Assembly (NCBI GenBank): GCA_913775315.1
Contig: CAJYIX010000010.1
Span: 62,001-126,000, forward strand
DNA from: an uncultured Sphingomonas sp.
GTDB taxonomy: Bacteria > Pseudomonadota > Alphaproteobacteria > Sphingomonadales > Sphingomonadaceae
Direction: 5' to 3'
DNA: 64,000 bases
The translations under genes were made by a program, and so were the position numbers. How positions within the stretch are numbered: position 1 is the first letter of the stretch; every line of letters starts with the position of its first letter. The notes below the pieces were generated by a model. It was not told where the DNA came from. It worked only from the letters and a program-made list of their open reading frames with translations, and searched no databases. Shown here in pieces: positions 1 through 64,000 of the stretch.

Positions 1-127
1 GAATTTCGAGTTCTCGACCGAGACGCGCGAAGAGCTGATCTATCACAAGGACAAGCTGCTCGCGAACGGCGACCGCTGGGAGCGCGCGATCGCCGCGAAC
101 CTTGCCGCCGACGCCCCGTATCGCTAA
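1..127 (+). CDS. nuoI: NADH-quinone oxidoreductase subunit I, C-terminal end (partial)
   Basis: Only the last 41 residues are present, read from base 2 and ending in TAA at 125-127. The tail ([12 protein letters not shown]...APYR) matches the usual C-terminus of the alphaproteobacterial NuoI subunit, which carries two 4Fe-4S clusters in the peripheral arm of complex I. The clusters themselves lie upstream of the window. The assignment is supported mainly by position: nuoJ, K, L, M and N follow in the canonical order on the same strand. Confidence 0.85.
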
Positions 128-152
128 GCGGCGCGGGCATAAGGGGCCGACC

Positions 153-221
153 ATGATTCACTACCACGCCGCGATGCGCGTCCGCGCGATCGCGGTTGCA
201 AGCCGGGAGGCGTTCGCTTGA
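153..221 (+). CDS. Mini-ORF (22 aa) between nuoI and nuoJ, possible translational coupler
   Basis: An ATG at 153 follows a strong Shine-Dalgarno-like AAGGGG (141-146) at 6 nt spacing and opens 22 codons, beginning [20 protein letters not shown]. The TGA at 219-221 overlaps the nuoJ TTG start (218-220) in the arrangement TTGA. No domain is recognisable. The overlap suggests that ribosomes finishing this ORF could reinitiate on nuoJ. Whether the peptide is made or functional is unknown; conservation of the reading frame in relatives would decide. Confidence 0.4.
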
Positions 222-829
222 TCCAGGCCGTCGCCTTCTACCTGTTCGCGGCCATCGTCGTCCTGTCGGCGGCGATGGTGATTACCGCGCGCAATCCCGT
301 GCATTCGGTGCTGTGGCTGATCCTGGCGTTCTTCAACGCCGCCGGCCTCATGGTGCTGGTCGGCGCCGAGTTCATCGCGATGCTGCTCGTCATCGTCTAT
401 GTCGGCGCGGTCGCGGTGCTGTTCCTGTTTGTCGTGATGATGCTCGACATCGATTTCGCTGAGCTGCGTGCGGGCTTCGTCAAGTATCTGCCGATCGGCG
501 TGGTGCTGGCGGTGGGTCTCGCGGCCGAGATCCTGATCGGTGTCGGCGCATGGTCGGCGGGCGGTATCGAGCTTTCGACGCGCATCGCGCCGATCGACGC
601 CGCGGTGCCGAATATCGAGGCGATCGGGCGGCTGCTATACACCCGCTACCTGCTGGTGTTCGAGGGGGCGGGCCTCGTCCTCCTCGTCGCGATGATTGGT
701 GCGATCGTGCTGACGCACCGCGAGCGCACGGGCGTCATCAAGCAGAACATCGCCCGCCAGGTCGCGCGCCGCTCCAAGGACGCGATCCGCAAGGTCAACC
801 AGCCGGTGGGTCAGGGGGTCGAGCTGTGA
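218..829 (+). CDS. nuoJ: NADH-quinone oxidoreductase subunit J
   Basis: A 203-residue integral membrane subunit of complex I (type I NADH dehydrogenase), part of the membrane arm next to NuoK and NuoA. It has the typical N-terminal helix and the conserved stretches [20 protein letters not shown] and [20 protein letters not shown], then further helices and a basic C-terminus. The TTG start is supported by GGGAGG at 205-210, 7 nt upstream, and gives the expected family N-terminus [11 protein letters not shown]. The stop overlaps the GTG of nuoK (GTGA), so the two are translationally coupled. Confidence 0.95.
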
Positions 830-1131
830 TCGGGCTGCATCATTATCTAACGGTGGGCGCGATCCTGTTCGCGCTCGGCGTCATGGGGATCTTCCTCAAC
901 CGCAAGAATTTGATCGTCATCCTGATGGCGATCGAGCTCATCCTGCTGGCAGTGAACATCAACCTCGTTGCCTTTTCCGCCTTCCTCGGCGATCTGGTGG
1001 GACAGGTGTTCGCGATGTTCGTGCTGACCGTCGCGGCGGGCGAGGCGGCGATCGGGCTTGCCATCCTCGTCATCTACTTCCGTGGCCGCGGCAATATCGC
1101 GGTCGACGACGCCAACCGGATGAAGGGGTAA
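826..1131 (+). CDS. nuoK: NADH-quinone oxidoreductase subunit K
   Basis: A 101-residue protein with three membrane helices, the normal length for NuoK (homolog of mitochondrial ND4L). The start is GTG at 826, overlapping the nuoJ stop by four bases; a longer in-frame reading upstream is only the shadow of nuoJ. The conserved acidic residue of the proton path is visible in [11 protein letters not shown] (Glu37). The C-terminal [18 protein letters not shown] is typical. It works with NuoJ at the base of the membrane arm. Confidence 0.95.
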
Positions 1132-1138
1132 CCATCTG

Positions 1139-3196
1139 GTGATCCAGGCAATCGTCTCCCTGCCGCTCATCGCCGCGATCGTCGCGGGGCTGGGCAATCG
1201 CGCGATCGGCAACGTCGCCGCCAAGTCGGTGACGACCGGCGCGCTCCTGATCGCGTGCCTTCTTTCCTGGCCGATCTTCCTCGGCTTCCTGTCGGGCAAC
1301 CGCGCGGCCGAGGTCGTTCACGTCCTCGACTTCATCAAGTCGGGCGGCATGGACGCCGCCTGGGCGCTGCGCGTCGACACGCTGACCGCGATCATGCTGG
1401 TGGTCATCACCACCGTCTCCGCGCTCGTCCACCTGTATAGCTGGGGCTATATGGCGGAGGACCCCGACCAGCCGCGCTTCTTCGCCTATCTGTCGCTGTT
1501 CACCTTCGCGATGCTGATGCTGGTGACTGCCGACAACCTCATCCAGATGTTCTTCGGGTGGGAGGGCGTCGGCCTTGCCAGCTATCTGCTGATCGGCTTC
1601 TGGTACAAGAAGCCGTCGGCACAGGCCGCGGCGATCAAGGCGTTCGTCGTCAACCGGGTCGGCGACCTCGGCTTCATGCTCGGCATCTTCGGCACGTATC
1701 TGGTCTTCAACACCATCTCGATCCCGGCGATCCTCGAGGCAGCGCCTTCGATGGCCGGATCGACGATCGGTTTCCTCGGCTACCGCCTCGACACGATGAC
1801 GGTGCTGTGCCTGCTGCTGTTCGTCGGTGCGATGGGCAAGTCGGCGCAGCTCGGCCTGCACACCTGGCTCCCCGACGCGATGGAGGGGCCGACCCCGGTG
1901 TCGGCGCTGATCCACGCCGCGACGATGGTCACGGCGGGCGTGTTCATGGTCTGCCGCCTGTCGCCGATGTTCGAGGTGTCGCCGACCGCGCTCACCGTCG
2001 TTACCGGCGTCGGCGCCGCGACCTGCATCTTCGCCGCGACGATCGGCACGGTGCAGACCGACATCAAGCGCGTCATCGCCTATTCGACCTGCTCGCAGCT
2101 CGGCTACATGTTCTTTGCCGCCGGCGTCGGCGCGTACGGCGCGGCGATGTTCCACCTGTTCACCCACGCCTTCTTCAAGGCGCTGCTGTTCCTCGGCGCC
2201 GGCTCGGTCATCCATGCGATGCATCACGAGCAGGACATGCGCTTCTATGGTGGCCTGCGCCGCCACATCCCGATCACCTTCTGGACGATGATGGCGGGTA
2301 CGCTGGCGATCACGGGCGTCGGTTTCGCGGGGGTCGGTTTCGCGGGCTATCATTCGAAGGACGCGATCCTCGAAGTCGCCTGGGCATCGGGCAGCGGGCA
2401 GGGTGCGTTCTGGGTCGGGACGTTCGCCGCGCTGCTGACAAGCTTCTATTCGTGGCGGCTCATGTTCCTCACCTTCTGGGGCAAGCCGCGCTGGTCGGGT
2501 TCGGAGCACATCCAGCACGCCGCGCATGGCGACCATCATCATGACGCGCCGGCGGACGAGGATGCGGGCCATGCGCCTGCCCATGCTCACGCCGCGCACG
2601 CCCATGACGATCATGGCCACGCGCATGACGATGGCACCGCGGGCTATCACCCGCACGAAAGCCCGCTGGTCATGCTCGCGCCGCTGCTCGTGCTGACGCT
2701 GGGTGCGGTCGGTGCCGGCTTCGCCTTCCACCATGCCTTCCTCGAGGAGGCCGGGTTCTGGAAGGGGGCGATCTTCTACAACCAGCATCTGATGCACGCG
2801 ATGCACGAGGTGCCGGCGCTAGTGAAGTATGCCGCGACGATCGTGATGGCGCTCGGCCTCTTGACCGCGATCTACGCCTATCTGCTGCGCCCGACCTTCC
2901 CCGCGAAGTTCGTCGAGCAGTTCCGCGTGCTGCACCGCTTCCTCATGCACAAATGGTATTTCGACGAGCTTTACGACCTTCTCTTCGTCAAGCCCGCCTT
3001 CGCCTTCGGCCGCCTGTTCTGGAAGGCCGGGGACGAGGGAACGATCGATCGCTTCGGCCCCAACGGGTCGGCGGTGCTGGTCGCGATGGGCAGCCGGGTC
3101 GCAGGGCGCGTCCAGTCGGGATATGTATACAGCTATGCCTTCGTCATGCTGATCGGGCTGACCGCCGCGGTCACCTGGGCCATTGCGGGGCGCTGA
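1139..3196 (+). CDS. nuoL: NADH-quinone oxidoreductase subunit L (with His-rich insert)
   Basis: A 685-residue antiporter-like subunit at the distal end of complex I, thought to carry one proton channel and the long lateral helix. GTG start with AAGGGG at 1123-1128. Family blocks include [38 protein letters not shown] and the quinone-oxidoreductase core [20 protein letters not shown]. An unusual feature is a His-rich stretch at residues 457-506 (16 His in 50 residues), in a soluble loop between late helices. The neighbours are nuoK (7 nt upstream) and nuoM. Confidence 0.97.
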
Positions 3197-3200
3197 GATC

Positions 3201-4805
3201 ATGGACGGTTTCCCCATTCTCTCGCTGATGCTCGCCGTGCCCGCCATCGCGGCGGTCGCCTGCCTGTTCGTCGATGCGCGCACCGCCCGCTGGATTGCGC
3301 TTGCCGCGACGCTGGTCGACTTCGTGCTCGGCTGCCTGCTCTGGGCCAATTTCGACCAAAGCCCCGCGGCGCCGCAGTGGCAGTTCACCGAATATGCGCC
3401 GGTCTTCGGCCGCTTCGCCTGGGCGCTCGGCATCGACGGTTTCGCGCTGATGCTCATCATGCTTAGCGTCTTCCTGATGCCGATCTGCATCGGCGCAAGC
3501 TGGGAAGCGATCGAGAAGCGCGTGCCCGAATATATGGCGCTGTTCCTGCTGGTCGAAGTGCTGATGATCGGCACGTTCGCGGCGCAGGACCTGTTCCTGT
3601 TCTACATGTTCTTCGAAGCCGGCCTCATTCCGATGTATCTCATCATCGGCATCTGGGGCGGCGCGAACCGCATCTACGCGTCGTACAAGTTCTTTCTCTA
3701 CACGCTGCTCGGCTCGGTGCTGATGTTCATCGCCATGCTCTATATGAGCGTGACGGCGGGCACGACGTACATCCCCGACCTGATGGCGTACGACTTCCCG
3801 GCCCATGTGCAGACCTGGCTGTGGCTTGGCTTCTTCGCCTCGTTCGCGGTCAAGATGCCGATGTGGCCGGTGCATACCTGGCTGCCCGACGCGCACGTGC
3901 AGGCGCCGACCGCGGGGTCGGTGATCCTGGCGGGCGTGCTGCTGAAGCTCGGCGGCTACGGCTTCCTGCGCTTCAGCCTGCCGATGTTCCCGGAGGCGTC
4001 GGGCCAGCTCACCTGGCTGATCTTCGCGCTGTCGGCGGTGGCGGTCGTCTATACCAGCCTGATCGCGCTCGTTCAGTCGGACATGAAGAAGCTGATCGCC
4101 TATTCGTCGGTCGCGCACATGGCGATCGTGACGATCGGCCTGTTCGCCTTCAACCAGCAGGGCATCGAAGGCGCGATGATCGTCATGCTCAGCCATGGCC
4201 TCGTCTCGGGCGCGCTGTTCCTGTGTGTCGGCGTCATCTACGACCGGCTGCACACGCGTGAGATCGCGCGCTACGGCGGCCTCGCCAACAACATGCCGCG
4301 CTATGCGATCCTGTTCCTCCTCTTCACCATGGCGTCGATCGGCCTGCCCGGCACTTCCGGCTTCGTCGGCGAATTCCTGAGCCTTGCCGGCACCTATCAG
4401 GTGTCGACCTGGATCGCGCTGGTCTGCACCACGGGCATCATCCTCGGCGCCGCGTACATGCTCTATCTCTATCGCCGGGTGGTGTGGGGCGAGATCAAGT
4501 CGGACGACGTTCGCGTCATGCCCGACCTCAGCGTCCGCGAGATCGCGCTGCTCGCGCCGATCGCGGCGGTGGTGCTCTGGATGGGCGTCTATCCCGAGAG
4601 CTTCCTCGCGCCTATGCGTGCCGACGTCGCGACGCTGCTGGAGCGCGTGAACCGCGGGAATCCGGGCAGCGATTCTAGGCCGACTGCGGGCAAGCCGGCT
4701 GCGATCGCCGCTTACGAGGCCCGCGTCGAAGAAGTGAGTGGCCATGGCGAAGCGGGCGAGGGCGGTGAGGCCGCACCCGCCGCCGCGCATGGCGGAGGCC
4801 ATTGA
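3201..4805 (+). CDS. nuoM: NADH-quinone oxidoreductase subunit M
   Basis: A 534-residue antiporter-like proton-pumping subunit of complex I (ND4 homolog). The ATG at 3201, 4 nt after the nuoL stop, gives the N-terminus MDGFPILSLMLAVPAI; an upstream in-frame TTG at 3183 lies inside nuoL and is less likely. Diagnostic segments are FYMFFEAGLIPMYLIIGIWG, VKMPMWPVHTWLPDAHVQAP and AYSSVAHMAIVTIGLF. The C-terminus ends in an Ala/Gly/His-rich tail that is poorly conserved in the family. The stop overlaps the nuoN ATG (TGATG). Confidence 0.96.
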   Translation: MDGFPILSLMLAVPAIAAVACLFVDARTARWIALAATLVDFVLGCLLWANFDQSPAAPQWQFTEYAPVFGRFAWALGIDGFALMLIMLSVFLMPICIGASWEAIEKRVPEYMALFLLVEVLMIGTFAAQDLFLFYMFFEAGLIPMYLIIGIWGGANRIYASYKFFLYTLLGSVLMFIAMLYMSVTAGTTYIPDLMAYDFPAHVQTWLWLGFFASFAVKMPMWPVHTWLPDAHVQAPTAGSVILAGVLLKLGGYGFLRFSLPMFPEASGQLTWLIFALSAVAVVYTSLIALVQSDMKKLIAYSSVAHMAIVTIGLFAFNQQGIEGAMIVMLSHGLVSGALFLCVGVIYDRLHTREIARYGGLANNMPRYAILFLLFTMASIGLPGTSGFVGEFLSLAGTYQVSTWIALVCTTGIILGAAYMLYLYRRVVWGEIKSDDVRVMPDLSVREIALLAPIAAVVLWMGVYPESFLAPMRADVATLLERVNRGNPGSDSRPTAGKPAAIAAYEARVEEVSGHGEAGEGGEAAPAAAHGGGH

Positions 4806-6250
4806 TGTCCTACGGTACGCAGATGCTCTTCATCCTGCCCGAGCTCGTCCTGACGCTTGGCAGCCTGGTCCTGATGCTCGCCGCCGCCTGGGGCGGGCAG
4901 GCATCGACGCGGGCGATTTCCTATGCCGCGGTGGCGCTGCTGATCGGCGCGGGCATCGCGCTCGCTGGGCCCGCCTCGACCGGGGGTGAGGCGTTTGACG
5001 GCCTTTGGCGCGCCGACGCGTTCGGCACGTTCGCCAAGGTGCTGATCTACATCGCCAGCGGCGTCGCAATCCTGATCGCGCCGCGCTTCTTTGCCGAAAG
5101 TTCGGGCGACGATTTGCGCCCCGAATATCCGGTGCTGATGCTGCTCGCGGCGGTCGGCATGGGCATGATGGTGTCCGCTGCGGACCTGCTCACGCTCTAT
5201 GTCGGTCTCGAGCTCCAGAGTCTTGCAGCGTACGTGCTCGCCAGCTTCATGCGCCGCGACCAGCGGTCGGCCGAAGCGGGGCTGAAGTATTTCATCCTCG
5301 GCGCGCTGGCCTCCGGCATCCTTCTCTACGGCATCAGCCTGGTCTACGGCTTCTCGGGCACGACGCTCTATTCGGGCATTTCGGCGGCCTATGCGGGCGG
5401 TCAGTCGCTCGGCCTGCTGTTCGGCCTCGTCTTCGTGTTCGCGGGCCTTGCGTTCAAGATCGCGGCGGTGCCGTTCCACATGTGGACGCCCGACGTGTAT
5501 GAGGGCGCGCCGACCCCGGTGACGCTCAGCTTCGCCAGCGCGCAGAAGGTCGCCGCCGTCGCGCTCGCGCTGCGCATCGCGGTCGAAGCGATGGGGCCGG
5601 CCACCGCCGACTGGCGCCAGATCGTGATCTTCGCCTCGCTCGCCTCGATCATCCTCGGCGCGGTCGCGGCGATCAACCAGACGAACATCAAGCGACTGCT
5701 CGCCTATTCGTCGATCAACAATATCGGCTTCGCGCTGATCGGCCTTGCCGCGGGGACGCACGACGGGATCGCCGCGGTGCTCGTCTATATGACGATCTAC
5801 GTCGCGATGACGCTCGGCAGCTTCCTCGTCGTGCTGCAGATGCGCGGGGCCGACGGCCAGCCGGTTGAGAGCATCGCCAGCCTGTCGGGCATGTCGCGCA
5901 CCCGGCCGGCATTGGCGCTGGCGCTCGGCATGTTCATGTTCAGCCTAGCCGGCATCCCGCCCCTGTTCGGCTTCTACGCCAAGTTCGCAGTGTTCGAGGC
6001 GGCGACGCGTGCCGGCCTCTATCCGCTGGCGGTGATCGGCATCGCGAGCTCAGTGATCGGCGCCTATTATTATCTCAGCATCATCCGCACGATGTTCTTC
6101 GGCGAGCCGGCACCCGCCTTCGCGCCGTCGAATAGCGTCGTCGAGAAGGGCCTGATCGCGGCAAGCGCAGTGTTCATCTCGCCCGCCGGCTATCTTCTGA
6201 TCCCCGCGCTTAGCGCCGCGAGCCTGACGGCGGCACGGGCGCTCTTCTGA
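4805..6250 (+). CDS. nuoN: NADH-quinone oxidoreductase subunit N
   Basis: A 481-residue third antiporter-like subunit of complex I (ND2 homolog). The start chosen is ATG 4805, overlapping the nuoM stop by one base; a TTG one codon earlier is also open. Conserved segments are YVGLELQSLAAYVLASFMR, PFHMWTPDVYEGAPTPVT and KRLLAYSSINNIGFALIG. This is the last nuo gene. Its stop overlaps the probable start of the biotin ligase gene, so the operon continues into cofactor genes. Confidence 0.96.
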   Translation: MSYGTQMLFILPELVLTLGSLVLMLAAAWGGQASTRAISYAAVALLIGAGIALAGPASTGGEAFDGLWRADAFGTFAKVLIYIASGVAILIAPRFFAESSGDDLRPEYPVLMLLAAVGMGMMVSAADLLTLYVGLELQSLAAYVLASFMRRDQRSAEAGLKYFILGALASGILLYGISLVYGFSGTTLYSGISAAYAGGQSLGLLFGLVFVFAGLAFKIAAVPFHMWTPDVYEGAPTPVTLSFASAQKVAAVALALRIAVEAMGPATADWRQIVIFASLASIILGAVAAINQTNIKRLLAYSSINNIGFALIGLAAGTHDGIAAVLVYMTIYVAMTLGSFLVVLQMRGADGQPVESIASLSGMSRTRPALALALGMFMFSLAGIPPLFGFYAKFAVFEAATRAGLYPLAVIGIASSVIGAYYYLSIIRTMFFGEPAPAFAPSNSVVEKGLIAASAVFISPAGYLLIPALSAASLTAARALF

Positions 6251-6948
6251 CGCGGTTCGTCGAGGTAGCGGAAACGGGGTCGACCAACGCCGACCTCGCT
6301 TCGCTGGCGGCGGGCGGCGCGGAGGAAGGGCTCTGGTTGCGCGCCGACCGCCAGACCGCGGGGCGGGGGCGTCAGGGGCGGGCCTGGACCTCGCCGACCG
6401 GCAATTTCTACGGCAGCACGTTGGTCCGCCTGCGCCCGAGCGACCCGCCGCCCGCCAGCCTGTCGCTGGTCGCGGGCGTCGCGCTGCACGAGGCGGCAGG
6501 GGCATATCTCGCCGACCCGGTGCCGCTCACGCTCAAATGGCCCAACGACCTGCTGCTTTCCAACGCGAAGCTTGCGGGCATCCTGCTTGAGCGGGTGGAG
6601 CAGGCGGTGATCGTCGGGATCGGCGTCAACCTTGCCCACGCGCCCGACCTGCCCGACCGGCCGACCGCGACGCTGGCCAGCGCCGTGTCGCCATCGGACT
6701 TCGCCCAGACGCTCGCCGCCGCTTTCGAGCGCTGGCTAGGCCGCTGGCGGGGCGAGGGGCTGGGGGCGATCCGCGAGGCTTGGCTCGCCCGCGCGCACGC
6801 CGCGGGCACCGCGCTTCGCCTCCATGCACCCGATAGCGAGGCAATCGAGGGGCTGTTCGACGGCCTGGCCGAGGACGGGGCACTTCGCCTGCGCTTGGCG
6901 GACGGGCGCGGGCGTGTCATCCACGCCGGCGACGTCTTCCTGATCTGA
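6247..6948 (+). CDS. birA: Biotin--[acetyl-CoA-carboxylase] ligase, probable CTG start
   Basis: Attaches biotin to the carrier domain of acetyl-CoA carboxylase and related enzymes through biotinyl-5'-AMP. Visible motifs are the biotin/AMP loop GRGRQGRAW (residues 39-47), [19 protein letters not shown] (from residue 97) and GIGVN. There is no N-terminal DNA-binding domain, so this is a monofunctional ligase without repressor function. The conserved N-terminus [15 protein letters not shown] lies upstream of the first ATG/GTG/TTG in frame (TTG 6337). A CTG at 6247 overlapping the nuoN stop is the only plausible near-cognate start, giving 233 residues. Function is certain; the start is inferred. 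Confidence 0.9.
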
Positions 6949-6959
6949 AGGGTTTCGCC

Positions 6960-7736
6960 ATGCTGCTCGCGATCGACGCCGGCAACACCAATGTCGTCTT
7001 CGCGCTGGTCGACGAGGGCCGCGCGATCCGCGCGCGCTGGCGCATCGCCACTGACCCGCGTCGCACCGCCGACGAATATGTCGTCTGGCTCAATCAGTTG
7101 CTGGCGCTCGAAGGGTTCGGCCGTGAGGACGTCGAGGGCGTCGTGATCGGCACCGTCGTGCCCCGCGCGCTCCATAACCTCGAGGTGCTGGCGGAGAAAT
7201 ATTTCGGCAGCCCCGCGCTCGTCGCCGGCCGCGATATTGCCTGGGGGATCGCGCTCGATGTGGACGAGCCGGGGAATGTCGGCGCCGACCGCGCACTGAA
7301 CGTCATCGCCGCGCACGAGAAATATGACGGCGACCTCGTCATCATCGACTTCGGCACCGCCACTACCTTCGACGTCGCTGACTATTCGGGGGCATACAAG
7401 GGCGGGATCATTGCACCGGGCATCAACCTGTCGCTCGACGCGCTGGTCGCCGCCGCCGCCAAGCTGCCGCGCATCGCGATCGAGGCGCCCGAGGATCCGA
7501 GCGTTGTCGGCCGGACGACGGTCAGCCAGATGCAGATCGGCATCTTCTGGGGCTATGTCGCGATGATCGAGGGGCTGGTCGCGCGGTTGCGTGCAGAGAT
7601 CGGCCGGCCGGCGGGGATCATCGCCACCGGCGGCCTCGCGATCCTGTTCGACGGGCACACCGACGCGTTCGACGCGGTCGAGCCTGACCTCACGATTCAG
7701 GGGCTGGCGATCCTGTGGCAGCGTCGCCATATCTAA
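6960..7736 (+). CDS. coaX: Type III pantothenate kinase
   Basis: Phosphorylates pantothenate, the first step of coenzyme A synthesis. The 258-residue length and the actin-like ATPase fold motifs fit CoaX: phosphate-binding [16 protein letters not shown] at the N-terminus, [15 protein letters not shown], the central [12 protein letters not shown], and [15 protein letters not shown]. Start ATG 6960, 11 nt after birA with AAGGG upstream. Clustering of birA and coaX after nuoN is common in sphingomonads. Type III kinases are known to be insensitive to CoA feedback. Confidence 0.95.
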
Positions 7737-7750
7737 TCCAAAGGCGGCCG

Positions 7751-7813
7751 ATGGGCCGCATGCTTGCTGCCCGGTATGAAACGGCAGCCAATCCAACGTC
7801 AGGAATGAAGTGA
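7751..7813 (+). CDS. Mini-ORF (20 aa) between coaX and rnj, possible translational coupler
   Basis: An ATG at 7751 preceded by AAAGG (7740-7744, 6 nt spacing) opens 20 codons starting MGRMLAARYETAANP. Its TGA (7811-7813) overlaps the GTG start of the RNase J gene (7810-7812) as GTGA. It fills nearly the whole 73-bp gap between coaX and rnj. No function is recognisable. The arrangement mirrors the mini-ORF before nuoJ. Confidence 0.4.
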   Translation: MGRMLAARYETAANPTSGMK

Positions 7814-9447
7814 CACCCAAGAACGAACTGCTTTTCGTCGCGCTCGGCGGATCGGGCGAGATCGGCATGAACGTCAATCTTTACGGCACCGCCGGCAAAT
7901 GGCTGATGGTCGATTGCGGCGTGACCTTTGCCGATCCGGGCTATCCCGGCATCGACGTGATCCTGCCCGACCTCTCCTTCATCGAGGATCGCATCGACGA
8001 CCTCGTCGGCATCGTCGTGACCCACGGGCATGAGGATCATATCGGCGCGCTCCCCTATCTAGCCGCCGATTTGGGCGTGCCGATCTATGCCACGCCGTTC
8101 ACCGCCGGCCTGATCCGCGGCAAGCTCGATGAAGAGGGCGTGTCCGATCAGGTGAAGCTCAAGATCGTCGAGGTCGGCGGCAGCGTGAATTTGAAGCCCT
8201 TCAAGGTGACGTTCGTGCCGCTCGCCCACTCGATCCCGGAGGGTAATGCGCTCCTGATCGAGACGGCGCAGGGCAACGTCCTCCACACCGGCGACTGGAA
8301 GATCGACGAGACCTCCGGCATCGGCACGCCGTCGACTGCGGCGGAATTGACCGCGATCGGTGACAAGGGCGTGCTTGCGCTCGTCTGCGATTCGACCAAT
8401 GTCTTCAATGCCGAGGCGTCGGGGTCCGAAGCGGACGTGCGCGAGGGGCTGAACCGCGCAATCGGCGAGTCCGCCGGGCGGCGCGTCGTCGTCACCACCT
8501 TCGCCTCGAACGCCGCTCGGCTTCAGACGCTGGCGGATTGCGCGCGCGACACCGATCGCAAGCTGTGCCTGGCGGGCCGCTCTCTCGACCGGATCGTCAA
8601 GGTTGCGCGCGCGACCGGCTACCTCAAGGATTTCCCCGAGACGGTCGACTGGGAAACCGCGATGAAGCTGCCGCGAGGAAAGGTGCTGATCGTCGCGACC
8701 GGCGGGCAGGGGGAGGCGCGCGCCGCCCTTGCCCGCATCGCCGACAAGAACCACCCGATCCGGTTGCAGGAGGGGGATCGCGTGATCTTCTCCTCCAAGC
8801 AGATTCCGGGCAACGAGGTGGCGATCGGCCGGATCATGAACCAGCTCGCCGAACAGGGTGTCGACCTCGTCACCGACCGTCAGGCGTTCGTGCATGTGTC
8901 GGGCCATCCGGGGCGCCCCGAGCTTCAGTCGATGTACAAGTGGATCCGGCCCGAGATTCTCGTGCCCGTCCACGGCGAGGTGCGGCATCTGGCCGAGCAT
9001 GCGCGCTTCGCACTCGCCAACGGCATCCCCACCGCGGTGTCGAACAAGGATGGCGACGTGATCCGGCTCGCACCTGGCGCGCCCAAGCGGATCGGCTTCG
9101 CCACCGTTGGCCGGCTCGCGCTCGACGGCGACATCATCCTGCCCGCCGACGGCGCGACGATGGCGGAGCGCCGCCGCCTTGCCAGCTATGGCCACATGTC
9201 GGTCGCCGTCGCCTTCAACCGCGACGGCCGCCTGCTCGGCGAGCCGCAGGTCCGCGTGCAGGGCGTGCCGGTCGAGGAAGAGCGCGAGCCGTTCCTCGAC
9301 GAGGTCGCCGATGCGGTGGTCGAGGCCGTCAAGAAGGGCGAGCGCGATCACGACAAGCGGCGCGAGGCGATCCGCTTGGCCGCCCGCCGCGTCGCGACGC
9401 GCTGGACGGGCAAGAAGCCCGTCGTCGACGTGCTGATGATCGGCTGA
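7810..9447 (+). CDS. rnj: Ribonuclease J
   Basis: A 545-residue metallo-beta-lactamase/beta-CASP nuclease with 5'-3' exonuclease and endonuclease activity on RNA; in alphaproteobacteria it takes part in mRNA turnover and rRNA maturation. The zinc motif THGHEDHIGA (His72, His74, Asp76, His77) is intact. LAHSIPEGNALLIETAQG, the beta-CASP segment and the C-terminal HVSGHPGRPELQSMYKWIRP with PVHGEVRHL are also present. GTG start with AGGA (7801-7804). Cytoplasmic. Confidence 0.95.
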   Translation: MTPKNELLFVALGGSGEIGMNVNLYGTAGKWLMVDCGVTFADPGYPGIDVILPDLSFIEDRIDDLVGIVVTHGHEDHIGALPYLAADLGVPIYATPFTAGLIRGKLDEEGVSDQVKLKIVEVGGSVNLKPFKVTFVPLAHSIPEGNALLIETAQGNVLHTGDWKIDETSGIGTPSTAAELTAIGDKGVLALVCDSTNVFNAEASGSEADVREGLNRAIGESAGRRVVVTTFASNAARLQTLADCARDTDRKLCLAGRSLDRIVKVARATGYLKDFPETVDWETAMKLPRGKVLIVATGGQGEARAALARIADKNHPIRLQEGDRVIFSSKQIPGNEVAIGRIMNQLAEQGVDLVTDRQAFVHVSGHPGRPELQSMYKWIRPEILVPVHGEVRHLAEHARFALANGIPTAVSNKDGDVIRLAPGAPKRIGFATVGRLALDGDIILPADGATMAERRRLASYGHMSVAVAFNRDGRLLGEPQVRVQGVPVEEEREPFLDEVADAVVEAVKKGERDHDKRREAIRLAARRVATRWTGKKPVVDVLMIG

Positions 9448-9454
9448 CGCGGGC

Positions 9455-9718
9455 GTGCGCTGGCAGTCGGCCCTCGCGATCTGGTTCCTGTTCTGGTTCC
9501 TGTCGCTGTTCTTCGTCCTCCCCTTCTTCGCGCGGACCAGCGAAGAGGCGGGGGTGGCGAAGGTGCCGGGACAGGCCGACAGCGCGCCGGTGCGCTTTCC
9601 GTTCGGGCGGATCGTCCTGTGGACGACGATCGTCGGGAGCGCGTTGTTCGGCCTGTTCTATGCCAATTTCGTGTTCGGGTGGGTGACCGCCGATATGTTG
9701 GACTTCACCGGGCGATAG
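9455..9718 (+). CDS. DUF1467 family small membrane protein
   Basis: An 87-residue protein with two predicted membrane helices, one at the extreme N-terminus (AIWFLFWFLSLFFVLPFF) and one near residues 54-75. The short N-terminal hydrophobic block followed by a polar loop and the second helix match the DUF1467 family of alphaproteobacteria. GTG start 7 nt after rnj, so probably co-transcribed. Function unknown; its position after RNase J is common in this group. Confidence 0.8.
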   Translation: MRWQSALAIWFLFWFLSLFFVLPFFARTSEEAGVAKVPGQADSAPVRFPFGRIVLWTTIVGSALFGLFYANFVFGWVTADMLDFTGR

Positions 9719-9722
9719 GCGC

Positions 9723-10490
9723 TCAGTCGAGCCGCTGCACTTCGATGTTGCGGAACTCGACCGGGTGGCCCTCGCTCTGCACCGCGATATAGCCGCCGCG
9801 CAGTGCGAGCGCGCCGCCGGCGGCCTCTATCAGCGGCTTCGCATCGGCATCCGCGGGGTCGAGTTCCGGCGCGCTGTAAGTCAGCACGATCTTGCCATCG
9901 ATGCGGTGCGTGATCCGCCCGTCCGGCAACACCTCCACCTCGGCGCGGACCCAGCGGCCATTGGGCAGGATCGGTCCCGACGACAGGATGCAATGGCGCA
10001 GGTCGCGCTTGCCGGCGAAGACGACCGTCGTGCCCGGCGTGCAGAGGTTGCCGGTCGGCTCGCGCGCCGGGCGGGGGCTGCCGAGCAGCTGGACTTCGAG
10101 GCTGACGGGGAATTGCTGGTCGCGCGCCATCGTTTGGGGCGCCTGCGCGTCGATCATCACGCCCGAATTGCTCGTCTGCCAGTCGGCGATACCGGGCAGC
10201 GATTTGCTGAAAAAGCGGTAGTCGAGCCTCAGGCGATACGCCTTGAGCGGTGTGTTCCAGAACAGATGCCCGAACTCGCCGGCGAATTTGCGATAATTGG
10301 CATGCGACACGCGGATCGCGCCGCCGCGCACGACGAACATGCCGAGTGCGTCCTCGCCCGCTGCCTGTCCAGTGATCTTGGGCGTCCAGCCAGCAAGGCT
10401 CCTGCCATCGAAGATCCGCTCCCAGCGCGGTTCGGCGGGCGCCGCCGCGCCGATGAGCAGGAGCGACAGCGGCAGGAAGAGATGCCTCAC
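9723..10490 (-). CDS. Secreted DUF1080 (3-keto-disaccharide hydrolase-like) protein
   Basis: A 255-residue protein with a Sec signal peptide (LFLPLSLLLIGAAAPAEP, cleavage near residue 19) followed by a concanavalin-like DUF1080 domain. Typical elements are WERIFDGRSLAGWTPK at the start, FGHLFWNTPLKAYRLRLDYRF, NSGVMIDAQAPQ, and the C-terminal GGYIAVQSEGHPVEFRNIEV. Some family members act on 3-keto-glycosides or bind sugars; a specific substrate cannot be named here. The GTG start overlaps the stop of the upstream coiled-coil gene (GTGA), so the two genes are coupled. Confidence 0.85.
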   Translation of the reverse strand: MRHLFLPLSLLLIGAAAPAEPRWERIFDGRSLAGWTPKITGQAAGEDALGMFVVRGGAIRVSHANYRKFAGEFGHLFWNTPLKAYRLRLDYRFFSKSLPGIADWQTSNSGVMIDAQAPQTMARDQQFPVSLEVQLLGSPRPAREPTGNLCTPGTTVVFAGKRDLRHCILSSGPILPNGRWVRAEVEVLPDGRITHRIDGKIVLTYSAPELDPADADAKPLIEAAGGALALRGGYIAVQSEGHPVEFRNIEVQRLD

Positions 10491-12781
10491 GTTCGCAGCC
10501 GCTCGATCGCCTGCGCCAGCGCGACGTAGAGCTTGCCCGAATCGCTCGACAGCAGCGTGACGCCCATCGGCGATCCGTCGCGCTGCGCCAGCACCAGCCG
10601 CAGCATCGCCTCGAAATCGTGGATGTAGCGGTTCACCTGATCGTGGAACTGGTCGTCGGCGTCGTAGAGCGCGGCGATTTCGCGCAGGTCCGCGGGGTCG
10701 AGCAGGCGAACGGCGCGGCGGGTGAAGACACCGCGATCGCCCTTCAGATACGCGGCCCAGGCGGTGTCGGCGACGTCGGCGGACAGCGCCTTGGTGATGT
10801 CGATCGCGGCGGAGTTCAGCGCCTCGATCAGCAGCGACACGCGGCGCGCGAAGCTGTCGCGCTCGCCCGCTTCGCGCGCGGCCTCGGCGGCTTCGATGCG
10901 GGTTTCGACGACGGCGGACGCCTCGGCGATGGCGAGTGTCTTCTCCCCCACCCGGTCGGCAGCGCGCGCGGCGACGCGGACGGCATCGTCGGCGGCCTTG
11001 GCGAGCAGCGAGAGTTGGCGCGCGACGGCGTCGTCGAAGGCGTGGGCGAACCGCTCGACCGCGGCATGCTCGAGCTGCGCGGCGGTTTCGGGGATCACCG
11101 CGCCCAGCGTCTTTCGCGCATGGTCGGCGGTCGCCCCGGCGGTTTCGCGGATGCGCAGCAGCATCTCGACCAGTTTCGGCGCGGCGCCGTCGGTGAAGTC
11201 GCGCGTGTCGGCGATCGTCTGTTCGATCGTCGCCTGGATGCCCTCGATCCGGTCGCTGCCGGTGCCCAGCGCCTCGACCAGCGCGGCGGAGAGCTTGACC
11301 AGCGTGTCGCGCTGTGTCGCCACCACGTCGTTGATCGCCTCGATCGCGCCGTGCGTGCTTTCGGCGGCGGTGACGAGCGCGAGCAGTTCGGGCTTGGCCG
11401 CGGCGACGATCCGGCGGCTGTCGGCGACACGCGCGTCGAGCCGACCGAGCGCTTCGGGCAGCGTCTCGTCGATCTCGCGCGTCGCGGCGTCGAGCGCAGT
11501 GAGCAGGCTCTCCGCCGTCTGCATCGTCGCCTGTGCCACCGCATCGCCGCCGGTCATCGCGTCGCGCATCGCGTCGAGCCCGGCGGTGACGGTCGCGACG
11601 TGCTGCGCGAGCGACAGCGCGCGGGCGTTGCCGGTCTCGTGCAGCAGGTCGAGCTGCGCGGTCGCGCGCGCGACGTTGGTGTCGAGCGTCTCGAACAGCG
11701 CGCCGGCCTGAATATGCTCGGCATCGAGCGCGTCGGCGATACGGCCGATGCTTGCCTCGACATGCGCGATCCGCTCGCGCAGCCGTTCGAGCCCGGCCTG
11801 CGCATGGCCGTCCAGCGCGGCCTGGTTAGCGGCGAGCATGGCGGTCGTCGCCTCGCCCTGCGCGGCGATGCCGCGGCGCGCCTCGTCGATCGCGGCGGCG
11901 GCGCGGTCGAGCACCGCATCAACTTCGGCAGAGGTCTTGGCGGCGACGTCCTCCAGCCGCTGGCCCGCGCTCTCGCTGGTCGCCTCCATCCGGGCGATGT
12001 GCGCGGCAAGCCGCTGGGCGGCACCGCCCGCCACCTCGTCCGCATGGCGCCCGCGCTCAGCGAGCGCGGCAAGCTGTGCGTCGAGCGCCGACACCCGCTC
12101 GCCCGTCTCCATCCCGATCGCGCCGAAGGTGCGGGCGAGCGCGTCGACCTCGCCCTGCGCCTTGGGCAGTTGCGCCATCAGGATCGCGAGCCGCTTGCCC
12201 GCCGCCTCGGTTGATTCGCCCAGCACGCGGGCGGCGCCGTGGATCGAGGCGACTTCGGTCGTCATCGCGTTCGACACCGCCTGCATCCGCGCGGTCGCGC
12301 TGTCGCCGGTCTCCATCAGCTCGCGCATATGCTGGTCGAGCAGCGCGCGGTCGGCGGCGAGCCGTTCGGAGAGCTGGCCCATCCGCGCCTCGAACAGGTC
12401 GGCCTCGGCGCGCATCGCGGCTTGCAGCGCGGCGAAGCGGCGCGCGCGCGCATCACCGCCGCGCCGCGCGACCAGAAAGAGCAGCGCGACGAGCGCCGGC
12501 GGGACGAGGATCGCCGCCGCCAGCTGGATCGTCGCGGCGGGCATCAGCGCGACGGGCAGGGGGGCGGCGAACAGCGACCACAGGCACCAGCCGAGCCAGA
12601 CGACGGTCACCCCGACCGCGGCGATCATCGCGAGTCGCGCGGTCGGATCGGGCGGGGGCGGATCATAGGCGTCGGGCACCATCGCCTCCCGCTCCAAGGG
12701 GAGGATATTGTCCTCGTCCGCGGGCTGGGCCGCCCGGTCGGCGTGGAAATCGATGATGCGCGAACCCCCGTTCATGCCCAC
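10487..12781 (-). CDS. Large membrane-anchored coiled-coil protein of unknown function
   Basis: A 764-residue protein with a short acidic/proline-rich cytoplasmic N-terminus. Two adjacent membrane helices follow (about residues 50-72 and 84-105), then roughly 600 residues of Ala/Glu/Arg/Asp-rich sequence predicted to form long coiled coils (for example ATTAMLAANQAALDGHAQAG). No catalytic motif is seen. The C-terminal 130 residues (FTRRAVRLLDPADLREIAAL onward) look globular and may be a separate conserved domain. The layout resembles envelope-tethered scaffold or chemoreceptor-like stalk proteins, but no HAMP or signalling hairpin is evident. Start ATG 12781 or ATG 12775. Confidence 0.7.
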   Translation of the reverse strand: MGMNGGSRIIDFHADRAAQPADEDNILPLEREAMVPDAYDPPPPDPTARLAMIAAVGVTVVWLGWCLWSLFAAPLPVALMPAATIQLAAAILVPPALVALLFLVARRGGDARARRFAALQAAMRAEADLFEARMGQLSERLAADRALLDQHMRELMETGDSATARMQAVSNAMTTEVASIHGAARVLGESTEAAGKRLAILMAQLPKAQGEVDALARTFGAIGMETGERVSALDAQLAALAERGRHADEVAGGAAQRLAAHIARMEATSESAGQRLEDVAAKTSAEVDAVLDRAAAAIDEARRGIAAQGEATTAMLAANQAALDGHAQAGLERLRERIAHVEASIGRIADALDAEHIQAGALFETLDTNVARATAQLDLLHETGNARALSLAQHVATVTAGLDAMRDAMTGGDAVAQATMQTAESLLTALDAATREIDETLPEALGRLDARVADSRRIVAAAKPELLALVTAAESTHGAIEAINDVVATQRDTLVKLSAALVEALGTGSDRIEGIQATIEQTIADTRDFTDGAAPKLVEMLLRIRETAGATADHARKTLGAVIPETAAQLEHAAVERFAHAFDDAVARQLSLLAKAADDAVRVAARAADRVGEKTLAIAEASAVVETRIEAAEAAREAGERDSFARRVSLLIEALNSAAIDITKALSADVADTAWAAYLKGDRGVFTRRAVRLLDPADLREIAALYDADDQFHDQVNRYIHDFEAMLRLVLAQRDGSPMGVTLLSSDSGKLYVALAQAIERLRT

Positions 12782-12852
12782 TCTCTATCACAAAGCGATC
12801 GGGCGGCGAGCGAAACCATGAATTAACCCCCCGGCGTTTACCTTCATTTGCG

Positions 12853-13146
12853 ATGGCCTATGACCCCGGAGCGATCGATGCGACCCTGGCGGCGGCGGTG
12901 GGTGACGAACCCGCGCTGATCGCCGAGTTGCGCGAAGCCTTTCTCGAAAGCGCCAAGCGCGCACTGCACGTGATGCTGACCGCGGAGGACGGCGAGTCGT
13001 GGCGGCAGGGCGCGTGGCGGCTGAAGGGGCTTGCCGCCAGCTTCGGCGCGGTGCGGCTGATGGCGCTGGCGGGCGAGGCGGCTGCCGCGCCGGCGGGAGA
13101 CATCCAGATGCTGCGCCGCCTGCGCCGCGCGGTCGAGCGGCTCTAG
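12853..13146 (+). CDS. Hpt-like protein lacking the phospho-accepting histidine
   Basis: A 97-residue all-helical protein with the spacing of a histidine-phosphotransfer (Hpt) domain: GDEPALIAELREAFLESA followed by AWRLKGLAASFGAVRLMALA. In functional Hpt domains the second motif reads H-x-L-K-G; here Trp55 occupies the histidine position. The protein may therefore be a docking or inhibitory Hpt homolog rather than a phosphorelay carrier. It is divergent from the coiled-coil gene and upstream of the isoaspartyl-methyltransferase-like gene. The fold assignment is from the motif only. Confidence 0.65.
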   Translation: MAYDPGAIDATLAAAVGDEPALIAELREAFLESAKRALHVMLTAEDGESWRQGAWRLKGLAASFGAVRLMALAGEAAAAPAGDIQMLRRLRRAVERL

Positions 13147-13265
13147 CCAGGGGATCGCGCCCGCCGCCCGGAATCGGACACCGCCGCCGATGCCTGCGCT
13201 TTCGGTGCAACAGCTTGGCGCGAGGGTTTCGCCGCGATAGAAGCGGCGGGATCAACTAGTGTATT

Positions 13266-13286
13266 GCACACCTAATACGGTTGTGC
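13266..13286. promoter_or_regulatory. GCACA-N11-TGTGC inverted repeat with a TAATAC box
   Basis: In the 152-bp gap before the methyltransferase-like gene, half-sites GCACA (13266-13270) and TGTGC (13282-13286) flank TAATAC (13273-13278), a reasonable -10 hexamer. The downstream start is 13 bp beyond. This could be a promoter with an overlapping operator. No convincing -35 was found. The rest of the gap (13147-13265) shows no gene. Confidence 0.3.
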
Positions 13287-13298
13287 GAAAAGGCGGAC

Positions 13299-13988
13299 AT
13301 GATGACGACCACCCTCGATGCAGCAGCTGTGCTGGAGAACGGCGAGGCGCTGCGCAATGCCATGGTGGCCAGCCAGCTGCGCACGAGCGCGGTCAACGAT
13401 CCGCGGGTGGTCGCCGCGATGGCGCAGGTCGAGCGCGAGCGGTTCCTGCCCGCTAGTGCCGCGCGCTTCGCCTATGCCGACACGATGGTCGATCTGGGCC
13501 ATGGCCGCCGCCACAACAATCCGCTCGCCACCGGCCGCCTGCTGACCGAGGCGCGCGTGCAGCCCGGTGACAAGGTGCTGCTGGTCGGTGCCGCCGGCGG
13601 CTATGCCGCGGCGCTGCTCGCCAAGCTGGCCCGGCACGTCGTCGCGCTGGAGGAGCAGCCCGAGCTGGTCGCGCATGCGCGCGCGGCGCTGGCCGGCATC
13701 CATAATGTCGAGGTGGTCGAGGGGCCGCTTAACGCCGGTTGGGAAGCGGGTGCGCCCTATGACCTGATCGTCGTCGATGGCGCGATCGAGGCACTGCCCG
13801 CCTGCCTGTGCGAGCAGGCGCATCCGGGCGCACGGCTCGCCACTGGCCTCGTCGATCGGGGCGTCACGCGGTTGGCGACCGGCGCGCGGGGCGTGTCGGG
13901 CTTCGGCCTCGTCGATTTCGCCGATTGCGCCTGCCCGATCCTGCCCGGGTTCGAGAAGCCGCGCGGGTTCAAGTTCGGAAACCTTTAG
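13299..13988 (+). CDS. Protein-L-isoaspartate O-methyltransferase family protein
   Basis: A 229-residue SAM-dependent methyltransferase of the PCMT family, which in other bacteria repairs isoaspartyl residues. Visible features are the N-terminal ALRNAMVASQLRTSAVNDPR, VERERFLP, the SAM-binding VLLVGAAGGYAAALLAKLA and the motif DLIVVDGAIEALP. The start chosen is ATG 13299 (AAGG about 7 nt upstream). It lies upstream of tolC, a conserved arrangement in alphaproteobacteria. The glycine-rich motif (GAAGGY rather than GTGSGY) is atypical, so activity as a true repair enzyme is uncertain. Confidence 0.85.
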   Translation: MMTTTLDAAAVLENGEALRNAMVASQLRTSAVNDPRVVAAMAQVERERFLPASAARFAYADTMVDLGHGRRHNNPLATGRLLTEARVQPGDKVLLVGAAGGYAAALLAKLARHVVALEEQPELVAHARAALAGIHNVEVVEGPLNAGWEAGAPYDLIVVDGAIEALPACLCEQAHPGARLATGLVDRGVTRLATGARGVSGFGLVDFADCACPILPGFEKPRGFKFGNL

Positions 13989-14050
13989 GATTGCACCGCT
14001 TTCCCCCGATCGGATAGGATCGGGGCCGGGGAGCACAACGAAAGACGGGG

Positions 14051-15646
14051 ATGATGAGGGGGATGCGACTGGCCTTGCTGGCCGGAACGATGGCGTGCAG
14101 CCTGACGGTGGTGGCTGGGCCAGCCGCTGCGCAGACGGTGACGCCGCCGCCCGCCGACCCGGCGCCGGAGGGCGCGCCCGCGACCGCCGCCACGCCGACG
14201 ACGCTGCGCGATGCGCTGCTCCGTGCCTATAGCGACAGCCCCGTCCTCGCCGGGCAGCGCGCCAGCCTGCGCGCCACGAACGAGGGCGTGCCGCTGGCAC
14301 GCGCCGATGCGCTGCCGCAGGCGAATGTCCGCGGCAACTACACTCGCTTCCTCGTCCAGGGGCAGAACGCCTTCCTCCAGCCCGATCAGGCGCTGACCGC
14401 CGACGGACAGGTGACGCAGAACGTGTTTGCCGGCGGGCGCATCCGCAACTCGGTCGCCGCGGCCAAGACGCGGGTGCTGGCGGGGCGATCGAACCTGCGC
14501 ACGACCGAGGCCAATCTCTTCACCGATGTCGTCGCCGCCTACAACGACGTGATCCGCGACGAGGCGACGGTCGAGCTCAACCGCCAGAACGTCCGCAGCC
14601 TTGAGGTCAATCTTCAGGCGACACGCGACCGGTTCGAGGTCGGCGACCTCACGCGCACCGACGTCGCCCAGTCCGAAGCACGGCTGTCGGGCGCGATCGG
14701 GCAGCTTCGCATCGCCGAGGCGCAGTTGATCGCCAGCCGCGAGGGCTATCTTCAGGTGGTCGGCGCGGTGCCGGGGCAACTCGCGCCGCCGCCTGCGCTG
14801 CCCAACCTGCCCGCCGATCCGCAGGCGGCGGTCAGCACCGCGCTCAACAACAACCCCGCGCTCGAAGCGGCCGAGCATAACCGCGACGCCGCCGCGCTCG
14901 ACGTGCGTGCGGCGCGCGGGGCGCGGCTGCCGCAGGCGGACCTGTTCGCCGGCGGCAGCTACTTCAATTATCTTGGCTCGCTGCCCTCGTCGGTGGTCGG
15001 GACCAGCGTGCCGCAGTCGGGCACCTCCGCGCAGGCGGGCGTCAGCCTGACGCTGCCAATCTATCAGGGCGGGCGACCGGCCGCGCAGGTGCGCCAGGCG
15101 CAGGCGCGCCAGGGCCAGGCGATCGAACAGGTGACCGCGACCGAACGCGGCGTAATCGCACAGGCGCGCACCGCCTTCGCCAACTGGCAGTCGTCGCAGC
15201 GGGTGATCGAGGCGTCGGAGGCCGCAGTCGCCGCCAACCGCCTGAGCCTGGAGGGCGTGCGGGCCGAGAACAGCGTCGGCAATCGCACGATCATCGAAGT
15301 GCTGAACGCCGAGCAGGAACTGCTCAACAGCCAGGTCAACCTCGTGTCCGCCCGCCGCGACGCCTATGTCGCGGGCTTCGCGCTCTTGGCGGCGATGGGC
15401 CGGGCGGAGGCGGAGGACTTGGGCCTCGACGGCGGTGCACTCTATAACCCGCTGACCGACTACAAGCGCGTGGCCAAGGCTTGGTTCGATTACGACGACG
15501 AACCGACGCCGCGCCCGGTCGGCACGCGGACCGTCGATGCGCCCGCGCAGACGCCGATCGTGACCCGCGCGCTGGAGCCGCAGTTGCAGCGCCCCGTTGA
15601 CACCGACCCCGCCAATCCGTCAGGTGGCGTCAGACCGCCGCGCTGA
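14051..15646 (+). CDS. tolC: TolC family outer-membrane efflux channel
   Basis: A 531-residue outer-membrane factor for type I secretion and RND/MFS efflux. It has a signal peptide (RLALLAGTMACSLTVVAGPAAAQ), a Pro-rich linker and two internally repeated OEP halves. TLRDALLRAYSDSPVLAGQR opens the first; EAAEHNRDAAALDVRAARGA and LTLPIYQGGRPAAQVRQAQ lie in the second. An Arg/Pro-rich C-terminal tail of about 60 residues extends past the barrel domain. It lies directly upstream of popZ, as in many alphaproteobacteria. Confidence 0.9.
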   Translation: MMRGMRLALLAGTMACSLTVVAGPAAAQTVTPPPADPAPEGAPATAATPTTLRDALLRAYSDSPVLAGQRASLRATNEGVPLARADALPQANVRGNYTRFLVQGQNAFLQPDQALTADGQVTQNVFAGGRIRNSVAAAKTRVLAGRSNLRTTEANLFTDVVAAYNDVIRDEATVELNRQNVRSLEVNLQATRDRFEVGDLTRTDVAQSEARLSGAIGQLRIAEAQLIASREGYLQVVGAVPGQLAPPPALPNLPADPQAAVSTALNNNPALEAAEHNRDAAALDVRAARGARLPQADLFAGGSYFNYLGSLPSSVVGTSVPQSGTSAQAGVSLTLPIYQGGRPAAQVRQAQARQGQAIEQVTATERGVIAQARTAFANWQSSQRVIEASEAAVAANRLSLEGVRAENSVGNRTIIEVLNAEQELLNSQVNLVSARRDAYVAGFALLAAMGRAEAEDLGLDGGALYNPLTDYKRVAKAWFDYDDEPTPRPVGTRTVDAPAQTPIVTRALEPQLQRPVDTDPANPSGGVRPPR

Positions 15647-15680
15647 CAGGGGCCGGGGGTTTAAGGGCGGCGAGGAAGGC

Positions 15681-16178
15681 ATGGGGGATCTGAGCAACGA
15701 ACCGTCGATGGAGGACATCCTCTCGTCGATCAAACGGATCATCGCCGAGGAGGGCGACCCGCAGTCGCCGCGCGGCCGCCGGATAGGCCGTCCCGCGCCG
15801 CCGCCCGTCGCCGAACCCGACGAGGACGAGGCACCCGAGACGGTGCTCGAACTCAACGAGCCCGTCACACCGCCCGAGCCGCCCCGCGTCGAGGCGCCGC
15901 GACCCGACCCCGTACCGGCCGAGCCGCCCCGCGCCGCCGCCGCGCCCGATCCCGCGATCCTGTCCGCCCGCGCGGCGCAGGCGACGCGCGGACAGCTCGA
16001 GGCGCTGTCGCGGCTGATCGTCAAGCCAGAGACGCCCGGTACCGACACGCTGGAGGGCATGGTGCGCGAGATGCTGAAGCCGATGCTCAGCGAATGGCTC
16101 GACGCCAACCTGCCGCGAATCGTCGAGACGATGGTCGCGCGCGAGATCGAGCGGATCGTCGGCCGACAGGCGGGCTAA
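15681..16178 (+). CDS. popZ: Polar organizing protein PopZ (DUF2497 family)
   Basis: A 165-residue scaffold that in Caulobacter forms a polar matrix anchoring the ParB-parS complex and signalling proteins. The two conserved ends are clear. The N-terminal interaction helix EPSMEDILSSIKRIIAEEG is at residues 7-25; the C-terminal oligomerisation helices LEGMVREMLKPMLSEWL and LPRIVETMVAREIERIVGR lie near residues 122-163. The middle is an acidic, proline-rich disordered linker. The start is ATG 15681 with GAGGAAGG upstream, rather than an earlier in-frame start inside tolC. The identity rests on both terminal motifs plus the tolC-popZ-valS context. Confidence 0.88.
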   Translation: MGDLSNEPSMEDILSSIKRIIAEEGDPQSPRGRRIGRPAPPPVAEPDEDEAPETVLELNEPVTPPEPPRVEAPRPDPVPAEPPRAAAAPDPAILSARAAQATRGQLEALSRLIVKPETPGTDTLEGMVREMLKPMLSEWLDANLPRIVETMVAREIERIVGRQAG

Positions 16179-16244
16179 AGTCACCCTAAAGGATGATGTC
16201 GGGGTTGCGCGCAACCAAGCGCGTTGCCAAAGGTTCGCCCCGAC

Positions 16245-17861
16245 ATGAGTGACGACGACCTGGATAAGGTACCCGGGGATACGATGATCCCCGGTGTGCT
16301 CCACGTCCCGCCGCCGCATCTGACCGATGCGTCGGCGCCGGAGGGAGCGCGTCACGACATCTTCTTCGCCGCAGTCGAGACGACTCGGATGCCGATGATC
16401 GTCACCGATCCCAACCAGCCCGACAATCCGATCGTCTTCTGCAACAAGGCCTTCGTGAAGATGACGGGCTACACGCCCGCCGATATTGTCGGTCATAATT
16501 GCCGTTTCCTGCAGGGGCCGGAGACCGACCGGAGCGTCATCGACCAGGTGCGCGACGCGATCGCCCGCCAGGAAGAGGTGGCGGTCGAGGTGCTGAATTA
16601 CCGCAAGAACGGCTCGACCTTCTGGAACGCGCTGTTCGTGTCGCCGGTGTTCGATGCAAGCGGCAAGCTCATCTATTTTTTCGGCAGCCAGCTCGACATC
16701 TCGCGGCGCAAGGAAGCCGAGGAGGCACTGCACCAAGCGCAGAAGATGGAGGCGGTCGGCAAGCTGACCGGCGGCATCGCGCATGATTTCAACAACCTGC
16801 TGCAGGTCGTGCTCGGCTATGTCGACCTGCTGGACGGGCGGATCGACGCGAACGACCGTTCGGCGCGGCGTGCGATCGAGGCGATCGGCGCGGCGGCGAA
16901 TCGCGGCGCCACGCTGACGCAGCAGCTCCTTGCTTTTGCCCGCAAGCAGGAATTGCGCGACCGGCTGCTCAACCTCAACACGCTGGTTTCCGATTTCAGC
17001 CCGATCATTGAGCGCAACCTGGGCGGCGAGGTGACGCTGAAGCGGACGCTGGCAGACGACCTCTGGAACAGCCGCATCGATCCGGTGCAGGCGGAGATGG
17101 CGCTTCTCAACCTCGTTTCCAACGCGCATGACGCGATGGACGGGGCGGGGCACGTGACGATCGCGACCGAGAATGTCGTGACCGACAGCGACGGCGCGCT
17201 GGCGCCGGGGCTGGAGGCGGGGGAATATGTCTCGCTCTCCGTGACCGACAGCGGGCGCGGGATCGAGGAAGAGAATCTCGACAAGATCTTCGACCCGTTC
17301 TTTTCCACCAAGGGCGTGGGCAAGGGCACGGGCCTGGGCCTGTCGATGGTCTATGGTTTCATGCGCCAGTCGGGCGGCGGCGTCGCGGCGGAGAATCTGG
17401 CCGAGGGCGGCGCGCGCTTCACCCTTTATTTCCCGCGCGCGCGCGGCATGGTCGATGCCAAGCCCGGCCCGGTCCTGCGCAATGTCGGCGGCGGCGAGAC
17501 GATCCTGATGGTCGAGGATCAGCCGCAGGTCGCCGAGCTCGGCCGCGCGATGCTGGAGGATTTGGGCTACACCGTCGAGCATGTCGACAATGCCGCCCGC
17601 GCGCTGGAGGTGCTGCGCGGTGGCGGCCAGTTCGCGCTCGTCTTCACCGATATCGTCATGCCCGGCATGACGGGCGTCGCGCTGGCGCAGACGATCCGGC
17701 GAGAGTTCCCGAACCTGCCGGTCCTCCTGACGACGGGCTATTCGGACCGCGCGCTGGACGAGGACAGCCGCGCGTTCGAACTGGTGCGAAAGCCCTATCG
17801 CCGCGCCGACCTGTCCTCGCGCATCAAGACGCTGCTCGACGGGCCGAACGGCATCGCCTGA
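16245..17861 (+). CDS. Blue-light LOV-domain hybrid histidine kinase with C-terminal receiver
   Basis: A 538-residue cytoplasmic sensor with no membrane helix. Residues about 45-160 form a LOV/PAS domain with the photoactive motif GHNCRFLQG; Cys86 is the residue that forms the flavin-cysteinyl adduct under blue light. A kinase core follows with [14 protein letters not shown] (phospho-accepting His180) and an ATPase domain ([30 protein letters not shown]). The C-terminal receiver domain has phospho-acceptor Asp469 (FTDIVMPGM). The start chosen is ATG 16245; a TTG at 16224 is possible. It sits between popZ and valS. Confidence 0.92.
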
Positions 17862-17896
17862 CTTGTCATCGGCGCGCGCTCGGATAGAGCGGGGCC

Positions 17897-20560
17897 ATGA
17901 CCGAACTGCCCAAGACCTTCGACCCCGCCGCCATCGAAACGCGCTGGTACGCGCATTGGGAAGAGGGTGGCCTGTTCCGGCCCGAGCGCCCGGGTGCCCA
18001 GCCGTGGACGATCGTCAACCCGCCGCCGAACGTAACGGGCAGCCTCCATATCGGCCACGCGCTCGACAACACGCTGCAGGACATCCTCGTCCGACACGCG
18101 CGCCTTCAGGGCAAGGACGCGCGCTGGGTCGTAGGCACCGACCATGCCGGCATCGCGACGCAGATGGTGGTCGAGCGCAACCTGGCCAAGGATGGCGTCA
18201 AGCGCACCGACCTCGGCCGTGAGGCGTTCGTCGACAAGGTCTGGGAATGGAAGGGCGAGAGCGGCGGCGCGATCACCCGCCAGCTTCGTCGGCTCGGCTG
18301 CTCGATGGACTGGGCGAACGAGCGGTTCACGATGGACGAGGGCTTCTCGAAGGCCGTCCTCAAGGTGTTCGTCGAACTGCACAGGCAGGGCCTGATCTAT
18401 CGCGACAAGCGGCTGGTGAACTGGGACCCCGGCCTCGGCACCGCGATCTCGGACCTCGAGGTCGAGACGCGCGAGGTGAAGGGCGGCTTCTGGCGCATCC
18501 GCTATCCGCTGGAGGACGGCTCCGGCCATATCGAGGTCGCGACGACGCGGCCCGAGACGATGCTCGCCGACATGGCGGTGGCGGTGCACCCTGAGGACGC
18601 GCGCTACACCGCGATGGTGGGCAAGAAGGTGCGCCTGCCGATCACCGGCCGGCTGATCCCGATCGTCGCCGACGAACACGCCGATCCCGAACTCGGCTCG
18701 GGCGCGGTAAAGATCACGCCGGGCCACGACTTCAACGATTTCGAGGTCGGCCGCCGCGCCGGGATCGAGGCGCGCGACATGCTCAACATGCTCGATGCGA
18801 AGGCGGCGATCTGTCAGACCGTGGACGGCCTCGTCCCCGCCGAGATGATCGGCCTCGACCGCTTCGATGCGCGAAAGGCGGTGGTCGAGCGGCTGAAGGC
18901 CGAGGGCTACCTCATCCCGCATATCGACAAGGAAGGCGCGGAGCACGACGCCGAACCGCGCACGATCCAGACGCCGTTCGGCGACCGATCGGGCGTGGTG
19001 ATCGAGCCGTGGCTGACCGACCAATGGTATGTCGATGCCGCGACGCTGGCGAAAGGCCCGATCGAAGCGGTCCGCGACGGCCGCGTCGAGATCGTGCCGA
19101 AAACGTGGGAGAAGACGTACTTCAACTGGATGGAAAACATCCAGCCTTGGTGCGTGAGCCGGCAATTGTGGTGGGGGCACCGGATTCCGGCCTGGTTCGC
19201 TGAGGACGGGCGGATCTTCGTCGCTGAAACGGCGGAAGCCGCGCAGGCCGAGGCGGGTGCGGGCGTTGCGCTGACGCAGGACCCCGACGTCCTCGACACC
19301 TGGTTCTCCTCCGCGCTCTGGCCGTTCGCGACGCTCGGCTGGCCGGAGGCGGACCCGCGGGAGGCGGGGCGCTATCCCAACGACATCCTGATTTCCGGGT
19401 TCGACATCCTGTTCTTCTGGGATGCGCGGATGATGATGCAGGGGATGCATTTCCTCGGCGAAGTGCCGTTTCGGAAGCTCTATCTCCACGGTCTCGTCCG
19501 CGCGGCCGACGGCGCGAAGATGTCGAAGTCGAAGGGCAATACCGTCGATCCGCTCGGCCTGATCGACCGGTACGGTGCCGATGCGCTGCGCTTCTTCATG
19601 GCGGCGATGGAAAGCCAGGGCCGCGACATCAAGATGGATGAGCGCCGGGTCGAGGGATACCGCAACTTCGCGACCAAGCTGTGGAATGCGACCCGCTTCG
19701 CCATGGCCAACGGCATCGGCGCATCGACGGGGCTGGAGCCGCCCGCTGCGACCCACGCGGTCAACCAGTGGATCATCGCCGAAACGGTGGAGACGGTGCA
19801 GGCGCTCGACCTCGCGCTCGCCGACCTGCGCTTCGATGCGGCGGCCAACGCGATCTACCAGTTCGTGTGGAGCCGCTTCTGCGACTGGTATCTGGAGCTC
19901 ATCAAGGGCGCGATCGATGACGAGACGCGGGCGGTCGCCGGCTGGGTGCTCGACCAGATCCTGGTGATGCTGCACCCCTTCATGCCGTTCATCACCGAAG
20001 AGCTGTGGCACGCGCTCGGCGAGCGGGAGCACGACCTGATCGTCGCCAAGTGGCCGATGCCGGATGCGCGCGCGCTCGATCCGGCCGCGCGGGCGGAGAT
20101 CGACTGGCTGATCCGGCTGGTGAGCGAAGTGCGGGCGGCACGGACGGAGCTGAACGTGCCGCCGGGCACAGAGATTTTCATCCAGATTCAGAACGGATCG
20201 GCCGTCGGCTCGGATCGCCTTGACCGCAACGCCGCTGTCCTAAAGCGCTTGGCTAAAACGATTTACACCCCGCAGTTGCAGGGTGACATTGAGCACGGCG
20301 GATCAATTCAAGTCATCGTGGCCGGGGATACGTTTGTAATGCCGCTTCAGGGCGTCATCGACCTTGATGCCGAGCGTGCGCGCCTCGCCAAGGCGATCGC
20401 GGCGGCGGGGAAGGAGCGTGATGCGCTCGCCGGCCGGCTGTCGAACCCCAGCTTCGTCGAGCGCGCCAAGCCCGAAGCGGTGGAAAAGGCGCGCGCCGAC
20501 CATGCCGACAAGGCGGCGGAGGCCGAGCGGCTGTCCGCGGCGCTGGCGCGGCTGGGCTGA
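17897..20560 (+). CDS. valS: Valyl-tRNA synthetase
   Basis: An 887-residue class I aminoacyl-tRNA synthetase charging tRNA-Val. Signature motifs are [20 protein letters not shown] (HIGH box) and [20 protein letters not shown] (KMSKS loop). The editing domain (about residues 200-340), the anticodon-binding domain and the C-terminal tRNA-binding coiled coil ([20 protein letters not shown]) are present. Length is normal for the family. A patch at about 20168-20345, just before the coiled coil, uses visibly more AT-ending codons than the rest of the gene. Confidence 0.97.
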
Positions 20561-20564
20561 CCTG

Positions 20565-20666
20565 CTCCCCTCCCTGACAAAGGAGGGGCTGGGGGTGGGT
20601 TGGTGGCGGTGAAGCGCCTCGTTACGAACCGACCCACCCCCGACCCCTCCCTTCCAGGGTGGGGAG
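20565..20666. repeat. Nested palindromic intergenic repeat (REP/BIME-like)
   Basis: A 102-bp nearly symmetrical element fills most of the 194-bp gap between valS and the MHS transporter gene. Outer arms CTCCCCTCCCT (20565-20575) and AGGGTGGGGAG (20656-20666) pair. Inner arms AGGAGGGGCTGGGGGTGGGT (20581-20600) and its imperfect complement at about 20631-20650 also pair. Each half can fold on its own as a small hairpin. It may act as a terminator or mRNA stabiliser for valS. No second copy was noticed in the window. The remaining 88 bp to 20754 hold no gene. Confidence 0.7.
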
Positions 20667-20754
20667 TGATCCCGCCCTGCGGCCAAACCAAACCCCGCCT
20701 TGCCCGGCGCGCGCGGCGCGCTAAACCGGGGGAAACGACAGGGCAGGGGACGGC

Positions 20755-22380
20755 ATGGCTTTGGGGGATGGGGCTTCGATCGAGCGGATGGACGGCGAAA
20801 CGGTGAGCGCCGGGCCGAGCGCATCCGACATCCGGCTCGTCATCACCGCCTCGTCGCTCGGCACCGTGTTCGAGTGGTACGACTTCTTCATCTACGGCAC
20901 GCTCGCCGCCTCCGGGATAATCGGGCGAACCTTCTTCCCGGCGGGCAGCGAAGTCATGCAGGCGCTGCTCGCTTGGGCGGGGTTCGCGGTGGGGTTCGGG
21001 TTCCGGCCGCTGGGCGCGGTCCTCTTCGGCTATCTGGGCGACAAGCTCGGGCGCAAATACACGTTTCTCGTGACGATCACGCTGATGGGCGTCGCGACCG
21101 CGGGGGTGGGCTTCATCCCCTCGGCCGCGTCGATCGGGCTCGCCGCGCCTGCGCTCATCCTCCTGCTGCGGATCGCGCAGGGGCTGGCGCTGGGCGGCGA
21201 ATATGGCGGCGCGGCGATCTATGTCGCGGAGCATTCGCCGCCGGGCAAACGCGGCTTCTACACCAGCTTCATCCAGGCGAGCGTCGCGGGCGGCTTCATC
21301 CTCAGTCTCGTCGTCGTGCTCGGCTTCAAGGCCTCGATGAGCGCGGAGGCGTGGCAGGCATGGGGGTGGCGACTGCCGTTCGTCTTCTCGATCCTGCTGC
21401 TCGCCGTGTCGCTGTGGATGCGGTTCAAGCTATCCGAAAGCCCGGTATTCAAGGCGATGAAGGCGGCGGGCAAGCTCGCAGGCAATCCGTTCGTGCAGAG
21501 CTTCACCTATCCGGGCAACAAGCGGCGGCTGCTGGTCGCGCTGTTCGGCATCGCCGCGGGCCTGACGGTCATCTGGTACACCGCGATGTTCAGCGTGCTG
21601 TCGTTCCTGACCGGCCCGATGCGCGTCGAGGAAACGACCGCGCAGATCATCACCGGCGCGGGTGCGGCGGCGGGGCTGTTCTGGTTCATCCTGTTCGGGC
21701 GGCTGTCCGACCGGGTGGGGCGCAAGCCGCCGATCGTGATCGGCCTGATCGCCAGCCTCCTGTTCCTTTTCCCCTTGTTCTGGATGATCGGCAGCGCCGC
21801 CAATCCGGGGCTGGCGGAGGCGGCGCGGCGGGCGCCCGTCATCGTCGCTGGGCCGACCTGCGCCTATGACGTGTTCGCCGCAAGGCAGGCGGATGCGTGC
21901 GGTCAGGTGCTCGACCACCTGTCGAAGAAGGGCGTCGCCTATACCAAGGCAAAGGCCGCCTATGTCGCGGTGTCGATCGGCGGCGTGCCGGTCGCGGACC
22001 TGTCGCCGGCGGGTCTCGACGCCGCGCTGGCGGACTCGGGCTACCAACTCGACAAGGTGGTGCCGACGGGGAAGAATCTGCTCATCATCCTGATCGCGAT
22101 CGTCGGGTTGTCGGCGCTGTCGGGCGCGACCTACGGCCCCGTCGCGGCGGTGCTGTCGGAGATGTTCCCGCCGAGCATCCGCTATTCGTCGATGTCGATC
22201 CCCTATCATATCGGCACCGGCTATTTCGGCGGATTCCTGCCGTTCATCAGCCAGTATATCGTCGCGAGGACGGGCGATCCCTATGCGGGGCTCTGGTATA
22301 CGTTCGCGGTGACGGCGATGGCGCTGGTGGTGGTGGGGATCGGCCTCAAGGAGACCTTGGGGGCCGAGGCGCGCGACTGA
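20755..22380 (+). CDS. MFS transporter of the metabolite:H+ symporter (MHS) family
   Basis: A 541-residue permease with 12 predicted helices and the MHS hallmarks EWYDFFIYG, FRPLGAVLFGYLGDKLGRKY and LALGGEYGGAAIYVAEHSPPG. MHS members import organic acids, betaines or other zwitterions with protons; a substrate cannot be assigned. The family has about 430-550 residues. The extra length here comes from an insert of about 75 residues around 365-440, between two late helices, with Cys369 and Cys382. Start ATG 20755 with GGGCAGGGG upstream. Confidence 0.88.
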   Translation: MALGDGASIERMDGETVSAGPSASDIRLVITASSLGTVFEWYDFFIYGTLAASGIIGRTFFPAGSEVMQALLAWAGFAVGFGFRPLGAVLFGYLGDKLGRKYTFLVTITLMGVATAGVGFIPSAASIGLAAPALILLLRIAQGLALGGEYGGAAIYVAEHSPPGKRGFYTSFIQASVAGGFILSLVVVLGFKASMSAEAWQAWGWRLPFVFSILLLAVSLWMRFKLSESPVFKAMKAAGKLAGNPFVQSFTYPGNKRRLLVALFGIAAGLTVIWYTAMFSVLSFLTGPMRVEETTAQIITGAGAAAGLFWFILFGRLSDRVGRKPPIVIGLIASLLFLFPLFWMIGSAANPGLAEAARRAPVIVAGPTCAYDVFAARQADACGQVLDHLSKKGVAYTKAKAAYVAVSIGGVPVADLSPAGLDAALADSGYQLDKVVPTGKNLLIILIAIVGLSALSGATYGPVAAVLSEMFPPSIRYSSMSIPYHIGTGYFGGFLPFISQYIVARTGDPYAGLWYTFAVTAMALVVVGIGLKETLGAEARD

Positions 22381-22418
22381 GGGTTTCGCGGCGCGGCGTT
22401 TGGCGATAGCGGGGCGCG

Positions 22419-23465
22419 GTGTTCGCGAACGATGCTCCTTCGCGCCTGACGCTCGACGGCGCGGCGCTGGTCCATAATTGGCAGGCGCTGCGCAGCCTCG
22501 GCGGCGGCGCGGCGTGCGGCGCGGCGGTCAAGGCGAACGGGTACGGCCTCGGCGCGGTGAGCGTGGTCGAACGGCTGGCGCGCGGGGGGTGCCGCAATTT
22601 CTTCGTCGCAACCTGGGGCGAGGCGGCGGTGCTCGCCGATATGGTCAAGCGCCACGACCTGTCGCTGTCGGTCCTGCACGGCGTGCGCGAGCGCGACATG
22701 GCGGCGGCCCGCGACCTGCCCGCGCGGCCGGTGCTGAACACGCCTGAGCAGGTGGCGCGTTGGCGTGCAGCGGGCGGGGGCGCGTGCGACGTGATGGTCG
22801 ATACGGGCATGAACCGACTGGGCCTTGCCGCTGAAGACGCGCTGTTGCTGAATGGCGTGCGCGTCGAAACGCTGATGAGCCACCTTGCCTGTGCCGAGGA
22901 AGCGTCGGCGATGAACGGCTGCCAGCGCGCCGGGCTGGCCGCGCTTGCCGGCCAGACGGACGCCCAGCGGCTGAGCCTTGCCAATTCGGCCGGGATCGCG
23001 CTCGGGCCGGACTACGCCTTCGACCTGACGCGGCCGGGCATCGCGCTCTATGGCGGCGTGCCGTGCGAGGCGCTGGCCGGGCAAATCCGGCCGGTGGCGG
23101 CGATCGAGGCGGAGGTGCTGCAACGCCGCCTCGTCCCCGCGGGCGCGACGGTCGGCTACAACGCCACCTGGACCGCGAGCGAGGACACGCCTGTCGCCAT
23201 CATCAACCTCGGCTATGCCGACGGCTTCCCCCGTGCTCTCGGCCCGGCGGCGGTCGCGACGTGGGAGGGGGCGGCGCTCCCGATCCTCGGCCGCGTGTCG
23301 ATGGACCTGATCGCGCTCGACGCCCGCGCCGCGCCGGGGATCGCCGAGGGCGACACCGTGCGCTTCGCGATCGATCTGCCCCGATGGGCGGCGGCGGCGG
23401 GGCGGTCGCAATACGAGCTGCTCACCGGCCTCGGCCAGCGGTTCGAGCGCGTCTGGCGCGACTGA
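22419..23465 (+). CDS. alr: Alanine racemase
   Basis: A 348-residue PLP-dependent enzyme interconverting L- and D-alanine for peptidoglycan. The PLP lysine is Lys38 in AAVKANGYGLG. The segments MVDTGMNRLGL, SHLACAEEASAMN, LANSAGIALG and the C-terminal-domain PILGRVSMDLIALD are typical. The protein is slightly shorter than the usual ~370 residues. GTG start; the 38-bp gap after the transporter suggests co-transcription. Alternatives such as a broad-spectrum racemase are less likely. Confidence 0.92.
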   Translation: MFANDAPSRLTLDGAALVHNWQALRSLGGGAACGAAVKANGYGLGAVSVVERLARGGCRNFFVATWGEAAVLADMVKRHDLSLSVLHGVRERDMAAARDLPARPVLNTPEQVARWRAAGGGACDVMVDTGMNRLGLAAEDALLLNGVRVETLMSHLACAEEASAMNGCQRAGLAALAGQTDAQRLSLANSAGIALGPDYAFDLTRPGIALYGGVPCEALAGQIRPVAAIEAEVLQRRLVPAGATVGYNATWTASEDTPVAIINLGYADGFPRALGPAAVATWEGAALPILGRVSMDLIALDARAAPGIAEGDTVRFAIDLPRWAAAAGRSQYELLTGLGQRFERVWRD

Positions 23466-23523
23466 AGGGGTATTGCCGCGGCGCGCACCGCGCTAGAGGG
23501 CGAGCCATCCAAGGGAGATGCCC

Positions 23524-25008
23524 ATGCCGAACTGGTCGAAGATCGAAGCCGCCCCGCGTCCCACGCTTGCCGAGCTGTTCGAGAAGGGCGACCGGCTGGA
23601 CGGCCTGACGCTCGACGTCGCGGGTATCCATTTCGACTGGTCCAAGACGCATCTTACGCCCGAGCTGATCGCCGACTTCGCCGCGCTGGCGGACGAGGCG
23701 GGGCTGGCGACGAAGCGCGATGCGCTGTTCGCGGGCGAGGTCGTCAACGTGACCGAGGGCCGCGCGGTCGAGCATACCGCCGAACGCTATGAGGGTGCGC
23801 CCGAAAGCGTCGCGCGCGCCAAGGCGCAGCACGCGCGGATGCGCGCGCTGATCGACGCGATCGAGGGCGAGGCGCTCGGCCCGATCCAGCACGTCCTCCA
23901 CATCGGCATCGGTGGCTCGGCACTCGGCCCCGACCTGCTCGTCAGCGCGCTGGGGCAGGAGGGGATGCATTACGACGTCGCCATCGTCTCCAACGTCGAC
24001 GGCCTCGCGCTGGAAAATGCGCTCGAGCATTTCGACCCGCACGCGACGATCATCGCGGTCGCGTCGAAAACCTTCACCACGACCGAGACGATGCTGAACG
24101 CCGAAAGCGCGATCGGCTGGCTGACCGAGGCGGGGGTCGAGGACCCTTATGGCCGCGTCATCGCGCTGACCGCCAATCCGCAGGCGGCGGTCGACTGGGG
24201 CGTCGACGAGACGCGCATCCTGCCGTTCAGCGAAAGCGTCGGCGGCCGCTATTCGCTGTGGTCGTCGATCGGCTTCCCGGCGGCGATGGCGCTTGGTTGG
24301 GACGCGTTCGAGGAATTGCTGGAGGGCGCGGCCGAGATGGACCGCCATTTCCGTTTCACCGAGGCGGCGCAAAATGCGCCGGTGCTCGCGGCGTTCGCCG
24401 ACCTCTACTACACGCAGGTCCGCCGCCTCTCGACCCGCGCCGTCTTCGCCTATGACGAGCGGCTGCGGCTGCTGCCCGACTATCTCCAGCAGCTGGAAAT
24501 GGAATCGAACGGCAAGGGCGTGACGGCGGACGGCGTGCCGCTCGATCGCCCGTCCGCGCCGATCACCTGGGGCGGCGTCGGCACCGACGGCCAGCACGCG
24601 GTGTTCCAGCTCTTGCATCAGGGCACGCATGTCGTGCCGGTCGAGTTCCTCGCCGTGATCGAGGCGGCTGATACGCTCGATGAGCAGCATCACCGTCAGC
24701 TCCTCCTCAACGCGTTCGCGCAGGGGGCGGCGCTGATGAAGGGCCGCGACCATGCCGACAAGGCGCGCGCCTATCCCGGCGACCGGCCGTCCTCGACGCT
24801 GCTACTCGACACGCTCGACCCGCGCACGCTCGGCGCGCTGATCGCCTTCTACGAGCACCGGACGTTCGTGAACGCCGCGATCCTCGGCATCAACGCGTTC
24901 GACCAGTTCGGCGTCGAACTCGGCAAGGAAATGGCGCGCGCGGCGGATGCCGGCGACCAGGACCTCGACGCCTCGACCGAGGCGCTGATCCAGCGGGCGC
25001 TGGGGTGA
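23524..25008 (+). CDS. pgi: Glucose-6-phosphate isomerase
   Basis: A 494-residue isomerase linking glucose-6-phosphate and fructose-6-phosphate. Motifs are GIGGSALGPDLLVSALGQEG, ASKTFTTTETMLNAE, FSVGGRYS-type SESVGGRYSLWSSIGFP, and LEMESNGKGVT with GTDGQHAVFQLLHQG. ATG 23524 is preferred over ATG 23518 because AAGGGAG (23511-23517) is 6 nt from it but directly abuts the earlier ATG. In sphingomonads glucose goes mainly through Entner-Doudoroff, so this enzyme probably serves recycling and gluconeogenesis (inference). Confidence 0.96.
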   Translation: MPNWSKIEAAPRPTLAELFEKGDRLDGLTLDVAGIHFDWSKTHLTPELIADFAALADEAGLATKRDALFAGEVVNVTEGRAVEHTAERYEGAPESVARAKAQHARMRALIDAIEGEALGPIQHVLHIGIGGSALGPDLLVSALGQEGMHYDVAIVSNVDGLALENALEHFDPHATIIAVASKTFTTTETMLNAESAIGWLTEAGVEDPYGRVIALTANPQAAVDWGVDETRILPFSESVGGRYSLWSSIGFPAAMALGWDAFEELLEGAAEMDRHFRFTEAAQNAPVLAAFADLYYTQVRRLSTRAVFAYDERLRLLPDYLQQLEMESNGKGVTADGVPLDRPSAPITWGGVGTDGQHAVFQLLHQGTHVVPVEFLAVIEAADTLDEQHHRQLLLNAFAQGAALMKGRDHADKARAYPGDRPSSTLLLDTLDPRTLGALIAFYEHRTFVNAAILGINAFDQFGVELGKEMARAADAGDQDLDASTEALIQRALG

Positions 25009-25014
25009 ATGACG

Positions 25015-25043
25015 GGCCACCCCGGCGCGTTGCCGGGGTGGCC
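25015..25043. terminator. Bidirectional terminator between pgi and aminopeptidase P
   Basis: A perfect 12-bp GC-rich stem (GGCCACCCCGGC, 25015-25026, pairing with GCCGGGGTGGCC, 25032-25043) with a 5-nt loop GCGTT sits in the 42-bp gap between the convergent stops of pgi and the aminopeptidase gene. There is no long T tract. Confidence 0.75.
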
Positions 25044-25050
25044 GTCCCGG

Positions 25051-26847
25051 TCAGGCGATCGGTGCACACTTCGCTTCGAGCCACGCGCGATGCTCGGCGT
25101 CGAGCGTCGGCCCGACCTTCGCCAGCACCTCGGCATGATAGGCGTTCAGCCATGCCAGTTCGTCCGGCGTCAGCAGGGACGGCTCGATCAGATCGCGCTC
25201 GATGGGCACGAAGGTGAGCGTGCGGAAGCCGAGCATCGGCCGATCCGCCCCCGCGATATCGCGAGATTCGATCAGGATGAGGTTCTCGATGCGGATGCCG
25301 TACTCGCCCGCCTTGTAGTAACCCGGCTCGTTCGACAGGATCATGCCCGCGCGCAGCGGCTCTGCCGGGCCGCCGCCGGGGTAATTGGGCGCGGCGATGC
25401 GCTGCGGCCCCTCATGCACCGACAGATAGGCGCCGACGCCGTGGCCGGTGCCGTGCGCGTAATCGAGCCCCGCTTCCCAAAGCGGCCGGCGCGCGAAGCT
25501 GTCAAGCTGTGCGCCCACCGTTCCTTCGGGGAATAGCGCGGTCGCGATGGCGATGTGGCCCTTCAGCACGCGGGTGAAGCGGTCGAGCATCTCGGCGCTC
25601 GGTGCGCCCACCGGCACGACGCGGGTGATGTCGGTGGTGCCGTCGAGATACTGGCCGCCCGAATCGATCAGGAACAGCTGGCCCTGCTCGATCGGCAGGC
25701 TCGATTCCTCCGTCACATGATAATGCGGGATCGCGCCGTGCGGGCCGGTCGCGGAGATGGTCGAGAAGGACACGTCGCGTAGCGCGCCGGTTTCCTCGCG
25801 AAACTCGCGCAGCTTCGCCGCCGCGGTGAGCTCGGTCTGGCCGCCCTTCGGTGCATCCGCCTCGATCCATTTGAGGAAGCGGACCATCGCGCCCGCGTCG
25901 CGCAACTGCGCGGCGTCGTGGCCGGCGACCTCAGCCGCGTTCTTGATCGCCTTGGCCAGCACGACGGGATCGCGCGTCGTGACGACCCTGGCCCCGCCCG
26001 CCTCCAGCGCGTCGAAGATCGCCGCGACCGATCCCGCCGGATCGGCGACCACGCGCTTGCCAGCGAACTGCCCGAGCGCGCCCGCGAACGCACCGCGCGA
26101 ATGCAGGCGAACGGCATTGCCGAGGTGGCGGCGCACGTCGTCGGTCAGCTTGCCCTCGTCGACGAACAGGTCGGCGGTCGCGTCGGCATGGACGATCGCA
26201 TAGGCGAGCGCGACCGGCGTGCTCTCCACGTCCTTGCCGCGAACGTTGAAGGTCCAGGCGATGGCGTCGAGCGCCGACAGGACGACGGCGTCGGCGTGGC
26301 TGGAGGCCAGCCATTCGGCGATCTCGCTGCGCTTGTCGGCCGAATTGCGACCGGCGAGGTCGTCGGGATAGGCGTCGAGCGGGGCGGGCGACATGTCGGG
26401 GCGCTCGGCCCATACGGCGTCGACCGGATTGCCCTCGACCGCCACCAGTTCGGCCCCCTTCGCGGCGAGCGCGCGGCGCGCTTCCTCGACCCAGGCGCGA
26501 GTGTGCAGCCACGGGTCGTAGCCGATGCGGCCGCCATCGGGGGCATGTTCGGCCAGCCAACCCGACACGCTGGTCGCGGGGACGCCGACATAGGCCCAGT
26601 GATCGCCCGAGACCTGCTCGCGCACTTGGATCGTGTAGCGCCCATCGGTGAAGATCGCGGCCTCCGCCGGCAGCACGACGGCGGTTCCCGCCGACCCCTC
26701 GAACCCCGTCAGCCAGGCGAGGCGCTGGGCATAGGCGCCAACATATTCGGACAGATGCTCGTCAGTGAGCGGCACGACGAAGCCGTCGAGCGACTGGCGC
26801 TTCAGCTGCTCGCGCAGGGCCGCGAGGCGATCGGCATGGGTGGACAT
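25051..26847 (-). CDS. Xaa-Pro aminopeptidase (M24 family aminopeptidase P)
   Basis: A 598-residue cytoplasmic dimetal peptidase that removes an N-terminal residue before proline. It has two N-terminal creatinase-like domains (SLDGFVVPLTDEHLSEYVGA; LTGFEGSAGTAVVLP) and a C-terminal pita-bread catalytic domain. Metal-binding segments are LIDSGGQYLDGTTDITR, YAHGTGHGVGAYLSVHEGPQ and GMILSNEPGYY. The three-domain layout and length match the long eukaryote-like APP1 type. It is divergent from an amino-acid permease and near an oligopeptidase, suggesting a role in peptide use. Confidence 0.93.
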   Translation of the reverse strand: MSTHADRLAALREQLKRQSLDGFVVPLTDEHLSEYVGAYAQRLAWLTGFEGSAGTAVVLPAEAAIFTDGRYTIQVREQVSGDHWAYVGVPATSVSGWLAEHAPDGGRIGYDPWLHTRAWVEEARRALAAKGAELVAVEGNPVDAVWAERPDMSPAPLDAYPDDLAGRNSADKRSEIAEWLASSHADAVVLSALDAIAWTFNVRGKDVESTPVALAYAIVHADATADLFVDEGKLTDDVRRHLGNAVRLHSRGAFAGALGQFAGKRVVADPAGSVAAIFDALEAGGARVVTTRDPVVLAKAIKNAAEVAGHDAAQLRDAGAMVRFLKWIEADAPKGGQTELTAAAKLREFREETGALRDVSFSTISATGPHGAIPHYHVTEESSLPIEQGQLFLIDSGGQYLDGTTDITRVVPVGAPSAEMLDRFTRVLKGHIAIATALFPEGTVGAQLDSFARRPLWEAGLDYAHGTGHGVGAYLSVHEGPQRIAAPNYPGGGPAEPLRAGMILSNEPGYYKAGEYGIRIENLILIESRDIAGADRPMLGFRTLTFVPIERDLIEPSLLTPDELAWLNAYHAEVLAKVGPTLDAEHRAWLEAKCAPIA

Positions 26848-26903
26848 GGGCTGGAACTCCTTTGCCGCATCCCTTACCGCCTTGCCGCTTGCGAAGTCGA
26901 GGC

Positions 26904-28217
26904 ATGGGGGCGGCAGGGGTGAGCGGAACGAGATTGCTGCGCGTGCTGGGCGCGGCGTTCGCGGTGGCGGCGGTCGTCGGCGGCACGATCGGGCAGGGGA
27001 TCCTGCGTACGCCCGGCCTTGTCGCCGCGGCGGTGCCCGACGCCACGCTGATCCTCGCGCTGTGGCTGACGGGCGGGGCGATCGCGGCGGTGGATGCCTG
27101 CTCGACGGTGGAGCTCGGCGCGTCGACTGGCGAGGCGGGCGGGCCGTTCGCGTTCGTCCGGCGTACGTTCGGGCCGGTCGCGGGGCTGGCGGCGGGGCTG
27201 GCAGACTGGTTGGGCAATCTCGGCGCGGTGGCGTTCATCGCGGTGGTGTTCGCCGAGTATCTGGGGCGGCTGGGGATCGACGGCGGGCTGCCGATCCCGG
27301 TGCTGTCGGTGCTGCTGATCGCGATCATGTTCGCGTTGCAATGGCGCGGCACCCGGTCGGCCGCACGTACGCAGGAGGCAGGGAGCGCCATCAAGGCCGT
27401 ACTGTTCCTCGGCCTGATCGCCGTCCTGGCCTTCGCCCGAGGCGAGCCGCAGGCGGAAGCGACGGCCCCGAGCGGGGTCATCACGCTCGCCGCCGGAATC
27501 GCGGCGCTGCGCGCGGTCTACGGCACCTATTACGGTTGGAACAGCGCGGCCTATTTCGCCGAGGAACTGCGCAATCCGCGCGGACTGGTGCGCGGCACCT
27601 TCGTCGGGATCGCACTGGTGACGGCGGTGTTCGTCGGATTGAACGCGGCGATGCTGCACGTGCTGACCCCCACGGAGATGGCGGGATCGACGCTGGTCGC
27701 CGCCGATGCCGCGGGCCGGGTGATGGGCGCGCGGGCGGATACCGGCATGACGATCGTGTCGCTGGTGTCGCTGGTCACGATCCTGGGCGTCATGCTGATG
27801 TTCCTGCCGCGCATCCTGTTCGCGATGGGGCGCAGTTTCGGGGTCGAACGGCTGGCGGGCGTGGCGGCGGGCGGCACCCCTCGCGCGGCGCTGGCCGCGA
27901 CGGCGATCGGCGGGGCGCTGCTGGCGCTGATCGGCGTCTATGAGACGCTGCTGGCGTTCAGTGCCGTGCTGCTCGCGATGGTGGGCGTCGCGGTCAATCT
28001 CGCGGCGATCGTGCTCCGTCGGCGGGAGCCGGCGCTGGAGCGGCCGTGGAAGATGCCGCTGTTCCCGCTGCCCGCGATCTTCTCCGCGCTGGTCAACACC
28101 GCGCTGGTCGTCGCCTTCGTCGTCGAGGATCCGGTGACGAGCCTGTCCGCCATCGCGGCGATGGCGGTGCTGCTCGCGGTCATCGTCCCCTTGCTGCGCA
28201 GGCGGACGCACGGCTAG
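26904..28217 (+). CDS. APC family amino acid permease
   Basis: A 437-residue inner-membrane transporter with about 12 helices. The N-terminal GGTIGQGILRTPGLVAAAVP resembles the substrate-binding unwound helix 1 of APC (amino acid-polyamine-organocation) permeases. GGAIAAVDACSTVELGASTGEAGGPFAFVR-like helix 2-3 residues and YYGWNSAAYFAEELRNP follow. ATG 26904 is chosen; GTG 26919 with GGCAGG upstream is equally plausible. It is followed 8 nt later by an S9 oligopeptidase, so peptide hydrolysis and amino-acid transport may be linked. Confidence 0.87.
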   Translation: MGAAGVSGTRLLRVLGAAFAVAAVVGGTIGQGILRTPGLVAAAVPDATLILALWLTGGAIAAVDACSTVELGASTGEAGGPFAFVRRTFGPVAGLAAGLADWLGNLGAVAFIAVVFAEYLGRLGIDGGLPIPVLSVLLIAIMFALQWRGTRSAARTQEAGSAIKAVLFLGLIAVLAFARGEPQAEATAPSGVITLAAGIAALRAVYGTYYGWNSAAYFAEELRNPRGLVRGTFVGIALVTAVFVGLNAAMLHVLTPTEMAGSTLVAADAAGRVMGARADTGMTIVSLVSLVTILGVMLMFLPRILFAMGRSFGVERLAGVAAGGTPRAALAATAIGGALLALIGVYETLLAFSAVLLAMVGVAVNLAAIVLRRREPALERPWKMPLFPLPAIFSALVNTALVVAFVVEDPVTSLSAIAAMAVLLAVIVPLLRRRTHG

Positions 28218-28225
28218 GGGAGGGC

Positions 28226-30286
28226 ATGACCGCTCTTCCCCAGCCGCCGATCGCGGCGCAGCGTGCCCACAGCTTCACCGCCCATGGGCAGACAATCGAC
28301 GATCCCTATGCCTGGCTGCGCGACCCCGGCTATCCCGAGGTCAAGGACGCCGAGATCCTCGACTATCTGAAGGCTGAGAACGCCTATCACGACGCGGTGA
28401 TGGCGCCCCTGAAGCCGCTGGCCGACACGCTGTTCAAGGAAATGCGCGGCCGCATCAAGGAAGACGAGTCGACCGTGCCGCAAAAGGACGGCGACTGGCT
28501 CTACTGGACCGATTTCGAGGAGGGCGGTGAATATCGACGCTGGTGGCGCAAGCCGGTCGCGGGCGGCGCGGACGAACTGATCCTCGACGAACCAGCGCTG
28601 GCCGAGGGCAAGGAATATTTCAACCTCGGGGCCTTCTCGATCAGCCGCGACGGGCGGCTGCTCGCCTATGCCACCGACACGGACGGGTCGGAGCGGTTCG
28701 AGGCGCGGATCAAGGACCTGTCCACCGGCGAGCATTTGGCCGACACGATCCCCGGCACGCTCGGTGCGCTGGTTTGGACCGCGGACGGCACGGGCCTCCT
28801 TTACACCCCCGCCAACGAGCAGTGGCGCACCGACCGGGTGATGCTGCACCGGCTCGGCGTGGCGGAGGAAACCGAGCTCTATCGCGAGGCCGACGAGGGG
28901 TTCCGCGTCGGGGTGAGCGAAACCCAGTCGCAGCGTTTTATCGTCATCGCGGCGGGTGACCATGTGACGAGCGAGGTCTATCTCCTCCCCGCCGACGACG
29001 TGACCGCGCCGCTGCTCTGCGTCGCGCCGCGTCAGGTGGGTCGCGAGTACGACGTGGACGAGCATGACGGCACGCTGTTCATCCACACCAACGACGTCGA
29101 CCCGAACTTCCGGCTGGTCACGGCGACCCTCGACAACCCGAGCGAATGGGTGGAGCGGATCGGGCCGAGCCGGCATTTCTACATGACCGATGTGACCTGC
29201 TTCCGCGATTTCTTCGTGGTCGAGGGGCGTGAGGACGGGCTCGACCAGATCGAGCTGCACCAGTATTCGGGCGGGGAGCCGACGCGCATTCCCTTCCCGG
29301 AGGCGAGCTATGTCGCGGGTGTCGGCGACAACCCGGAATATGCGATCCAGACGCTGCGGCTCGGTTATGAATCGATGGTCACGCCGGGGACGGTCTATGA
29401 CTATCATGTCGGCACCGGCGCGCTGGAGGTGCTAAAGGTTCAGGAAATTCCCTCGGGCTACGACGCGGCGAAGTACGCGACCGAGCGGCTGAAGATCACC
29501 GCGCGCGACGGCACGGAAGTCCCGTGCTCGATCGTCTATCCCGCCGGCTTCCCGCGCGACGGGTCGGGCAAGCTCTATCTCTACGCCTATGGCGCGTACG
29601 GCTATGCGGTGCCGCCGGGCTTCTCGACCAGCCGGATGAGCTTCCTCGACCGCGGCGTCGCGTTCGCGATCGCGCATATCCGCGGCGGCGACGATCTCGG
29701 CCAGCAATGGTATCTCGATGGCAAGCTGGAGAAGCGGACCAACACGTTCAACGACTTCGTCGACGTGGCGAAGGGGCTGATCGAGCGCGGCTTCACCTCG
29801 GCAGGCAACATCGCCATTGCCGGGCGGTCGGCGGGCGGCGAACTGATGGGCGCGGTCATCAATTCGGACCCGAACCTGTGGCGCGTGGCGGTGGTCGACG
29901 TGCCGTTCGTCGATGTGCTGAGCACCATGATGGACGCCACCCTGCCGCTCACCCCCGGCGAATGGCCCGAATGGGGCAACCCGATCGAGGACAAGGCGGC
30001 GTTCGACCTCATCCGCAGCTATTCGCCGTACGACAACGTCAAGGCGCAGGCTTATCCGGCGCTTTGGATCGGCGGCGGCCTCAACGACCCACGCGTCACC
30101 TATTGGGAACCGGCCAAGTTCGCCGCGAAGCTGCGCGCGATGAAGACCGACGACCATGTGCTGGTGCTCAAGACACAGATGGGCGCGGGGCATGGCGGCA
30201 AGTCGGGACGGTGGGAGAGCCTGAAGGAAGCGGCCGAGGAAAACGCGTTCGTGCTGTGGCAGCTGGGAGTGGAGCAGGCGGCGTGA
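28226..30286 (+). CDS. S9 family prolyl oligopeptidase (oligopeptidase B-like)
   Basis: A 686-residue serine peptidase with an N-terminal seven-bladed propeller and a C-terminal alpha/beta-hydrolase domain. The catalytic triad is Ser535 (GRSAGGELMG), Asp621 (GLNDPRVTYWEP) and His656 (GAGHGGKSGR). The end YWEPAKFAAKLRAMKTDDH and the propeller entry DPYAWLRDPGYPEV match oligopeptidase B more closely than prolyl oligopeptidase. No signal peptide is seen, so it is cytoplasmic. The start is ATG 28226 with GGGGAGGG upstream. Its stop overlaps the lnt GTG (GTGA). Confidence 0.92.
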   Translation: MTALPQPPIAAQRAHSFTAHGQTIDDPYAWLRDPGYPEVKDAEILDYLKAENAYHDAVMAPLKPLADTLFKEMRGRIKEDESTVPQKDGDWLYWTDFEEGGEYRRWWRKPVAGGADELILDEPALAEGKEYFNLGAFSISRDGRLLAYATDTDGSERFEARIKDLSTGEHLADTIPGTLGALVWTADGTGLLYTPANEQWRTDRVMLHRLGVAEETELYREADEGFRVGVSETQSQRFIVIAAGDHVTSEVYLLPADDVTAPLLCVAPRQVGREYDVDEHDGTLFIHTNDVDPNFRLVTATLDNPSEWVERIGPSRHFYMTDVTCFRDFFVVEGREDGLDQIELHQYSGGEPTRIPFPEASYVAGVGDNPEYAIQTLRLGYESMVTPGTVYDYHVGTGALEVLKVQEIPSGYDAAKYATERLKITARDGTEVPCSIVYPAGFPRDGSGKLYLYAYGAYGYAVPPGFSTSRMSFLDRGVAFAIAHIRGGDDLGQQWYLDGKLEKRTNTFNDFVDVAKGLIERGFTSAGNIAIAGRSAGGELMGAVINSDPNLWRVAVVDVPFVDVLSTMMDATLPLTPGEWPEWGNPIEDKAAFDLIRSYSPYDNVKAQAYPALWIGGGLNDPRVTYWEPAKFAAKLRAMKTDDHVLVLKTQMGAGHGGKSGRWESLKEAAEENAFVLWQLGVEQAA

Positions 30287-31854
30287 GCCGACTGGCGCGG
30301 CGCCCTTACTGGACGCTCCTGATCGCCGGTGCGCTGTCGGCGACGGGGTTCGCACCGCTCCAGCTGTTTCCCGTCACGATCGCCGCACTCGCCCTCTTGA
30401 TGTGGCTGGTGCACGAGGCGCCGAGCCTCAAGACGGCGTTCCTCCGCGGCTGGGCTTTCGGCGTCGCGCATTTCACCGTCGGCAACAACTGGATCCAGCA
30501 CGCCTTCGACTTTCAGGACAAGATGCCACCGATGCTGGGGTATCTCGCGGTCGTCCTGCTGGCGCTTTATCTCGCCGTCTATCCGGCGATGGCGGCCGGC
30601 CTCGCGTGGCGGCTGGCGAGCCCGCGATCGGCGGGCGACGCTGAAACCGAGCCCGGGGGCAGCTACGTCCTTGTCTTCGCCGCCGCGTGGATCGCGACCG
30701 AGTGGCTGCGCGCGACGATGTTCACGGGCTATGCCTGGAACCCGATCGCGGTGATCTGGCTCCCGCTCATCAGCGTCGCACGGATTTCTGCGTTCGTGGG
30801 CACCTATGCGCTTTCGGGGATCACCGTCGCCATCGCGGGCGCGGCGATGCTGCTGCTCGGCTGGCGGCGCTGGCGGATGCCGCTGGTGGCCGCCGCGGGC
30901 CTCCTGCTGGCGGGGCTGTTCGCTTCGGCCCAGCCGATCCCGCAGCGTGTGGGTCCGGACACGCCGCGGGTCCGTGTCGTCCAGCCCAATGTCGGGCAGG
31001 AGACGATGCTCGACGGCAGCTACGACCTCAAGATGCTGGAGGCGCTGATCGACCAGTCGGGGCGGCCGCAGCGGCATCCGCGGCTGCTCGTCTGGCCCGA
31101 GGGGGCAGTGAACTTTTATCTCGAGGACGGCTATCCGCCCGAATGGTATTACAAGGGTACCGCCCCGGTGACGCGCGGGCGGATCGCATCGCTGCTCGGC
31201 CCGCGCGACATGGCGCTGATCGGCTCGACCGCGATCGAATTCGATGCCCGCGGCGAGGTACGGGGTGCGGGCAACGCGATCTTCGTCGTCGATCCCGCCG
31301 GCAAGCTGACCGAGCGCCGCTATGACAAGGCGCATCTGGTCCCGTACGGCGAATATCTGCCGATGCGGCCGATCCTGTCGCGCATCGGTCTGTCGCGGCT
31401 GGTGGCGGGCGAATTCGACTATCTGCCGGGGCCCGGGCCACAGACGCTGCCCGTGCCGGGCTTCGGGTCGGTCGGCATGCAGATTTGCTACGAGATCATC
31501 TTTTCGGGGCAGGTGGCGGACCGTGCGAACCGGCCCGACATGATCTTCAACCCTTCGAACGACGCATGGTTCGGCGCATGGGGCCCGCCGCAGCATCTGG
31601 CACAGGCGCGGCTGCGCGCGATCGAGGAGGGGCTGCCGGTCATCCGCTCCACCCCGACCGGCATTTCGGCGGTCGTCGATGCGCAGGGGCGGCTGGTGGC
31701 GACGATCGGCATCCGCCGGGCGGGCGCGATCGAGGTGCCGATCCCGGCCGCGCTGCCGCCGACCTTGTTCTCGCGCCTCGGCAACCTCGCCGCGGCGATC
31801 GTCATCGTGCTGTTGCTGGCAGTGGCGATTGCCATTCGCCGTCGGCCCGGCTAG
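30283..31854 (+). CDS. lnt: Apolipoprotein N-acyltransferase
   Basis: A 523-residue inner-membrane enzyme that adds the third acyl chain to the N-terminal cysteine of lipoproteins. About seven helices surround a periplasmic nitrilase-like domain. The catalytic triad is Glu273 (VWPEGAVNFY), Lys349 (YDKAHLVPYGEYLP) and Cys402 (MQICYEIIF). The GTG start overlaps the preceding stop by four bases. The gene is followed by metK after a 69-bp leader. Length and motifs are normal for the family. Confidence 0.95.
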   Translation: MSRLARRPYWTLLIAGALSATGFAPLQLFPVTIAALALLMWLVHEAPSLKTAFLRGWAFGVAHFTVGNNWIQHAFDFQDKMPPMLGYLAVVLLALYLAVYPAMAAGLAWRLASPRSAGDAETEPGGSYVLVFAAAWIATEWLRATMFTGYAWNPIAVIWLPLISVARISAFVGTYALSGITVAIAGAAMLLLGWRRWRMPLVAAAGLLLAGLFASAQPIPQRVGPDTPRVRVVQPNVGQETMLDGSYDLKMLEALIDQSGRPQRHPRLLVWPEGAVNFYLEDGYPPEWYYKGTAPVTRGRIASLLGPRDMALIGSTAIEFDARGEVRGAGNAIFVVDPAGKLTERRYDKAHLVPYGEYLPMRPILSRIGLSRLVAGEFDYLPGPGPQTLPVPGFGSVGMQICYEIIFSGQVADRANRPDMIFNPSNDAWFGAWGPPQHLAQARLRAIEEGLPVIRSTPTGISAVVDAQGRLVATIGIRRAGAIEVPIPAALPPTLFSRLGNLAAAIVIVLLLAVAIAIRRRPG

Positions 31855-31923
31855 GGCATCATATAACCATAGCTTTATATCTTGAAGTCCGGCGATCGGC
31901 CGGTGCCAACCCACGGGGAAAGC
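31855..31923 (+). promoter_or_regulatory. metK leader with a short hairpin; possible SAM-responsive element
   Basis: The 69-bp gap before metK is unusually AT-rich at its 5' end (CATATAACCATAGCTTTATA), then has a CCGGC-gatcg-GCCGG hairpin (31889-31903), followed by CACGGGGAAAGC up to the ATG. metK leaders in alphaproteobacteria can carry small SAM-binding riboswitches, but I cannot match this sequence to a specific class by eye. The AT-rich part could equally be the metK promoter. Confidence 0.35.
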
Positions 31924-33108
31924 ATGCGCGACAACTATCTCTTCACCTCCGAATCGGTCAGCGAAGGCCATCCCGACAAGGTCGCCGACCAGATTTCGGA
32001 TGCGGTCGTCGACCTGTTCCTGTCGCGTGACCCGGTCGCGCGCGTGGCGTGCGAGACGATGGTGACGACGCAGCGCATCGTCCTGGCGGGCGAAGTGCGC
32101 GCGAACGAGGGCGCGTTCCCGTCGCTGGCCGAGATCGAGCAGGCCGCGCGCGATACTGTCCGGCGCATCGGCTACGAGCAGCACGGCTTCCACTGGCAGA
32201 CCGCGGACTTCGCCTGCCACCTTCACGGTCAGTCGGCGCACATCGCGCAGGGCGTGGACGAAAGCGGCAACAAGGACGAGGGTGCCGGCGACCAGGGCAT
32301 CATGTTCGGCTTCGCGTGTGACGAGACGCCCGATCTGATGCCGGCGACGCTCTATTACTCGCACCGCATCCTCGAAAAGATGGCCGCCGACCGCCACGCG
32401 CGCGTCGTCGACTTCCTCGAACCCGACGCCAAGAGCCAGGTGACGCTGAAGTTCGAGAACGGCGTCCCCACCGGCGCGACCGCGCTGGTCGTGTCGACCC
32501 AGCATACCAAGGCGCTGTCGAACGACGCGGGACAGAAGCGGCTGCGCGACTATGTGATGACCGTGTTCGAGGAAGTGCTGCCCAGCGGCTGGATGCCCGC
32601 CAACCAGGATCACATTTATGTCAACCCGACCGGTCTGTTCGAGATCGGCGGGCCGGACGGCGACGCGGGCCTGACCGGGCGCAAGATCATCGTCGACACG
32701 TACGGCGGCGCGGCCCCGCACGGCGGCGGCGCGTTCAGCGGCAAGGACCCGACCAAGGTCGACCGTTCGGCCGCGTACATCTCGCGCTACCTCGCCAAGA
32801 ACGTCGTGGCGGCGGGCCTTGCCAAGCGCTGCACGATCCAGCTTTCCTACGCGATCGGCATCGCCGAGCCGCTGTCGCTCTACGTTGACACGCACGGCAC
32901 CGGCACGGTGGACGAGGCGAAGATCGAGGCGGTGCTGCCCAAGCTGGTCCGCCTGACGCCCAAGGGCATCCGCACGCACCTGGGCATGAACAAGGCGATC
33001 TATCAGCCGACTGCCGCCTATGGCCATTTCGGTCGCAAGGCGGACGGCGACTTCTTCACTTGGGAGCGCACCGACCTGGTCGACGCGCTGAAGGGCGAGC
33101 TGGGCTAA
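31924..33108 (+). CDS. metK: S-adenosylmethionine synthase
   Basis: A 394-residue enzyme making SAM from methionine and ATP. The signatures are present: N-terminal [20 protein letters not shown] with the catalytic histidine of GHPDK (His16), [20 protein letters not shown] and the phosphate loop [23 protein letters not shown] 31924 (GGGG at about 31914) gives the standard N-terminus [10 protein letters not shown]; an in-frame TTG upstream would only add unconserved leader sequence. It ends before a strong terminator. Confidence 0.97.
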
Positions 33109-33134
33109 GCGCCGACGCCATCGAAGGATCGACG

Positions 33135-33161
33135 AAGGGGCCGGGCGACCGGCCCCTTTTT
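33135..33161 (+). terminator. Rho-independent terminator after metK
   Basis: A perfect 10-bp stem (AAGGGGCCGG, 33135-33144; CCGGCCCCTT, 33149-33158) capped by a GCGA tetraloop and followed by a run of T (33157-33161). This is a textbook intrinsic terminator separating metK from lptB-rpoN. Confidence 0.9.
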
Positions 33162-33246
33162 CGTGCTCGCGCGCCATGCACGAACCTTGCCAAGCGGCTG
33201 CGAAGGCGCGAAAAGGCTGCCGCTGAGCCAGGGAGCCGACGACGCG

Positions 33247-34023
33247 ATGGACGACACCGCCACCATTCAGGACGTGCCGACCGTCGTCGAGGTGCCGAGC
33301 GATACTGGCCTCGCCGTCGTCTCGATCGCAAAGGCCTATGACAAGCGCGTCGTTCTGACCGACGTATCGATGAACGTCGCGCGCGGCGAAGTGGTCGGGC
33401 TGCTCGGCCCCAACGGCGCGGGCAAGACGACCAGCTTCTATTCGGTGATGGGCCTCGTGAAGCCCGATTCGGGCCGGATCATGCTGGATGGCGAGGATAT
33501 CACCGCGCTGCCCATGTATCGCCGCGCGATCCTGGGTCTTGGCTATCTGCCGCAGGAAACGTCGATCTTTCGCGGCCTGACGGTCGAGAAGAACATCTCC
33601 GCCGTCCTCGAACTCGCCGAGCCAGTCAAGGCGGCGCGCGCGGCCAAGCTCGACCGGCTGCTCGACGAGTTCGGGCTGACGCGGCTGCGTGATGCGCCGG
33701 CGATGGCGCTGTCGGGCGGCGAGCGGCGGCGCGCGGAGATCGCTCGCGCGCTGGCTGCGGACCCGTCGATCATGCTGCTCGACGAACCGTTCGCGGGCAT
33801 CGACCCCATCTCGATCGCCGACATCCGCGACCTGGTGAAGGACCTGAAGCAGCGCGACATCGGCGTGCTCATCACCGACCATAACGTGCGCGAGACGCTG
33901 GAAATCGTCGATCGCGCGTACATCATCTACGACGGCCGCGTGCTGTTCGCGGGCAGCCCGGCGGAGCTGGTCGCCGACGCCAATGTGCGGCGGCTGTATC
34001 TTGGCGAGAGCTTCTCGCTCTGA
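33247..34023 (+). CDS. lptB: LPS export ABC transporter ATP-binding protein
   Basis: A 258-residue cytoplasmic ATPase that powers extraction of lipopolysaccharide by LptFG for transport across the periplasm. It has Walker A GPNGAGKTT (residues 54-62), the LptB-typical YLPQETSIFRGLTVEKNI (Q-loop), signature LSGGERRRAEIARAL, Walker B IMLLDEPFAGIDP and ITDHNVRETL. The start is ATG 33247; the earlier in-frame codons carry no conserved sequence. About 30 residues precede the usual N-terminus. lptA and lptC, often directly upstream, are absent here; rpoN follows as usual. Confidence 0.94.
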   Translation: MDDTATIQDVPTVVEVPSDTGLAVVSIAKAYDKRVVLTDVSMNVARGEVVGLLGPNGAGKTTSFYSVMGLVKPDSGRIMLDGEDITALPMYRRAILGLGYLPQETSIFRGLTVEKNISAVLELAEPVKAARAAKLDRLLDEFGLTRLRDAPAMALSGGERRRAEIARALAADPSIMLLDEPFAGIDPISIADIRDLVKDLKQRDIGVLITDHNVRETLEIVDRAYIIYDGRVLFAGSPAELVADANVRRLYLGESFSL

Positions 34024-34047
34024 CCTGATGACCGACTGCTTCGCGCC

Positions 34048-35556
34048 ATGAGCCTCGCCCCGCGCCTCGACCTCAGGCAGACGCAATCGCTCGTCATGAC
34101 GCCGCAGTTGCAGCAGGCGATCCGCCTGCTCGCACTGTCGAACCTCGAGGTCGAGGGATTCATCGCCGAGGAGATCGAGAAGAACCCGCTGCTCGAGGCC
34201 GCACGCGAGGATGAGGGCGGCGGGAATCGTGAAGCGCCCGACGATATGCCGCCGGCGCGCGACGAGCCGGCACAGGCCGACGAACTGCTCAGCCTGGGCG
34301 CCGGCTCGGGCGAGGCGAGCCTCGACGTCGACATGGGCGCGGAAGCCTTCCACCACGACAGCGCCAGCGACTCCGTCGGCGGCCTCGACGGGTCGCTGGG
34401 GATGGGTGCGACCGGCAGCGGCGGCGGGGAGGGCGAAGCGCCCGACTTCGACAGCTTCGCTGCGGCGGGTGAGAGCCTTCAGGACTATCTGCTTGCGCAG
34501 GCAGGCGCGGTGCTGTCAGGCCCCGACCTGTTCGTCGCCGCGCATCTGATCGACCAGATTGACGAGTGCGGCTACCTCACCGCCAACCTGCTCGAGGTGT
34601 CGCAGCGGCTCGGCGTGCCATTGGTGCAGGTCGAGCGGGTGCTGGGCGTAGTCCAGACCTTCGATCCGACCGGCGTCGGCGCGCGCAACCTAGCCGAATG
34701 CATCGCGATTCAGGCCAAGGACGTGGACCGATATGACCCCGCGATGGCGCGGCTGATCGACAATCTCGACCTCCTTGCGCGCGGCCAGGTCGCGCAGCTT
34801 CGCCGCATCTGCGGCGTGGATGAGGAGGACATGGCGGACATGATCCGCGAACTGCGCGACTACGACCCCAAGCCCGGCTGCAAGATCGGCGGCGAGCCGG
34901 TGCAGGGTGTCGTGCCCGACATCTTCGTCGCACGCCGGGGCAAGGGCTGGGCGGTAGAAATCAACGCCGCGACGCTCCCTCGCGTCCTCGTCAACCATGC
35001 CTATTATGTCGAACTGTCGGGCAGCGCGGGCAAGGACAAGGCGGGTAAGACGTGGCTGTCCGACTGTCTCGCCAGCGCCAACTGGCTGGTCAAGGCGCTC
35101 GACCAGCGACAGCGGACGATCATCAAGGTCGCCAGCGAGATCGTGAAGCAGCAGGAGGCGTTCTTCCTGCACGGCGTCGCGCACCTGCGCCCGCTGACGC
35201 TCGCGCGCGTTGCCGAAGCGATCGAAATGCACGAATCGACGGTCAGCCGCGTCACCAGCAACAAATATCTGAGCTGCGCGCGTGGGCTGTTCGAGCTCAA
35301 ATATTTCTTCACGAGCGCGATCCAATCCGCCGATGGCGGCGATGCGGTGTCGGCGGAGGCGGTGAAGAGCGCGATCCGTGCGCTAATCGCCGCCGAGAAT
35401 CCGAAGAAGATCCTGTCCGACGACACGCTGGTGGATCTGCTCAACGCCAAGGGGTTCGACATCGCAAGGCGGACGGTCGCCAAATATCGCGAGTCGATGG
35501 GCATCGGCAGTTCGGTACAGCGCCGCCGTCAAAAGGCATTGTCGGGCGCGGCCTGA
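34048..35556 (+). CDS. rpoN: RNA polymerase sigma-54 factor
   Basis: A 502-residue alternative sigma factor recognising -24/-12 promoters and needing an AAA+ activator. Region I is visible (LRQTQSLVMTPQLQQAIRLL), then an acidic region II, the core-binding domain, the helix-turn-helix ATLPRVLVNHAYY...ESTVSRVTSNKYL and the RpoN box IARRTVAKYRESMGI near the C-terminus. ATG 34048 overlaps the TGA of a 7-codon mini-ORF (34028-34051). It is coupled by position to lptB (24-nt gap), a widely conserved pair. Confidence 0.96.
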   Translation: MSLAPRLDLRQTQSLVMTPQLQQAIRLLALSNLEVEGFIAEEIEKNPLLEAAREDEGGGNREAPDDMPPARDEPAQADELLSLGAGSGEASLDVDMGAEAFHHDSASDSVGGLDGSLGMGATGSGGGEGEAPDFDSFAAAGESLQDYLLAQAGAVLSGPDLFVAAHLIDQIDECGYLTANLLEVSQRLGVPLVQVERVLGVVQTFDPTGVGARNLAECIAIQAKDVDRYDPAMARLIDNLDLLARGQVAQLRRICGVDEEDMADMIRELRDYDPKPGCKIGGEPVQGVVPDIFVARRGKGWAVEINAATLPRVLVNHAYYVELSGSAGKDKAGKTWLSDCLASANWLVKALDQRQRTIIKVASEIVKQQEAFFLHGVAHLRPLTLARVAEAIEMHESTVSRVTSNKYLSCARGLFELKYFFTSAIQSADGGDAVSAEAVKSAIRALIAAENPKKILSDDTLVDLLNAKGFDIARRTVAKYRESMGIGSSVQRRRQKALSGAA

Positions 35557-35660
35557 GACTGGACGAAGGGCGGTGCTTTGAAAGCCGGGGCGCCTATCCT
35601 ATTTCATTGCGGGCACGGTATGTTTCCGGTCCGATATCGCCAGTCGCATGAGGGCCGCGC

Positions 35661-36407
35661 GTGAACGTCCATTCCCTGATCCTGACCAAGCTCAAACTGC
35701 GTTCGCAACTGTCGGCGGCGGCATGTGTCGCGATCGAAACCGCGCCCTTCACGCTGCGCGATATCGAGGCCGGCACCGAGATCGTCCATGACGGCGGCCC
35801 GCCGGCGCGCGATTGTTCGATCGTGCTCGACGGCGTGGCGCTGCGATCGAAGACGACGACGACGGGCGGGCGACAGATCGTCGCGGTCGAACTGCGCGGT
35901 GATTTCCTCGACCTCGCCCACCTGTTCCTCGAAATCGCCGATCATGATGTGGAGGCGCTGACCCCGCTGAAGGTCGCCGCGATCGACCGGCAGGTGCTGC
36001 GCACGCTCGCGCTGGAGCATCGCGACCTCGGCCGCGCGCTGTGGACCGAGGCGCTGGTCGAGGCGTCGATCGCGCGCGAGTGGATGACCAATCTGGGCCG
36101 GCGCGATGCCAAGACGCGGATCGCCCATGCACTGTGCGAACTGGCGCTGCGGTCGCAAGCGGTGGGGCTGTCGCCGCCAGACATGCTGACGCTGCCCTGG
36201 ACGCAGGAGCAACTGGGCGACGTCACCGGCCTGACGCCCGTCCACGTCAACCGGATGCTGCGCTCCCTTGAAGAGGATGGGCTGATCGAGCGCACCGGCC
36301 GGGAGGTCCGCATCCTCGACCGTCGGCGCCTGTGGGCGGAGGGTGATTTCGAGCCGCGCTATCTGCACCTCGTCGAGATCCTCCAGCCGGTGGGCGAGGC
36401 GGCCTGA
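35661..36407 (+). CDS. Crp/Fnr family transcriptional regulator
   Basis: A 248-residue regulator with an N-terminal cyclic-nucleotide-binding-like beta-barrel (about residues 20-120), a dimerisation helix and a C-terminal winged helix (TQEQLGDVTGLTPVHVNRML, then RSLEEDGLIERTGREVRIL). There are no N-terminal Cys motifs for an Fe-S cluster as in FNR, and the cAMP-binding Arg/Ser signature of CRP is not evident, so the signal is unknown. GTG start. The 104-bp gap to rpoN shows no other gene. Confidence 0.88.
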   Translation: MNVHSLILTKLKLRSQLSAAACVAIETAPFTLRDIEAGTEIVHDGGPPARDCSIVLDGVALRSKTTTTGGRQIVAVELRGDFLDLAHLFLEIADHDVEALTPLKVAAIDRQVLRTLALEHRDLGRALWTEALVEASIAREWMTNLGRRDAKTRIAHALCELALRSQAVGLSPPDMLTLPWTQEQLGDVTGLTPVHVNRMLRSLEEDGLIERTGREVRILDRRRLWAEGDFEPRYLHLVEILQPVGEAA

Positions 36408-36421
36408 CGCGCATACGAAAA

Positions 36422-36448
36422 GCGGGCGCGCCCGGGTGGGCGGCCCGC
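36422..36448 (+). terminator. GC-rich hairpin after the Crp/Fnr gene
   Basis: Arms GCGGGC-g-CGCCC (36422-36433) and GGGCGGCCCGC (36438-36448) pair around a 4-nt loop with a single bulged G. It lies 14 bp after the stop of the regulator gene. There is no T tract, so efficiency is uncertain. Confidence 0.5.
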
Positions 36449-36479
36449 CTTCGGCAAACGATCGCGCCAAAAGCGATCG

Positions 36480-36497
36480 GGGCGGCCGACGCCGCCC
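36480..36497 (-). terminator. Hairpin terminator after rpmG
   Basis: On the minus strand, GGGCGGC and GCCGCCC pair around a 4-nt loop, 6 bp beyond the rpmG stop. A short T-containing stretch (CGATCGCTTTT on the minus strand) follows. Confidence 0.6.
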
Positions 36498-36503
36498 GTC
36501 AGA

Positions 36504-36671
36504 TCACTTGATCTTGGCTTCCTTGAACTCGACGTGCTTTCGCACGACCGGGTCGTACTTGCGGAAGCTCATCTTCTCGGTCTGGTTGCGCGGATTCTTC
36601 TTGGTGACGTAGAAGAAACCCGTGTCGGCGGTGCTCACCAGCCGGATCTTGACAGTGGTCGGCTTGGCCAT
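36504..36671 (-). CDS. rpmG: 50S ribosomal protein L33
   Basis: A 55-residue large-subunit ribosomal protein. The sequence [20 protein letters not shown] followed by [14 protein letters not shown] matches bacterial L33. The start is the ATG at 36671, which gives the universal MAK N-terminus; longer in-frame readings upstream are not conserved. It lacks the CxxC zinc motifs, so it is the zinc-independent form. Monocistronic, flanked by its own hairpin. Confidence 0.97.
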
Positions 36672-36821
36672 GGCCCAATTCCCGTAGCAGCAAAAAAAGC
36701 GAAAGGCGGCGCGCGTACGCACCGCCGTCAGGCCGCGGCGCATGCACGACTCCGGCCGGCGCGTCAAGCTTGGGGAGAGACTTAACGGCTTCGCAAGCGC
36801 GTTCGCCCCAGAGAAAGCGCG

Positions 36822-37391
36822 ATGGACAGCCTTCTTCCCGCACTGATCGCCGCGCTACTTGCCGGCGCGACCGACCGACCGGCGTGGCTGGCGTCGATCC
36901 TGGGCGAGCGATTCGGCAGGCGGACTGGGGTGATTCTGGGCGTCATCGCCGCGCAGGTCGCGATCATGGGCGCGGCGCTGGCCGGCGCGCTGGCAGTGCG
37001 CGGGCTGATGACGCCCAATGCGCGTAGCCTGATCTTCGGGCTTGCGCTTCTCTTCGCCGGGGCGGGGGCGCTGATGCCGCCGAAGCCGCCGCGCGACCGG
37101 CTGGAGGGGTGGCGGATCGGCGCGCTGCCGACGAGTGCACTCGGCCTCTTCATCCTGGCGTTCGGCGAGCGGGTGCAGTTCGTCGGCTTCGGCGCGGCGG
37201 CATGGGGCGGCAGCCCGGTGCTGGCCGCGGCGGGCGCGGCGATCGGCGCGATCGTGGCGGGTGGGGTCGCGGCGACACTGGGCGAGCGTGAATGGCGGCG
37301 CTTGCCGCTTCGGCCGATCGGCATGGCAGGCGGGGCGATGCTGGTCCTTGCCGGCCTCGTCATGGCGCTCGGCGGGCTGCGGTTGATCTGA
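36822..37391 (+). CDS. Degenerate TMEM165/GDT1 (UPF0016)-like membrane protein
   Basis: A 189-residue protein with about six helices in two internally similar halves, as in the GDT1/TMEM165 family of cation (Mn/Ca) exporters. The family motif E-x-G-D-K/R-(T/S) is altered in both halves: AGATDRPAW near residue 16 and AFGERVQF near residue 112. Loss of acidic metal ligands suggests changed or lost cation transport. ATG 36822. It is upstream of dps (110-bp gap). The assignment is moderate and rests on length, topology and the residual motifs. Confidence 0.6.
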
Positions 37392-37500
37392 AAAACCGAT
37401 TGCCGCGATCGAAGATACCGCCCTTTTCCCGGCGGAGCCAATACACGGCCCGGTCGTTTTGCCTGCGAACCGACTTTCTCATCTGGAGGAGCCCGTCCGC

Positions 37501-38001
37501 ATGGCCGACAATCCCGCCCCGGCGCTCAAGACGCCGACCGACCTCAAGACCAACGCCGCCAAGACCGTGGCCGACGCGCTGAACGGCATCCTGGCCGACA
37601 GCTATGCGCTGTACCTCAAGACCAAGAACTTCCACTGGCATGTGTCGGGGCCGCATTTCCGCGACTATCACCTGATGCTCGACGATCAGGCGGCGCAGAT
37701 CCTCGCGACTACCGATGCGATCGCCGAGCGGGTGCGCAAGACCGGCAACGTGACGCTGCGGTCGATCGGCGACATCGCCCGGCGCCAGACGATAAAGGAC
37801 AACGACGCTGATTTCGTGCCGGCCGCCGACATGCTCGCCGAACTGCGCGAGGATAATCTGAAGCTGGTCGAATTGCTGCGCGAGGCAAAGGATATCGTCG
37901 ACGAGGCGAAGGACAATGCGACCAGCGGTATCCTCGACGACTGGACCGATCAGGCCGAGGAGCGTGCGTGGTTCCTGTTCGAGGCCAGCCGAAAGCAGTG
38001 A
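37501..38001 (+). CDS. dps: Dps family DNA-protecting ferritin-like protein
   Basis: A 166-residue member of the Dps/ferritin family that oxidises and stores iron and protects DNA under oxidative and stationary-phase stress. The ferroxidase signature is clear: KTKNFHWHVSGPHFRDYHLM with the following DDQAAQI region. A later acidic helix is DDWTDQAEERAWFLFEA. ATG 37501 with TGGAGGAG upstream fixes the start. The Lys-containing N-terminal tail (LKTPTDLKTNAAKT) may contact DNA. Single gene between the GDT1-like gene and the convergent MFS gene. Confidence 0.93.
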   Translation: MADNPAPALKTPTDLKTNAAKTVADALNGILADSYALYLKTKNFHWHVSGPHFRDYHLMLDDQAAQILATTDAIAERVRKTGNVTLRSIGDIARRQTIKDNDADFVPAADMLAELREDNLKLVELLREAKDIVDEAKDNATSGILDDWTDQAEERAWFLFEASRKQ

Positions 38002-38022
38002 TCGGCGGGCGGGGCGCCTCTC

Positions 38023-39213
38023 CTAGTCGCCCCGCACCACCAGCATCAACACACCGCCCGCCAGCGTCAGCGCGGCCAGAACGAGGAAGGCGAGACCGAA
38101 CCCCTCCGGCCCCGTCAGTGCCCAAGCGATCGGCGGGCCAATGATCGATGGCGCAGTGTTGGTAAGGTTGAGCAGGCCGAGGTCCCGGCCCCGCCGCCGC
38201 ACGCTCGGCAGCAACAGCATCGCGAAGCCCGCGTGCAGCGCGGCGAAGACCGCCGATCCGATCGCGAACAGCGCATAGCCGATCGCGCCCGCCAGCCAGT
38301 GATCGGCGGTGCCCATTACCACCAGGCCCGCCGCGGCCGCCGCTGCCGCCGTGAACAGGATCGCGCGCCGCCAGCCCGTGCGGTCCGACAGCCGCCCCGC
38401 CACCAGTGCCGCCGGGATGGCGAGCAGGTTGACCAGCGTCAGGAGTTGGCCGGTGCGCGCGGCGACCGTATCCGACGACGCGCCGTCTGCCACCCCGCGC
38501 AGATAGTAGAAGAGATAGAGCGCGACGACGTTGCCCGCGATCTGGACGAGCAGCCGTGCGAACCAGGCGGCGGCCAGATCGCGCGGGCGTGTCGGCGCCG
38601 CATCCACCGCTTGCGGCGCGACCGGGGCAGCGCGCGCGAACAGGAAGGGCAGGATCAGCAGCGCCGCGAACAGCGGGATGACCGCGAGCCGGATGCCGAT
38701 ATCGATCGCCGGCATCGCCACCAGCAGCGCTAGGAATGCGGACGCCAGCGGCGCGCCGAACGCGAGCAGGCTGCTGGCGAAACCGATCTGCCCCTCGGGC
38801 ACCTCGTCGGCCATGATCGCTAGCAGAGGCGCTATCAGCAGGTTCACTGCGACCTGCACGCCCAGCACCGCGGCGAGGATCCCCGTCGGCGTGTCGGCCA
38901 GCGCGATTGCCGGATAGGCGAGCATCAGCGCCGCAAGGCCGAAAGCGACCCAGCGCCTGCGCCCGCCGCCGCGCTCTATCGAGCGATCGCTGGCCCATCC
39001 GGCAGCGATGTTGGCGACGCTGGCGGCGATCGCGCCCGCGACCGCGACGATGGTGGCAAGGCCGATGCGCGCATCGCCTGCCACCGCCTCGATCCGCATC
39101 GGCAGGAGCAGGCTGAACAGCGGCAACCAGGCGATCACCCCGCCCGCACTAGCGACGGCGTACAGCATCAGAAATGCAGGGGGTTGTCGAGAAACGGGGG
39201 GCGATGCGGCCAT
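38023..39213 (-). CDS. MFS transporter, probably for a sugar
   Basis: A 396-residue permease with about 12 helices. Recognisable are the loop WASDRSIERGGGRRRWVAFG after helix 2 and its C-terminal counterpart GRLSDRTGWRRAILF. The organisation resembles the GPH/SLC45-like sugar transporters often linked to TonB-dependent receptor loci in sphingomonads. It is divergent from the receptor gene and shares a 189-bp promoter region with three palindromes, so the LacI protein encoded nearby probably controls both (inference). Substrate unknown. Confidence 0.8.
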   Translation of the reverse strand: MAASPPVSRQPPAFLMLYAVASAGGVIAWLPLFSLLLPMRIEAVAGDARIGLATIVAVAGAIAASVANIAAGWASDRSIERGGGRRRWVAFGLAALMLAYPAIALADTPTGILAAVLGVQVAVNLLIAPLLAIMADEVPEGQIGFASSLLAFGAPLASAFLALLVAMPAIDIGIRLAVIPLFAALLILPFLFARAAPVAPQAVDAAPTRPRDLAAAWFARLLVQIAGNVVALYLFYYLRGVADGASSDTVAARTGQLLTLVNLLAIPAALVAGRLSDRTGWRRAILFTAAAAAAAGLVVMGTADHWLAGAIGYALFAIGSAVFAALHAGFAMLLLPSVRRRGRDLGLLNLTNTAPSIIGPPIAWALTGPEGFGLAFLVLAALTLAGGVLMLVVRGD

Positions 39214-39263
39214 GCGTCGCCTTATGCCGCCTGCCTGTTCACGGCCAAGTCCTTCGCACCCAA

Positions 39264-39275
39264 GAGAACGTTCCC
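39264..39275. promoter_or_regulatory. Candidate LacI-family operator 1 (GAACGTTC)
   Basis: GAGAACGTTCCC contains the perfect 8-bp palindrome GAACGTTC (39266-39273). The same core recurs at 39340-39347, 74 bp away. It lies 51 bp upstream of the divergent MFS start, between MFS and receptor genes. Confidence 0.6.
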
Positions 39276-39279
39276 ATAT

Positions 39280-39289
39280 TTAGCGCTAA
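39280..39289. promoter_or_regulatory. Candidate LacI-family operator 2 (TTAGCGCTAA)
   Basis: A perfect 10-bp palindrome TTAGCGCTAA with CG at its centre and further partial symmetry outside. Many LacI-family operators have a central CG and this general form. It lies 10 bp from operator 1. It may be a site for the local LacI protein or for a second regulator. Confidence 0.55.
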
Positions 39290-39337
39290 CATCTACGACG
39301 GCCACGGTCACCTTGACAAATCAGGGAAAATCATCGA

Positions 39338-39351
39338 GTGAACGTTCTCAT
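39338..39351. promoter_or_regulatory. Candidate LacI-family operator 3 (GAACGTTC) near the receptor promoter
   Basis: GTGAACGTTCTCAT contains GAACGTTC (39340-39347), a repeat of operator 1 in opposite orientation over GAGAACGTTC. A TTGACA hexamer (39313-39318) lies about 20 bp upstream, so a repressor bound here would cover the -10 region of the receptor promoter; no good -10 was seen. Two equal sites 74 bp apart, about seven helical turns, could allow looping. Confidence 0.6.
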
Positions 39352-39402
39352 GAGACGCGCTCCATCGGGATAGCGCGCGGGTTCAAAAGGGGAGGAAAGG
39401 GC

Positions 39403-42400
39403 ATGTTGAGCGTCCGTGCTCGTCAGTTTTCGCGATTCGCCGTCGGTGCGTCGCTGAGCGTTCTGGGCGGCGTGCCCTCGATCGCCATGGCACAGGATGC
39501 CGCCGCGACGGTCGGCAATCCCGGTCCCTCCGATATTCAGGAAACGGCGCCACCGGCGGGTGAGGCGGGCGACGACATCGTCGTGACCGGCATCCGCGCC
39601 TCGCTTCGCGAAGCCGTCGATATCAAGCGTAACGCACAGGGCGTCGTCGATGCGATCTCCGCCGAGGATATCGGCAAGTTCCCCGACACCAACCTGGCCG
39701 AGTCGCTCCAGCGCATCACCGGCGTGTCGATCGACCGTTCGAACGGCGAGGGTTCGACCGTCACCGTTCGCGGCTTTGGCCCAGAGTACAACCTCGTCAC
39801 GCTGAACGGTCGCCAGATGCCGACCTCGACGCTGGGCGATGGTGCCAGTGCGCCCAATTCGCGCTCGTTCGATTTCGCCAATCTCGCGTCCGAGGGCATC
39901 GCCGCGGTCGAGGTGTATAAGACCGGCCGCGCCGCCGTCCCGTCGGGCGGCATCGGCTCGACGATCAATATCCGCACGCCCCGCCCGCTCGACCGCCCCG
40001 GCTTCCGCGGCTCGATCGCGGCGCGCGGCGTGCTCGACACCTCGCGCAACGAGGGCAACCCGATTACCCCCGAAGTGTCGGGGATCGTGTCCAAGACCTT
40101 CGGCGACGACCGTTTCGGTATCGTCCTGTCGGGCACGTACCAGCGCCGCAAGGCGAGCGTGAACTCGGCCAGTGTCGGCTTCCGCGACGGCTTCCTCGGC
40201 TCGGAGAACAACTGGGGCACGCTGCCGCAGAACGGCACGCCGGGGTCGGAGCGGATCACCAACCGGCCGGGCCCGAACGACGTCTATGAAATCCCGCAGA
40301 GCGCCGCCTACGACCTGCTCGATATCGACCGCGAGCGGATCAACGGCCAGCTCGTGCTGCAGGCAAAGCCGACCGACAGCCTGACCGCGACGGTCGACTT
40401 CACCTATTCGTCGAACCGGGTCGAGGTGCGCGACAGCAGCGTCGGCATCTGGTTCAACTTCGGGAATACCTCGTCCGAATGGACCAACGGCCCCGTTGCC
40501 GGCCCGGTTTTCTATTCGGAGCAGTTCGATCCGGGCAAGGATCTGTCCTATTCGCAGTCGCTGACCGCGAACAAGTCGATCAACAAGTCGCTGGGCGGCA
40601 ACCTGACCTGGGATGCGCCGGGCGGCGTCACTGTCTCGCTCGACGTCCACCACTCGACCGCGGAATCAAAGCCGACCAACGATTACGGGTCGAGCACGTC
40701 GATCGGTGGTGCGATCTTCGGCGTCCGTTCGCAGCGGATCGACTTCACCGGCGACCTCCCGATCATCAATTACCAGATGTATCCGGGCGTCGATCCCTTG
40801 AACCCGTCGCTCATCACGCCGACGGGCAACGCGTTCCGCAACGCATATTTCAAGGACACGATCAACCAGGTGCAGCTGAAGGGTCATTACGACCATGACG
40901 GCGGCTTCCTCGACAGCATCGATGCCGGCTTCTCGTTCGTCGACAATCAGGTCCGTTCCGCCTACGGCTTTATCCAGAACGAGACCTGGGGCGGCGTCGA
41001 TCCGCGCGGCCAGTCGTTCGGCGCGGCGGCGGTGCCCGACGACTTCTTCAAGCAGGTCAGCCTGCCCGACAAGTTCAAGGGCTTCGACGGGAGCGGCGGG
41101 CTGCCGCCAGCGATCTACACCTTCAACTTCGAGCAGATGGCCGAGCTTCTCCGCTCGCAGTACAATATCTGTTCGAACCCGCAGACGGGCACGGTCCAGC
41201 AGGGCACCTGCCTCGCCAACTATACCGTCGACCGGCGGATCGGCGAAAAGACGATCTCGCCCTTCATCCAGGGCAATTTCAGCTTCGACGTGAACGGCAA
41301 TCCCGCGCACATCATCGCCGGCGTCCGCTACGATCAGACCAACGTCAATTCGTCGGCGCTGGTGCCGATCCCGGTGGGCACGCGCTGGACCGGCGCCAAC
41401 GAGTTCGCGCTGATCTATTCGCCCAATTCGGCGTTCACGACGTTCAAGGGCAGCTATGCCAACTGGCTGCCGGCGATCGACTTCGACATCGAGCCGGTGC
41501 GCAACGTCAAGCTGCGCGCGTCGTACAGCCACACGATCACCCGCGCCGACTATGCCAGCCTTCAGGGTGGGCTCGAGCTCGGGTCCAACCCGCGTATCGG
41601 CGGCGGCACCGGGTCGCTCGGCAACCCCAACCTCGTCCCCTACAAGTCGAAGAACATCGATCTGTCGGCGGAGTGGTACTACACCCGCGAAAGCTACATC
41701 TCGGTCGGTTATTTCAACAAGGATGTCAGCAACTTCATCGGCACGACGCAGGTGGATCAGTCGGCGTTCGACCTGCGCAATCCGGGGTCCGGCCCGCGCT
41801 ATCGCGCGGCGGTCGCGGCGCTCGGCACCACCGATGCGGTGCGGGTGCGCGACTATATCCTGCGCAACTATCCGGGATCGTCGCAGGTCACCGGCACGAC
41901 GCAGGCGGGCGACGCCACCTACCTGACGGGCAACATCAACGGCTTGCCCGAGGACGACCTGTTCAACTTCCAGGTGACGCAGCCGTTCAACAGCGACCAG
42001 ACCGCCAACATCAACGGCTGGGAATTCGCGATCCAGCATCGCTTCTGGAACACGGGGCTGGGCGTCCTGCTTAACTACACGATCGTCAACGGCGACACGC
42101 AGTACGACAACGCGCTCGACCCCAATGTCGGCCAGTTCGCGCTGGTGGGGCTGAGCGACACCGCCAATGCCGTCGCCTACTATGACAAGAACGGCATTCA
42201 GGCGCGTATCGCGTACAACTGGCGCGAGGGCTTCTATGCCGGCGGCGCGTTCGATCCGACCTATGTCGAGGATTACGGCCAGTTCGACGCCAGCGCGAGC
42301 TGGGAGTTCGTCAAGGGGCTGACGGTGTTCGCCGAAGGGATCAACATCACGAACTCGAACCGCCGCGGCCACCGCCGGTCGGAGAACTTCGTGACCTTCG

Positions 42401-42450
42401 CGCAGCCCGGCTATGCTCGCTATCAGGCTGGCCTCAGGCTGAACTTCTAA
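39403..42450 (+). CDS. TonB-dependent receptor (large, carbohydrate-locus type)
   Basis: A 1015-residue outer-membrane active transporter powered by TonB-ExbBD. It has a signal peptide cleaved near Ala30 (VPSIAMA-QD), a TonB box around [11 protein letters not shown] (residues 57-67) and a plug domain ([40 protein letters not shown]). A long beta-barrel follows, ending in aromatic Phe (QAGLRLNF). Size and plug signature fit the proteobacterial subfamily often found in polysaccharide-use loci of Caulobacter, Xanthomonas and sphingomonads. ATG 39403 with GGGGAGGAAAGG upstream. It leads the halogenase-SapC-cupin genes. Confidence 0.93.
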
Positions 42451-42523
42451 GAGGCCAAGGGGGGGCGGGGTGGCGTTTTCCGCTGCCCCGCGGCACAGTC
42501 GCGGCGATGAGGAACGGGCGCCA

Positions 42524-44056
42524 GTGTCGGGTTCGGTAAAGCGGGTCGTGATCGTCGGCGGCGGTACCGCCGGCTGGCTGGCCGCCGCGCGCATCGCTGC
42601 GGCGGCGCGGCCGGGCGCGCTGGACGTGACGCTGATCGAGGCGCCGGACATTCCGACGATCGGGGTGGGCGAGGGGACGTGGCCGACGATGCGCCGCACC
42701 CTGTCGCGCATCGGTATCGCCGAAGCCGAGTTCCTGACCGCGTGCGACGCGAGCTTCAAACAGGGGTCGCGCTTCATCTGCTGGCGCGACGGGACCGATG
42801 CCTATCACCATCCTTTCACGCCGCCGATCGAAGGGTCAGCGGCGGCGCTGATGGCGGGATGGCGCGGTGAGGGCGCGTTCGCCGATGCTGTCTGTGCGCA
42901 GCCGGCCGTGGCCGATCGCGCGCTTGCGCCGCGCCAGCCGGCGATGCCCGACTATGCCGGGGCGGTGAACTATGCCTATCACCTCGACGCGGGGAAGTTC
43001 GCAGGCGTGCTTCGCCGCCACGCGACCGAGCGGCTGGGCGTCGTCCACATCGCCGATCATGTCGAGCGCGTCGTGCCCGGCGAGGACGCGACGATCGCCG
43101 CGGTTGCGACGCGCGCGCATGGCGAGGTCGCGGGCGACCTGTTCATCGACTGCACCGGCCATGCGGCGCTCTTGATCGGCGGGCATTTCGGCGTGCCGTT
43201 CGTCGATTGGTCGGACGTGCTGTTCAACGACCGCGCGCTCGCGGTGCAGGTGCCGGTGGCACCTGGATCGCCGGTCACCGCCGTTACCGATGCGACCGCG
43301 CACGAGGCGGGCTGGATCTGGGACATTGGCCTGCCGACACGGCGCGGCGTGGGCTGCGTCTATGCGTCAGCGCATATGAGCGACGATCGCGCGGCGGCGG
43401 TGCTGACCGATTACCTGCGCCGCACCGCGCCCGATTGCGATCCGGCCGCGCTGTCGTTCCGCCAGCTTCAATTCCGATCGGGGCACCGCGAGCGGTTCTG
43501 GGCGGGCAATTGCCTCGCCATCGGGCTCTCGGCGGGGTTCCTGGAGCCGCTCGAAGCCTCGGCGATCGTGCTGATCGAGTTGTCACTCGATGCGCTGGTC
43601 GAGGACTTTCCGGCCGATCACGCTGCGATGGCGGGCGCGGCGGCGCGGTTCAACGTGCGGTTTCGCCAGCGGTGGGACCGGATCGTCGCGTTCCTGAAGC
43701 TCCATTACGTGCTGAGCGAGCGCACCGAGCCTTACTGGCAGGCGCATCGCGACCCCGCCTCGATCCCGGCTGACCTTGCGGCAATGCTAACCCGCTGGCG
43801 GCACCGCGCGCCGATGCCGAGCGACTTCGACGCGGTGGACGAGCTGTTCCCCGCCGCCAGCCACCAGTACGTCCTCTACGGCATGGGCGCGCCCGTGCCG
43901 CCGCCGCCCGCGATGCGGGTCGAGGACGAAGCGGCGGTGGCCGAGCGGATGGCGCAGCTTCGCCAGCGCGTGCGGACGCTGACCGCCAGCCTGCCCACGA
44001 ACCGCACCTATCTCGACAATCTGGCGGCCCGGCCGCTTCTCAGGGAAGCACGCTGA
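42524..44056 (+). CDS. Tryptophan-halogenase-like flavoprotein 1 (divergent motif)
   Basis: A 510-residue FAD-dependent protein of the tryptophan halogenase family. It has the N-terminal FAD motif [14 protein letters not shown], the catalytic-lysine segment [11 protein letters not shown] (Lys79, the position of the halogenating lysine in PrnA) and [11 protein letters not shown] (Glu341-Glu344). The family motif WxWxIP reads WIWDIG (Trp264-Gly269), so the proline is replaced. GTG 42524 with GAGGAA upstream is preferred; a GTG at 42470 would add unconserved residues. The stop overlaps the SapC start (TGATG). The substrate is unknown. Confidence 0.85.
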
Positions 44057-44763
44057 TGGCCAACCACGCGATCCTCGACCCCGAACGCCACCGCGACCTG
44101 CGCGTCGCCGCCGGCTACGGCGCGGGCTATGGCGACGCGCTGATGAGCGCGATCGTCGTCCCCGACGAGTTCCGGCGCGTCCAGAACGACTATCCGATCC
44201 TGTTCCGCCTCGATCTGGAAAGCGATCGCTTCGACGCGCTGGCGATGTTCGGGTTCGAGGGGGGCGAGAACCTCTATCTGGACGGCGATCGTTGGGATGC
44301 CGGCGCGCTGCCGCTGTCGGTCGAGATCCGCCCGTTCCTGATCGGGCGCACGCCGGAGGGGCAGGGGCAGGTGCACCTCGACCTCGACAGCCCGCGGATC
44401 GACCCGATGGGCGTGCGGGTGTTCGACGAGGAGGGGGCGCCGACCCCCTATCTCGAGGCGGTGATCGAGAAGCTGCGCGCGCTCGACACCGGCCACCACC
44501 GCGCGGGCGCGTTCTTTGCGGCCCTCAAGCGCCACGATCTGCTCGAGCCGCTGACGCTGGACGTGACGCTGGCGGACGGGGCGCGTCACCGGCTGATCGG
44601 CTATCACGTGATCGACGAGGCGAAGCTTGCCCGGCTCGACGACGCCAGCGTCGCGGAGCTTCACCGCGAGGGGCATCTGATGCCGGCCTTCATGGCGCTC
44701 GCCTCGCTCACCAATCTGTCGGGCCTGATCGCGCGCAAGAACCGGCGGAGCGGCCATGGCTGA
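44056..44763 (+). CDS. SapC family protein
   Basis: A 235-residue protein matching the SapC family by its N-terminal YGDALMSAIVVPDEFRRVQN and DYPILFRLD, the mid-part GENLYLDGDRWDAGALPLSV and the C-terminal region. The family was named after an S-layer-linked Campylobacter gene, but its biochemical role is unresolved. In alpha- and gammaproteobacteria it recurs beside TonB receptors and tryptophan-halogenase-like genes. No signal peptide is seen. It overlaps the halogenase gene by 1 bp and the cupin gene by 8 bp, indicating one coupled operon. Confidence 0.85.
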   Translation: MANHAILDPERHRDLRVAAGYGAGYGDALMSAIVVPDEFRRVQNDYPILFRLDLESDRFDALAMFGFEGGENLYLDGDRWDAGALPLSVEIRPFLIGRTPEGQGQVHLDLDSPRIDPMGVRVFDEEGAPTPYLEAVIEKLRALDTGHHRAGAFFAALKRHDLLEPLTLDVTLADGARHRLIGYHVIDEAKLARLDDASVAELHREGHLMPAFMALASLTNLSGLIARKNRRSGHG

Positions 44764-45784
44764 GGCCGATCCCGGCATCACAACCGCCCTGCCCGCGGTC
44801 CGTGAGGTCGAGGCGCGCGACGCCGCGACGCTCGATCGCCTGCTGGCCGAAGCCGAGGCGCCGTTCGTCGTCCGCGGCCTCGTCGCCGACTGGCCGCTGG
44901 TGCAGGCGGGGCGACGCTCGGCAAGCGACGCGCGCGCCTATCTTCTGACGCATGCGAAGCAGCGGGCGTTCCCGGTATCGGTAGGCGGCGAGGCGGACGG
45001 GCGGCTGTTCTACGACGCCGGCATGGCGATGAACTTCCGCATGATGAATGCCGGGCTGGCCGAGATTTTTGTGCGGATCGAGGAGGGAGAGGCGAACGGC
45101 ACTGGGCCGGCGATCTATCTCGGCTCGATCGACATGCACGACTATTTCGATGGGCTTCACGCCGCCAATCACGTCGACCTCGGCGAGCGGGCGGCGCTGG
45201 CGAGCATCTGGATCGGCACGCGCACGCGTATCGCCGCGCACAACGACGTGCCGCACAACCTCGCTTGCGTCGCCGCGGGTCGCCGCCGCTTCACGCTGTT
45301 CCCGCGCGAGCAGTTCGCCAATCTCTATCTCGGCCCGGTCGACAACACGCCCGCCGGGCGCGCGATCAGCATGATCGACCTGCATGCGCCCGACCTCGAC
45401 CGCTTTCCTCGCTTCGTCGATGCGCTGGCCGCCGCGACCGTCGCCGATCTGGAACCGGGCGACGCGATCCACATCCCGGCGCTGTGGTGGCACCATGTCG
45501 AGGCGCTCGATCCCTTCAACATCCTCGTCAACTATTGGTGGCGCGAGAGCCCGCGATGGCTGGGGCATCCGCAGGATGCGCTCAACCACGCGCTGCTGGC
45601 GATCCGCGACCTGCCCGACGCCGAAAAGGCGCACTGGCGGCAGATGTTCGATCATTATGTCTTCGGCGACCGCGAGGCGGCGGCCTCGCATATCCCCGAG
45701 GGCGCGCGCGGCGTGCTCGATCCGCTGACGCCCGAGACGGCGGGGCGGCTGCGCGCCTATCTCCTCCGGCAGCTCAGCCGATGA
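44756..45784 (+). CDS. Cupin-like (JmjC-type) iron/2-oxoglutarate oxygenase family protein
   Basis: A 342-residue cupin_8/JmjC-like protein. The likely metal triad is His162 and Asp164 (RIAAHNDVPHNLACV) with a distal histidine in ALWWHHVEAL (His246 or His247). A basic residue in RRRFTLFP could hold 2-oxoglutarate. Relatives include FIH-type hydroxylases. ATG 44756 lies inside the end of the SapC gene. The stop overlaps the second halogenase start (ATGA). A role modifying the same unknown substrate as the halogenases is inferred from context only. Confidence 0.85.
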   Translation: MAEADPGITTALPAVREVEARDAATLDRLLAEAEAPFVVRGLVADWPLVQAGRRSASDARAYLLTHAKQRAFPVSVGGEADGRLFYDAGMAMNFRMMNAGLAEIFVRIEEGEANGTGPAIYLGSIDMHDYFDGLHAANHVDLGERAALASIWIGTRTRIAAHNDVPHNLACVAAGRRRFTLFPREQFANLYLGPVDNTPAGRAISMIDLHAPDLDRFPRFVDALAAATVADLEPGDAIHIPALWWHHVEALDPFNILVNYWWRESPRWLGHPQDALNHALLAIRDLPDAEKAHWRQMFDHYVFGDREAAASHIPEGARGVLDPLTPETAGRLRAYLLRQLSR

Positions 45785-47277
45785 CGCCGAAGCGTATCGT
45801 CGTCGCCGGGGGCGGCACCGCGGGCTGGATGGCCGCGGCCGCGATCGCGCGTACGATGGGCGGCGCGGCGACCGTGACGCTGGTCGAATCTGAGGCGATC
45901 GGCACGGTCGGCGTCGGCGAATCCACGATCCCGCCGCTCGTCACCTACAACCGCCTGCTCGGCATCGACGAGGCGGCGTTCATGCGGGCGACGAGCGCCA
46001 CCTTCAAGCTTGGCATCCTGTTCGACGGCTGGCGCGACGGCCAAGACCGCTATTTCCACAGCTTCGGCGTGACAGGGAAGGACCACTGGGCCGCGGGCTT
46101 CCAGCATTACTGGCTGAGCGGGCTGGAGCGGGGGCAGCACGCCGCCTACGACGACTATTGCCTGGAACTCGTGGCGGCATTGCAGGGCCGGTTCGCGCAC
46201 CTGCCCGACAATGCGCTCAACTACGCCTATCAGCTCGATTCGAATGCCTATGCCCGCTTCCTGCGGTCGATGGCCGAGGGCGACGGCACGGTCCGCATCG
46301 AGGGGCGGATCGGCGAGGTCGAGCTCGATGGCGAGAGCGGCGACATCGCCGCGCTGGTGCTCGACGGCGGGCATAGGGTCGAGGGCGACCTGTTCCTCGA
46401 CTGCACGGGCTTTCGCGCGTTGCTGATCGAAAAGGCGCTGCACGCAGGGTATGACGACTGGAGCCACTGGCTCCCCTGCGACAGCGCGATCGCGGTGCAG
46501 ACCGAGAATGTCGGCCCGCCCGTCCCCTATACCCGCGCGATGGCGCACGATGCCGGTTGGCAATGGCGCATCCCGCTCCAGCACCGCACGGGCAACGGCA
46601 TCGTCTGGTGCAGCCGGTATCTCAGCCGAGAGGCTGCGCTCGAACGGCTGCTCGGCAATGTCGAGGGGCGCGTGTTGACCGAGCCCAATCACTTGGTCTT
46701 CCAGACCGGTGCGCGCCGGAAACAGTGGCACCGCAACTGCATCGCCATCGGGCTGTCGGGCGGGTTCATGGAGCCGCTGGAATCCACCAGCATCCACCTG
46801 ATCCAGCGCGCCATCCTGCGCCTCGTCCGGATGCTGCCGCTCGGCCCGGTCAACCCCAGCGACGTGGCCGAGTTCAACGACCAGCAACTGACCGACATGG
46901 TGCAGATCCGCGACTTCCTCATCCTTCATTACAAGGCGACCGACCGCCGCGACTCTGCCTTCTGGCGACAGGCGGCGGCGATGGACGTGCCGGAGACGCT
47001 GGCCCAGAAGATCGCGCTGTTCCGCGAGACGGGCCGCGTCTTCCGCCGCAACGAGGAACTGTTCGCAGAGAACAGCTGGGTGCAGGTGATGCTGGGTCAG
47101 GGGATCGTGCCGCGATCGTGGCACCCGATCGCCGCGAAGCTGAGCGATGACGAACTCGCGCGGTTCCTGGGGAGTGTCCGCGAGCAGGTCGCGCGCACGG
47201 TCGCGACGCTGCCGAGTCATGCGGCCTATGTCGCCCGCTATTGCGGGGCCGCAGCGCCCGCCGACAAGGCCGCCTGA
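45781..47277 (+). CDS. Tryptophan-halogenase-like flavoprotein 2 (canonical motifs)
   Basis: A 498-residue flavin-dependent halogenase family protein with intact family signatures. They are FAD-binding RIVVAGGGTAGWMAAAAIAR, catalytic-lysine segment SATFKLGILF (Lys76), WQWRIP (Trp260-Pro265) that normally blocks monooxygenase activity, and GGFMEPLESTSIHLIQRA (Glu331-Glu334). Such enzymes need FADH2 from a separate reductase, which is not encoded here. Start ATG 45781 overlaps the cupin stop. Characterised relatives from similar loci halogenate indole in vitro, but the natural substrate is unknown. Confidence 0.9.
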   Translation: MTPKRIVVAGGGTAGWMAAAAIARTMGGAATVTLVESEAIGTVGVGESTIPPLVTYNRLLGIDEAAFMRATSATFKLGILFDGWRDGQDRYFHSFGVTGKDHWAAGFQHYWLSGLERGQHAAYDDYCLELVAALQGRFAHLPDNALNYAYQLDSNAYARFLRSMAEGDGTVRIEGRIGEVELDGESGDIAALVLDGGHRVEGDLFLDCTGFRALLIEKALHAGYDDWSHWLPCDSAIAVQTENVGPPVPYTRAMAHDAGWQWRIPLQHRTGNGIVWCSRYLSREAALERLLGNVEGRVLTEPNHLVFQTGARRKQWHRNCIAIGLSGGFMEPLESTSIHLIQRAILRLVRMLPLGPVNPSDVAEFNDQQLTDMVQIRDFLILHYKATDRRDSAFWRQAAAMDVPETLAQKIALFRETGRVFRRNEELFAENSWVQVMLGQGIVPRSWHPIAAKLSDDELARFLGSVREQVARTVATLPSHAAYVARYCGAAAPADKAA

Positions 47278-47282
47278 TCCCC

Positions 47283-48329
47283 ATGGCCAGACGCCGCCAG
47301 GCGGTAACGATCAAGCATGTCGCGGCGGATGCCGGGGTATCGCTCCAGACCGTCAGCCGCGTCATCAACAAGGAAACGAGCGTCCGGCCCGAAATGGCCG
47401 AGCGCGTGCAGGCATCGATCGACAAGCTGGGCTACGTCCCGTCGATCGCGGCGCAGCGGATGGGCGGGTCGCGCAGCTACCTGATCCTCGCACTCAACGA
47501 TCGCGAGCGGACGATCGCCGACTGGCGCGAGCGGCAGGGCACCGACTGGGTCGACCAGATGATGCTGGGCGGGATGGTGAAGGCGGCCGAGCATGGCTAT
47601 CGCCTGATCGTCGAACTGGTCGACACGCACAGCGACCATATCGAGCGCGAGCTGTCGGCGGCGCTCGCGGCGCTGCGGCCGGATGGCGTGATCCTGACCC
47701 CGCCGCATTCGGAAAACCCGCTGATCCTGAAGCTGCTCGAGGCGCAGCATGTCAGCGTCGCGCGGATCGGGTCCTTGCGTGACGGATACGGCTTTGCGCT
47801 GACGATGGACGACGAGCGGGCGGCGCGGCTGGCGACGGCGCATCTGGCCGAACTCGGCCATGCGCGGATCGGCTTCATCGCCGGGCCCGAGGCCTATGAG
47901 CTGAGCGGCTGGCGGATCGAGGGTTGGCGACAGGCGATGGCGGCGGCGGGACTGGCGACCGAGGAGCTGCTGACGCGCGGCGACTTCGGCTATGAATCCG
48001 GGCTGGCGGCGACCGGGGCGCTGCTGGACGCAGGCGCGACGGCGATCGTCGCGAGCAACGACCGGATGGCGCTAGCGGTGCTGGAGGTCGCGCGCGCCCG
48101 CGGGCTATCGGTGCCGGGCGACCTGTCGCTGGTAAGCTTCGACGACACGCCGATCGTCCGCTTCACACATCCGCCGCTGACCGCGGTGGTGCAGCCGATC
48201 GCCGAGGTGACAGCGCGGGCGGTGGAGCGGATCATCGCCGAGCAGGCGGGCGGGGACTTCGATCCGGCGCCGGAGGTGGTCCCGGCCAGCCTGACGATCC
48301 GCGCCTCCACCGCGCCGCCCGGCCAATAA
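47283..48329 (+). CDS. LacI family transcriptional regulator
   Basis: A 348-residue repressor-type regulator. The helix-turn-helix and hinge are at residues 9-60 (TIKHVAADAGVSLQTVSRVI; LGYVPSIAAQRMGGSRSYLI). A periplasmic-binding-protein-like effector domain follows (AIVASNDRMALAVLEVARAR; LSLVSFDDTPIVRFTHPPLT). It starts 5 nt after the second halogenase gene and is probably the last gene of the operon, giving autoregulation. The candidate operators are in the 39.2-39.4 kb promoter region. The likely inducer is a sugar or sugar derivative. Confidence 0.92.
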   Translation: MARRRQAVTIKHVAADAGVSLQTVSRVINKETSVRPEMAERVQASIDKLGYVPSIAAQRMGGSRSYLILALNDRERTIADWRERQGTDWVDQMMLGGMVKAAEHGYRLIVELVDTHSDHIERELSAALAALRPDGVILTPPHSENPLILKLLEAQHVSVARIGSLRDGYGFALTMDDERAARLATAHLAELGHARIGFIAGPEAYELSGWRIEGWRQAMAAAGLATEELLTRGDFGYESGLAATGALLDAGATAIVASNDRMALAVLEVARARGLSVPGDLSLVSFDDTPIVRFTHPPLTAVVQPIAEVTARAVERIIAEQAGGDFDPAPEVVPASLTIRASTAPPGQ

Positions 48330-48334
48330 GAAGC

Positions 48335-48354
48335 CCGGCGGTTCGACCCGCCGG
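48335..48354 (+). terminator. Hairpin after lacI-type gene
   Basis: CCGGCGG (48335-48341) pairs with CCGCCGG (48348-48354) across a 6-nt loop, starting 6 bp after the LacI stop and followed by CCCCTTCG. It is the first of two adjacent hairpins in the 165-bp gap between the convergent LacI and lipoprotein genes. Confidence 0.6.
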
Positions 48355-48375
48355 CCCCTTCGCACAAAAGAAGAT

Positions 48376-48398
48376 GCCCGGCGGGGACACCGCCGGGC
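48376..48398. terminator. Second hairpin, probably bidirectional
   Basis: A perfect 9-bp stem GCCCGGCGG (48376-48384) / CCGCCGGGC (48390-48398) with loop GGACA. The sequence from 48399 to 48494 includes an AT-richer patch (ATTAAGATGGGAATATAGAA) and no gene. Confidence 0.65.
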
Positions 48399-48494
48399 AG
48401 GGGTTGCCTGGGAGCTCTAGGCACGCCGGCGACTATAACACCCATCATTAAGATGGGAATATAGAAGCGGTTCGGCGGCCTGAAGCTCACCTAA

Positions 48495-48752
48495 TCAAAG
48501 CGCGTTGGCGACCCCGTTCTCGAGCGGCGTCGCTGCATTCAGGTCGGCGGCGTTGTCGACCGGGCCGATCGTGTTGAGATCGCTGGCATTGAGCGAGGCG
48601 TCGCCATAATTGCCCGCGTCGAGCGTATCGGTGGTGTTAAGGTCGTCGGTCTGCTCGACATTGGCGACTTCGCTGTTGCCCGTGGCGGTGCCGCCGCAGG
48701 CGGCGAGCGTCAGCGAGGACAGGGCGATGGCGGCGAAAACGGTCTTCTTCAT
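48495..48752 (-). CDS. Small lipoprotein with Asn/Asp-rich tail
   Basis: An 85-residue predicted lipoprotein: MKKTVFAAIALSSLTLAACG has a lipobox ending at Cys19. The mature part is short, acidic and low in complexity, with repeated Asp/Asn/Leu/Ala units such as DLNTTDTLDAGN, ASDLNTIGPVDN and AADLNAATPLEN. Similar short low-complexity lipoproteins are common in sphingomonads; function unknown. The start is ATG 48752, with a strong AAAGGAGA upstream; longer in-frame readings are not supported. Confidence 0.8.
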   Translation of the reverse strand: MKKTVFAAIALSSLTLAACGGTATGNSEVANVEQTDDLNTTDTLDAGNYGDASLNASDLNTIGPVDNAADLNAATPLENGVANAL

Positions 48753-48824
48753 GGCTTCTCCTTTGCGCCCGCCGGGCCGGCGACCCCCTTTCGCGAGCAG
48801 GGCCGTGTATCGCCGATCGCCCAT

Positions 48825-48841
48825 CAAGTCGATATGACTTG
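48825..48841. promoter_or_regulatory. CAAGTC-N5-GACTTG palindrome upstream of the lipoprotein gene
   Basis: A perfect 6+6 inverted repeat with a 5-nt spacer, 73 bp upstream of the lipoprotein start and between it and the end of the small membrane-protein gene. It is a plausible operator; no regulator is identified. Confidence 0.35.
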
Positions 48842-48871
48842 CGTTAGGCGGTGGATAGCCGGGCTTTCCCG

Positions 48872-49111
48872 TCAGCGCCGCCGTCGCCGCCGCTGGTGGA
48901 TCGCCGCCGCCATCGCCGGGTGGCCGTGCCGCTCGGCCCGCATCAGGATGAAGAGGCGGTTGCCGCTTAATGCCAGGATGATGCCGGCGACGGCGGCGGC
49001 CATCCACAGCGCGGTCAGCGGCGACCCGTCATGGTCGAACAGCCGTCCGATGCAGCCCGTCAGCGCCAGCGCGAGCCCGGCCATCCGCCAGCGTCTGTCG
49101 CGCCGCGTCAT
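48872..49111 (-). CDS. Small membrane protein of unknown function
   Basis: A 79-residue protein with one or two hydrophobic segments (MAGLALALTGCIGRLF near residues 10-25; ALWMAAAVAGIILALSG near 33-50) and a very basic C-terminus ending in several Arg. The start is ATG 49111, overlapping the stop of the methyltransferase-like gene (ATGA); a longer upstream frame is not supported. It is the last of three overlapping small genes after kdpE. The short length and lack of a known domain keep confidence moderate. Confidence 0.5.
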   Translation of the reverse strand: MTRRDRRWRMAGLALALTGCIGRLFDHDGSPLTALWMAAAVAGIILALSGNRLFILMRAERHGHPAMAAAIHQRRRRRR

Positions 49112-49515
49112 GGCCGGTCCCCGATGATCCGCTCGCCCGCGCCCAGCGACGCAACTGCGGCGCGGTCGTGGCACAGGAGAATTTCGGCCGGCGCGTCGAT
49201 CTCGTCCCGCAATCCCTCGACCGGATCGGCAACGTCGAACGCGATGCCGATCGCCGGATCGTGCAGCTTCGCTGCCGCCGACCGCGCGCGGCCGATGAGC
49301 GCGGGGGAGGTGTCGATCCCGCGTCCCTCTATCGCGGTAAAGCCGAGCGCGCGGGCATGGCGCAGCGCCTGAATGAGCAGTGCGCCCGCGCCGCAATCGG
49401 CATCGACGATGCGGACGGCACGACGCTTTGCGTCGCGCAGGCTCGCCAGCGCCTCGCCGATCGCGGGCCAGCGCGGATCGTGGCGCGCGGTGCGGCTGAT
49501 CGCGGCGGCGGTCAT
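49108..49515 (-). CDS. Small class I methyltransferase-like protein
   Basis: A 135-residue protein resembling the first half of a Rossmann methyltransferase: VRIVDADCGAGALLIQALRH is motif I (D-x-D-C-G-x-G) and GRGIDTSPALIGRARSAA fits motif II. The C-terminal catalytic half is absent, so it is either truncated or a minimal SAM-binding protein. It overlaps both neighbours by four bases, indicating a coupled three-gene unit. Substrate unknown. Confidence 0.6.
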   Translation of the reverse strand: MTAAAISRTARHDPRWPAIGEALASLRDAKRRAVRIVDADCGAGALLIQALRHARALGFTAIEGRGIDTSPALIGRARSAAAKLHDPAIGIAFDVADPVEGLRDEIDAPAEILLCHDRAAVASLGAGERIIGDRP

Positions 49516-49709
49516 GCCAGCGCCACCAGCGGCTGGGGCGCGATCGCGACGGCGAGGTGGTGAATCTCCGCCTCGTCGCGCGCGAAGCGGATGGCGGCGC
49601 GCTCGCTCGTGAAGCGGCCTCCGATGCCGCCGGTGCCGTCCTGCACCAGCCAGCGGCCGGCGGCGTCCTGTCCGACGAAGATCGTGGCGGTGGTGTCGTT
49701 CAAGGTCAT
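49512..49709 (-). CDS. Hypothetical 65-residue protein
   Basis: Starts at ATG 49709 (MTLNDTTATIFVGQDAAGRW) and contains a small beta-rich stretch, then FTSERAAIRFARDEAEIH, resembling DUF2188-type mini-domains. Its stop overlaps the start of the methyltransferase-like gene (ATGA). The longer upstream reading frame into 49967 is the shadow of kdpE. It lies 113 bp after the kdpE stop on the same strand; the gap contains no other gene. Function unknown. Confidence 0.55.
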   Translation of the reverse strand: MTLNDTTATIFVGQDAAGRWLVQDGTGGIGGRFTSERAAIRFARDEAEIHHLAVAIAPQPLVALA

Positions 49710-49822
49710 GAAAAGCGGACCCGTTCGTGAAACGGGCAACGCTGCCCGCCCATCCGAATTACGGGGCGGCGCATAGGCTTTCGAGGTCGAAGCGCCGCTA
49801 TCGCATAGCGCGCGCGTAGCGT

Positions 49823-50502
49823 TCAGGCGTCGGCGCGCAGGCGGTATCCGACGCCGAGTTCGTTGGCGATGACGCTGCCGACGGGTGCGGGTGCCTCGAT
49901 CTTTTGCCTCAGGTTGCGCACCACGATGCGGAGATACTCGATGCGCGGATCCTCGTCCCCGTTCCACGCCGCGGCGATCATCCGGTCGTGGGTGACGACG
50001 CGGCCGATGTGGCGGGCGAGGACCGCGAGCACGTCATATTCCTTGCGCGTCAGATGCACTTCCTCGCCCCCGCGCGTCACCAGCCGGCGGTCGAAGTCGA
50101 TGCTCAGGTTGCCGCGCGTCACCGTCGCGGCGGGGGCGGCGGGCGCCCGGTGGCGCAGCGCGACGCGAAGCCGGGCGAGCAGTTCCTCGGTATCGAACGG
50201 CTTGGTCAGATAGTCGTCGGCGCCGAGGTCGAGCGCGGCCACCTTCTCGTCCGTCGCTTCTCGCGCCGAGACGACGAGGAGCACGCGGCCCTCGCCCTGC
50301 AACAATGGAATGAGGCCGAGCCCGTCGCGGTCGGGCAGGCCGAGGTCGAGGAGGATCGCGTCGGGGTTCGCCGCCTTCGCCTCGGCGATCGCGCCGGCAC
50401 CGTTCACTGCCTCGACCACCGTATAGCCCGCCCGCGCGAGCGTGTTGCGCAGCAGGCGGCGAATCGCGGCGTCGTCGTCGATGACCAGGACGGTGGCGGG
50501 CA

Positions 50503-50503
<1 letters not shown>
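49823..50503 (-). CDS. kdpE: KDP operon response regulator
   Basis: A 226-residue OmpR/PhoB-type regulator. The receiver domain has acidic DDD at residues 9-11, phospho-acceptor Asp53 (DAILLDLGLPDRDG) and the switch lysine in GADDYLTKPFDTEELLARLR. The C-terminal winged helix contains LTRKEYDVLAVLARHIGRVV and the recognition helix region. It receives phosphate from KdpD and activates kdpFABC at low potassium or high osmolarity. Its start overlaps the kdpD stop by one base. Confidence 0.94.
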
Positions 50504-53192
<2,689 letters not shown>

Positions 53193-53196
<4 letters not shown>

Positions 53197-53771
53197 CGTC
53201 CGAGTTGGTCGAGCGCGCGGTTGAGTGCAAGCACGTTGACGTGCGGATCGCCGAGCAGCGAGGTTTCGGTCTGTTTCGCGACCAGCGCGCGCACGGCCGC
53301 CTCCGACACGCCGCGAACGTTAGCGATGCGCGGCGCCTGCGTCAGCGCGGCGGCGGGCGACAGGTCGGGGTCGAGCCCTGAACCGCTGGCGGTGACGAGA
53401 TCGGCGGGAAGCGGCGCGGCGACGCCCGCTGCGTGCTGTGCCGCCACGTCGGCCTTCACCCGGTCGACCAGCGCCTGCGACGCGGGGCCGAGGTTCGAGC
53501 CCGACGAGGCGAGCCCGTCATAGCCCTTGCCGGCGGCCGAGGGCCGGGTGTGGAAATAGCGGTTGCTGACGAACGCCTGCCCCACCACCGACGAGCCGAT
53601 GACGGTGCCGCGTTCGTCGCGGATCAGGCTACCGTTCGCCTGTGCGGGAAACAGCGCCTGTCCAATGCCGGCCATCGCCAGCGGGTAGGCGATCCCGAGG
53701 AGCGCCGCGAACAGCAGCGTCATCACGATCGCGGGGCGGAATGCGGATGCAATGTCCTTGCCCATGTCCAT
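53193..53771 (-). CDS. kdpC: Potassium-transporting ATPase subunit C
   Basis: A 192-residue inner-membrane subunit stabilising the KdpFABC complex and aiding ATP binding. One N-terminal helix (IVMTLLFAALLGIAYPLAMA), then GQALFPAQANGSLI, GSSVVGQAFVSNRYFHTRPS, the conserved GLASSGSNLGP and the C-terminal VNVLALNRALDQL. Start ATG 53771 (or 53765), 6 nt after kdpB. It overlaps kdpD by four bases. Confidence 0.95.
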
Positions 53772-53777
53772 GTCTCC

Positions 53778-55805
53778 TTATGCGAGCCCGAGCCCGCCGA
53801 CCAAAAGGTCGATGATCTTGATGCCGACGAACGGCGCGAGAAGGCCGCCCAGGCCATAGACGGCGAGGTTGCGAGCGAGCAGCGGCCCCGCGGCCATCGG
53901 CTTGTACGCCACGCCCTTGAGCGCGAGCGGGACGAGCAGCGGGATGATGATCGCGTTGAAGATGATCGCCGACAGGATCGCGCTTTCCGGGCTGGTCAGT
54001 CCCATCACGTTGAGGACGCCGAGCCCCGGATAGAGCGCGACGAACATTGCCGGGATGATCGCGAAATACTTGGCGACGTCGTTGGCGACCGAGAAGGTCG
54101 TCAGCGCCCCGCGCGTCATCAGGAGCTGCTTGCCGAGGCCGACGACCTCGATCAGCTTGGTGGGGTCGCTGTCGAGGTCGACCATGTTCCCCGCCTCGCG
54201 CGCGGCCTGCGTGCCGGTGTTCATCGCGACGCCGACATCGGCCTGGGCGAGGGCGGGGGCGTCATTGGTGCCGTCGCCGCACATCGCGACGAGCTTGCCG
54301 CCCTGCTGCTCCTTGCGGATCAGCGCCAGCTTGTCCTCGGGCGTCGCCTGCGCGAGGAAGTCGTCGACGCCCGCCTCGGCGGCGATCGCGGCGGCGGTGA
54401 GCGGGTTGTCGCCGGTAATCATCACCGTGCGGATGCCCATCGCGCGCAGTTCGCCGAACCGCTCGCGGATGCCGGCCTTGACCACGTCCTTCAGGAAGAT
54501 CGCGCCGAGAAGCTTGCCGTCCTTCGCCACCGCCAGCGGCGTGCCGCCGGCGCGGGCGATCTCGTCGGTGATCCGCCGCAGTTCGGTCGCGGTCGCGGTC
54601 TCGCCAGAGCCCGGATTGGCCTTGAACACCGAATCGACCGCGCCCTTCTGAATGAGCGTGTCGCCGAAGCGGACGCCCGACACGCGCGTCTGCGCGGTGA
54701 AGGGGATGACCTCCGCGCCCGCAGGCATCGTCCGCTCCAGCCGATGGTGTTCGCGGGCGAGGACGACGATCGAGCGGCCCTCGGGCGTCTCGTCGGCAAG
54801 GCTGGCGAGAAGCGCGGCCTCGGCAAGCTCGGCCTCGGTCGCGCCGCCCACGGCACGGAACTCCGACGCCTGACGGTCGCCGATGGTGATCGTGCCCGTC
54901 TTGTCGAGGAGGAGCACGTCGACGTCGCCCGCCGCCTCGACCGCGCGGCCGGACTTGGCGAGCACGTTGAAGCGGACGAGCCGGTCCATGCCCGCGATGC
55001 CGATGGCGGAGAGGAGCGCCGCGATCGTCGTGGGGATGAGCGTGATGAGCAGCGCGGCGAGGATCGCGACGGGGATCGACCCGCCGGCATAGCTGGCGAA
55101 ACCGGGGATGGTGCCCACCGCGATCAGGAAGATGATGGTCAGGCCGACGAGCAGGATCGTCAGCGCCACTTCGTTCGGGGTCTTTTGCCGCTCGGCCCCT
55201 TCGACCAGCGCGATCATGCGGTCGAGGAAGCCCTGGCCCGGATCGGCGGTGACGCGCACCTTGATCTGGTCGGAGATGACGCGCGTGCCCGCCGTGACGG
55301 CCGATCGGTCGCCGCCCGCCTCGCGGATCACGGGCGCGCTTTCGCCGGTGATCGCGGCTTCGTTGACGGAGGCGACGCCCTCGATCACCTCGCCATCGGC
55401 GGGGATCAGGTCGTTCGTCTCGACCAGCACCACGTCGCCCGAGCGAAGCTGGCTGGCGGCGACGGGTTCGAGGGCGTCGCCCTTCACCCGCTTGGCGGTC
55501 AGTTCGGCCTTGGTTGCGCGCAGCGACGCGGCCTGCGCCTTGCCGCGCCCCTCTGCCAGCGCCTCGGCAAAGGTGCCGAACAGGACAGTGAGCCATAGCC
55601 AGGCGGCGAGCTGCGCCTTGAAGCCGAAGCTAAGGTCGTCATGGCCGATGACCAGCAGGATCGTCATCAGCGCCGCGACCGCCGCGGTCACGAACATGAC
55701 GGGATTGCGGACCAGCTCCCGCGGGGAGAGTTTGAGGAACGAGGCACGGATCGCCGGCACGACGAGGTCGGCGGTGAACAGGCTCTTGGCTTGGGCGTTC
55801 GCCAT
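53778..55805 (-). CDS. kdpB: Potassium-transporting ATPase subunit B (P-type ATPase)
   Basis: A 675-residue P-type ATPase that drives high-affinity potassium import through KdpA. Motifs are the phosphorylated Asp301 in DKTGTIT, the actuator loop ITGESAPVI (TGES), [12 protein letters not shown] in the nucleotide-binding domain and [23 protein letters not shown] 55805 yields the typical [20 protein letters not shown] start; the longer upstream reading is a shadow of kdpA. It lies 14 nt after kdpA. Confidence 0.97.
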
Positions 55806-55819
55806 CGATGGCACCCCTG

Positions 55820-57523
55820 TCAGGACAATTGGCCGCGGATCATCGCGAGATGATCGGCGATGGGACCGAGCGCGAGGCCCGGCAGGAAGGTGAGACCGCC
55901 GAGGATCAGGACGATGCCGACGAGCAGCCCGACCCAGAGCGGGCCGGTGGTCGGGAACGACCCCGCGCTTTCGGGGACATACTTCTTCGCGGCGAGGCTG
56001 CCGGCGATCGCCAGCATCGGCACGATGATGAAGAAGCGGCCGACCCACATCGCGACGCCCAGCAGCCCGTTGTAATAGGGCGTGTTGGCGGTCAGCCCGG
56101 CAAAGGCCGAGCCGTTGTTCGCGACCGCGCTGGTGAAGGCGTACAGGATTTCGCTGAACCCGTGCGGCCCCTTGTTGAGCGGCCCGGCGAGCCCCGCTCC
56201 CAGCACCGATGACAGGGCGGCAAGGCCGAGGATCATCAGCGGCAGCACGGCGATGGCGAGCACGGCGAGCTTCACCTCACGCGCCTCGATCTTCTTGCCG
56301 ACATATTCGGGGGTGCGCCCGACCATCAGGCCGGCGACGAACACCGCGAGGATCGCGAAGAGGAGGAAGCCGTAGATCCCTGCGCCGACGCCGCCGATCA
56401 CGACTTCGCCCAATTGCATGTTGAACAGCGGGATCATGCCGCCCAGCGCCGTGAAGCTGTCGTGCATCGCGTTGACCGCGCCGCACGAGGCCGCAGTGGT
56501 GACGACCGAGAAGAGCGCGCTGGCGGCGATGCCGAAGCGGACTTCCTTGCCCTCCATATTCCCGCCCGCGACGCCGAGGCCGTGGAGCACGGGGTTGCCC
56601 GCGGCCTCCTGCCAATAGGTGACGGTGACGCCGGCGAGGAAAAGGATGACCATCGCCGACAGGATCGCCCAGCCCTGGCGCGTATTCCCGACCGCCTTGC
56701 CGAAGGTCCAGGTGAGGCCGAAGCCCACGACGAAGATCGACAGCATCTGGATGAGGTTGGTGAGCGCGGTCGGATTCTCGAACGGATGCGCGCTGTTGGC
56801 GTTGAAGAAGCCGCCGCCGTTGGTGCCGAGCATCTTGATCGCTTCCTGGCTGGCGACGGGGCCGAGCAGCAGCGACTGCTTCGCGCCTTCCAGCGTCGTC
56901 ACGTCGACGACGCCGGCCATCGTCTGCGGCACGCCGCTGGCGATCAGGAACAGCGCGTAGAGGATGCAGGCGGGGAGCAGCAGGTAGAGCGTGACGCGCG
57001 TCACGTCGGCCCAGAAATTGCCGATCGTCGCGGTGCTGCGCCGCGCGAACCCGCGAAACAGCGCGAAGGCGAGGGCGATGCCGGTCGCGGCCGACAGGAA
57101 ATTGTGGATCGTCAGCCCCAGCATCTGGCTGAGGTTCGACATGGTGCTCTCGCCGCCATAGCTCTGCCAGTTGGTGTTGGTGGTGAAGCTGACCGCGGTG
57201 TTGAAGGCAAGGTGCGGGGAAAGACCCGCCAGCCCCTGCGGATTGCCGGGCAGCACGCCCTGAAGGCGCAGCACCGCATAGGTGAAGGCCATCAGGACGA
57301 AGTTGAACAGGAGCATGTGGAGCGCGTAGGCCCGCCACGACTGCTCGGCGTCGGGATCGATGCCCGCGAGCTTGTAGAAGCCGCGCTCGATGGGGCCGAG
57401 GACGAGATGGAGGGGTGTGCGCCGCCCCTCGTAAAGCGCGAACAGCCACGCGCCCACCGGTTTGGTGAGCGCGAGCAGGATCGCGACAAAGCCCAGGATC
57501 AGGGCCCATCCGGCGAAGGTCAT
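55820..57523 (-). CDS. kdpA: Potassium-transporting ATPase subunit A
   Basis: A 567-residue channel-like subunit with four repeated pore motifs that form the potassium filter, seen as [49 protein letters not shown] and [13 protein letters not shown] 57523 has AAAGGAG about 9 nt upstream. Length is normal for the family. It is preceded by kdpF, 16 nt away, and followed by kdpB in the canonical order. Confidence 0.97.
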
Positions 57524-57539
57524 GGAAAAGCGCTCCTTT

Positions 57540-57629
57540 CTAGAAGCGCTCGGGGCGGATCAGCACCGCCACGAGGTAGATGAGAAGGCCGATCGCGGTC
57601 AGGCCGGCGAGCATGAGGTCGAGCGTCAT
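57540..57629 (-). CDS. kdpF: Potassium-transporting ATPase subunit F
   Basis: A 29-residue single-helix peptide, [20 protein letters not shown] followed by AVLIRPERF, matching KdpF: a hydrophobic helix with a conserved terminal P-E-R/K-F. It stabilises the KdpABC complex in the membrane. GAGGTGA lies about 6 nt before the ATG (57629). It sits immediately upstream of kdpA and is too short for routine ORF detection. Confidence 0.9.
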
Positions 57630-57638
57630 CGCGTCACC

Positions 57639-57722
57639 TCACGCCTTGTCCGCCAGCCGGGCATAGGCGAGCGTCGCCGCCAAGAGCCCGAGCATGACGA
57701 GGATCCAGGGAAGATCGTCCAC
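57639..57722 (-). CDS. 27-residue membrane mini-protein upstream of kdpF
   Basis: A GTG at 57722 behind a very strong GAGGAGGG site opens 27 codons: MDDLPWILVMLGLLAATLAY then ARLADKA. The single hydrophobic helix followed by AYARLADK resembles short peptides annotated next to kdpF in other bacteria. It ends 9 nt before the kdpF ATG and begins 11 nt after the porin stop, so it belongs to the same transcript. Function unknown; it may assist KdpFABC assembly. Confidence 0.65.
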   Translation of the reverse strand: MDDLPWILVMLGLLAATLAYARLADKA

Positions 57723-57732
57723 GCGTCCCTCC

Positions 57733-58581
57733 TCAGAAAGCGGCGGTCAGCGACGCGACGAGGGTGCTGCCGGCGATGTTGCCCGTGCCGTCCTGCCCCT
57801 TGCTGAAGCTGGGGCGCAGATACGCGGCGTCGCGGTCCGAAATGTCGGTGTCGACCCACGACAGGTTCAGCGTCAGGTTGCGGTAGGTGGCGTCCGCGCC
57901 GAGCGACCAGTCCCAATAGCTGCCCGTCGGCGAAACCGCGGTGGCGTTGGGGCCGAGGCCGTTCTGCCCCCAGCTGTGCCCGACATGCGCCTTGGCCGTG
58001 ATCGGCGTGCCGAGAAGCGCGAACGCGCCGTCGCCCGACAGGTAGAGATTGTCGTCCTTCGCCCCCGGCGAGGTATAGACGCCCGCGGCGGCATCGGCGC
58101 CCGTGCGGTACCAGCGGCCGATCGCCTCCTGCATCGGCGCATAGGCGACGCCAGCAGTCAGCGTCGCGGGGCCGGTCGTGCCGGTCAGCTTCACATAGGG
58201 TTCGGCGAAGTCGGTCTTGTCCGCGCCGCCGGGGTACAGGTACCAGGTCAGTCCGACGTCGAGCGTCGCATTGTCGGCGAGCTTGGCCTTGTACCCCGCG
58301 ATCAGGTCGAGCTCCATGTTCGCGCCGCCGAACGTGCCCCATCCGGCGAGGTTCGAGCCCCAGGTGCCGACATAGACGCCGCTTTCGTGCGCGATCGTAA
58401 TGCCGCCCTGGATCGCCATTTCCCGGTCGCTCTGCGACACGCCGCGGAAGCGATAGTCGGACGCGATGGTGGCCGAACCGCTGATCGTGACCGGCGGGGG
58501 CGGGGCGGTCTCGTCCTGCGCATGGGCAAGGGTGGGCAGCGCCAGCAGCGCCACCGCGACCGACGATTTGAGAATATGCAT
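57733..58581 (-). CDS. TorF family putative porin
   Basis: A 282-residue outer-membrane beta-barrel with signal peptide (SSVAVALLALPTLAHAQ, cleavage near residue 22). The barrel begins SGSATIASDYRFRGVSQSDR, the signature of the TIGR02001/TorF-type porin family, and ends in a C-terminal aromatic (VASLTAAF). The adjacent kdp genes on the same strand suggest it serves potassium or small solute entry under the same control, but no such role is established. ATG 58581. Confidence 0.85.
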   Translation of the reverse strand: MHILKSSVAVALLALPTLAHAQDETAPPPPVTISGSATIASDYRFRGVSQSDREMAIQGGITIAHESGVYVGTWGSNLAGWGTFGGANMELDLIAGYKAKLADNATLDVGLTWYLYPGGADKTDFAEPYVKLTGTTGPATLTAGVAYAPMQEAIGRWYRTGADAAAGVYTSPGAKDDNLYLSGDGAFALLGTPITAKAHVGHSWGQNGLGPNATAVSPTGSYWDWSLGADATYRNLTLNLSWVDTDISDRDAAYLRPSFSKGQDGTGNIAGSTLVASLTAAF

Positions 58582-58683
58582 GGATGAACCCCGATCGGGG
58601 CGCCGCCGACCATTCGGGGCACCCTCACGAACGCGCGATTAGGCCCGGCGCGCGTAGCAATTCGAGTTCGATTCCGGGGTTTC

Positions 58684-58705
58684 GCATAGTGCCGGCATAG
58701 TGTCG
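58684..58705. promoter_or_regulatory. Two tandem 11-bp direct repeats upstream of porin-kdp
   Basis: GCATAGTGCCG (58684-58694) is followed directly by GCATAGTGTCG (58695-58705), with a weaker third unit GCGCTATGACC next to it. OmpR/PhoB-type regulators commonly bind 11-bp tandem repeats of this kind. The site lies 103 bp upstream of the porin start, within the 140-bp gap between the porin and oxidoreductase genes; KdpE is the obvious local candidate. The rest of the gap holds no gene. Confidence 0.4.
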
Positions 58706-58721
58706 GCGCTATGACCGGTGG

Positions 58722-59810
58722 TCAGAGCCCCAGTTCGGCCATCTCCACCACGCGGTGCTCGCGCGCGCTCAGTTCCGCCGCGGCGCCGATCGCGACGGCG
58801 CGCAGGCCGTCTTCGGCGCTGACCTGTACCGACCCCTCGCCGCGCACGGCGGCGGCAAAGGCTTCGTGCTGGTAGTAGGTCGCGCCGTGATGCGAGCCGG
58901 CCGCCATCGCCGCCGGATCGACCGCGACGTGCCGGCGCTCGACCGCCTTGGGCATGCCGAACCCGGTGCGCGGCGAAAACACGAGGTCGCCGGGCGGGAT
59001 CAGCACGTCGAGCCGGGCCTTGTCGCCGGTCGCTGCCATTTCCTCCTGATGCTCGGCCCCCTCCGCGAACATCGACAGGTCGAGCATCGCGCGCACGCCG
59101 TTGGCGAAATCGACGACGGTGTAGCTGTTGTCGATGATGTCGGGCCGCTCGCCGCCGTACCGCTCTTCCAGATGGTTCACATCCATGCTGCCAGAGCAAT
59201 AGACGCGCACCGGCTCTGCCGCGACGATCAGGCGCATGAGGTCGAAGAAATGGCAGCATTTCTCGACCATCGTCCCGCCCGTATTGCGCGAAAAGCGGTT
59301 CCAGTCGCCGACCTTGGGCAGGAAGGGGAAGCGGTGCTCGCGGATCGACAGCATCCTAAGCCGGCCGATCCGCCCGCCATGCACCTCCTCGATGAAGGCG
59401 GCGGCGGGGGGCATGAAGCGGTATTCCATCCCCGTCCAGAACGGCGCGGCGCGGTCCGCCGCGCGCTCCACGATCCAGCGGGCATCCTCCATCGTCGTCG
59501 CCAGCGGCTTTTCGCACAGGATCGCGGCATCAGTGGTGAAGAGCGGTTCGAGCACCGCGCGGTGCGTGAAATTGGGGGAGGCGACGACGACGGCATCGAC
59601 CCGCGCCTCGCGCGCCATGGCCTCGGCGCTCGAATACGCCTCGACCCCGGCCGCCCGGTCGCCGAGCGCGGTGCGTGCCCAGTCGAGCGAGGACGGCGTC
59701 GGATCGGCGATCGCCACCACCTCGGCCCCGGGCAGGATGGCGAGGTTGCGCAGGTGCTCGACCCCCATCATCCCCGTGCCGACGATGCCGTAGCGAATGG
59801 TTGAAGCCAT
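58722..59810 (-). CDS. Gfo/Idh/MocA family NAD(P)-dependent oxidoreductase
   Basis: A 362-residue sugar/inositol-type dehydrogenase. The Rossmann fold starts YGIVGTGMMGVEHLRNL. The characteristic catalytic motif is AILCEKPLATT (Glu100-Lys101-Pro102). The C-terminal beta-sheet domain (EYRFMPPAAAFIEEVHGGRIG; GGTMVEKCCHFFDLMRLIVA) carries the likely substrate His/Tyr residues. It is divergent from an aldo/keto reductase gene with a 29-bp gap, suggesting shared control. Substrates in this family are mostly sugars, inositols or derived acids. Confidence 0.88.
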   Translation of the reverse strand: MASTIRYGIVGTGMMGVEHLRNLAILPGAEVVAIADPTPSSLDWARTALGDRAAGVEAYSSAEAMAREARVDAVVVASPNFTHRAVLEPLFTTDAAILCEKPLATTMEDARWIVERAADRAAPFWTGMEYRFMPPAAAFIEEVHGGRIGRLRMLSIREHRFPFLPKVGDWNRFSRNTGGTMVEKCCHFFDLMRLIVAAEPVRVYCSGSMDVNHLEERYGGERPDIIDNSYTVVDFANGVRAMLDLSMFAEGAEHQEEMAATGDKARLDVLIPPGDLVFSPRTGFGMPKAVERRHVAVDPAAMAAGSHHGATYYQHEAFAAAVRGEGSVQVSAEDGLRAVAIGAAAELSAREHRVVEMAELGL

Positions 59811-59839
59811 GGTGCAATCCCTACTATGAGGCTGGGCGT

Positions 59840-60733
59840 ATGACGCAACTCATTCCCGATCGCCAGCCCCGCCGCCTCGGCCGGAGCGCTCTTGAAGTAT
59901 CCCCGCTTGCTTGGGGCATGTGGCGGCTGGATGGCAGCGTCGCCGAGGTGCGCGCGCGGATCGACGCCGCGCTGGAGGCTGGGATCACGCTGTTCGATAC
60001 CGCGGATATCTACGGCTTCGGCTCGCCGATTGGGTTCGGCGGGGCGGAGGCGCTGTTCGGACAGGCGCTGGCCGAGGATGCCTCGCTGCGCGACCGCATG
60101 GTGATCGCGACCAAGGGCGGGATCACCCCGCCGCGCCCCTATGATTCGAGCGCCGACTATCTCGCCGCCGCCTGCGACGCCTCGCTCCGGCGGTTGGGGA
60201 TCGACGTCATCGACCTGTACCAGATTCACCGCCGCGACTTCCTGACCCACCCGCAGGAGGTTGCCGCCGCGCTCACCCGGCTGGTCGAGGCGGGCAAGGT
60301 CCGCGCGCTCGGCGTCTCGAACCACAGCCCGGCCGAGCTGTCGGCGCTCCAGCATTTCCTGGATTTCCCGATCGTCTCGACCCAGCCCGAGTTTTCGCCG
60401 CTCAGGGTCGCGCCGCTCTACGACGGCACGCTCGATCAGGCGATGGCGGACGATATCGCGGTGCTCGCCTGGTCGCCGCTCGGCGGCGGGCGGCTGACCG
60501 ATCCGGCGCATCCGGCGGCGAAGCTGCTTGCCGAGCAGGGCGCGGCTTATGACACCGACGCGGTCGCTGCGGCGCTCAGCTGGGCGATGGTCCATCCCGC
60601 GCGGATCATCCCGATCGTCGGCTCGCAGAACCCCGCCCGCATCCGCGCCGCTGCCGACGCGCTTCGCGTCGAGTGGACGCGCGACCAATGGTATGCGGTG
60701 ATGCAGGCGGGCACGGGCGAGCCGCTGCCATGA
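59840..60733 (+). CDS. Aldo/keto reductase
   Basis: A 297-residue NAD(P)H-dependent TIM-barrel oxidoreductase. The AKR tetrad is Asp53, Tyr58 (FDTADIYGFGSP), Lys92 (VIATKGGI) and His130 (DLYQIHRRDF). Cofactor binding is in AWSPLGGGRLTDP and IIPIVGSQNPARIRAAADAL. ATG 59840. The stop overlaps the start of the monooxygenase gene by four bases (ATGA), so the two enzymes are probably made together. A sugar or aldehyde substrate is likely. Confidence 0.88.
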   Translation: MTQLIPDRQPRRLGRSALEVSPLAWGMWRLDGSVAEVRARIDAALEAGITLFDTADIYGFGSPIGFGGAEALFGQALAEDASLRDRMVIATKGGITPPRPYDSSADYLAAACDASLRRLGIDVIDLYQIHRRDFLTHPQEVAAALTRLVEAGKVRALGVSNHSPAELSALQHFLDFPIVSTQPEFSPLRVAPLYDGTLDQAMADDIAVLAWSPLGGGRLTDPAHPAAKLLAEQGAAYDTDAVAAALSWAMVHPARIIPIVGSQNPARIRAAADALRVEWTRDQWYAVMQAGTGEPLP

Positions 60734-61803
60734 GCGCGCTGCCCCCCTGTGAGGTCAGCTGGTTCTCGGCGCTCTGCGACGACGATTACGAGTTTCTCGG
60801 CGTCCCCGACCCGAAGCTCAAATCGAGCTTCGAGCATTGCCGCGACATCGTGCTCCAGGCCGAAAGCGGGGGGTTCGACAATATCCTGCTTCCCTCCGGC
60901 TATGCGCTGGGGATCGACACCACCGCATTTGCCGCGGCGATCGCGGTGCTGGTGAAGCGCATCCGCCTGTTGATGGCGGTGCGGATCGGCGAAAGCTGGC
61001 CGCCGCAGCTCGCGCGGCAGATCGCGACGATCGACCGGCTGCTCGGGGGACGCCTGACCGTCAACATCATCTCCAGCGACCTGCCCGGCGAGACGCTGGA
61101 GAGCGGCCCCCGCTATGCCCGCACGGTCGAGGCGATGCGCATCCTGCGCACGCTGCTGAACGGCGAGCATCTGGTCCATCGCGGCGAGTTCTGGAATCTC
61201 GACCTCGATCCGGCGGGGGTGACGACCGTCTCGGGCAAGTGTCCGCCCATCTATTTCGGCGGCCTGTCGCCCGCGGCGCGAGAGGCCGCGGCGGAAGGGG
61301 CGGACGTGTACCTGATGTGGCCCGACACGATCGAGGGGGTGCGCGGCATCGTCGCCGACCTTAGTGCCCGCGCCGCGGCGAAGGGGCGCACCCTGAAGTT
61401 CGGCTACCGCGTCCATGTCGTCGTGCGCGAGACCGAGGCGGAGGCGCGTGCCGCCGCCGACCGGCTGCTGTCGAAGCTCGACGCCGCGACCGGGGCGGCG
61501 ATCCGCGCCAAGTCGCTCGACAGCCAGTCGGCGGGCGTCGCGCGCCAGGCCGAACTGCGCGAGGAAGCCGAGCGGCAAGACGGCTATATCGAGGCCAATC
61601 TGTGGACCGGCATCGGCCGCGCCCGTTCCGGCTGCGGCGCGGCGATCGTCGGCGATCCCGACCAGGTGCTCGCCAAGCTGAATGCGTACCGGGCCGAGGG
61701 GATCGAGGCGTTTATCCTCTCGGGCTATCCGCATGCGGCGGAAGCGGACCTGTTCGCGCGGCATGTGCTGCCGAGGCTTGATCATGGGCCGCTCGATGTC
61801 TGA
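60730..61803 (+). CDS. SsuD-like FMNH2-dependent sulfonate monooxygenase (LLM family)
   Basis: A 357-residue flavin-dependent TIM-barrel oxygenase. It aligns by eye with E. coli alkanesulfonate monooxygenase SsuD through most of its length: LARQIATIDRLLGGRLTVNI, PPIYFGGLSPAA, and the C-terminal LWTGIGRARSGCGAAIVGD and FILSGYPHAAEADL. The active-site pair R-x-H is present (Arg227, His229, in FGYRVHVVVRETEAEA) and Arg299 lines up with SsuD Arg297. The Cys54 of SsuD is not conserved. Such enzymes cleave C-S bonds with an FMN reductase, not seen here. Start ATG 60730 overlaps the AKR gene. Confidence 0.88.
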   Translation: MSALPPCEVSWFSALCDDDYEFLGVPDPKLKSSFEHCRDIVLQAESGGFDNILLPSGYALGIDTTAFAAAIAVLVKRIRLLMAVRIGESWPPQLARQIATIDRLLGGRLTVNIISSDLPGETLESGPRYARTVEAMRILRTLLNGEHLVHRGEFWNLDLDPAGVTTVSGKCPPIYFGGLSPAAREAAAEGADVYLMWPDTIEGVRGIVADLSARAAAKGRTLKFGYRVHVVVRETEAEARAAADRLLSKLDAATGAAIRAKSLDSQSAGVARQAELREEAERQDGYIEANLWTGIGRARSGCGAAIVGDPDQVLAKLNAYRAEGIEAFILSGYPHAAEADLFARHVLPRLDHGPLDV

Positions 61804-61809
61804 TCGCGC

Positions 61810-63042
61810 GTGAAAATCTCCCCCGCCCGCGCGTGGCTGCTGTTCGCGCTCCTTTGCGCGGCGGGCATCTTCAATGCGATGGATCGGCCGATCATCGCGA
61901 TCCTGAAGCCCGACATGTCGGCCGAGTTCGGCTGGAGCGACGCCGATTTCGGCCGCCTGGCGGCGATCACGCAATTCGCCGCGGCATGCTCGTTCCTGTT
62001 CACCGGTTGGATGATCGACCGGCTGGGCGTCCGCCGTTCGATGCTGGTCGGCGTCACCGCATGGAGCATCGCCGCCGCCGCGCATGGCTGGGCCTCGACC
62101 GGGTGGCAGGTGGTCGCCGCGCGCATCGGCCTTGGCGCGACGGAGGCGGTGCAGACGCCGCTTACGATCAAGACCGTCGCGACATTGTTCGGTACGAAGC
62201 TGCGCAGCCTCGCCATCGGGGCGGGGACGCTTATCGGCGCGCTGGGCACGATCGCGCTGCCGTTCTTCATCCCGTTCCTGGCCGCCAACTGGGGCTGGCG
62301 GGGGTCGCTGATCTTTGCCGGGGCGGGCGGATTCGTCATCCTCGCGCTCTGGTGGATCGCCGCGCGCGGGATCGTGTTCGACGACAAGGCGGAGGACCCC
62401 GCGCTCGATTATGCCGATGATGGCCGCCCCTACGGCCCGATCCTGACCGAGCGGCGGACCTGGGCGATCGTCGTGGCGAAGGCGATTTCGGATTCGACCT
62501 GGTGGCTGCTCAATTTCTGGCTGCCCGATTTCTATCGCCGTGTCTTCGGCCTCTCGACCGAGGGGCTGGCCAAGCCGCTGGCGATCGCGTTCCTGGGCTC
62601 GGGCCTCGGCGCGCTGTTCGCCGGGTGGCTGTCGGGCCGGCTGATCGAGCGCGGCTGGGCGCCTTTGCGGGTGCGGCGCGCGGTGATGCTGGGGTCGGCG
62701 CTGCTGGTGCTGCCGGTGCCGGTGGTGCTGGGATTCGGCAACCTCTGGGCCGTCGCGACGATGATGGGCGTCGTGCTCGCCGCGCATCAGGGCTTTTCGC
62801 TCAGCATCTTCGCGACGATAACCGACATCGTGCCGCGGTCGAAGGTGGGACGCGTGACCGCGTTCGGTGCCTTCTGCGGCAATCTCGGCGGCGTGGCGAT
62901 CGTGTGGGTGACGGGCGAGGTGCTGGCGGGGGGCGCGGGGTATGTGCCCGTGTTCGTGTTCGCCGCCGTCTCCTACCTGATCGCGTTCGCCTGGCTGCGC
63001 GTCATGCTGCCCGCGGGGCCTAAAGCCGCGGTGGAGGGCTGA
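61810..63042 (+). CDS. MFS transporter, anion:cation symporter (ACS/hexuronate) type
   Basis: A 410-residue permease with about 12 helices, GTG start 6 nt after the monooxygenase. ACS-type features are the N-terminal NAMDRPIIAILKPDMSAEFG, GWMIDRLGVRRSMLVGVTAW and GLGATEAVQTPLTIKTVATL. The C-terminal half contains DSTWWLLNFWLPDFYRRVFG and PRSKVGRVTAFGAFCGNLGG. Members carry organic anions such as hexuronates, tartrate or sulfonates. It probably moves the substrate, or a product, of the adjacent oxidoreductases. Confidence 0.87.
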   Translation: MKISPARAWLLFALLCAAGIFNAMDRPIIAILKPDMSAEFGWSDADFGRLAAITQFAAACSFLFTGWMIDRLGVRRSMLVGVTAWSIAAAAHGWASTGWQVVAARIGLGATEAVQTPLTIKTVATLFGTKLRSLAIGAGTLIGALGTIALPFFIPFLAANWGWRGSLIFAGAGGFVILALWWIAARGIVFDDKAEDPALDYADDGRPYGPILTERRTWAIVVAKAISDSTWWLLNFWLPDFYRRVFGLSTEGLAKPLAIAFLGSGLGALFAGWLSGRLIERGWAPLRVRRAVMLGSALLVLPVPVVLGFGNLWAVATMMGVVLAAHQGFSLSIFATITDIVPRSKVGRVTAFGAFCGNLGGVAIVWVTGEVLAGGAGYVPVFVFAAVSYLIAFAWLRVMLPAGPKAAVEG

Positions 63043-63117
63043 CCAAAGAGAACTATATTCCCATAAGAGCACTCGGGTTTAAGAGGGCCGACGATCAAGG
63101 GACGAGGGGGATTGCCG

Positions 63118-64000
63118 ATGACAACCGCATTCGCACGCACGCTGACCGCCGCGATGGTGCTGGCGCTCGCCAATACCTCGACCGCCGCGCTGGCGCAGCA
63201 GACGCCGCCGCCCGCTGCCGAGCCGGAAGCGGAAGAGGGCCGCGCGGACATCGTCGTCACCGCGCAGAAGCGCGAGGAACGGCTTCAGGACGTGCCGATC
63301 GCCGTCTCCGTCGTGCCGGGCAGCCTGATCGCCAACCAGGGCGGCATCAACCTCGAGAGCGCGCAGTATCTCGTCCCCACGCTCAATTTCCGCAAATCGG
63401 GCACCAGCCTTAACCAGTCGCTGTTCCTGCGCGGCGTCGGCACCTCGACCTTTTCGATCGCGGGCGAGCCGTCGGTGTCCACGGTCATCGACGGCGTCGT
63501 CTATTCGCGCGCGGGCGAGGCGTTCAGCGACCTGGTCGACATCGACCGTATCGAGGTGCTGCGCGGGCCGCAGGGCACGCTGTTCGGCAAGAATGCCTCC
63601 GCCGGCGTCATCAACATCGTCAGCAGGAAGCCGGGTCGCGAGCTCGCCGGCTATGCCGAGGGCGGCTTCTATTTCGACAACGGCACCGAATATCGCGCGC
63701 GCGCGGCGATCGACGTACCGCTGGGGGAGAGAGCGGCGACGCGGATCACCGGCTTCTACAGCGACTACGACGGCAACTTGTTCAACGACGCGCCCGGCGT
63801 TCAGGATCGGGTGAACGGCTTCAAGCGCTGGGGCGTGCGCGGCACCCTCGTCGCCGATCCGACGCCGGACGTCACGATCACGCTGATCGGCGACTATCGC
63901 AAGGCGCGCGACAATTGCTGTGCCGAGGTGATCGGCACGACGCCCACCAACCTCGCCGCACAGATCCTGCCGACGCAGCAGGGCACGGAGACGCGGACGG
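63118..64000 (+). CDS. TonB-dependent receptor, N-terminal part (cut by window end)
   Basis: The first 294 codons of an outer-membrane receptor. It has a signal peptide (MTTAFARTLTAAMVLALANT, cleavage near ALA-QQ at residue 27), a TonB box-like ADIVVTAQKREERLQDVPIA, and a plug domain with SLFLRGVGTSTFSIAGEPSV and IEVLRGPQGTLFGKNASAGV. The start of the barrel follows. The reading frame runs open to base 64000, so the stop is outside. Start ATG 63118. It lies 75 bp after the MFS gene; the gap shows no clear operator. It belongs to the sphingomonad catabolic-type receptors. Confidence 0.92.
   Translation, partial: MTTAFARTLTAAMVLALANTSTAALAQQTPPPAAEPEAEEGRADIVVTAQKREERLQDVPIAVSVVPGSLIANQGGINLESAQYLVPTLNFRKSGTSLNQSLFLRGVGTSTFSIAGEPSVSTVIDGVVYSRAGEAFSDLVDIDRIEVLRGPQGTLFGKNASAGVINIVSRKPGRELAGYAEGGFYFDNGTEYRARAAIDVPLGERAATRITGFYSDYDGNLFNDAPGVQDRVNGFKRWGVRGTLVADPTPDVTITLIGDYRKARDNCCAEVIGTTPTNLAAQILPTQQGTETRT

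What the first reader, a model, noticed from the sequence alone, without database searches (positions are those of the whole stretch)
38023..48329. Halogenase-SapC-cupin system tied to a TonB receptor and a LacI regulator
Sequence shows one coupled operon: TonB receptor, halogenase-like 1, SapC, cupin/JmjC-like, halogenase-like 2, LacI, with a divergent MFS gene sharing three palindromes. Two halogenase-type flavoproteins, an iron-oxygenase-like cupin and SapC form a compact enzyme set whose substrate is unknown. There is no glycoside hydrolase or flavin reductase in the locus. Halogenase-like genes near TonB receptors are known in this group, but the chemistry and why SapC and a cupin accompany them are not settled. 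A plausible role is modification (halogenation, hydroxylation or another oxidation) of an imported glycan-linked aromatic or of a peptide.
Basis: partly seen in the sequence, partly recalled or inferred. Interest (0 to 1): 0.8.

Follow-up and report, generated by a model that had tools for sequence, protein, structure and literature searches.

The report
Sugar-receptor locus with companion oxidation enzymes
A Sphingomonas gene block that probably takes up a beta-1,3-glucan carries a set of oxidation enzymes that, in related bacteria, go with one type of outer-membrane sugar receptor more than with one sugar, so the enzymes may chemically modify the receptor protein itself.

Summary
A tight operon (TonB-dependent receptor, flavin halogenase 1, SapC, JmjC-type cupin, flavin halogenase 2, LacI) lies beside a divergent MFS gene, with two LacI-type operators conserved in relatives. 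It is a partial carbohydrate-utilisation (CUT) locus: related loci add GH16, GH55 or GH3 genes, so the ligand is most likely a beta-1,3-glucan.

The enzyme set goes with the receptor. In 99 Sphingomonadales genomes, 24 of 24 matches of at least 470 bits to this receptor have SapC within 1.8 kb; 3 of 14 weaker ones have it within 3 kb. All 24 also have halogenase 2 and the cupin; in four of them glycoside hydrolases of other families were identified. Three loci with the same LacI and GH3 (two also GH16) but another receptor lack SapC and cupin. SapC is fused to a halogenase in two genomes.

My reading: SapC is the halogenase's adaptor, and the set oxidatively modifies a protein, most likely the partner receptor; W529 and W662 are candidate sites. 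Chemistry and substrate are inferred. Both structure predictions failed.

The parts
38023..39213 (-). Divergent MFS transporter (inner-membrane sugar transporter, inferred)
   Evidence: PF07690 66.3 bits, cut-off 33.4; an MFS homologue is also in L025-L030
39263..39276 (.). LacI-type operator 1, AGAGAACGTTCCCA
   Evidence: Core GAACGTTC in 6 of 6 aligned upstream regions; one of 5 sites with at most 2 mismatches to TGAGAACGTTCTCA in the 3.25 Mb genome
39279..39290 (.). Third palindrome TTTAGCGCTAAC
   Evidence: Same in window, L025, L026; altered in L027; absent in L028, L029: weak
39313..39318 (+). TTGACA, possible -35 box
   Evidence: Read by eye; same in 5 of 6 aligned regions; not reported by the promoter scan
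39337..39350 (.). LacI-type operator 2, AGTGAACGTTCTCA, 74 bp from operator 1
   Evidence: GTGAACGTT in 6 of 6, one later substitution in L028
39403..42450 (+). TonB-dependent receptor, TIGR01782 type; carries clade-specific W529 and W662
42470..44056 (+). Flavin halogenase 1 (GWIWDIGL / EPLEASAI type)
   Evidence: PF04820 401 bits; best solved relatives 9ltb 634 bits, 2pyx 482 bits
44056..44763 (+). SapC (proposed adaptor of the halogenase)
   Evidence: PF07277 206 bits; halogenase-SapC fusions elsewhere
44756..45784 (+). Cupin_8/JmjC-type oxygenase
   Evidence: PF13621 212 bits; FIH/JMJD5-like; HxD and WWH motifs kept
45781..47277 (+). Flavin halogenase 2 (GWQWRIPL / EPLESTSI type, BrvH-like)
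   Evidence: PF04820 609 bits; 6y1w 680 bits, 6frl 435 bits
47283..48329 (+). LacI-family regulator of the locus
   Evidence: PF00356/PF13377; orthologues near GAACGTTC sites in L191 and L193, none in L190 and L192

Best explanation
The locus is a LacI-controlled uptake locus, most likely for beta-1,3-glucan oligosaccharides. The TBDR imports the sugar, the MFS protein takes it across the inner membrane, and a laminarinase-type GH16 gene is elsewhere in this genome. The two flavin halogenases, SapC and the JmjC-type cupin are not sugar catabolism genes. They form a companion module that belongs to this clade of receptor. SapC acts as a cytoplasmic adaptor that works with the halogenase. The flavoproteins (halogenation, or hydroxylation of an aromatic side chain) and the cupin (hydroxylation) oxidatively modify a protein, most likely the partner TBDR before its export, with tryptophans W529 and W662 as candidate sites. 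Shown: gene content, operon layout, conservation of operators, the 24-of-24 link of module and receptor clade, halogenase-SapC fusion. Inferred: sugar identity, enzyme chemistry, SapC as adaptor, the receptor as substrate, the two tryptophans.
For: Receptor link: 24 of 24 TBDR matches of at least 470 bits in 99 genomes have SapC within 1.8 kb, 3 of 14 weaker ones within 3 kb; all 24 also have halogenase 2 and cupin. Sugar independence: within the 24, the 12 nearest have GH16 in 7 loci, GH3 or GH55 in 3 more; of the 12 others, Pfam found GH10/GH3, GH5/GH3, GH9 or GH3 in four. L191-L193 keep LacI and GH3 (L192, L193 also GH16 and MFS) with another TBDR and lack SapC and cupin. Adaptor: two fused halogenase-SapC proteins beside TBDRs; SapC overlaps halogenase 1 by 1 bp here. 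Surface-protein theme: six of 18 halogenase-free SapC loci outside Sphingomonadales lie near type I secretion or efflux parts, an RTX protein, a DUF4214 protein or flagellins, and C. fetus sapC is in the S-layer locus (PMC4943207 passage). Chemistry: Lys and Glu kept in 58 of 59 halogenases that passed my filter, HxD and WWH in 26 of 26 cupins. Sugar: the GH16 of L029 matches laminarinases; Sphingobium RAC03 has TBDR-SapC-cupin-halogenase-GH16-LacI-MFS-GH3. Precedents: QhpG hydroxylates a protein tryptophan (PMC7876137 abstract, passages); BrvH has an open active site that may take larger substrates (PMC5945002 passages).
Against: No chemistry was seen. The enzymes show no signal peptide by eye and the receptor is exported, so modification would have to precede export. 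On the TBDR tree the sugar label changes 3 times, hardly more than SapC (2) or cupin (2), and full module composition changes 12 times, so the tree alone does not separate sugar from receptor; that rests on L191-L193 and on four loci with other GHs. Eight of the 12 more distant clade loci had no GH identified. Clade-specific residues also arise by descent: 24 columns mark the clade, and W662 is Gln in L030, which keeps SapC, cupin and halogenase 2. W529 is also a Trp in 5 of 21 other rows. An earlier broader comparison found no invariant aromatic residue separating halogenase-linked from other TBDRs. Orphan SapC in 17 Sphingomonadales loci does not lie beside secretion genes apart from weak ABC hits in 3. 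The SapC and TBDR models were unusable. Operon co-inheritance could also give the 24-of-24 link. Within the window alone the two operator matches are not exceptional (34 of 100 shuffles reach 2).
Confidence: 0.4

Rival explanations
1. The module acts on a small imported molecule, for example an aromatic group attached to plant or algal glycan, or a free indole or phenol brought in by the receptor.
For: BrvH brominates free indole in vitro (PMC5945002 passages); the genes stand in one operon with an importer; the sugar label also follows the receptor tree closely (3 changes).
Against: The same SapC-cupin-halogenase 2 set goes with receptors beside GH16 and, in four loci, GH10, GH5/GH43-like, GH9 or GH3 genes, and loci with the same LacI and GH genes but another receptor lack SapC and cupin. 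Beta-1,3-glucan carries no usual aromatic group (general knowledge).
Confidence: 0.2
2. The module modifies another protein that the receptor clade needs, such as a TonB/ExbB partner or a surface lipoprotein, or SapC is itself the modified carrier.
For: Fusion of halogenase and SapC; SapC W80 is in 31 of 31 halogenase-linked SapCs.
Against: W80 is also in 86% of 35 SapCs without halogenase, and its region seems missing from the fused SapC (read by eye). I did not search the 24 loci for other constant genes.
Confidence: 0.2
3. The enzymes make a halogenated or hydroxylated signal or toxin that is secreted when the sugar is present.
For: Flavin halogenases elsewhere serve natural-product pathways (general knowledge).
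Against: The block's seven proteins include no carrier protein or other biosynthetic enzyme; this genome has 12 halogenase matches, 10 of them in loci with an over-cut-off TIGR01782 receptor.
Confidence: 0.12

Closest known systems
CUT loci (carbohydrate utilisation containing TBDR; Blanvillain et al. 2007, PMC1790865, passages seen)
   Same: TBDR, inner-membrane transporter and regulator together
   Different: No degradative enzyme found in the window locus (a 'partial' CUT locus); 'halogenase' and 'SapC' do not occur in that paper's main text ('cupin' not queried)
BrvH and related bacterial flavin halogenases (6frl, 6y1w, 9luq)
   Same: Halogenase 2 matches 6y1w at 680 bits, 9luq 539, 6frl 435; its E-S-T-S motif fits E349, T351, S352 of BrvH (PMC5945002 passages)
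   Different: Natural substrate of BrvH unknown; the words TonB and operon do not occur in that paper
9ltb and 2pyx, solved 'tryptophan halogenases'
   Same: Halogenase 1 at 634 and 482 bits with the GWxWDI and EPLEASA motifs
   Different: The call gives no substrate for them
QhpG, peptidyl-tryptophan hydroxylase (PMC7876137)
   Same: Flavoprotein with a fold like FAD-dependent halogenases that acts on a protein tryptophan
   Different: Halogenase 1 reaches 38 bits of a 240-bit cut-off: not a QhpG
FIH / JMJD5 hydroxylases
   Same: Cupin matches at 67.7 and 53 bits with HxD and WWH motifs
   Different: The 2-oxoglutarate lysine of FIH (K214, recalled) is Arg in 26 of 26
Campylobacter fetus SapC (S-layer sapCDEF locus, PMC4943207 passage)
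   Same: SapC name (that the family is named after it is recalled)
   Different: S-layer locus; not compared by sequence here

Membership tests
CUT locus | TBDR gene | tested here: met
   TIGR01782 606 bits
CUT locus | Inner-membrane transporter beside it | tested here: met
   MFS 38023-39213; sugar specificity not tested
CUT locus | Sugar-related regulator beside it | tested here: met
   LacI with conserved operators
CUT locus | Carbohydrate-degrading enzyme beside it | tested here: not met
   None of five GH families queried is in the window; present in relatives; own GH16 is on contig C37. Filed only as a partial CUT locus
Flavin-dependent halogenase (PF04820) | Family profile | tested here: met
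   401 and 609 bits, cut-off 21
Flavin-dependent halogenase (PF04820) | Catalytic Lys and Glu, glycine-rich FAD motif, WxWxI | tested here: met
   Both window proteins; Lys and Glu in 58 of 59 aligned
Flavin-dependent halogenase (PF04820) | Halogenation activity | not testable with these tools
   Needs assay
SapC family PF07277 | Family profile | tested here: met
   206 bits, cut-off 28.9
JmjC/Cupin_8 Fe(II)/2OG oxygenase | HxD...H iron triad | tested here: met
   HxD and the first His of WWH in 26 of 26; that this His is the ligand follows recalled FIH numbering
JmjC/Cupin_8 Fe(II)/2OG oxygenase | 2OG-binding Lys | tested here: inconclusive
   Arg in all 26
QhpG | NCBIfam NF049967 cut-off 240 bits | tested here: not met
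   38.2 bits

The most novel reading that the evidence does not exclude
A class of sugar TonB-dependent receptors is post-translationally modified in the cytoplasm: SapC recruits the nascent receptor to a two-flavoprotein plus JmjC enzyme set, which brominates or hydroxylates clade-specific residues (candidates W529, W662) to tune sugar binding, gating or phage and bacteriocin recognition. SapC would then be a general adaptor for exported surface proteins, from S-layer proteins to receptors.
Probability: 0.22. Interest if true: 0.92.

Novelty: new variant of a known kind. Interest (0 to 1): 0.62.

Why it matters
Trp-halogenase-like genes are frequent beside sugar-type receptors here (12 matches in this genome, 10 in receptor loci), and the natural substrate of a studied relative, BrvH, is unknown (PMC5945002). 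The result turns that into a narrow question: is the partner receptor the substrate? It names two residues, three natural contrasts (same regulator and sugar genes with another receptor) and a fused halogenase-SapC enzyme that could be purified as one chain. If true, it would be an unexpected type of outer-membrane protein modification.

Tried and rejected
Glycan-linked aromatic as the substrate: weakened, not excluded. QhpG membership: rejected, 38 of 240 bits. An aromatic residue common to all halogenase-linked TBDRs: none found; best were W350 78% v 6%, W529 72% v 6%, W940 90% v 28% of 40 halogenase-linked rows (the window counted twice) and 18 others; a first try had a wrong control set and is not used. 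SapC W80 as a special site: rejected, general in the family. Enrichment of outer-membrane efflux proteins near SapC: the listing is cut, so no statistic was made; the count (10 of 18 loci against 3 of 17 and 3 of 32) uses queries taken from the same loci and is circular. SapC structure (mean pLDDT 40.6) and TBDR structure (29.3): too poor, no fold search made. SapC alignment against viral contigs: no conserved stretch. SapC has no sequence match in the PDB up to E 10.

Rows dropped before counts: the 59 halogenases are those above 120 bits and 420 aa after an overlap filter, which dropped at least one weak one (own C39:23156-24439, 291 bits). One search scored at most 8 candidates per genome, so further TBDRs may exist. 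Two SapC rows (L068, L082) were left out of the alignment. L025 and L026 were left out.

Literature: searches with halogenase, TonB, SapC, cupin, laminarin or Xanthomonas terms. Among the rows listed (20 of 27, 30 of 249, 25 of 100, every hit in the others) no title pointed to this module. Most subscription papers are not held, so this is no proof of absence. Papers seen as passages: PMC5945002, PMC7876137 (with abstract), PMC1790865, PMC5507952, PMC11337851, PMC6680617, PMC4911050, PMC4943207, PMC6374484; all others in listings only.

Labels recalled, not from a call: that 4pew/4pex/4tz1 are a GH55 exo-beta-1,3-glucanase; FIH residue numbers; origin of the SapC family name; mass shifts.
Full report
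WHAT IS THERE. The window lies in a Sphingomonas-like genome (G000, contig C10; nearest named relatives). Six genes read in one direction: TBDR, halogenase 1, SapC, cupin, halogenase 2, LacI; an MFS gene is divergent. The gaps are 19 bp, then overlaps of 1, 8 and 4 bp, then 5 bp (sequence), with no + strand terminator-like site between 42450 and 47283. The two halogenases are 36.5% identical and of two types: GWx[12 protein letters not shown] and GWxWxIPL/EPLESTS. In 58 of 59 halogenases that passed my filter the catalytic Lys and Glu are kept; the exception, a second halogenase-like protein in L066, has Arg and Gly there. The cupin keeps HxD and WWH in 26 of 26 and has Arg where FIH has its 2-oxoglutarate Lys (FIH numbering recalled).

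REGULATION. Upstream of the receptor are two GAACGTTC sites 74 bp apart. In the window, L025, L026, L027, L028 and L029 the first core is unchanged in 6 of 6, and the second is GTGAACGTT in 6 of 6 with one later substitution in L028, while L027-L029 diverge around them (window, L025 and L026 are near-identical and count as one). Of five sites with at most two mismatches to TGAGAACGTTCTCA in the genome, two are these; with up to three mismatches there are 32 sites against 12 for the control pattern. In the window alone two such sites are not unusual (34 of 100 shuffles). The third palindrome is kept only in the nearest sequences. GAACGTTC sites also stand in L191 and L193, near orthologues of this LacI, but not in L190 or L192. 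Binding was not tested.

WHICH SUGAR. Six named or MAG loci hold the block (L025-L030; L030 lacks halogenase 1 and has a DUF6445 gene upstream of the TBDR). L028, L029 and L030 add a GH16 gene, L029 a GH3 gene, and L030 a protein that matches 4pew at 566 bits (recalled as a GH55 exo-beta-1,3-glucanase). The GH16 of L029 is closest to a GH16 protein (6xof) and then to laminarinases. Plasmid pBSY17_1 of Sphingobium RAC03, from an algal phycosphere, is annotated TBDR, SapC, cupin, halogenase, GH16, LacI, MFS, GH3, GH43. The window's genome (98% complete) shows one GH16 gene, on contig C37, 77% and 72% identical to those of L029 and L028. Beta-1,3-glucan is therefore the likely ligand; this is an inference from neighbours. 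By the CUT definition (PMC1790865, passages) the locus is a partial CUT locus.

THE MODULE FOLLOWS THE RECEPTOR. SapC occurs in 56 of 99 Sphingomonadales genomes, 96 matches, and in 72 of 200 genomes drawn from the phylum. I fetched 40 of the 96 loci, picked mostly from the lower scores to avoid an orphan core SapC: 23 had TBDR and halogenase beside SapC, one had halogenases without a TBDR seen, 16 had neither beside it. Because those loci were chosen for SapC, I made a test that was not: the window's TBDR was searched in the same 99 genomes (38 matches at E 1e-60, at most 8 candidates scored per genome) and compared with the SapC positions. Of 24 TBDRs with at least 470 bits, 24 have SapC within 1.8 kb; of 14 weaker ones, 3 have it within 3 kb and one more at 3.4 kb (Fisher p 3e-7, which ignores relatedness; the 470-bit line was drawn after seeing the gap between 477 and 349 bits). 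All 24 loci, the seven not seen before included, also have a halogenase of type 2 and the cupin; halogenase 1 is in 10 of 24.

THE MODULE FOLLOWS THE SUGAR LESS WELL. Among the 24, the 12 nearest receptors (978 bits or more) have GH16 in 7 loci and GH3 or GH55 in three more; the window locus and L195 show none. The 12 others (476-575 bits) showed no GH16 with my single-sequence queries; Pfam gave GH10 and GH3 in L089, GH5 and GH3 (with a GH43-like gene) in L090, GH9 in L065, GH3 in L099; the other eight were not scanned with Pfam and none was identified there, though L070 and L074 have what looks like a GH3 fragment at the edge (read by eye). The SapC-cupin-halogenase module of a Sphingomonas parapaucimobilis plasmid has no annotated GH within 10 kb at all. 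Conversely, L191, L192 and L193 carry the same LacI (65-72% identical) with GH3, and L192 and L193 also GH16 and MFS, but a receptor of another clade and one divergent halogenase with neither SapC nor cupin in 19.5 kb. L190 shows only the LacI and MFS with my queries. On a tree of 40 TBDRs SapC changes twice, the cupin twice, halogenase 1 five times, the sugar label (two coarse states) three times and the full module composition 12 times (rows partly chosen by SapC). The tree by itself therefore does not separate receptor from sugar; the separation rests on L191-L193 and on the four loci with other hydrolases. In the window's own genome, halogenase genes stand near GH95 (L020), GH31 (L017) and GH2-type (L019) genes, and a SapC-cupin pair stands in a GH43/arabinofuranosidase locus at the edge of a contig that begins a TBDR (L023). 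In Catenovulum, TBDR, halogenase and SapC stand beside an agarase.

SAPC WORKS WITH THE HALOGENASE. In two genomes of different families one frame holds both: L168, 667 aa, Trp_halogenase 395 bits and SapC 67.8 bits; L169, 661 aa, 399 and 41 bits, each beside a TBDR. The fused SapC is shorter than the free one. Free SapC has few invariant residues (H12, E38, P86 in 66 of 66) and no solved relative by sequence. Its role as adaptor is inference. Of 20 regions fetched outside Sphingomonadales (10 chosen for long frames, 10 mostly for high scores), two hold the halogenase module (L177, L186) and 18 do not. Six of those 18 stand near exported surface proteins or their secretion parts: efflux and HlyD proteins in L180 and L188 (same genus code), a type I secretion ABC protein and efflux protein in L170, an open frame of 2,876 aa with RTX repeats in L181, a DUF4214 protein in L189, flagellins in L171. 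There is no proper null for this count. In seven of the 18 the SapC frame is 546-653 aa; the five I read have an apparent membrane segment and a proline-rich or low-complexity part after SapC. In C. fetus sapC belongs to the S-layer locus (PMC4943207 passage), and SapDEF is called a type I secretion system in PMC6374484 (passage). Orphan SapC in 17 Sphingomonadales loci shows no such neighbours beyond weak ABC hits in 3.

CANDIDATE SITES. In 29 receptors of the clade against 21 other halogenase-linked or TBDR-search rows and 17 TBDRs without halogenase in 1.5 kb, 24 columns mark the clade. Two are tryptophans: W529 (29 of 29; 5 of 21, in different local sequence; 0 of 17) and W662 (28 of 29, Gln in L030; 0 of 21; 0 of 17) (receptor numbered from the ATG at 39403, 12 Trp in all). 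Shared descent alone can give such columns, and glycan binding is another reason for surface tryptophans. They are offered as a test, not as a result.

VERDICT. What is unusual is that the oxidation enzymes go with the receptor clade in every case examined. Confidence: uptake locus for a beta-1,3-glucan about 0.75; SapC as a direct partner of the halogenase about 0.7; a protein as the substrate about 0.5; the partner receptor as that protein about 0.35.

Noticed in passing
MT835646.1 (12036-15221) and MT837902.1, phages collection: Two 'Bacteriophage sp.' records from faeces encode a halogenase 54% and 50% identical to halogenase 2; the first also encodes a SapC (38%). Possibly bacterial contigs filed as phage.
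   Followed up: no
phages collection: 65 phage records, mostly of Synechococcus, Prochlorococcus and other cyanophages, encode a protein like halogenase 2 at under 60% identity; why phages carry it is open.
   Followed up: no
L016 (own genome C39:15000-34999): Four consecutive Trp-halogenase matches, one of lower score, with a cupin, beside a TBDR and a GH3-like gene.
   Followed up: partly
L066:1578-3086: Halogenase-like protein beside a normal halogenase, with Arg for the catalytic Lys and Gly for the Glu: a possible inactive partner.
   Followed up: no
L170-L176: SapC domain in frames of 546-653 aa; the five read have an apparent membrane segment and proline-rich or low-complexity part.
   Followed up: partly
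L171:3-6075: Six flagellin-like frames in tandem next to a long SapC gene; one was confirmed by Pfam.
   Followed up: no
L202, L203: TBDR with a single divergent type-1 halogenase and no SapC, another module state.
   Followed up: no
L167 (NZ_CP155750.1): TBDR-SapC-cupin-halogenase module directly beside type VI secretion genes on a Sphingomonas parapaucimobilis plasmid.
   Followed up: no
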